IMG/VR virus record: IMGVR_UViG_3300030333_001521
Coordinates: 1-25,311 of that record
Direction: 5' to 3' (one strand)
Source: a virus
DNA: 25,311 bases
Both the position numbers and the translations under genes were made by a program. The notes under the pieces were generated by a model that did no database searches, was not told the origin of the DNA, and saw nothing but the letters and a program-made list of their open reading frames with translations. How positions within the stretch are numbered: position 1 is the stretch's first letter; the number at the start of each line of letters is the position of its first letter. Shown piece by piece: positions 1 through 25,311 of this stretch.

Positions 1-1
1 G

Positions 2-397
2 AGTTACAGTCAAGACCTTTGTACTGTAGGAAGGTCAGGTGCATATCAAGGACAAGTGTTTGGCTTTTCTACAGGTCGTACAGTTCGTGATGAGAATTGT
101 GAACGCTTGAAACTTTCCAAGTATCTATATGATACAGGTATGAAAGTTGCAGCAGTTGCCATACTTTGTCAAGACGTTAGAGTATTTAAAGCAATGCAAA
201 TGGCAGGTACTCCTTGTCCTTACGAAGGAAAGATTGGTGAAGATGCTAAACTTGCTTGGAAAGAAAACATTAAAGACAGACCTGATTATGTAGAAGCAAA
301 AGCTCAGTACCTTAAAAAGTGTAAAGGTACTAGAAACGAAAAAGGTTTGAAAAAATCAAGGCTGACCTGTGCTAAAGAGTTTGACAAAGGCGCTTAG
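2..397 (+). CDS. conserved phage protein, C-terminal part (5'-truncated by window edge)
   Basis: The reading frame is open from base 2, so the gene begins outside the window; the GTG at 56 is an internal codon, not a convincing start. The visible protein has a compact conserved-looking core (SYSQDLCTVGRSGAYQGQVF, then residues matching RDENCERLKLSK and AGTPCPYEGKIG) that I recognise as recurring in marine phage genomes without an assigned function. Several Cys residues (in DLCTV, DENC, ILCQD, TPCP) could be structural disulfides, which would fit export, but the N-terminus is not visible. It lies on the plus strand at the end of the late block and overlaps the next gene by 29 nt, so it is probably virion or host-interaction related by position only. 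Confidence 0.75.
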   Translation, partial: SYSQDLCTVGRSGAYQGQVFGFSTGRTVRDENCERLKLSKYLYDTGMKVAAVAILCQDVRVFKAMQMAGTPCPYEGKIGEDAKLAWKENIKDRPDYVEAKAQYLKKCKGTRNEKGLKKSRLTCAKEFDKGA

Positions 398-2582
398 TGT
401 ATCACTGCTTTTAATTGCCTCGTCAGTCAACGCAAACTATATATACGAAGCAAATCAAAGTCTTTTTGATTTAACAAATCAAACAGGAACAACCAATATG
501 GCATCTGGTGACGATCAAGTATCAGGTGCTTTTAATTTAGATTTTACATTTACATTCTATGGTGAAGATTTTACATCTGCTCGAATGGCAACCAATGGTT
601 GTCTACACTTTGGGTCGTCAGGAGGTTATTGTAATGACTACACACCTGACCCACTACCTGAAATCACATACACCTTATATCCTTTCTGGACTGATCTAAT
701 ACGAGATAGTGGCTCAAAAGTATTAGCCAAAAACTTCACCGATAAAACAGTTTTTGGTTGGTACGATCTTCGTGAATATCATCGTAATTCCGACAACTCG
801 TTTGAAGTCATACTTTGGAAGTCTGACGATAGTTACGAGTTTCGTTATGGTGCATTGGACATCATTCAACACGATGTATTGATTGGTGAACAAGGAAAAG
901 CTGACGAGTTATATACTTATTATTTTCACGATGAATGTAACACAGGTACAACCAATACAGCTTTGTGTTACAACTACGATTGGAATAACTCAGACAAAAA
1001 CTTAAATTTAGAAAATGGTGGATCATTATATAAATCAAACATAGACTGTAGTAATCCTCTTAATAATAGCTCTTGTGCAGGTTATGATGCAGCATACCTA
1101 ACTCAACAGTGTAATATAAACTCTTTGTATGACACATCTTGTCCTTTATATTGGGAAGCTTACGATGATTTACAATGTGATCTTGATCCTCAATATGCAC
1201 CTTTCTGTGCTGGCTACACACAAGAAGAATCAGTAGCTTACTATGTTGAAGATGAAACAGACTATGGATATGTTGAGGAAGAATATGATTATGGGTACGA
1301 AGAAGAATACGATTACTCATACGAAGAAGAGCTTTACTACGAGACTGATTCATATTATGAAGAAGAAATATATTTTAGTGAGCAGATAGAACAAGAAGTC
1401 TACGAAGAATATATAACCTTTTATGAAGAAGAATACGAAAACGAAGAAGTTTTTACAGCAATAGAAGAAGAAGAATATTATATTCCTTTTGAGTCTGTAG
1501 AAGAAGAGCTTCCTATTATATTAGAAGAAGAGTACATAGACTTTGTAGCTGACATCTTTGAACAAGATACTCCTGATCCTATATTCTTAGAAGAAGTTTT
1601 ATTTGAAGAATTTGAAAGACGAGAAATAATCATAGAAGAAGAGTACATAGATGAAGAGCCTGTAGAGTATTTAGAGTTTGAAACAATAGAAGAACTTGAG
1701 GAATGGTTTGAAGAAGAAATGGATGAAGAGCTTGAAGAAATAGAGGAAGAGATCGAAGAAATCGAAGAAGAAATTGAAGAAACTTTAGTAGCTGAAGAAG
1801 AAAAAGGTGGTATTACTTCACAAATGTTAAGTGTTGTAGCCAGTACAGTTGAGGTAGCAACAAACAGTGTAAGCGGAACTACAGCAGGAACATCTATACA
1901 TTCAACAGGAAATACGAAAGCTTCAGGCGGTAGTGTCGCAGTAAATACAACAGCTACAGCAGTAACCAGTAGTGTTACAGGTGGACAGAGTATGTCAAAC
2001 TCACCCAGTATATCTGCTCAAGTAGTTAGTTCAGTTGTACAGACTCAACAGGTTTTAAATAGTTTTACTACCGACAGCAGTGTTGGAAGTACAACGGTTA
2101 CTCAAAACACAGCAGTAGGAGATACCAACAGTGGTAGTAACGTAGCTGTAGGTTCAACCACTACAACAACCACTGAAACAACTACCAATACTAGTGTTGC
2201 GAGTAATACCAGTGGTGACAACAATACAGCAGTAGGCAATACAGGTGGTGATGAAAACGCAGCAGTAGGTGAAACAACTGGTCCTCAAAATACGGCAGTA
2301 GTATTTGAAAACAATATGCAACAACAACAAGAACAATTAGAACAGCAACAAGAAGAGACAGGAGAATATGCAGACTCTACACAACTTGTAGCTTATATGG
2401 GTACGCTTCCGGGATTTGATTTGTACCGACAGGTTGCTTTACCACAGGCTGATATGTGGTATGCACCTAAAGATATTTATATGACGGCTGTAATACCTGA
2501 TAACAATCAAGCATTTTTTGGAATGTATTCAGATAGTTTAAATGGATTACAAGCTTTACAAGATTTACAACCTAACTTATAA
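369..2582 (+). CDS. exported nidogen-like, Glu/Tyr-rich surface or tail-associated protein
   Basis: A 737-residue protein starting at GTG 369; the start is chosen because it gives a clean Sec signal peptide (basic LKSLTK, hydrophobic ALSVSLLLIASS, cleavage near VNA-NY, residue 22). Regions in order: residues about 23-180 resemble the extracellular NIDO-type beta domain (NGCLHFG, YPFWTDLIRD); about 230-285 hold three Cys repeats of about 22 residues with a C-x9/10-C-x11-C pattern and an AYxxxQC-like ending; about 287-490 form an extreme Glu/Tyr then Glu-rich tract; about 490-650 are Ser/Thr/Asn-rich low-complexity sequence with many AVG repeats; the last 70 residues look folded (LPGFDLYRQVALPQADMWYA). 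Phage tail proteins rarely carry a signal peptide, so it may be displayed on the infected cell or act in the periplasm. Function is not established. Confidence 0.85.
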   Translation: MLKSLTKALSVSLLLIASSVNANYIYEANQSLFDLTNQTGTTNMASGDDQVSGAFNLDFTFTFYGEDFTSARMATNGCLHFGSSGGYCNDYTPDPLPEITYTLYPFWTDLIRDSGSKVLAKNFTDKTVFGWYDLREYHRNSDNSFEVILWKSDDSYEFRYGALDIIQHDVLIGEQGKADELYTYYFHDECNTGTTNTALCYNYDWNNSDKNLNLENGGSLYKSNIDCSNPLNNSSCAGYDAAYLTQQCNINSLYDTSCPLYWEAYDDLQCDLDPQYAPFCAGYTQEESVAYYVEDETDYGYVEEEYDYGYEEEYDYSYEEELYYETDSYYEEEIYFSEQIEQEVYEEYITFYEEEYENEEVFTAIEEEEYYIPFESVEEELPIILEEEYIDFVADIFEQDTPDPIFLEEVLFEEFERREIIIEEEYIDEEPVEYLEFETIEELEEWFEEEMDEELEEIEEEIEEIEEEIEETLVAEEEKGGITSQMLSVVASTVEVATNSVSGTTAGTSIHSTGNTKASGGSVAVNTTATAVTSSVTGGQSMSNSPSISAQVVSSVVQTQQVLNSFTTDSSVGSTTVTQNTAVGDTNSGSNVAVGSTTTTTTETTTNTSVASNTSGDNNTAVGNTGGDENAAVGETTGPQNTAVVFENNMQQQQEQLEQQQEETGEYADSTQLVAYMGTLPGFDLYRQVALPQADMWYAPKDIYMTAVIPDNNQAFFGMYSDSLNGLQALQDLQPNL

Positions 2583-2594
2583 CGGAGAAATAAA

Positions 2595-2963
2595 ATGGAT
2601 TGGTTTCAATCAAGAGCAGCACAGCTAATAGGTTTGGTTTCTATTGTAGGAACCCTAGCTGGATTTGGATACACAGGTGCTACCTATGTAAACAGGATCG
2701 AAAACCTAGAGAAAAAAATAGGAAGACTCGAAGGCACAGAAGACGCTCAACAAGAAATTGAAGAACGCTTCAGTGCTATCGAAACTTCTGTAAGTTATAT
2801 CAATAAGACAATTGATGATAGTATTGTACCTGAAGTAAAAGAAAATTCTAATATGGTTAAAGTACTTGATCTAGATATCTCTACAGTAAATGTAGAAATA
2901 AATAACTTAGAGAACAGAGTCAAAAGAATAGAAGATCAAGACGATAATCCGTTGGCAAATTAA
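2595..2963 (+). CDS. small membrane-anchored coiled-coil protein (spanin- or holin-like position)
   Basis: A 122-residue protein with an upstream GGAG at 2584-2587 and ATG at 2595. Residues about 9-31 form one hydrophobic helix (LIGLVSIVGTLAGFGYTGA) and residues 33-118 are charged with heptad-like leucine, isoleucine and valine spacing, predicting a coiled coil. This N-anchored plus coiled-coil shape matches inner-membrane spanins, some holins and many unrelated phage membrane proteins, so lysis is only a possibility. It is the last plus-strand gene of the late block; its stop codon overlaps the stop of the convergent minus-strand gene, leaving no room for a conventional terminator. Confidence 0.7.
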   Translation: MDWFQSRAAQLIGLVSIVGTLAGFGYTGATYVNRIENLEKKIGRLEGTEDAQQEIEERFSAIETSVSYINKTIDDSIVPEVKENSNMVKVLDLDISTVNVEINNLENRVKRIEDQDDNPLAN

Positions 2964-3178
2964 TCAACGTATTGTATAGCTGTGACTTCATCTTCAAGGT
3001 ATTTATGTATGCCTTGAAGTTTTATCGTGCCTTCACGAATAATCTTCTTAATAACGTAGGCATCGTCTGAGTTTCTAAAAACTTTGTCAACATCTTTGAT
3101 GGGCAGGCCACCAAGATCAGATACTAAGTTTCCTTTTACATCTAGTACAATTTTAAAAGTTAGTAAGGTCGCTTCCAT
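2960..3178 (-). CDS. hypothetical protein, 72 aa
   Basis: Last gene of the leftward replication operon. Its ATG shares one base with the stop codon of nrdJ (TAATG), a typical translational coupling junction, which supports it being real. The protein is mixed alpha/beta in composition with no Cys and no membrane segment; I do not recognise a family. The end overlaps the stop codon of the plus-strand gene 2595-2963 by 4 nt, so the two converging operons abut tail to tail. Confidence 0.6.
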   Translation of the reverse strand: MEATLLTFKIVLDVKGNLVSDLGGLPIKDVDKVFRNSDDAYVIKKIIREGTIKLQGIHKYLEDEVTAIQYVD

Positions 3179-5097
3179 TATACTATCTCACAAGCGCCTG
3201 CTGTACAGGCTAGTTCTTTAGTGTTTTCAGTCATATCTTCCTTTTCATATTCAGTAATAAGATCCCAATTAATATCGTGTACAGTTTTATCCATCCACTC
3301 ATCGTATTCTGCCTCTGTGATCTCTTGATAAGGTGCTTGTTGATACGAGTGATCTGCATAAGGAAGGAACGAAACTCCTGATATCTTATCAAAGTTATTC
3401 CATACCCAAGAGCCTACCTCAAACCATTCGTGTTCTTTTACTGAGATAGTTGCAGAAGGTTTATGCTCGCACCAATGATCTTGGTAAAGTTTCCAAATTT
3501 CCAAGTGTTCTTTAGCTGTCAAGTCTGTTCTAGTTAAGCAATTCTTAGGAGATCTCATAGGAAAATAAAAGACTAATGTATGATCAGGCTTTGTGATGTC
3601 ATCTTCGTGATAGACTCCTTGATCAACCATCAACTGTGCAAGAGGATCTTTCTTGTCTGCTCGAACAGTACGAATATAATATTCGCTGTGTCTTGTATGA
3701 ATACCACTGGCACTATCAACCAACTGACTGACTGTTCCACTAGGCTTCACACAAGTGATAGCAGCAGATTGTTTTATATTTAACTTATTAGCCCAATCTT
3801 TATTTGTTTTAACAGCTTCTTTCTTGATAGCTTCTAACCTTTTAGGAAGATTATTTCCTGATACCAAGCTTTCATTGTCCATTATGCCTGTAAGAGATAC
3901 ACCTAGTAGTGCTTCTTCTTCTGTGTTGTTCTTCCAAGCCTTTGTCAAGTATCTAAAGTTAGTTAATGTTGCTTGGAATGTACCCAAGATTGTAGCGATC
4001 TCTGCTTTTCTTTGTAGGTCTACCCAACTATCATTAGGTCTAACAACAACCTCTGTTAAATTACAGAACTGTTTATTTCTTAGTATAATTTCACTACAAG
4101 GATTGCATCCAAAGTCTTTATACTCTGCTCGTCTTCCGTTCTTTGCAGCTTGATTCTCTGCTGCTTGACGATTAAAGATACCACGCTCACCACTCTTAGA
4201 TTCGTATAGAGATAACCACTCTTTCATAAATGCACCCATCTCTGCTGAGTCTGTATAAGCTACTGAGTTGTTTGACAATGCCCGGTGTTGGCTGTGTTCC
4301 CACCAAGAACCTGACTTAGCATTTCTCATTCTTTCATCTGAGAGGTTGCTGAGTGAGATCAAAGCGCTACGTCTAACACCACCCACTACAACAACTTCTG
4401 CAATCTTACACATCAAATCGTGACAATCAATTGATACCAGTTTCTTTTGTCCTTTAGAGATGGCATCATTAAAGATATTGACTGTGAAATGCATTAAATC
4501 ATCCAAAGGTGCTGGACCACTGGCACGACCACCAAAGGTTTTAAGTCTAGCGCCTTGAGGTCGAACACCACTGAGATCCCATTCAGGTATTTGTCCTGCA
4601 TAAAGCAAAGACATTAGTTCTTTATAAGCTTTTGACCATCCAATTTTAGAATCAGCTACCTTTATAACTGTATCAGTCTTGTGTAGTTCTTCAGGAAGAT
4701 CAGGAAGTTTATTTATGTATTGTCTTTCAACGCTGAATCCTACACCTGTACCACACATAAGAATGTAAAGTGTCTCATCGAATGCACGAACATTATCAAC
4801 AGCAACATAGCTACAGTTAAAACCTGCAACATTATCACGCTCTAGTGCTTTACCTGCTGACATCAATGCTCTCATACTAGGCATCACTTCTAATCTAAGC
4901 ACAGCTTCCTCAAGCCTTGGCCTGTCTTTACTGATGTCAGTATTATGGTTGTCCATTAAATGACTCTGCATAAAGTCAAAGTATCTTTTGACTGTCTCCT
5001 GCCAAGTTTCTCTTCTTCCTGTTTCTTCGTTCCATCTTGCATATCTACTAAGATGTATGAACTCTTGGTATGTTGTTGGTAAATTAACCTGTTTCAT
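3178..5097 (-). CDS. nrdJ: adenosylcobalamin-dependent (class II) ribonucleoside-triphosphate reductase
   Basis: Reduces ribonucleotides to deoxyribonucleotides for phage DNA synthesis using a B12-generated thiyl radical. At 639 residues it fits the monomeric class II family. All diagnostic residues are visible: C95 (GFNCSY) and C345 (QFCNLTEV) correspond to the active-site redox pair, N332-P-C334-S-E336 is the radical/catalytic NPCSE motif, PSGTVS (452-457) is the phosphate-binding loop, and C631/C636 near the C-terminus are spaced by five as in the Lactobacillus leichmannii enzyme (C731/C736). The C334-C345 spacing of 11 also matches C408-C419 there. Start overlaps the DUF3310 gene by 14 nt. 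Dependence on cobalamin implies that the host makes or imports it. Confidence 0.95.
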   Translation of the reverse strand: MKQVNLPTTYQEFIHLSRYARWNEETGRRETWQETVKRYFDFMQSHLMDNHNTDISKDRPRLEEAVLRLEVMPSMRALMSAGKALERDNVAGFNCSYVAVDNVRAFDETLYILMCGTGVGFSVERQYINKLPDLPEELHKTDTVIKVADSKIGWSKAYKELMSLLYAGQIPEWDLSGVRPQGARLKTFGGRASGPAPLDDLMHFTVNIFNDAISKGQKKLVSIDCHDLMCKIAEVVVVGGVRRSALISLSNLSDERMRNAKSGSWWEHSQHRALSNNSVAYTDSAEMGAFMKEWLSLYESKSGERGIFNRQAAENQAAKNGRRAEYKDFGCNPCSEIILRNKQFCNLTEVVVRPNDSWVDLQRKAEIATILGTFQATLTNFRYLTKAWKNNTEEEALLGVSLTGIMDNESLVSGNNLPKRLEAIKKEAVKTNKDWANKLNIKQSAAITCVKPSGTVSQLVDSASGIHTRHSEYYIRTVRADKKDPLAQLMVDQGVYHEDDITKPDHTLVFYFPMRSPKNCLTRTDLTAKEHLEIWKLYQDHWCEHKPSATISVKEHEWFEVGSWVWNNFDKISGVSFLPYADHSYQQAPYQEITEAEYDEWMDKTVHDINWDLITEYEKEDMTENTKELACTAGACEIV

Positions 5098-5392
5098 TTG
5101 TACTACGCTCCTTTAGTATTTGTTTTAGTTTATTTTCGTACCAATCAGCTTTATCTAAATCTTGTATTCCATTCTTGTATCTAAATCTCCATCGATACTT
5201 GAGTGAGTTACCTCTTAGATAGCCAATAAATTCTTCGTGTGTTAGCATTGCTTCAATGGCTTCAATGCATTCTATTTTTCCGTTGTTGTAATGGGCTGGG
5301 TGATTAACTAAATCATCATCCATTTCTTTATGTGCATACTTCATTAGATCATCTAATGGTATACCATTTAGTTTTATATCTACGTCTTTCAT
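5084..5392 (-). CDS. DUF3310-family phage protein (nucleotide kinase-like annotation)
   Basis: A 102-residue protein with the DUF3310 signature: VNHPAHYNNGKIECIEAIEA (29-48), then YLRGNSLKYRWRFRYKNG and DLDKADWYENKL. This small domain is widespread in phages, is often labelled nucleotide kinase-like, and its biochemical role is not known. It sits between the thioesterase and nrdJ, with overlaps of 4 nt upstream and 14 nt downstream, so it is co-translated with nrdJ. Confidence 0.88.
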   Translation of the reverse strand: MKDVDIKLNGIPLDDLMKYAHKEMDDDLVNHPAHYNNGKIECIEAIEAMLTHEEFIGYLRGNSLKYRWRFRYKNGIQDLDKADWYENKLKQILKERSTNETG

Positions 5393-5781
5393 TTTGCTTC
5401 CTTATATTTCTTTTTAACTCTGTCACTAATAGGTACTGGGTTTCCATATTCATCTATACGAACAAACTTCATATCCGTGTTGACTACGATCTCTTGTGAG
5501 TCTGTTCTTACATTGTGTCTTCTTGCTTCGATGTTAAGTGTAATACTGGATCTACCAACTTTTCTTACTTTTCCCCATATCTCTATAAGCTGTCCTGCCT
5601 TTACTGGTCTTCTGAACTCCATCTTCTCAACCAATACTGTAACAACTCGTGGTGAATTACAAATCCTAGAAGCCATTGATGCACCTGCTTCATCCAACCA
5701 AGACATCATATGACCACCGAATAAATTATCGTGATAACCTAAGTCTCCTTCTTTACACATCTTTGTACTAATCAGTTTCAT
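5389..5781 (-). CDS. YciA-like hotdog-fold acyl-CoA thioesterase
   Basis: Predicted to hydrolyse acyl-CoA to free acid and CoA. From the chosen start the 130-residue protein aligns by eye with YciA/BFIT-type thioesterases: the hotdog signature N-L-F-G-G-H-x2-S-x2-D-x2-G (residues 19-33, with D30 at the catalytic Asp position), VVTVLVEKMEFRRPVKAGQL, then GRSSITLNIEA and a C-terminal VxIDEYGNPVPI strand. An upstream start at 5829 is possible, but the 16 extra residues would lie inside the endonuclease gene and are not family-like; ATG 5781 has a purine-rich leader (GAGTGGAAAG). A lipid or CoA enzyme is unusual inside a DNA replication operon and is a candidate auxiliary metabolic gene. Confidence 0.85.
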   Translation of the reverse strand: MKLISTKMCKEGDLGYHDNLFGGHMMSWLDEAGASMASRICNSPRVVTVLVEKMEFRRPVKAGQLIEIWGKVRKVGRSSITLNIEARRHNVRTDSQEIVVNTDMKFVRIDEYGNPVPISDRVKKKYKEAK

Positions 5782-6205
5782 CTTTCCACTCTTTAGGTAA
5801 ACTTTCTCTACTGAACCATCTAAATCCATTCTTTGATGCCCATTCAGCGTGGCTTCTTTTGGTTCCGTCTTTTCTTCTTTTTGCTCCGGGCATAGGTGCT
5901 GATGGATTAGAAAATAGAAACACTAATTCACATTCTTCAGGTAATACTTCTTTAATCCATTTGTATTTATTGTACTCAGCATAATCCCAAAACCTTCCTT
6001 TAGCTTCTAAGTATATCACTTTATTTTCTAAGATACGAATAAAATCAGGATGGTATTTGTGCGGTATAGAATATTCTACGATACCTTTATGATGTTCCCA
6101 ATGTTGTAGCTCTTCTTGGTGTAGATCATATTCCCATTTAGAATCGTATCCTTTAGGCAATCCTTTTTCTATTGGTCTTTTCTTTCTTGGTTTTCTTTTT
6201 GGCAT
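5768..6205 (-). CDS. T7 endonuclease I-like Holliday junction resolvase
   Basis: Resolves branched DNA during replication and packaging; in T7 gp3 also helps degrade host DNA. The 145-residue protein shows the PD-(D/E)XK core in the T7 arrangement: E25 (SKWEYD), H52-P-D54-F, E67-A-K69-G (YLEAKGRF), comparable to E20, D55, E65 and K67 of T7 endonuclease I. The C-terminal half (LVFLFSNPSAPMPG, then HAEWASKNGFRW and LPKEWKDE) also matches the T7 family layout. A basic N-terminus (KRKPRKKRP) probably binds DNA. Start shares one base with the stop of the upstream gene. Confidence 0.9.
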   Translation of the reverse strand: MPKRKPRKKRPIEKGLPKGYDSKWEYDLHQEELQHWEHHKGIVEYSIPHKYHPDFIRILENKVIYLEAKGRFWDYAEYNKYKWIKEVLPEECELVFLFSNPSAPMPGAKRRKDGTKRSHAEWASKNGFRWFSRESLPKEWKDETD

Positions 6206-6426
6206 TAATGTACTGTCTCATCTGTTGGCATATCCATACCAAGTTCTCTTAAGTTTATTTCGTTCTGTAATAAATCAATTAACTTTGTTAATAGTATCGT
6301 GTCTATTTCCTGAAGTTCTGCTCCAGAAAAAAGAACACCACCTATTGCAATAATTAATTCATCCAAAGGAATAGCATTAACATCTATTTCTAAAGTGTCT
6401 TTTGGATTGTCGTTTGTCATATTCAT
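6205..6426 (-). CDS. hypothetical protein, 73 aa, acidic and helical
   Basis: No recognised family. The protein is acidic and leucine/isoleucine-rich, with a predicted amphipathic helix in the second half (TILLTKLIDLLQNEINLREL). The first half contains NAIPLDELI, which resembles NGIPLDDLM near the start of the DUF3310 protein at 5392, perhaps a shared short interaction segment; this is an observation only. ATGA overlap with the upstream gene (4 nt) supports co-translation. Confidence 0.6.
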   Translation of the reverse strand: MNMTNDNPKDTLEIDVNAIPLDELIIAIGGVLFSGAELQEIDTILLTKLIDLLQNEINLRELGMDMPTDETVH

Positions 6427-6728
6427 AAATCGTATATATTATTTTGTATCATATCAAAAACTTTTTGTTCTTGTTCTAAATCTTTTTGTAGTTGTTCAAA
6501 AGTTAAATCAGGGTTGCGCTTAACTCTTTTATAAATCCATTTAAGCGAATAGGCACTGAGTAGAAACTTTCTGTTTGCATATATGTGTGTCTGATCAGAA
6601 AGGTATGACTCAATGTTATCAATCGTGATTTCTTTTTTGTCTTCTTCGTTGGGTAATAAAGAATGCAGCCAAGCAACAAGCAAGCCTTTACCTTTTTTAC
6701 GTAGTCTCTTAGCCTTTTTTCCATTCAT
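6423..6728 (-). CDS. hypothetical basic phage protein, 101 aa
   Basis: Begins with a strongly basic stretch (NGKKAKRLRKKGKG) followed by a helical region and a C-terminal Glu/Gln-rich helix (FEQLQKDLEQEQKVFDMIQ). No enzyme motif is visible. It overlaps the exonuclease gene by 20 nt upstream and the next gene by 4 nt. Its position between two nucleases suggests a replication or recombination accessory role, but nothing in the sequence proves it. Confidence 0.65.
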   Translation of the reverse strand: MNGKKAKRLRKKGKGLLVAWLHSLLPNEEDKKEITIDNIESYLSDQTHIYANRKFLLSAYSLKWIYKRVKRNPDLTFEQLQKDLEQEQKVFDMIQNNIYDL

Positions 6729-7587
6729 CTGTTACCTCTCTTACTCGTGGAAGTTTTACAACGTTTGTAAAGTATTCTGTTTTGTTTGCATATTGAAACA
6801 CTCTTAAACCTTTACCATCGTTTGAATCTTGATGACAAACAAACTTATGCTTACAGTAAACACAAGGTCTAGGCAGTTTCATATTGCCTGCTTTACCATC
6901 AGGTATAGGATTGTGACATCTTTCAGGTGGAGTATCTTTCTTTATCTCAGCTTTAAGTGTTTTAATTCTTTGTTTGATATTAGGCTTGTCTAAATCCTGT
7001 GGTCTAAACAAAGCAAGCTCACCATTCTCTTTGTTAAGTGTAAGGAATCCACCGTGCTGTGTGCCTTCTGCTTCTTCGTAACCTGCTATCTGAGCCATAT
7101 AACCAAAAGGATCATCGTCAGGTAGTGTACCATCTTTAAACTTTTTAAATGCAAAGCCTGATGCAGTCTTGATATCTACAACTTCACCATCAATTTTACA
7201 ATCCATATGACCTTTTATCCCGGACACAGTAACTTCTTTTTGTTCGTCAGTTACTTCGTGGCCTGCTAAACGAGCCAAGAATAAAACAACTTCTTCTAAG
7301 ATGTGACCATACAAAAACTTAATCTGTACAGGAGGCGCAAACTTTACAGCTTGATTCTCAGATTTCATATCATACCAAAGCTGACGATTGGGTTTACCAA
7401 CATTCGACATTCTTAAAGTAGGTTTATCGATAGGATGTTCTGATGACCAATGCAGTAAAGCTTTCTTCATTGCTTCACCAAATGCATCGGCAGTTTCTTC
7501 TGAAACATTTAATGACTTACCTTCTGTAAGGGTATCAAGTTTGTCGTATATATCTTGTACTAATGTGTCTAATGTTTTCTTTTTCAT
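6709..7587 (-). CDS. PD-(D/E)XK exonuclease (RecB/Cas4-like) with Cys cluster
   Basis: A 292-residue nuclease, probably the replicative 5'-3' exonuclease that fills the T7 gp6 role. Visible core: GHILEE (94-99), GHMDC with D129, VVDIKT with D138 and K140, and MAQIAGYE (164-171) corresponding to the Q-x3-Y motif of RecB-type nucleases. Four Cys (C224, C242, C245, C251) are spaced like an iron-sulfur or zinc site of Cas4/AddB-type enzymes, but all four are C-terminal rather than split one plus three. It follows the HNH gene with an ATGA overlap. Fe-S binding is inference. Confidence 0.85.
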   Translation of the reverse strand: MKKKTLDTLVQDIYDKLDTLTEGKSLNVSEETADAFGEAMKKALLHWSSEHPIDKPTLRMSNVGKPNRQLWYDMKSENQAVKFAPPVQIKFLYGHILEEVVLFLARLAGHEVTDEQKEVTVSGIKGHMDCKIDGEVVDIKTASGFAFKKFKDGTLPDDDPFGYMAQIAGYEEAEGTQHGGFLTLNKENGELALFRPQDLDKPNIKQRIKTLKAEIKKDTPPERCHNPIPDGKAGNMKLPRPCVYCKHKFVCHQDSNDGKGLRVFQYANKTEYFTNVVKLPRVREVTDEWKKG

Positions 7588-8027
7588 TTGTTATTTTCCT
7601 CTAAATATTTAAGAGCGTTTTTAAGAATTTCTGTGTTGTCTTCAAATCTTCCTAAAGCGTTATTACAGTTGTTACAAATCCAACCTCTAAATTCATTGGT
7701 ATCGTGATTATGATCTAACACCCAAACTGTCATACCATTGAATTGATTATACTCTGTTAGTTGTTCTTCTGTTTTTTTACAACAAGGACATTTATAATAA
7801 GGGTCCGTTGGTTTTGGATTAAATACTTTTAACTCTTTTATAATTTTATTTTTTTCATTCTGACAACTTTTACATTCTTTTCTAAGACTCTTCCCAAATT
7901 TTTCTCTTTTTCCAAAATGTTTTATTTTTTTAGTTTCTTTACAAGTTGAACAAGTTTTATGATTTTTATCTACTATCTTTTCTTTGACATAATCAAAGAA
8001 TAAATCCAATTGCTCAATGTGTTTCAC
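7584..8027 (-). CDS. HNH endonuclease, recombination endonuclease VII type
   Basis: A 147-residue protein with two zinc knuckles (CSTC...CKSC near the N-terminus; CPCC...CNNC around the active site) and the endonuclease VII signature WVLDHNHDTNEFRGWICNNC, where DHNH holds the catalytic His/Asn. It could be a junction resolvase or a free-standing homing endonuclease. A TTG at 8036 extends the frame, but GTG 8027 is preferred because AGGAG lies 9 nt upstream. Its start is inside the 3' end of the polymerase gene and its stop overlaps the exonuclease ATG. It is visibly more AT-rich than its neighbours (long T runs around 7820-7960), suggesting later acquisition. Confidence 0.85.
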   Translation of the reverse strand: MKHIEQLDLFFDYVKEKIVDKNHKTCSTCKETKKIKHFGKREKFGKSLRKECKSCQNEKNKIIKELKVFNPKPTDPYYKCPCCKKTEEQLTEYNQFNGMTVWVLDHNHDTNEFRGWICNNCNNALGRFEDNTEILKNALKYLEENNK

Positions 8028-9783
8028 TCCAATCAACTCCTATCTTGTATTCACCATCCAAAGGACAGTGCATATTAAAATAAAAACCAGCATCTTTGAT
8101 TGCTTGAACTGCGAGCATTCCAAAATCTTCTGCGTGTTCATTTCTTACTTCGACTTGCCATTCATCGTGTATGTTAGCAACAAACTTATAATCTAATCCT
8201 TCTTCTTTGGCATTCATATCCAATAGTACCAGTGCTTTTTTCATCACGATGGCTCCACCACCTTGAAGCAAACTGTTCAGAGAAGAGTGGGCATTTCGTA
8301 TATGTATCTTCCTGCCATCTAATCCTTTGAGGAATTTATTCTTTGTTGCTGCTTTCGTAACTCGTTCTCTAAGTCGTTTAAATGAAGGTTGATTAGCAAA
8401 GAAACGTTCCTTAAGTCTAGCTCCATCCATTTTGCTTCCTCCAACCACTTGTCCAATTTTTGCATCTCCTGCTCCGTACAAGAGTGCATAGATGAAAGTT
8501 TTTGCCTGATCTCTTGATTGAAGTCCTGCAATTCTTTGATTCCTCGTGTGGATATCTCCGTTAATAATTTCATTTGTAAACTCCTTGTCATTCATATAGT
8601 GTGCAAGCATCCTTAGTTCTAAACTAGAAGCATCGATGCCTACTAATCTGTATCCTTTAGGAACAGTCCAACATTCTCTACACTCTTTTCCATAAGGACT
8701 TTTAAGTGAGGGTACTTGCGCCATATTCGGTGATCTATGGCTCATTCTACCTGTGATTGTACCATTAGGTATAACAAATCCGTGTACTCTACCATCGTCT
8801 TCAACAGATTCAATCCAAGATTCAATTTGTGCAATACGTTTCTGTAGAAGTAAATACTCTGCAATAAGTCTTGCTTCAGGTATATCTTTAATCCTTGATA
8901 GTGTTCTCTCGTCTACCACAGGTTGTCCTGTTGGTGTAAACTTATAAGGTTCCCAACCAAAGTCTATAAGATACTCACCTATTTGTTTGCGAGATCCTAA
9001 GTTAAAAGGTTCTTCGTGTGTACGAATAAGGCTTTCAGATCCTTGTTCAAAAGCTTGCTTTTCTTCTAAAGAAAGGTGTACTCTCTTTCTTGTTTCTAAA
9101 TTTAATCCAAGCTTGGATAGGCTACCATTCTTAGTTGACTGAGGTATGATTTCTTCCCGGACTATTTTAGGTTTAAATGTTTGATGTACTTCATTCTCAA
9201 CCTCAAACATTCTTTTATATAAACTAGCGAGCAGTAGCTCTGCTTTTTGTTTATTAACCATAAAGCCATTCACTTCTTGATCTTTGATAATCTTAGCCAC
9301 AGCGTGTTCAAGATCAATACATTCTTGAGAGAAACCTTTGGCCTCTGATCTTAAAGCATCAAGAGTCAATGTATTAACTTGTACATCTCTTGTACAATAT
9401 GTCAGCATCTCAGGTGAGTACTCTTTAAAATCTTCAAAGTCAATTTTAGGTAGATTGATTGAAGGATGATAACCCCACATATTTAAACTATGTCCACCTT
9501 CACGAATGGGATTAAACAAACGAGAAAGAACCAAAGTATCTACAACTTTTTTATCCTTTAGATCTACTCCTGTAAGTTGTTTTATAACAGGAATATCAAA
9601 ACCTACTATGTTATGTCCAATAAGAACATCAGCAGATTTCAGTAACTCAAGACCCGACTCCAGTTCGTGAGGAGCAAACTTATATATTTTACCAGAGTCA
9701 GCATCTTGAGCCACGATACACCACAACTTAGTGGCTTTCAAATCGTCTGTTTCTATGTCAAATACGAGCCTAGGCATATGCAT
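8014..9783 (-). CDS. family A DNA polymerase with 3'-5' exonuclease (T7 gp5-like)
   Basis: Replicative polymerase, 589 residues. Exonuclease motifs: DIET (D9, E11), GHNIVGFD (N58, D63), YCTRD (Y129, D133). Polymerase motifs: A, GIDASSLELR (D384, E389); B, RDQAKTFIYALLYG (R424, K428, Y432, Y436); C, NIHDEWQV (H539-D540-E541). Y432 aligns to position 762 of E. coli Pol I, where Tyr is the T7-like state associated in published viral surveys with virulent phages. ATG 9783 overlaps the primase-helicase gene by 14 nt; ATG 9777 is an alternative two codons later. No 5'-3' exonuclease domain is present, so the nuclease at 6709-7587 probably supplies that. Confidence 0.97.
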   Translation of the reverse strand: MHMPRLVFDIETDDLKATKLWCIVAQDADSGKIYKFAPHELESGLELLKSADVLIGHNIVGFDIPVIKQLTGVDLKDKKVVDTLVLSRLFNPIREGGHSLNMWGYHPSINLPKIDFEDFKEYSPEMLTYCTRDVQVNTLTLDALRSEAKGFSQECIDLEHAVAKIIKDQEVNGFMVNKQKAELLLASLYKRMFEVENEVHQTFKPKIVREEIIPQSTKNGSLSKLGLNLETRKRVHLSLEEKQAFEQGSESLIRTHEEPFNLGSRKQIGEYLIDFGWEPYKFTPTGQPVVDERTLSRIKDIPEARLIAEYLLLQKRIAQIESWIESVEDDGRVHGFVIPNGTITGRMSHRSPNMAQVPSLKSPYGKECRECWTVPKGYRLVGIDASSLELRMLAHYMNDKEFTNEIINGDIHTRNQRIAGLQSRDQAKTFIYALLYGAGDAKIGQVVGGSKMDGARLKERFFANQPSFKRLRERVTKAATKNKFLKGLDGRKIHIRNAHSSLNSLLQGGGAIVMKKALVLLDMNAKEEGLDYKFVANIHDEWQVEVRNEHAEDFGMLAVQAIKDAGFYFNMHCPLDGEYKIGVDWSETH

Positions 9784-11488
9784 CGAACTCTATATCTTGA
9801 CCATCGTCTTCATAATCTTCCGTAGGAATCTCCTTTAAACGACCTGTATCTCTATCATAGAGAAGTTTACAAGCAAGTCCTACATCACCTGTGTACCTAG
9901 ACTTCAAGACTCTTAACTGTGTAGTATTAGATTCTTGTTCGTCTTCTGCTTGTTGATTTCTTTCTAGTGCAATCACACAATCACTGAGTTGTGCAATAGA
10001 TTGTGAACCTCTCAAGTGACTGAGACTTACTTGTATTCCATTCTCGTGTCCTTTGTTACCATCAACTCTTCTCAAGTGAGAAACAAGTATCATACCTGCG
10101 CCTGTCTCTTCACAGATTGATCTGAGCTTAGTCATAATCGCATCGATTGCTCTACGCTCATCTCCTTCATACATAGCGCTAACCAACATATGAAGGTGAT
10201 CGATAACAACCCACTTACAACCGCAACCAACTATCATATATCTTAATTTAGAAAAGATATCTTCGATAGAGTTAGTGCCGAAATGTGCGTGTATCCAAAC
10301 ACGATTTTCATTATCACCATTGTATAGAATATCAAAGTAATTATCGATCTCATCTTTAGAAACTTGTTCTAGTTCTTGATCAATATATAATCTTCTATTG
10401 GCTTCTATAGATAAGATACCACTGATGGTCCTATTGGGATCTTCTTCCAATGCAATGATACCTACATTATCTTCTGTAGTTTTAATGAGCCAGTGTTCTA
10501 GTTCTCTTGTGACACTAGACTTACCCAAGCCTGTACCGCCTGTAAAGGTGACAAGCTCTCCTTGTCTCAAGCCATACAGTTTCCTGTTCAATCCTTCATA
10601 AGGATAAGGCACACTGACTTTCTTCTCTCGTGTAAAGAACTTTTCTTTGTATTCTGATACATTGATTACACCTGATGGTGTATATGTTTTTGCTTCCCAC
10701 CAAGCTTGATTGTATGCATTTGTTGCGCCATCCATCAACATATCATTTGCATCTTTGTATCCATTAGGGATACGCATAATCTTGGCTTTGTTGGGTGTCA
10801 AGAGTCTAGCTACTTTCTTTGCTGCTTCTTGACCTGCTTTATCTCTGTCGAAACACAGCACTACATTGTCAAAACTTTCAACAAATTCTAAACTGTTCTT
10901 GATATCTCGAACTGCTCCACCTGCACCTGTCTTTATACTTACGACAGGCCACTTAGATCCTAGCATTTCGTATGCTGCTAGAGCATCGAACTCACCTTCT
11001 ACAATGGTTAAGTATTTACCACCATCTTTAAAAAGTTGTTCACCAAACAACCCACTATCTGATAGCTCTCCTGTAGACCTAAAATCTTTCTTGGTTCCGG
11101 GAGGTGTTTCAGTTTTAACCTTTGTTGCTGTGAGTTTGTTGTCGTAATAGTAGGGAAATACCTGTTGTTTAACTACAGACTTTCCTCTTACATCGTGACC
11201 GTGTATGACTTTAACACCATACTTTCTTGCTGTCTTTTCAGATATATTTCTGTGATCAAGACGAGCAAATGTTCCGTTCTTTGGAACCTCTAAAGCATAG
11301 TGCTTGTTGTCCTTTAACTTTGTAACTGTTGATTCCATTGGTTTATCCTCACCTGTTTCTTTGTAGTAATCTTGTATAAAAGTTTCGCAACTAAAACATT
11401 TAGCTGATCCATCTTTGTTTATTGAACAAGCATCACTACTATTGCAAACAGGACAAGGTTTGTGAAATTCTACAAATTCTGTATTCAT
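9770..11488 (-). CDS. bifunctional DNA primase-helicase (T7 gp4-like)
   Basis: Unwinds the fork and primes lagging-strand synthesis. Domains in order in 572 residues: zinc-binding module C12-x2-C15 and C31-x2-C34; TOPRIM primase core with VEGEFDALAAYE (E164) and FDRD (D214, D216); linker; DnaB/gp4-type helicase with Walker A GGTGLGKSS (317-325), EED near 348, Walker B WVVID (D430) followed by HLHM, and the SHLRR / LRGSQSIAQLSD region (470-503) typical of gp4 helicases. The C-terminus is acidic, as in T7 gp4 where it contacts the polymerase. The leader carries an inverted repeat that would mask its Shine-Dalgarno sequence. Confidence 0.96.
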   Translation of the reverse strand: MNTEFVEFHKPCPVCNSSDACSINKDGSAKCFSCETFIQDYYKETGEDKPMESTVTKLKDNKHYALEVPKNGTFARLDHRNISEKTARKYGVKVIHGHDVRGKSVVKQQVFPYYYDNKLTATKVKTETPPGTKKDFRSTGELSDSGLFGEQLFKDGGKYLTIVEGEFDALAAYEMLGSKWPVVSIKTGAGGAVRDIKNSLEFVESFDNVVLCFDRDKAGQEAAKKVARLLTPNKAKIMRIPNGYKDANDMLMDGATNAYNQAWWEAKTYTPSGVINVSEYKEKFFTREKKVSVPYPYEGLNRKLYGLRQGELVTFTGGTGLGKSSVTRELEHWLIKTTEDNVGIIALEEDPNRTISGILSIEANRRLYIDQELEQVSKDEIDNYFDILYNGDNENRVWIHAHFGTNSIEDIFSKLRYMIVGCGCKWVVIDHLHMLVSAMYEGDERRAIDAIMTKLRSICEETGAGMILVSHLRRVDGNKGHENGIQVSLSHLRGSQSIAQLSDCVIALERNQQAEDEQESNTTQLRVLKSRYTGDVGLACKLLYDRDTGRLKEIPTEDYEDDGQDIEFDAYA

Positions 11489-11498
11489 CTTGTTTGCT

Positions 11499-11537
11499 CC
11501 TTTTAAAATTGCCTACCACCTACCGAAGTTTAAAAGG
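11499..11537 (-). promoter_or_regulatory. RBS-masking inverted repeat in primase-helicase leader, with GGTAGG motif in loop
   Basis: On the minus strand CCTTTTAAA and TTTAAAAGG are perfect 9-bp arms separated by 21 nt. The second arm includes most of the AAAAGGAG Shine-Dalgarno of the primase gene, so the closed hairpin would block its translation. The loop holds TTCGGTAGGTGGTAGG (11512-11527), which recurs in altered spacing at 14110-14128. A further GGTAGG sits just upstream. Function as a translational operator is inference. Confidence 0.45.
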
Positions 11538-11557
11538 TACTTCCTACCTGTACTACA

Positions 11558-11857
11558 TTAGTCCTCTTCAGGAGGAAAAGCATCTGTCTCTTCGATGTCA
11601 ACTTCAGGTAGTGCTACTTCACCAGAAGGTAATTCAACACCTTCATTATCGCTGTTGACTATCTCTACGATTCGACTAGAAAAGAAATTGATACTGGCTT
11701 GTATCTCTTCCAAGTCAAGAGTCAGGTTTGCTTTTTTCTGATTGAGTCTTTGAAGTCTTCCGAAGACTGCTTGACCCTCGTCAGGTAGCTCGTCTACAGA
11801 TATTTGTACTCCATCGATCTCAATGTAAGGTACATTTCCATTTACCTCTTCGTTCAT
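11558..11857 (-). CDS. small coiled-coil phage protein, DUF6447-like
   Basis: A 99-residue acidic protein. The N-terminal VPYIEIDGVQISVDELPDEG followed by a coiled-coil helix (LQRLNQKKANLTLDLEEIQA) resembles DUF6447-type phage proteins, whose function is unknown; the assignment is from memory of the pattern. The last 25 residues are acidic. It lies directly between ssb and the primase-helicase, with CGGAG ahead of its ATG. Confidence 0.65.
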   Translation of the reverse strand: MNEEVNGNVPYIEIDGVQISVDELPDEGQAVFGRLQRLNQKKANLTLDLEEIQASINFFSSRIVEIVNSDNEGVELPSGEVALPEVDIEETDAFPPEED

Positions 11858-11869
11858 AATGATCTCCGA

Positions 11870-12301
11870 TTAAAATTCAATGTCGTCTGCTGAGTCATCA
11901 AGTACGTCAAACTCATCAAGGCTTCCATCGTTGTAAGGAACGTGTTCCAGTACTTGTATTGCTTGCAAGTCTAAACGATGAAAAGTTCCGTATTTGTTTT
12001 CGATTACTTTAGGCTCGAACTGAACTTTTATTTTTGATCCATTACCTATTGGCTGATCAAAAGGATTCTTAGCTGAATCAACCACACGTACTGGCGGATT
12101 AGTAGAACCATCAGGTCTTAGGTAATACTTCTTGAAGAACAACGCAGGCTGTTCATCAATCTCTTTGATCTTATGCCCATCAGACTCATACTTAGCAGCA
12201 GTCTTTTTATCGACCACTAAAGTACACTGATATGTAGGCGGATCAAAGGTGTCGTTGGGTTTTAATGCGCTTACCCAATACGCTATTCCTTCTTCTATCA
12301 T
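11870..12301 (-). CDS. ssb: single-stranded DNA-binding protein, T7 gp2.5-like
   Basis: A 143-residue OB-fold type protein: WVSALKPNDTFDPPTYQCTL, then VDKKTAAKYE, FFKKYYLRPDG, IGNGSKIKVQFEP and YGTFHRLDLQAIQVLE. The last 20 residues are acidic and end in Phe (DDSADDIEF), the hallmark of gp2.5-type SSBs that contact polymerase and helicase. It has a strong GGAGG 8 nt before ATG and its own consensus promoter 48 bp upstream, so it is probably expressed early and highly. It heads the replication operon. Confidence 0.88.
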   Translation of the reverse strand: MIEEGIAYWVSALKPNDTFDPPTYQCTLVVDKKTAAKYESDGHKIKEIDEQPALFFKKYYLRPDGSTNPPVRVVDSAKNPFDQPIGNGSKIKVQFEPKVIENKYGTFHRLDLQAIQVLEHVPYNDGSLDEFDVLDDSADDIEF

Positions 12302-12348
12302 ATAAGGTCCTCCATATTAAAGAAGTTATTGTTATTAAACATAGGCGG

Positions 12349-12377
12349 ATTATACAGGAATCCAATCCTAATGTCAA
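12349..12377 (-). promoter_or_regulatory. sigma70 promoter for ssb and replication operon
   Basis: Minus strand: TTGACA (12372-12377), 17-bp spacer, TATAAT (12349-12354), a perfect match to the bacterial sigma70 consensus. Transcription would start near 12342 and give a leader of about 40 nt before the ssb ATG at 12301. Confidence 0.85.
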
Positions 12378-12572
12378 GAACAAAATGAAATATAATAGAG
12401 AAAGTTGTGAGGGTTTTTGGAGTCACGAATGCCCTCACGCACTCATCTGTTACAGAAACAGGTGTATCTAAGCGACCTGTGTATAGGTATTGTGTTGTGT
12501 TGTGTTGCTTATATTACACGACTCGTAGTGAGTATACACTTCTCATCTTTTATATTTCTTTTCGTACATAGT

Positions 12573-12601
12573 ATTGTAGGTACAGATTTTAAATCTGTCA
12601 A
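12573..12601 (-). promoter_or_regulatory. sigma70 promoter with palindromic operator in spacer
   Basis: Minus strand: TTGACA (12596-12601), 17-bp spacer, TACAAT (12573-12578). The spacer contains a perfect 8+1+8 palindrome, ACAGATTTTAAATCTGT on the plus strand (12582-12598), which overlaps the -35 and would be occluded by a bound dimeric repressor. The half-site AAATCTGTA is in the same position in the promoter at 21850-21878. Confidence 0.75.
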
Positions 12602-12604
12602 GTT

Positions 12605-12847
12605 TTATTTGTTTCTTTTCGTATAATCATAAAAGAATTTCTTTGGATTTTCCAATCCATTAATGATCTTTATTCTTTTTAACCCGTGCATCTTGAACTT
12701 GGCCTTCGTCAAAAGCTTAAAGTCTTTCTCGTTGTTAAGACGAATCACCACTGACATATCTTTAAACTGTCTCAAGTACTCTCGTGCTTCTGCAATACCT
12801 TTGAGTTTAAGATTCAAACCATTCCAGATGTAATCAGTAGTATTCAT
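12605..12847 (-). CDS. hypothetical protein, 80 aa, basic
   Basis: Start ATG 12847 overlaps the stop of the previous gene as ATGA and has GGTGGA upstream, so it is preferred over the longer frame from 12859. The protein is basic at its C-terminus (NPKKFFYDYTKRNK) and alpha/beta in pattern (MSVVIRLNNEKDFKLL). No family recognised. It ends just upstream of the promoter at 12573-12601. Confidence 0.6.
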   Translation of the reverse strand: MNTTDYIWNGLNLKLKGIAEAREYLRQFKDMSVVIRLNNEKDFKLLTKAKFKMHGLKRIKIINGLENPKKFFYDYTKRNK

Positions 12848-13332
12848 AAGGTCCACCAATCAGGCTTACTACGATTTCGTTCCCATTTAGCATAGTGTTT
12901 CTCGTTGATACAGTAGTTGCGATAAGCTTTGATAGGATCATTATCTTTGTATTGATCAGGCATAGCCTGTGCTACTGGTGTTTGTTCAGTTGAAATTTCT
13001 ATATTATCAGGCCATTTAGATAAAGGGTTTCTTAGTTTAGTTATACTTGCGTGTTCTTTCCCATATCTATATTTGTATTCATTACCTAATTCTAAAAAAT
13101 GTAAATACAGCCATAAATAATTAGCACTACATTCTCTTGCCCAAACAGTACAAGGATGATTCCAGTACGCTCTTTTGTATAAACCTACCTTGTCTGCATA
13201 CTCGTCACCGTCTAACTCTCGATGAGCTGTGCATAACATCTGAGCAGTTTCAAGCGGCATCTTGACTAACATCTTGTCAGGCTGTGCTTGTGCTGAAACG
13301 ATTGGGCTTCGATCAAAATAAAATATGTTCAT
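12844..13332 (-). CDS. conserved phage protein of unknown function, 162 aa
   Basis: The pattern MNIFYFDRSP...DKMLVKMPLETAQMLCTAHREL, then WNHPCTVWARECSANYLWLY and ELGNEYKYRYGKEH, matches a recurring phage protein I know only as conserved and uncharacterised. Conserved His, Trp, Arg and Glu residues suggest an enzyme or nucleotide-binding fold, but no standard catalytic motif is recognisable. ATGA junctions on both sides (25-aa ORF upstream, 80-aa gene downstream). Confidence 0.75.
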   Translation of the reverse strand: MNIFYFDRSPIVSAQAQPDKMLVKMPLETAQMLCTAHRELDGDEYADKVGLYKRAYWNHPCTVWARECSANYLWLYLHFLELGNEYKYRYGKEHASITKLRNPLSKWPDNIEISTEQTPVAQAMPDQYKDNDPIKAYRNYCINEKHYAKWERNRSKPDWWTL

Positions 13333-13406
13333 TGTTGTGTTACTCCTATTATTAAAATCATCATCAGTAGAATGACTGAAAGAATGTGAAACGAATACTT
13401 AATCAT
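13329..13406 (-). CDS. 25-aa single-helix membrane microprotein
   Basis: A 25-codon ORF that fits exactly between two genes: its ATG shares one base with the upstream stop (TAATG at 13404-13408) and its TGA overlaps the downstream ATG (ATGA at 13329-13332). AAAGGA lies just before the start. After a short basic head (MIKYSFH) almost all residues are hydrophobic (ILSVILLMMILIIGV), predicting one transmembrane helix. The double coupling makes it more credible than a chance ORF. Function unknown; a small lysis or membrane-stress peptide is possible. Confidence 0.55.
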   Translation of the reverse strand: MIKYSFHILSVILLMMILIIGVTQQ

Positions 13407-13600
13407 TATCCTTTCTCCACGTGAATAACTTCTCTTTCATTACCCATATAATTATTTGAGTCTACATACTCACCATCATTCCAACGATCTCTTGCATCGT
13501 CTTCTGATTCTGCTTCGACTTCATATCTTTCTTCCCATTCGCCTTTAACTTTAACATCTACAATATAAGTTTGTAATACTGTTGGTTTAAATTTTTGCAT
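13406..13600 (-). CDS. small DpnD/PcfM-like protein, 64 aa
   Basis: Carries the pattern of a beta strand followed by xVEAESEDDARDRWNDGEY (residues about 27-45), which resembles the DpnD/PcfM-type small domain. Related patterns occur in the proteins starting at 13836, 19004 and 18623. Acidic, no Cys. Coupled to both neighbours by TAATG junctions. Role unknown; the family is found in phage and plasmid accessory regions. Confidence 0.6.
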   Translation of the reverse strand: MQKFKPTVLQTYIVDVKVKGEWEERYEVEAESEDDARDRWNDGEYVDSNNYMGNEREVIHVEKG

Positions 13601-13836
13601 TATTCCTCCTCATTATCACTAATGGTTTGTACTTTTAATACTTCAAACAAGTGCTTAGTAGGTATCAAATCATCTAGCTCATTGTTACTGAGTTTATCAT
13701 TCACTACCTCTATAGCTTCTTGTTCATTCTTTGCATCGACTACGAGAGTATAATTTCTCCAGTCTATAAAGTCTATAAAATATGTATGTCTTTTAGATTT
13801 TATAGAGTCTTTAATACTTATAACATTATTGTTCAT
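13600..13836 (-). CDS. small DpnD/PcfM-like protein, 78 aa
   Basis: Contains YTLVVDAKNEQEAIEVVNDK (about 29-48), the same V-x-A-x-x-E-x-E-A-x3-V pattern as the neighbouring 64-aa protein, and an acidic tail. It is the first gene after the promoter at 13886-13914, with a leader of about 43 nt, and its stop overlaps the next ATG (TAATG). Confidence 0.6.
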   Translation of the reverse strand: MNNNVISIKDSIKSKRHTYFIDFIDWRNYTLVVDAKNEQEAIEVVNDKLSNNELDDLIPTKHLFEVLKVQTISDNEEE

Positions 13837-13885
13837 AGTTCTTATAATCCTTATATTAATTATATATATTATATACTATATATAG

Positions 13886-13914
13886 ATTGTACCAAACAAA
13901 CATATCAATGTCAA
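13886..13914 (-). promoter_or_regulatory. sigma70 promoter upstream of small-gene cluster
   Basis: Minus strand: TTGACA (13909-13914), 17-bp spacer, TACAAT (13886-13891). It overlaps the stop codon of the 55-aa gene 13911-14078. The downstream leader is extremely AT-rich (TATATA repeats at 13858-13884). Confidence 0.8.
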
Positions 13915-14078
13915 CTAAAATCTAATTCTTTAGTTTCGTTATCTTGTTCGATCTCAACATCATCATTAGGGTTCAAGGGTTCAGGACTTATATATAATCC
14001 AAAGTTATTTACATCTAATGTGTTGCTAAACTTATCAAACATATCATCGATCTCTTTCTGTATGTCTTTGATTTTCAT
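13911..14078 (-). CDS. hypothetical acidic protein, 55 aa
   Basis: A short ORF with AGGA 9 nt before ATG 14078. The product begins as a charged helix (KIKDIQKEIDDMFDKF) and ends in an acidic tail (DDVEIEQDNETKELDFS). No family recognised. Its 3' end contains the promoter for the next gene set. The AT-rich leader has the GGTAGG repeat described at 14110-14128. Confidence 0.5.
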   Translation of the reverse strand: MKIKDIQKEIDDMFDKFSNTLDVNNFGLYISPEPLNPNDDVEIEQDNETKELDFS

Positions 14079-14109
14079 AGTGTTTTCCTATATAATTTTT
14101 AGTTATATA

Positions 14110-14128
14110 CCTACCACATCCTACCGAA
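14110..14128 (-). repeat. second copy of GGTAGG leader motif
   Basis: Minus strand TTCGGTAGG-ATGT-GGTAGG. The first copy (11512-11527) is TTCGGTAGG-T-GGTAGG. Both lie 24-50 nt ahead of the start codon of a leftward gene, so they may be binding sites of one regulator acting on DNA or on the leader RNA. Confidence 0.5.
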
Positions 14129-14172
14129 ACTTTAGCTACTTAATAGCTTGGTGTTCTAACCAAGGGTTATAA

Positions 14173-14358
14173 TCAAACAAGTTTAATGGTGAAGTATCTT
14201 CTACCGAATTGGAACTCAGTTCCTAATCCAGTGCGCAACACTTGCCACCTGCTACGATAGATTCTTTTACCATACTTACCTTTTACAAGGCCAAGCACGT
14301 TATAAAAATTACCGTAGTTTTCGTTTCTTGTTTGATCGATTTGTACTATATTAGCCAT
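14173..14358 (-). CDS. hypothetical basic protein, 61 aa
   Basis: A small, strongly basic, beta-rich protein (YGNFYNVLGLVKGKYGKRIY, RSRWQVLRTGLGTEFQFGRR) with GAGGAG 8 nt before the ATG. The alternating aromatic/basic pattern suggests nucleic-acid binding, but no family is recognised. The hairpin repeat at 14383-14419 lies just upstream. Confidence 0.6.
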   Translation of the reverse strand: MANIVQIDQTRNENYGNFYNVLGLVKGKYGKRIYRSRWQVLRTGLGTEFQFGRRYFTIKLV

Positions 14359-14382
14359 AATACTATCTCCTCACTATTGTTT

Positions 14383-14419
14383 TGACAACAAATCAAAAGG
14401 TGTGTTGTCATTCACCTTT
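14383..14419 (-). repeat. intergenic hairpin repeat, copy 1
   Basis: Two alternative stems are possible: TGACAACA (14383-14390) with TGTTGTCA (14403-14410), 8 bp; or AAAGGTG (14396-14402) with CACCTTT (14413-14419), 7 bp with a 10-nt loop. It spans the stop codon of the 88-aa gene. The related copy at 14694-14728 keeps both pairings with compensating changes. Confidence 0.55.
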
Positions 14420-14674
14420 AGAATTAGATATTAAAATACTACCTAATCTTTTAAGATAAAAGTTATCTAAATAAGCTGCGAAACCTCTACCACAATCGAA
14501 AAAATTTCCAGTTTTTTCTTCAACATAATTATCGATTGTGTCGTGATCATAAATATACATTACCTGTTTAGCACTTCCGTTGTATCTGAGTCTTTCATAC
14601 TCTGCACAAACCTGACCCACCAGTAGGTTTTTTTCTTCTTGTGAAAGTTTTGTTTTATCTAATAAATATTCCAT
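14408..14674 (-). CDS. hypothetical protein, 88 aa
   Basis: A soluble alpha/beta protein (LSQEEKNLLVGQVCAEYERL; YIYDHDTIDNYVEEKTG). No family recognised. AAGG precedes the start. It is flanked on both sides by copies of the same hairpin repeat (14383-14419 and 14694-14728). Confidence 0.6.
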   Translation of the reverse strand: MEYLLDKTKLSQEEKNLLVGQVCAEYERLRYNGSAKQVMYIYDHDTIDNYVEEKTGNFFDCGRGFAAYLDNFYLKRLGSILISNSKGE

Positions 14675-14693
14675 AATATATACCTTTTTTGTT

Positions 14694-14728
14694 TAACAAC
14701 AAATCAAAGAGTGTGTTGTCTTTCACTC
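14694..14728 (-). repeat. intergenic hairpin repeat, copy 2
   Basis: Same architecture as copy 1: ACAACA (14696-14701) with TGTTGT (14714-14719), or GAGTG (14709-14713) with CACTC (14724-14728), 10-nt loop. Compared with copy 1 two base pairs of the second stem are both changed in a compensating way. It also spans the stop codon of the upstream gene. Confidence 0.55.
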
Positions 14729-14977
14729 ATCATAACCATATACTTCTTGTCTGACGTATTGATATGCCATATACTCTACAGCTTCGCTCTCTGCTAAAGG
14801 ATGTCCTTCGTCTTTCAATATCTGTACAACATTCTGTATAAACTGTTCAACGTGGTTAGGTCTAGGTTGCCCTGTCCAAACAAGAGGAAGATCATCCTTA
14901 ACTTTATTCCAAGCATCTTCAGCCACGTGTAGTACTGCATTCTCAGCATCCAACATCATTGCTTTTAGTTTCGCCAT
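14723..14977 (-). CDS. hypothetical protein, 84 aa
   Basis: An acidic helical protein (VEQFIQNVVQILKDEGHPLA; AVEYMAYQYVRQEVYGYDE) with GGGAG upstream of ATG and a 13-nt overlap with the preceding gene. No family recognised. Confidence 0.6.
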   Translation of the reverse strand: MAKLKAMMLDAENAVLHVAEDAWNKVKDDLPLVWTGQPRPNHVEQFIQNVVQILKDEGHPLAESEAVEYMAYQYVRQEVYGYDE

Positions 14978-15171
14978 CTTATTTCTCCCATTAAGTCATC
15001 AATTCTTTGGTGTATAAACGCGTGGTAGTCATCACTATCCTCACTGTAACTCTCGTGTGCTTCAATCATAGCAAGCTTTATACATTTAACACGTTTCATA
15101 TCTTGAAGCATCTTCACTTCTTTGTTGATATCTTCAATATATTTTTTAAGTTGTTCTTTTTCAGACATCAT
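14965..15171 (-). CDS. hypothetical coiled-coil protein, 68 aa
   Basis: The N-terminal half is a likely coiled coil (EKEQLKKYIEDINKEVKMLQ); the rest is acidic and helical. ATG 15171 or the adjacent ATG 15168 could start it. Overlaps the upstream gene by 11 nt. No family recognised. Confidence 0.55.
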   Translation of the reverse strand: MMSEKEQLKKYIEDINKEVKMLQDMKRVKCIKLAMIEAHESYSEDSDDYHAFIHQRIDDLMGEIRWRN

Positions 15172-15388
15172 AAGTGTACACCTTTCCTCTAGGACTAGTA
15201 TATTCAGTCTCTTGTACAGTTACTAGATACTGTGTACCATACCTATCTGTTAGTTCTATCTTCTTTTTGAATGGCCCTCTAACAATATCGGACTCGCTTG
15301 AATCAACATAACCAACTTCAGCGACAATTTTAGAATCATCTTTTAAAGTCTTCTGTATAATCGAAGCTATATAATCAGAATAAATCAT
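15161..15388 (-). CDS. hypothetical protein, 75 aa
   Basis: A beta-rich soluble protein (KKKIELTDRYGTQYLVTVQE) following an N-terminal helix (YSDYIASIIQKTL). AAAGGAG lies ahead of the ATG at 15388, just after the methyltransferase gene. No family recognised. Confidence 0.6.
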   Translation of the reverse strand: MIYSDYIASIIQKTLKDDSKIVAEVGYVDSSESDIVRGPFKKKIELTDRYGTQYLVTVQETEYTSPRGKVYTYDV

Positions 15389-15408
15389 ATCTTTTCTCCT
15401 TTGTTTAT

Positions 15409-16824
15409 TTATTTAATATTACTTAGTATATGTGAAACCACCTCAATTGTCCACCCATTTCCGAGCATCTTGTAGCGCTGTGTATTGCTGACACCTGATG
15501 TATAATTATCATCAACTGTCTGTAGTCTCTCGCATTCTAGTGGTGTAAGCTTTCTCCAATGTAAATCTGTTGCTACATTCGTTCTATTAGCAAAAGATGC
15601 TGTCAAAGCGTGACTCTTTCCTCTCTCATCAAACACTCTGTCTTGCATATGAGGTTGCTTACCTCCTGCATCTTTACTAGGATTTACTTGATTAGGTTTG
15701 GTAGTCACCACCACATTATCTTTCTGTACTGTCGTAAGAGTATTGGTCTTATCATCTTTGCGTAGCTCTAGTTTTTGCGTGGTCGATCCATCCTCATTGT
15801 ATCTACCTCTCCAAGCACCTGTCACAACCTTTGGTTCTCTATGGCCACCTTGCATCGTTGTTAATGTCGGTGACTTACCATCAGGTGAGTAGACTCTCTT
15901 GATTATATCATAACCTTTGATGTCTACTGCTGTACCTACTTGTTGAGGTTTATCGATAACCTCCTTCTGCGGTATTCCTGTTGCGTGAAAAGTACCGCTC
16001 CTTTCAAAGTTTGCTTTAGATGATTTGTAATACTGCGATTTAATTGTTTGCGACTTTTTTGGTAAATCACTGGTATCATCAACCAACTTGTGAGGCACTA
16101 AAGTCATACCATTGTTACCTGCACCTTTGTACATCGTGGCTGTCATACATAAACTCTTATCGTCAGGATTCTTGTAGTGCCTTCGATTCCTCTCAGTATC
16201 TTTGACAGGATTCTCATCGTGATCATCTTCTAAGATATCTCTCAAGACTATCCCTCTATCTTCAGGCTGTTGAACATTTGGTATGTTGGTCCAATAATAT
16301 CTCAGCCTGTTCTGTGCGCTCACCAATGCACTGTTGATTAGGATTGGTTCTATTCTAACATCACCAAACATATCTACAAACTCATCGTCTACCTCATCAG
16401 TAGTATAGCAAGACGATACTTGCTCAGTGATTATATCAAGATACTCTTTCTTCATACGAACATTCTCTAACAGAAAATACTTAGGCTTTAGCTCTCTTAA
16501 CAATCTAACAAACTCAAAGAACAACATTGATCTTGGATCATCGAATGCCAATTGCTTACCTGCAAAACTAAATCCTTGACAAGGTGAACCTGCCAAAAGT
16601 AAATCTACCTTTGGCAAGTCTTTGGCTACCACACCACAAACATCTCCTAGTTGTATCGTATCAGGATAATTCTTCTGAGTAACTTGCATTGCATACTTGT
16701 CAATCTCTGCAGCATAATACTTGTTGACTTTGATTCCAAGTCTGTCCAATGCTTGTTGACCACAGCTCATTCCATCGAACAAGCTCAGTACATTGATACC
16801 CTCTTCTTTACTTTTTAAGCTCAT
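15409..16824 (-). CDS. C5-cytosine DNA methyltransferase with enlarged target-recognition region
   Basis: Methylates cytosine in double-stranded DNA, probably to protect phage DNA from host restriction. Motifs in 471 residues: I, LSLFDGMSCGQQAL (13-26); IV, AGSPCQGFSF with catalytic C82; VI, LLENV (118-122); VIII, QNRLRYYW (171-178); IX, LTPLECERLQ (426-435); X, MLGNGWTIEV (453-462). About 240 residues between VIII and IX form the target-recognition region and contain repeated K-[ST]-x-[TA]-L-T-[TA] units (about 316-323, 358-365, 402-409, with weaker ones near 222 and 257). No restriction endonuclease partner is seen, so it is an orphan enzyme. Starts inside the end of the preceding coiled-coil gene (17 nt). 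Confidence 0.95.
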   Translation of the reverse strand: MSLKSKEEGINVLSLFDGMSCGQQALDRLGIKVNKYYAAEIDKYAMQVTQKNYPDTIQLGDVCGVVAKDLPKVDLLLAGSPCQGFSFAGKQLAFDDPRSMLFFEFVRLLRELKPKYFLLENVRMKKEYLDIITEQVSSCYTTDEVDDEFVDMFGDVRIEPILINSALVSAQNRLRYYWTNIPNVQQPEDRGIVLRDILEDDHDENPVKDTERNRRHYKNPDDKSLCMTATMYKGAGNNGMTLVPHKLVDDTSDLPKKSQTIKSQYYKSSKANFERSGTFHATGIPQKEVIDKPQQVGTAVDIKGYDIIKRVYSPDGKSPTLTTMQGGHREPKVVTGAWRGRYNEDGSTTQKLELRKDDKTNTLTTVQKDNVVVTTKPNQVNPSKDAGGKQPHMQDRVFDERGKSHALTASFANRTNVATDLHWRKLTPLECERLQTVDDNYTSGVSNTQRYKMLGNGWTIEVVSHILSNIK

Positions 16825-17188
16825 CTATTGTCTCCCTTAGATTCTCTCTCTCTTGTATAAGTTCACGCATCTCATATTGTTTATCCCAAATGTTACGATT
16901 CAACCTAGACATCTCTTCGTATGCCTCGTTTATTCTCTTGGCTTTGGTTCTATAATCAAAGTAAAGTGTCACTCTCTCTGCGTGTTCAATGGGTAGATCC
17001 TGATCGTATGATCTAGGTCTGTACCCATCTTTCAATGCAGGCATAGTTCTTGGACCTCTCGCTCTGATTCTTGAAAGTCTATAAGGTGTATCCTCTAGAC
17101 CTTTCTTGAGAAGATCAATGATCTTATCTGATGCTTCTCTCTCTTTACCTTTCTTATAAGGTATATTTTTTATTGACATTATTGACAT
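16808..17188 (-). CDS. hypothetical basic coiled-coil protein, 126 aa
   Basis: The N-terminal half is basic (KNIPYKKGKERE, RLSRIRARGPRTM) and the C-terminal half a strong coiled coil (NEAYEEMSRLNRNIWDKQYE onward to ELKK). It could bind DNA or partner the methyltransferase it overlaps, but no family is recognised. ATG 17188 or ATG 17179 could be the start. Confidence 0.6.
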   Translation of the reverse strand: MSIMSIKNIPYKKGKEREASDKIIDLLKKGLEDTPYRLSRIRARGPRTMPALKDGYRPRSYDQDLPIEHAERVTLYFDYRTKAKRINEAYEEMSRLNRNIWDKQYEMRELIQERENLRETIDELKK

Positions 17189-17203
17189 AATATTAGCTCC
17201 TCC

Positions 17204-17416
17204 TTATGGGCCTTCATTCATTGTTGTTTCAAAAAGATGATCAACTATATATTCATCTTTCAGTTCATCCATATCTACCAAGCGGAAGATATATTTGAAT
17301 ATTAAACTAATACCTAGTTTGTTTTTTATAATATAACTAAAGACTTCTAATGTTTCCATCTCAGCTAGTTCACTCTCTACTCTATCAACGATAGCATCTT
17401 TACTCCAATGTGACAT
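17204..17416 (-). CDS. hypothetical protein, 70 aa
   Basis: A mostly helical, acidic protein with a hydrophobic middle (FSYIIKNKLGISLIFKYIFRLV) that could be a buried core or weak membrane segment. Start lies 4 nt after the stop of the 55-aa gene upstream, within a run of close-packed leftward genes. No family recognised. Confidence 0.55.
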   Translation of the reverse strand: MSHWSKDAIVDRVESELAEMETLEVFSYIIKNKLGISLIFKYIFRLVDMDELKDEYIVDHLFETTMNEGP

Positions 17417-17420
17417 AACT

Positions 17421-17588
17421 CTATGCTCCTATCTTTCTAATGATTCTAATTGCGTGGATCACATCTAGTTCTAAGATATCAACCCACTCCTCTCTACTGT
17501 CTGAATAATACTGATATTCTTCTGACATATCAACAGGTATAGTCTTACCTAAAGCTTTCATTATTGCTAACACTGTTTTTAGTTTCAT
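17421..17588 (-). CDS. hypothetical protein, 55 aa
   Basis: A short ORF in an otherwise unexplained 185-nt gap, with a strong AAGGAG 9 nt before ATG 17588. Product: helical start (KLKTVLAIMKALGKTIPVD), acidic middle, and a C-terminal helix ending HAIRIIRKIGA. No family recognised. Tight spacing to both neighbours supports it. Confidence 0.55.
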   Translation of the reverse strand: MKLKTVLAIMKALGKTIPVDMSEEYQYYSDSREEWVDILELDVIHAIRIIRKIGA

Positions 17589-17601
17589 AACTTTCTCTCC
17601 T

Positions 17602-17811
17602 TTATAAAATTACTTCTTTAATATCTTCAACATATATACTACCCATCTCATCAAAGAATCCTACCTCACTTGCTCTCAGATCAACAAGCAAAGTCTTTTT
17701 AAATCCTTTTCCTTGTTTGATACTCTCTAGTGAGTAAGCAGTACATAAACCCAAACCATTATCGACTCTTAGTTCAGTTCCTTTTTTTACATTTTCTATA
17801 TTATCAATCAC
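17602..17811 (-). CDS. hypothetical protein, 69 aa
   Basis: A small beta-rich protein (GTELRVDNGLGLCTAYSLES; FKKTLLVDLRASEVGFF). AGGAG precedes the ATG. No family recognised; it reads like a small barrel fold, but this is only composition-based. Confidence 0.55.
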   Translation of the reverse strand: MIDNIENVKKGTELRVDNGLGLCTAYSLESIKQGKGFKKTLLVDLRASEVGFFDEMGSIYVEDIKEVIL

Positions 17812-17830
17812 AATTTTTCTCCTCTATTTT

Positions 17831-18481
17831 TTAATGTTCAAGGTAAGCAACATTACTCACCCTCTTATCCCAACAAGCTCTACAATCCTTACACTCATTA
17901 CCTTGTGTTGGTGCAGGACAAGTATAACCTTTATCACTTTTAGAAGTGACAACTGTACTTGTATGCTCGTGGAATTTATGAGGCTCTCCATCTACCATCG
18001 TTGCACTCACTCGCACAATCAAATTGCTAGGAAAGCTTCCATAATCTTTCAAGTATTCTTTCACCATCTTTGCTTCTCTCGTGGGCAGCCAATGCTTAAC
18101 ACTAGGTGTAAGCTTACAGACTTCTACAATCTTAGTCAAGTGTTTTACACTCTGAATATCACCACTATCGTGCCATCTAAAGTGATCGGTCTTACTCGCA
18201 TACCAATTGATGAGGAAAGCCATAGCTCCTACCCATTTAGGATTGTTCTCTACTAGGTCTAGCCTGTTGTATAAAGCCTTACCTACATTGGCAAACCTTA
18301 TGTAGTTACCCTTCAATGCATAGCAGTTATAACAAACACTACCCTTTACTTTGACTAACTTACTCCCTGTCTTACATTCTTGAGCAGGTACACTGTAAGA
18401 AAATCCGGGCATCTTAGATGGCTTACCTAATCCACCTACCTCTTTCATAGCTGTTGCTACTGTATACTTAGTCGTTGTCAT
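17831..18481 (-). CDS. gp88-like Cys-rich phage protein
   Basis: A 216-residue protein with C36, C50-x2-C53 (VCYNCYALKG), C122 and a C-terminal cluster C188, C197, C200, C203 (ECKDCRACW). Together with FRWHDSGDI (101-109), this layout resembles the phage gene-product-88 family known from mycobacteriophages and many environmental phages. Clustered Cys residues suggest zinc or iron-sulfur binding; activity is unknown. Translation starts at ATG 18481 directly after the AGGAGGTGTCTG module and overlaps the end of the 51-aa gene. Confidence 0.7.
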   Translation of the reverse strand: MTTTKYTVATAMKEVGGLGKPSKMPGFSYSVPAQECKTGSKLVKVKGSVCYNCYALKGNYIRFANVGKALYNRLDLVENNPKWVGAMAFLINWYASKTDHFRWHDSGDIQSVKHLTKIVEVCKLTPSVKHWLPTREAKMVKEYLKDYGSFPSNLIVRVSATMVDGEPHKFHEHTSTVVTSKSDKGYTCPAPTQGNECKDCRACWDKRVSNVAYLEH

Positions 18482-18623
18482 CAGACACCTCCTCTATATT
18501 ACAATCATCTACATACCCATAATCTGAAAGATTATCAAATTCTTCTTGAGCTTGTTCTTTGTTTTCTGCCTCAACAATACAAACTAAAGTCGTGGTTATT
18601 TTATATTCTTTTAGTTCACTCAT
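18468..18623 (-). CDS. small DpnD/PcfM-like protein, 51 aa
   Basis: Begins at ATG 18623 (ATGA overlap with the upstream stop), preceded by AGGAGGTGTCTGA. The pattern YKITTTLVCIVEAENKEQAQ matches the strand plus V-x-A-x-N-K-E-x-A helix start seen in three other small proteins in the window. The C-terminus EEVSDDND is encoded by the next gene's ribosome binding module. Confidence 0.6.
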   Translation of the reverse strand: MSELKEYKITTTLVCIVEAENKEQAQEEFDNLSDYGYVDDCNIEEVSDDND

Positions 18624-18829
18624 TCAGACACCTCCTCTCCTATTGGATTATCTATATACCATTGTTGCTCACACTCATCACAACAATACCCATCTTCCTC
18701 TCTCTTTAGTTCTTCGTTGTAAAGGCCAAACACAGGATAGCGATTCACAAACCTACCGCTACCAAATGATGTATCTCTACGACAATGAACACATAGATCA
18801 CCTATATCTATTACTTCATTCTCACTCAT
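18620..18829 (-). CDS. small Cys-rich putative zinc-binding protein, 69 aa
   Basis: Contains C-x2-C (LCVHCRRD, residues about 13-16) and C-C-x2-C (YCCDECEQQW, about 48-52), a two-knuckle zinc-ribbon arrangement. Such phage proteins often bind nucleic acid or host factors. Start overlaps the upstream gene by 8 nt; the end forms ATGA with the 51-aa gene. Ends in EEVSE. Confidence 0.65.
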   Translation of the reverse strand: MSENEVIDIGDLCVHCRRDTSFGSGRFVNRYPVFGLYNEELKREEDGYCCDECEQQWYIDNPIGEEVSE

Positions 18830-19004
18830 CAGACACCTCCTCTACATCACCTGTTGTCTCACGAATTACCAATTCAGAAGAAACAATATCTTCATCAGTC
18901 CAATCACCATCATCTACTTTTTTTATTGCTTCTTCTTTGTTGTTAGCTTTTACCTTAACCCATTGTCCATAACTTGCGGACTGTAATACATTATAAGTTT
19001 TCAT
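18822..19004 (-). CDS. small DpnD/PcfM-like protein, 60 aa
   Basis: Pattern WVKVKANNKEEAIKKVDDGDWTDEDI (split here as WVKVKANNKEEA and KKVDDGDW) matches the small strand-helix domain of the 64-, 78- and 51-aa proteins. Acidic C-terminus ending EEVSDE. Preceded by AAGGAGGTGTCTGACA, a very strong ribosome binding site. Confidence 0.6.
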   Translation of the reverse strand: MKTYNVLQSASYGQWVKVKANNKEEAIKKVDDGDWTDEDIVSSELVIRETTGDVEEVSDE

Positions 19005-19019
19005 TGTCAGACACCTCCT

Positions 19020-19193
19020 TTATGTCTTATTAACATTAATTAAACTCACTACAATGATACACAATCCTATCACACCTATCAAGCTGCTGAAGATTGGATC
19101 ATCATAAAAATAGTACCATACAATTCCATTTGCAATGGTGTACCACCCTATAAAATTGATAAGTAAAAAGCTTATCACTCTGTCTATTTTCAT
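19020..19193 (-). CDS. 57-aa two-helix membrane protein
   Basis: A short ORF with AGGAG 8 nt before ATG 19193, starting 3 nt after the upstream stop. Two hydrophobic segments: about 6-28 (ISFLLINFIGWYTIANGIVW) and about 34-53 (FSSLIGVIGLCIIVVSLINV), joined by an acidic turn (YDDP). This is a helical hairpin topology, seen in small holins and many phage inner-membrane proteins. It is far from the late operon, so a role in membrane modification or exclusion is as likely as lysis. Confidence 0.6.
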   Translation of the reverse strand: MKIDRVISFLLINFIGWYTIANGIVWYYFYDDPIFSSLIGVIGLCIIVVSLINVNKT

Positions 19194-19195
19194 AT

Positions 19196-19432
19196 CTATT
19201 CTCCTATAAAAAGATGACTTAGTTGTATTCGATCAATTAGTTTTTCTAATTGCTCCAAATCTAAATACTCATCAATCAAAAAATCTCCATTTGAAGATTG
19301 TATGAGATTCATTAGACTCATTCTCTGATCCAATAGAGCTTGTTCTACTTGCTCTATCTCATCACGACTCAATGTGATCGTGTAGGTTTCCTCAAGAATA
19401 TTTTTCTCATTTACCTTTACATTTATTTTCAT
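19196..19432 (-). CDS. hypothetical protein, 78 aa
   Basis: Acidic; an N-terminal beta hairpin (INVKVNEKNILEETYTITLS) is followed by two helices (RDEIEQVEQALLDQRMSLMN; YLDLEQLEKLIDRIQ). No family recognised. ATG overlaps the stop of the 45-aa gene upstream (ATGA). Confidence 0.6.
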   Translation of the reverse strand: MKINVKVNEKNILEETYTITLSRDEIEQVEQALLDQRMSLMNLIQSSNGDFLIDEYLDLEQLEKLIDRIQLSHLFIGE

Positions 19433-19566
19433 AACGCACCTCTCAATGCTTTTTTAATTTCTTTTTTGGCACTTGCTCTAACAAGTTTCTCAACCTTTCT
19501 TTTCTTCCAACCGCCAAGATGTTTGTTCCACTCACCTGTTGGTATTTTATTTCTTTTCGATGCCAT
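19429..19566 (-). CDS. small basic protein, 45 aa
   Basis: The frame is open further upstream, but ATG 19566 is chosen because GAGAGG lies 7 nt ahead; the alternative ATG at 19632 has no ribosome binding site. The product is very basic (ASKRNKIPTGEWNKHLGGWK then KRKVEKLVRASAKKEIKKAL), consistent with nucleic-acid binding. It is the first protein gene after the terminator and tRNA-like region. Confidence 0.6.
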   Translation of the reverse strand: MASKRNKIPTGEWNKHLGGWKKRKVEKLVRASAKKEIKKALRGAL

Positions 19567-19669
19567 TATTACCTCTCTATCATTGGTTAAAAAATTTTTA
19601 AAGTGGCTAGAAGAAGGCACAAATATCTTCATATTTAATACACCACTCTACAATTATGTTGTCGACATC

Positions 19670-19725
19670 GTGCTACAAAGGATTCGAACCTTTATCTAAA
19701 TGTTTTACCATTAAACTAGTAGCGC
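19670..19725 (-). tRNA. tRNA-like element lacking the anticodon arm
   Basis: On the minus strand 56 nt fold as an incomplete tRNA. Acceptor GCGCTAC/GTAGCAC (6 of 7 pairs, one C-A mismatch); D arm GTTT-AATGGTA-AAAC with the conserved GG; T arm AAAGG-TTCGAAT-CCTTT with a perfect canonical TTCGAAT loop. Between D and T arms there are 7-8 nt (ATTTAGAT) in place of about 22, so the anticodon stem-loop is absent. No encoded CCA. It could be a decayed tRNA, a tRNA mimic, or a relic of integration at a tRNA gene. It cannot decode codons as it stands. Confidence 0.5.
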
Positions 19726-19740
19726 TACATAATTTATAGA

Positions 19741-19963
19741 TAGTACTAATACTTTTCTTTGTTATGTACTTCTAATTGCTATGTGAACTTACCTCCTTTC
19801 AAAGCCTATCACATACCACTTGTTGAAACACAAGGGCTAGACAGGCCTTCCTTTTTAAAGTGCGATTTCACCAACACTATAGTCTAGCTTTTAGCTCTCA
19901 TTGTGTTTCTCTTTCTCTCTCTCTCTCTCTCTATTGAGCTGCTGAGATCAAAAAAATTTTTTT
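19741..19963 (-). other. gene-free stretch with candidate structured RNA
   Basis: No credible ORF in 223 bp. Minus-strand features in order: a (GA)9 run (19915-19932), a long-range 7-bp stem GCTAGAC/GTCTAGC (19836-19842 with 19882-19888) enclosing about 39 nt, a small hairpin CTTGT/ACAAG (19819-19834), and AAAGGAGGT near 19790-19799, a perfect ribosome binding sequence with no start codon at the expected distance. I recognise no riboswitch family. Confidence 0.4.
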
Positions 19964-20000
19964 AAAAAAAAGGCTTATCACTTTTGAAAGTGATAAACCT
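19964..20000 (-). terminator. Rho-independent terminator of the 20010-21095 gene pair
   Basis: Minus strand: a long stem (AGG-TTATCACTTT arms with a short loop, at least 10 perfect pairs flanked by AGG/CCT) followed directly by eight T residues. It lies 10 nt after the stop of the 64-aa gene. The same core palindrome recurs at 21313-21332 without a T tract after it. Confidence 0.75.
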
Positions 20001-20009
20001 TTAATTTAT

Positions 20010-20204
20010 TTAAACCAATTTTGAAAGTATTGAATCGTTTAACTTTCTGATCCTTTCATCGTTTAGTTGCTTTTCTACTCTTTTAATTGCTTCTTTTGCA
20101 CCTAACTCAAGTAGATATTCACTCAATAAAAATTGATGATAATCATTTTTAGGATCATATTTAATTCTTCTTTGACTTCTTACTTCTTCATATAAATTTT
20201 TCAT
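20010..20204 (-). CDS. hypothetical protein, 64 aa
   Basis: A charged helical protein (SEYLLELGAKEAIKRVEKQL; NDERIRKLNDSILSKLV) that may form a coiled coil. AAAGGA lies 9 nt before ATG 20204. It sits between the left copy of the inverted repeat and a strong terminator. No family recognised. Confidence 0.6.
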   Translation of the reverse strand: MKNLYEEVRSQRRIKYDPKNDYHQFLLSEYLLELGAKEAIKRVEKQLNDERIRKLNDSILSKLV

Positions 20205-20241
20205 AATTAAATTCCTTTATTATTGATTAAATTTTTATAGA

Positions 20242-20273
20242 GATAGTTATCATTCATAGTGAATATTGATGTC
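20242..20273 (+). repeat. inverted repeat, left copy, flanking the 262-aa gene
   Basis: A 32-bp sequence beginning GATAGTTATCATTCATAGTG and ending TTGATGTC. It matches the reverse complement of 21130-21161 at 29 of 32 positions. Weaker similarity may extend inward. It lies between the 262-aa and 64-aa genes. Confidence 0.75.
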
Positions 20274-20306
20274 GATGAATCTCATATCATAGCCATTATT
20301 GTTGTG

Positions 20307-21095
20307 TTACTTCTCTTTGGATTTTTTATTCCTAGCCGTAACAGTTTTTGGTTTTTTAGGTGTTACCACCTCTTTTGAGAAAGGTACATCCAATTCATTA
20401 CAAAGCTTTAAAAATCCTGTTAAAAAAGTTTTTAATCTTTGAGGATTCTTAACCAAGAATTTCATTGACCATTTTATAGCCTCTTTCAATTCTACTTCGT
20501 ATTCATCTTTTGCGTTTTCTCTAGATTCTTTCAAGGCATTTAACATATCTTGATATGAATCAAAGGTATCAAAAATTTCAAAAGTAGTTGGTTGAGGTAC
20601 TTTTGTAATTGATCCGTCAGAAGTATTCACTTCTTCTTGATATTCAACAGTACATAAACCGCCAAGAGATTTGTCTTTAAAAACTGATCTAAAATCGGTG
20701 AACATCTGTGTAACTGCACTAGGTACACTTTGTCTTGATTCCTTATCCGCTTTTTTGATCCATCTATTAGTCCACTTCATTCTTTTTGATGATTCAGGAT
20801 TCTCATTATCAAGATGCTCAAGTTCACATAATTGTTGATATGTTCTATCGACATCATTAATAGTTCTGAATCCGTGCTTCTTAGAGAATGCTTCAATCAT
20901 TCTGAAAAGCCTAGGTCTATAACCTACACCTTTCTCATCACTTGATGACAATGATTCGTTTAGATGGTCTCTACGGAACGTATCTCTAACGATGTCATCA
21001 ATCAAAGATTGAAGTTCATCTAGCAAGTTAGTGGTTTTAGTTGTTTTAGTTGTTTTGGTTTCTCTTTTTGTTGTTTTAGTAGCCAATTTAATCAC
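20307..21095 (-). CDS. unknown 262-aa protein with Lys/Thr-repeat N-terminus
   Basis: No family recognised. Residues 1-22 form a basic Lys/Thr repeat tail (LATKTTKRETKTTKTTKTT); residues about 23-210 are helical and charged, with RYxPRLFRMIEAFSKKHGF-like and MKWTNRWIKKADKE segments; the C-terminus is again basic (PKKPKTVTARNKKSKEK). Basic tails at both ends suggest DNA or RNA binding. It is the first leftward gene after the control region, and is bracketed by a 32-bp inverted repeat at 20242 and 21130. It could be an early regulator or the cargo of a small mobile unit. Confidence 0.7.
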   Translation of the reverse strand: MIKLATKTTKRETKTTKTTKTTNLLDELQSLIDDIVRDTFRRDHLNESLSSSDEKGVGYRPRLFRMIEAFSKKHGFRTINDVDRTYQQLCELEHLDNENPESSKRMKWTNRWIKKADKESRQSVPSAVTQMFTDFRSVFKDKSLGGLCTVEYQEEVNTSDGSITKVPQPTTFEIFDTFDSYQDMLNALKESRENAKDEYEVELKEAIKWSMKFLVKNPQRLKTFLTGFLKLCNELDVPFSKEVVTPKKPKTVTARNKKSKEK

Positions 21096-21129
21096 CTTTA
21101 TGATTAGGGGCTATTCAACAAAATCCAAA

Positions 21130-21161
21130 GACATCAACACCCACTATGAATGATAACTATC
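21130..21161 (-). repeat. inverted repeat, right copy, flanking the 262-aa gene
   Basis: Reverse-complement copy (29/32) of 20242-20273, located 35 bp upstream of the ATG of the 262-aa gene. The pair delimits about 920 bp. No clear target-site duplication is visible outside either copy. Confidence 0.75.
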
Positions 21162-21312
21162 AAATCTGATTTGGTTTTCGTGATTCCACTTTCCTAACTT
21201 GATTGTCACCCTGCATTCGTTGGTGTCGCTGTTAAGTATGTCCAAATACAAGAGACATTATTGACCAAGTAGATACAGATATCAAGCGATTCAAAAATAG
21301 ATGTGATGTTTG

Positions 21313-21332
21313 TCACTTTTGAAAGTGATAAA
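21313..21332. repeat. second copy of TCACTTTTGAAAGTGA palindrome
   Basis: TCACTTTTGAAAGTGATAAA is identical over 20 nt to 19978-19997, where it forms the stem of a terminator. Here it is followed by A residues on the plus strand and does not look like a terminator in either direction, so it may be a protein-binding site. Confidence 0.6.
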
Positions 21333-21569
21333 AAATATTCGATAAACGATTGTTTGTATTGAGAATGTGCCAAAGCTTTCAAGTAAATATTTTGAACATT
21401 TTAAATGGCCTGATGACTTGGTAACTTGTCAGATGTGAGAGTCTACCAATATAAAAGATATGATCTTGACTAGCATAGAAAGAGGGATCAAGTCAATAAA
21501 ATACTTTAAAATTTTTAAAATATTTTTCTTGATTTGTGAGTTATTTTATGGTTGGAAAATCTTGGAAAT

Positions 21570-21585
21570 TTGACAAATTTGTCAA
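21570..21585. promoter_or_regulatory. 16-bp perfect palindrome, putative operator
   Basis: TTGACAAATTTGTCAA. It shares the frame TTG-N2-AAATTT-N2-CAA with the palindrome at 21891-21906, suggesting two sites for one dimeric regulator. It contains -35-like TTGACA on both strands, but neither has a good -10 at 17 bp. Confidence 0.45.
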
Positions 21586-21659
21586 GCATAAAGATTAGAG
21601 AATGTCTAATAATATTTTGGAATATGTAAAGAATTAAAAGTTATAAAGTATTAAAGACA

Positions 21660-21690
21660 GGGGGGCAGGTGTCCACCCCCGTACCCCCTA
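21660..21690. other. GC-rich hairpin in AT-rich control region
   Basis: GGGGG (21661-21665) and CCCCC (21676-21680) bracket a partly paired 10-nt centre, followed by another CCCCC run (21684-21688). This is the only GC-rich patch in about 800 bp. It might be a packaging (cos/pac), origin or protein-binding element; neither strand shows a T tract typical of a terminator. Confidence 0.4.
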
Positions 21691-21849
21691 TATATATATA
21701 GATCTCGAACATTTTAAGAAACTTTTAACTCGTTAACTTGATAAATGCCGCATAACTTATATACTCTATATGCGCTATATTTGCTATATTCTAATACTTG
21801 GAAGGGGAGGGAGTTAGTTAGGTATTTAACCCCGGGAGGCTTAAAGAAT

Positions 21850-21878
21850 ATTATACATACAGATTTCAATTTTGTCAA
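21850..21878 (-). promoter_or_regulatory. consensus sigma70 promoter, leftward
   Basis: Minus strand: TTGACA (21873-21878), 17-bp spacer, TATAAT (21850-21855). Transcription would begin near 21843 and run about 750 nt through gene-free DNA before the 262-aa gene. The spacer carries AAATCTGTA at the same place as the promoter at 12573-12601. Confidence 0.85.
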
Positions 21879-21890
21879 GAACTTTTTAAT

Positions 21891-21906
21891 TTGTGAAATT
21901 TCACAA
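21891..21906. promoter_or_regulatory. 16-bp perfect palindrome between divergent promoters, putative operator
   Basis: TTGTGAAATTTCACAA is located between the two divergent promoters, 13 bp from the leftward -35 and 32 bp from the rightward -35, a suitable place to control both. It resembles the palindrome at 21570-21585. Confidence 0.55.
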
Positions 21907-21937
21907 GAAATAACACCCTAAAATTTTAAAAAAAGAC

Positions 21938-21966
21938 TTGACAAGTTCGTTAACTAGACCTATAAT
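21938..21966 (+). promoter_or_regulatory. consensus sigma70 promoter of the packaging operon
   Basis: Plus strand: TTGACA (21938-21943), 17-bp spacer, TATAAT (21961-21966), with A/T-rich UP-like sequence just upstream. The ATG of the first gene is at 21974, about where transcription should begin. Confidence 0.85.
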
Positions 21967-21973
21967 ACAAACT

Positions 21974-22414
21974 ATGGCTAACACATACCTACAAGAAACA
22001 AACAATAAAGATAGAATCTTAACAGATAAACAACAAAAGTTCTTAGATTGTTTAATAGAACACAATGGTAATGCAAAACTAGCAGCCCAAGAAGCAGGAT
22101 ATAGCGGTAATCACTATCAAGTTGTAAAGTCTTTAAAGAATGAGATAATAGACTTAGCCACAGACATCCTAGCAAACAGCGCACCTCAAGCAGCGATAAA
22201 GATGGTAGACATAATGAACAGTGATATGCCGATACCACAAGTAGCAAACAAACTACAAGCAGCTCAAACAATACTAGATCGTGTAGGTGTCGTTAAAAAA
22301 GAACGAGTAGAAGTAGATCACAAAACAAATGGTGGTGTATTTATATTACCAGCAAAAAAAGAAGTAATAAACGTAGTTGAAGGAGAATATACAGAACAAG
22401 ATGACGATGAATAG
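21974..22414 (+). CDS. terminase small subunit-like DNA-packaging protein
   Basis: A 146-residue protein with LTDKQQKFLDCLIEHNGNAK and AAQEAGYSG (about 20-48), the helix-turn-helix region typical of phage small terminases, followed by a helical oligomerisation region (ANSAPQAAIKMVDIMNSDMP) and an acidic tail. Small terminase recognises the packaging site and hands DNA to TerL. The frame extends up to a TTG at 21938, but that codon is the promoter -35; ATG 21974 is the real start and leaves almost no 5' leader. It heads the operon that ends in terL. Confidence 0.75.
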   Translation: MANTYLQETNNKDRILTDKQQKFLDCLIEHNGNAKLAAQEAGYSGNHYQVVKSLKNEIIDLATDILANSAPQAAIKMVDIMNSDMPIPQVANKLQAAQTILDRVGVVKKERVEVDHKTNGGVFILPAKKEVINVVEGEYTEQDDDE

Positions 22415-22586
22415 TGATGACTATGAAATATTTAGAAAATGGTGTAGAAACCTATACGATGAGAATTGTTTAGAAAGACACCGAAACGGTTTACCACCTT
22501 ACAAGGATTTCGAAGATTATTATCACTTACACTTAAAATGGCTAGAGAAAAAATACAATGATAAACAAACCCGACATCAACTTTAA
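22401..22586 (+). CDS. hypothetical protein, 61 aa
   Basis: Overlaps the end of the terS-like gene by 14 nt. ATG 22401 or 22407 may start it; no strong ribosome binding site is seen, so coupling to the upstream gene is likely. The product is charged and aromatic (YEIFRKWCRNLYDENCLERH; FEDYYHLHLKWLEKKY). No family recognised. Confidence 0.6.
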   Translation: MTMNSDDYEIFRKWCRNLYDENCLERHRNGLPPYKDFEDYYHLHLKWLEKKYNDKQTRHQL

Positions 22587-22791
22587 ACACTTAAAAGAAA
22601 CCAACGAAGGATACTTTGAACATATGAGCATTGCTATATGGTATGCTCTTCGTTTAGGTGGGTTGGCTCTACGTGTAGCTGTACATTCAATCCTTCCTTT
22701 TATTTGGTACAATGAAATAGATTCCAATCTTCGTAGACTCAACCAAGACAGACACGACAGAGCTTGTCTCAAAAGCAGATACTTGAACTAA
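22558..22791 (+). CDS. DUF6356-like small membrane protein, 77 aa
   Basis: Pattern FKHLKETNEGYFEHMSIAIW followed by a hydrophobic segment (YALRLGGLALRVAVHSILPF, residues about 29-48) matches the DUF6356 family of phage and bacterial small membrane proteins of unknown function. The rest is basic and charged. Overlaps the preceding gene by 29 nt. Confidence 0.75.
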   Translation: MINKPDINFKHLKETNEGYFEHMSIAIWYALRLGGLALRVAVHSILPFIWYNEIDSNLRRLNQDRHDRACLKSRYLN

Positions 22792-22792
22792 G

Positions 22793-23002
22793 ATGCCTAC
22801 TAAATTTAGACCAACAGAAAAAAACTACGACAGACGTACAGGAAAAAATGTTATTGTTCGTCACTATATGAAGTCAGTACCAAAACAAGAACTGATAGAT
22901 TACTTAAACAAAGACTCAGCACCGAAAAAAAAGAAACATAAAGTCTTAAAAGAATTAGAACGCAGAGGAATCAAACTTATATGGAGAACTAAAGATGTCT
23001 AA
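22793..23002 (+). CDS. conserved small basic phage protein, 69 aa
   Basis: Starts one base after the previous stop. The pattern MPTKFRPTEKNYDRRTGK...HHY-like core...QELIDYLNK and KVLKELERRG recurs in marine phages next to terminase genes as I recall, with no known role. Strongly basic. Confidence 0.7.
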   Translation: MPTKFRPTEKNYDRRTGKNVIVRHYMKSVPKQELIDYLNKDSAPKKKKHKVLKELERRGIKLIWRTKDV

Positions 23003-23285
23003 GAAAAAAGATCCAAGACTTGCAAGAGCAGGTGTCAGTGGATACAATAAACCCAAAAGAACTCCCAACCATCCTACGAAATCGCATATTGTTGTAGCCA
23101 AAGAAGGAGACAAAATAAAAACGATTCGTTTTGGACAAAAAGGAGCCAAAACAGCAGGCAAGCCTAAAGCAGGCGAGTCTCGTAAAATGAAAATGAAACG
23201 CAAGTCGTTCAAAGCTCGGCACGCTAAAAACATCAAAAGAGGAAAGATGTCAGCAGCGTATTGGGCAGATAAAGTAAAGTGGTGA
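22995..23285 (+). CDS. DUF6321-like basic phage protein, 96 aa
   Basis: Recognised by its conserved text: DPRLARAGVSGYNKPKRTPN, HPTKSHIVVAKEGDKIKTIR, then KAGESRKMKMKRKSFKARH and a C-terminal MSAAYWADKVKW. This is a conserved phage protein family of unknown function. Lys/Arg-rich throughout, with no acidic cluster, consistent with nucleic-acid binding. Overlaps the previous gene by 8 nt. Confidence 0.8.
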   Translation: MSKKKDPRLARAGVSGYNKPKRTPNHPTKSHIVVAKEGDKIKTIRFGQKGAKTAGKPKAGESRKMKMKRKSFKARHAKNIKRGKMSAAYWADKVKW

Positions 23286-23288
23286 TCT

Positions 23289-23489
23289 ATGCGTAGAAAG
23301 AAAACAACAACTAAAAAGAAAAAATCAACAGTCAATAAAGCAGGCAACTACACTAAGCCTACTATGCGTAAAGCTTTGTTCAATCAAATCAAAGCAGGAT
23401 CAAAAGGCGGTAAACCCGGTCAATGGTCTGCACGTAAAGCACAAATGTTAGCCAAGCAATACAAAGCTAAAGGCGGAGGTTACAAATAA
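23289..23489 (+). CDS. DUF5872-like polybasic protein, 66 aa
   Basis: A Lys-rich N-terminal tail (RRKKTTTKKKKS) precedes the conserved core KGGKPGQWSARKAQMLAKQY and GGGYK, which I recognise as a DUF5872-type segment. No known function. Starts 3 nt after the previous stop. Confidence 0.75.
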   Translation: MRRKKTTTKKKKSTVNKAGNYTKPTMRKALFNQIKAGSKGGKPGQWSARKAQMLAKQYKAKGGGYK

Positions 23490-23490
23490 T

Positions 23491-23751
23491 ATGGCACTGA
23501 AAGCATCTCAAAAGTCTTTAAAGAAATGGACAAAACAAAAATGGAGAACACCTAGCGGTAAAAAGTCTTCTGAAACTGGTGAGGTCTATGCGCCTTCAGC
23601 AAAAATTAAAAAACTTAAATCAACCGCAGCAGGTCGAAAGAAACTAGCAGCAGCAAACAGAAAAAAGAGAGCAGCGACCAAAGCAGGCAAGCAACACGCT
23701 AGACACGGACTCCACAAAAAACGAACTACAAAAAAGAAAAAGAAAAAATGA
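23491..23751 (+). CDS. polybasic phage protein, 86 aa
   Basis: The N-terminus KASQKSLKKWTKQKWRTPSG and YAPSAKIKKLKS resembles a second DUF5872-type segment; the second half is Lys/Arg/Ala repeats ending in six Lys. Such histone-like composition suggests DNA compaction or binding. ATGA overlap with the next gene. Confidence 0.75.
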   Translation: MALKASQKSLKKWTKQKWRTPSGKKSSETGEVYAPSAKIKKLKSTAAGRKKLAAANRKKRAATKAGKQHARHGLHKKRTTKKKKKK

Positions 23752-24056
23752 CAACAGAAGCAAGTCAAAGTCTTTTAAATAAAACAATTCCTGATTTAAA
23801 AAGAAGAACAAGTTCGACTGTTCCTTTTGGATACGAGTTATCTAAAGAAGATGAACACTACTTGGAACCTGTTCCTAAACAATTAGAAGCACTAGAAGCT
23901 GTTGAAGAAATGATTGTTAAAGAACAGATATCTCTTCGTGATGCTTGTTATTGGTTAGAAAACCATACAGGTCGCAGTATAAGCCACGTAGGTTTAAAGA
24001 AAATCATAGATAAGAAGTATGGAACAAGACAAGAAAGATTGGGAATTACATCCTGA
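23748..24056 (+). CDS. putative HTH DNA-packaging accessory protein, 102 aa
   Basis: A soluble protein whose C-terminal part (SLRDACYWLENHTGRSISHV then GLKKIIDKKYG) reads like a helix-turn-helix of the resolvase/invertase HTH type. It is immediately upstream of terL and overlaps it by 38 nt. It may be the true small terminase, or a partner of the terS-like protein at 21974. Confidence 0.7.
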   Translation: MTTEASQSLLNKTIPDLKRRTSSTVPFGYELSKEDEHYLEPVPKQLEALEAVEEMIVKEQISLRDACYWLENHTGRSISHVGLKKIIDKKYGTRQERLGITS

Positions 24057-25311
24057 GAATTATCAAACCGAAGAAGATGGTGTTACGTTTAAATTAAAAA
24101 AAGACGGAACACCTCGTAAAAAGGGAGGTAGACCCAAAGGATCAAAGAGTAATTACAATTACCACTCCAAGACCAAAGCAAAAATGAATGCTAGAAAGTC
24201 TATGGGTAAAAAGAAAAAAAGAATTAAACAACTCCAAGCTCAGATTAATTCTTACAAGACAAACTTAAAAAAACAAAAAGAAGTCTATAAAAAACTTGAC
24301 AACAATTCAGAGAATCAAGTTGTTCTAGACACAGAAATCGAAGAACTCATTCCGAGTGTCCAACAAGAAATAAAAAACAATCCTGACGAGAATGTAGTCT
24401 TTCATCCGAATAGTGGACCACAAACAGAGTTCTTAGCAGCAGGTGAAAAAGATGTGCTTTATGGTGGAGCAGCAGGAGGCGGTAAATCTTACGCAATGTT
24501 AGTAGACCCCCTTCGCTATGCACATAAGTCTGCTCATCGTGCTTTGATACTTCGTAGGTCTATGCCAGAGTTACGAGAACTTATTGACAAGTCTCGTGAA
24601 TTATATCCACAAGCTTTTCCGGGAGCCAAGTTCAGAGAAGTTGAAAAGTTATGGAACTTTCCAAGCGGTGCAAAGATAGAGTTTGGATTCCTTGAACGAG
24701 ATGCAGATGTTTATCGTTATCAAGGCCAAGCATACAGTTGGATTGGTTTTGACGAGATAACTCACCTTCCTACAGAGTTCGGTTGGAACTATTTAGCTTC
24801 ACGTTTAAGAACAACAGATCCCGAGATAGAACCTTACCTAAGATGCACAGCTAACCCCGGTGGTGTTGGCGCACATTGGGTTAAAAAGCGCTACATAGAG
24901 CCTGCGGAATCAAATAAAAGCTTTATAGGTTCAGATGGCTTGACAAGAAAGTTTATTCCTGCTAAGTTAGATGACAATCCTTATCTAGCTAAAGATGGAA
25001 GATACGAGCAAATGCTTAAAGCTCTTCCTCCCATACAACGAAGACAACTCTTAGAAGGCAATTGGGATGTCGCTGAAGGTGCTGCATTTGTTGAGTTTGA
25101 CCCCACAGTACACGTTATCGAACCTTTCTTTCTTCCTATAGTGTGGGAAAGGGTAAAAGGCATTGACTATGGGTACTCTTCAGAGAGTTGTTGTTTATGG
25201 GGAGCCATAGACAGAAGTGACGGAACTTTAATAATTTATAGAGAATTATACAAAAAAAACTTGACAGGTCTTGATTTAGGTCGTATAATAACGGAAATGG
25301 AAGTAGAAGAT
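24019..25311 (+). CDS. terL: terminase large subunit, N-terminal 431 residues (3'-truncated by window edge)
   Basis: ATP-driven packaging motor and nuclease. ATPase motifs: Walker A GGAAGGGKS (149-157), Walker B WIGFDEI (241-247), coupling motif CTANPGG (276-282). The nuclease domain begins with GIDYG (D383 as the first metal ligand). The frame is open to the last base, so the rest of the nuclease is outside. Unusually, about 120 residues precede the ATPase: an AT-hook-like KKGGRPKGSK (34-43), a very basic stretch and a coiled coil (KRIKQLQAQINSYKTNLKKQ). ATG 24019 has AGAAG nearby and overlaps the previous gene by 38 nt. Confidence 0.95.
   Translation, partial: MEQDKKDWELHPENYQTEEDGVTFKLKKDGTPRKKGGRPKGSKSNYNYHSKTKAKMNARKSMGKKKKRIKQLQAQINSYKTNLKKQKEVYKKLDNNSENQVVLDTEIEELIPSVQQEIKNNPDENVVFHPNSGPQTEFLAAGEKDVLYGGAAGGGKSYAMLVDPLRYAHKSAHRALILRRSMPELRELIDKSRELYPQAFPGAKFREVEKLWNFPSGAKIEFGFLERDADVYRYQGQAYSWIGFDEITHLPTEFGWNYLASRLRTTDPEIEPYLRCTANPGGVGAHWVKKRYIEPAESNKSFIGSDGLTRKFIPAKLDDNPYLAKDGRYEQMLKALPPIQRRQLLEGNWDVAEGAAFVEFDPTVHVIEPFFLPIVWERVKGIDYGYSSESCCLWGAIDRSDGTLIIYRELYKKNLTGLDLGRIITEMEVED

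Follow-up and report, generated by a model that had tools for sequence, protein, structure and literature searches.

Comparative sequence analysis identified positions 19669-19725 on the minus strand of the window (the whole 25,311-nt stretch of marine phage DNA analysed here) as a retained, non-decoding tRNA-like domain, which forms one branch of a structured phage noncoding RNA of about 220 nt made up of P1, P2, P1b and P3 with the tRNA-like part at the top. The original prediction had described a tRNA-like RNA with intact D and T arms and without an anticodon arm, and we confirmed this with a covariance-model search of the kind it had proposed: Rfam RF00005 matched the 57-nt element (19725-19669) over model positions 1-71 with 43.7 bits, above the gathering threshold of 29 (E value of 2.2e-6 for the window), and this was the sole tRNA match within the 28,841-base record. 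At E values up to 1, the Rfam search of the window returned only this tRNA and a chance match to mir-84, with no match to GOLLD or ROOL. On the minus strand, the element consists of the acceptor 5' strand GCGCTAC (19719-19725), TA, the D arm GTTT-AATGGTA-AAAC (19702-19716; four of four pairs), ATTTAGAT (19694-19701), the T arm AAAGG-TTCGAAT-CCTTT (19677-19693; five of five pairs) and the acceptor 3' strand GTAGCAC (19670-19676), followed by the discriminator G at 19669; direct reading shows no encoded CCA. Also by direct reading, ATTTAGAT is all that remains at the site of the anticodon arm and variable loop, its 8 nt falling within the predicted 7-8 nt, and the covariance-model alignment places 3 nt at the 17 positions of the anticodon arm. 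The acceptor stem is near-complete, as predicted (six of seven pairs), but it is not fully canonical because of a C2.A71 mismatch. An anticodon stem with a 7-nt loop, as expected of a decoding tRNA, is absent, and with the arm gone the element cannot read codons; ARAGORN reported no tRNA at this site. The cloverleaf is not the minimum-energy structure of the element folded alone (-8.8 vs -11.3 kcal/mol), and minimum-energy folding, tried as proof of structure, gave a negative or neutral result (z about -1). Because such folding does not choose the cloverleaf, the structural claim is based on covariation and not on folding energy.

A pattern scan of IMG/VR found two relevant viral sequences. 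The first (L083) is 99.96% identical to the window virus over 14.9 kb. The second (L084) is a related phage in which the element lies inside a 236-bp island that is 98.3% identical to the window, while the surrounding genes are replaced or only 82-95% identical. Four differences separate the two islands. Two of them affect both partners of acceptor pair 5, which goes from T-A to C-G, and no other change falls inside the tRNA part; a third turns a U.G pair of P1b into U-A. When four changes were placed at random in the island by simulation, a compensated pair arose with a probability of about 0.0014. The L084 allele is also carried by the 5' half of a second contig, L293.

More distant relatives were collected through the small terminase (terS), and tRNA matches were found in three of the 40 records searched, with one of them (L365) being informative; 40 polymerase-related records had none. 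L365 carries, at the homologous site and adjoining the conserved leader AGCAATTAGAAGTACATAACA, a 73-nt tRNA-like RNA composed of GGACTGT, TA, the D arm GTTC AATGGTTAA GAAC, a hairpin CTATCT TTTT AGATAG as the counterpart of ATTTAGAT, a T arm and ACAGGTC. ARAGORN labelled it 'tRNA-???, anticodon (tt)', and since its anticodon stem ends in a 4-6-nt loop, it is unable to decode as well. Compared to the window, acceptor pairs 6 and 7, the last D pair (GTTC/GAAC, from a hand alignment of the D stem) and two T pairs are changed in a compensated manner, so that acceptor pairs 5, 6 and 7 all have compensated changes among the window, L084 and L365; acceptor pair 3 is mispaired in L365 and its T stem has one bulged A. 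The element could be a tRNA pseudogene decaying after one deletion, and the longer version at the homologous site, the acceptor C.A mismatch and the known accumulation of damaged genes in phage tRNA clusters are all in line with this explanation. However, the compensated changes in L084 and L365 speak against decay and the longer version is itself non-decoding, which makes a pseudogene improbable and already disfavoured. The original prediction had allowed for a single recent deletion and had proposed that a full-length tRNA in related phages would mark a pseudogene. A longer element does exist at the same site, but it is full-length in size only and also lacks a usable anticodon, which suggests that decoding capacity was probably lost before the anticodon arm was deleted.

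The structured RNA around the element spans 19601-19821 on the minus strand and is held together by covarying closing helices. It corresponds to the 236-bp island shared with L084 between diverged flanks, and P1, P2 and P1b are common to the window, L084, L365 and two further relatives, L361 and L372. The closing helix P1 pairs AAGTGG (19816-19821) with CCACTT (19601-19606); over the five sequences it occurs as AAGTGG/CCACTT and ATGTGG/CCACAT, with the A-U to U-A change compensated in L365 and L372 and two mismatches in L361. The P2 hairpin (19780-19815), with GGAGG in its loop, varies between TATGTGA/TCACATA and TGTGTGA/TCACACA, an A-U to G-C change being compensated in L365 and a G-U present in L372. 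In P1b, TTAGAAG (19769-19775) pairs with CTTCTAG (19607-19613), with compensated versions in L361 (TAGAAA/TTTCTA) and L372 (CAGAAG/CTTCTG). The tRNA-like part is flanked by P3, a perfect 8-bp match between AATTATGT (19727-19734) and ACATAATT (19652-19659), in which L365 has one compensated pair and one mismatch. The element had been predicted to stand alone beside a terminator. The terminator is real, an intrinsic terminator of the upstream genes with a 15-bp stem and a U tract just before the RNA region (minus strand, 20002-19969), but the element does not stand alone, as it has this 8-bp flanking inverted repeat and lies inside the larger RNA.

RNAalifold applied to three sequences recovered P1, P2 and P3 as well as the greater part of the acceptor stem. 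Among the three tRNA-bearing sequences, six pairs were changed on both sides, compared to 2.0 in shuffles and 0-2 in slid controls, a tally in which the D-stem counts suffer from a misaligned 9-nt D loop in L365. With only two independent lineages, the covariation support for the larger RNA is good and not overwhelming. Rfam contained no match for 19601-19821, and no DNA similarity to the window region was found in the phage collection. L361 and L372 keep both ends of the island and have other sequence in place of the tRNA-like part, indicating that this domain is dispensable in some phages. An alternative explanation is that a captured phage tRNA lost decoding and now only occupies a variable loop in the larger RNA as an inert branch, its pairing being kept since misfolding would disturb that RNA. 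The position of the element on P3 inside P1 and P1b and its replacement in L361 and L372 agree with this, and the linker region of GOLLD sometimes holds tRNAs (PMC12286853). We nevertheless consider it distinctly unlikely, as a spacer alone would have no need of the D and T loop sequences that a tertiary elbow depends on, yet these are kept, and as other families have no evident host RNA, the element lying between genes in the ninG-neighbour family described below.

Two further features were observed in this part of the window. A GA-repeat run (GAGAGAGA, minus strand) lies at 19900-19935, upstream of the structured RNA, and occurs at the same place in L361, L365 and L372; in the window, L361 and L372 it comes after a terminator. 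Between the early and terminase gene blocks, there are divergent promoters with perfect sigma-70 consensus (TTGACA-17-TATAAT) at 21850-21878 (minus strand) and 21938-21966 (plus strand).

Strong covariation was observed in a phage family in which the element neighbours ninG (L300-L341) and occupies the same place in at least 26 loci. Across 16 distinct sequences, 99.6% of the cells were paired seven of 16 pairs were changed on both sides and the covariation score was reached by none of 500 shuffles; such retention of the same kind of element further argues against a decaying pseudogene. The anticodon region of this family ranges from 6-bp stems with 3-5-nt loops (UUU, CUUG, GCAA) down to nothing (L312, L247, L252). 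Four members (L319, L321, L333, L334) have an extra hairpin in the D loop, and their D stem covaries from GTGT/ACAC to GCGT/ACGC. For the relatives L342-L360, no match was found.

Unannotated elements were also found in Lactobacillus plantarum phages and prophages (Sha1, phiJL-1, L216, L225, L243, L255) and in Hujiaoplasma phage zrk29-2. In Sha1, the element lies between genes for a RinA-type regulator and HNH/terminase. Conservation in the Lactobacillus family is bounded by the acceptor ends, with otherwise divergent flanks, and the shuffle statistics for this family alone were not significant. Separately, a degenerate tRNA-Leu-like RNA lies about 50 nt after the armless tRNA of L225 (region 13049-13160; acceptor GTGCTTG/CAAGCAC, T arm GTAGGGTGCAAATCCCTAC), and a portion of this RNA is found almost unchanged in widely differing L. 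plantarum phages (P1, P2, LP65, Lenus, ATCC 8014-B2, Lpa804), the copy in phage P1 being located between an annotated tRNA-Pro and tRNA-Gly. Group II intron domains were noticed in L255 (713-1028, minus strand) near a phage with an armless tRNA.

The gap between D and T arms that is filled by 8 nt in the window is 24-25 nt in a normal tRNA by our own count. Scans of IMG/VR and one scan of genome contigs, which prescribed nothing beyond the D-arm motif, the T-arm motif and a 4-20-nt gap, produced 196 sequence hits, whose D and T motifs are not independent evidence because the searches required them to be intact. Acceptor pairing in the viral hits had its main peak at seven of seven pairs (54 hits) and a lesser mode at two to three. 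Selecting for at least six of the seven acceptor pairs left 64 distinct elements, armless or mini-armed, of which nine came from bacterial genome contigs. A hairpin in the gap is impossible in 35 of the 64, and the others could fold into short hairpins, most of which have loops of 3-5 nt. In 12 of 34 records, no tRNA match besides the element was listed, and many elements lie a few nt from flanking genes on the same strand. Pairing of leader and trailer was considered as a class feature and dismissed, being present in seven of 63 elements compared to 4.4 expected, which is not above chance. We also rejected the gap-7 hits in bacterial genomes, tRNA-Ser variable arms that imitate a D arm, because their acceptor does not pair.

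Hits of the L212 type that end in ACCA were likewise set aside as hybrids with an unpaired 5' part, which are probably integration remnants. Such hybrids, and the fact that partial tRNA genes left by integration are common (PMC9897764), raise the question of whether integration into a host tRNA gene left the window element behind as an attachment-site remnant or a hybrid. This origin is highly improbable and already disfavoured because of the compensated pairs: both strands of a single acceptor stem are present, rather than only half of a tRNA, and they covary, no integrase was seen among the proteins examined, and the L. plantarum examples sit between RinA-type regulator and HNH/terminase genes.

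In the phage collection, no DNA similarity was found for the families L237 and L102, L260 had only a partial endolysin match, and the short match of L213 fell outside the element. In L213, a 180-kb contig, a long noncoding stretch that is possibly another structured RNA follows the element at about 120-780 nt and includes a 44-bp match to Cellulophaga phage phi14:2. One contig (CANQZS010000001.1; L162 and L184) carries two tandem armless elements that differ in their mini-hairpins and by a compensated D stem (GTTT/AAAC vs GTTC/GAAC).

Because relatives keep the shape through matched mutations and many unrelated phages carry similar elements, the window element appears, from comparative evidence, to be an RNA device that has been retained and not a dead gene. 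The suggestion of a retained tRNA mimic in the original prediction is thus supported by the compensated acceptor, D and T stems among relatives and by similar conserved non-decoding elements elsewhere. We tentatively favour, with somewhat less than even confidence, that the domain presents its elbow and acceptor to host enzymes, most likely RNase P, and thereby marks phage RNA for cutting or end protection. In this mechanism, the elbow formed by the D and T loops and the coaxial stack of acceptor and T stems would be offered to enzymes that recognise these features irrespective of the anticodon arm, with RNase P (together with RNase Z or exonucleases) the most likely, and the phage RNA would be cut, or given protected ends, at the position of the element in the operon, like tRNA-like processing signals elsewhere. 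As such enzymes can do without the anticodon arm, it could be closed off by a short loop or disappear altogether. The elbow is known to be contacted by RNase P, RNase Z and the CCA enzyme (PMC4810234), and RNase P cleaves substrates consisting of only an acceptor and T stem-loop, as well as the phage M3 and C4 RNAs (PMC11143913). The operon position, often a few nt from genes on the same strand, fits a processing or protection signal. Encoded CCA is rare (three of 64 elements) and first pairs and discriminators are heterogeneous, which makes a single synthetase or aminoacylation identity unlikely for the class.

Several observations count against this proposal. The paired leader and trailer (P3) in the window could hinder RNase P, and the D arm is kept although RNase P does not need it; L361 and L372 lack the domain, the acceptor has its C.A mismatch and minimum-energy folding prefers another structure. 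Given that leader and trailer are paired, that the D arm persists and that some relatives are without the element, both the inert branch and a trans-acting mimic stay serious rivals. As a mimic or decoy, the released RNA would occupy or neutralise a protein that binds tRNAs, be it a defence nuclease, EF-Tu, a synthetase or a tRNA-modifying enzyme, and without an anticodon loop it could not be cut by anticodon nucleases. L-shaped elements are retained across unrelated phages and are the only tRNA-like RNA in several phage records, and tRNAs are a known means by which phages counter tRNA-targeting defences (PMC10264068, PMC11555353), all of which fits a mimic. We consider it possible though unlikely, since acceptor ends and discriminators are not conserved, a decoy for anticodon nucleases should retain the anticodon loop, and the window element is embedded in a larger RNA through its outer helix.

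More generally, phages of many hosts may encode an overlooked class of non-decoding tRNA-like RNAs in which selection removed or capped the anticodon arm and kept elbow and acceptor, sometimes inside larger RNAs, to recruit or occupy the host machinery that handles tRNAs, a proposal that we hold to be evenly balanced between right and wrong. If functional, these elements would be a case of viruses of bacteria using the elbow-acceptor half of a tRNA on its own, would provide natural substrates for what RNase P, the CCA enzyme, EF-Tu and tRNA-targeting defences recognise, and would widen the question of phage tRNA roles past codon supply; culturable Lactiplantibacillus phages make their function testable. 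Phage annotations miss them because tRNA finders discard them.

According to a 2024 paper, all known bacterial tRNAs are canonical cloverleaves (PMC11551756). Our searches of the open literature turned up no account of phage tRNA-like RNAs that lack the anticodon arm. Non-decoding tRNA mimics are already known from other settings, and it is their anticodon-armless form in phages that is apparently undescribed in that literature. The tRNA-like domain of tmRNA, the tRNA-like structures (TLSs) of plant RNA viruses and the gammaherpesvirus vtRNAs all mimic tRNAs with the anticodon region missing or non-decoding, and viral TLSs are covered by a general statement in PMC4810234. Compared by description, the window element differs from these in having no tag reading frame, in not lying at a genome 3' end and in its hosts. 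Phage tRNAs that evade tRNA-targeting defences are also phage-encoded tRNA-like RNAs (PMC10264068, PMC11555353), but they are full decoding tRNAs with altered or replacing anticodons. GOLLD and ROOL are large structured phage RNAs near tRNA islands, and the GOLLD linker can hold tRNAs (PMC12286853), whereas the window RNA matches neither of them in Rfam, is only about 220 nt long and carries a tRNA-like part without an anticodon arm. The phage M3 RNA and C4 antisense RNA are noncoding RNAs that the RNase P of the host processes (PMC11143913); set apart by their descriptions, they are not reported there as D/T-arm tRNA-like elements. Plant mitochondrial t-elements are tRNA-derived, non-decoding and located at transcript ends, and they are processed by RNase P and RNase Z and CCA-tailed without being aminoacylated (PMC11658184). 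As in t-elements, a tRNA-like fold is retained here without decoding, judged by covariation; however, t-elements are organellar and not described as systematically lacking the anticodon arm, whereas the elements reported here occur in phages, have compensated stems and, in the window, lie inside a larger RNA.
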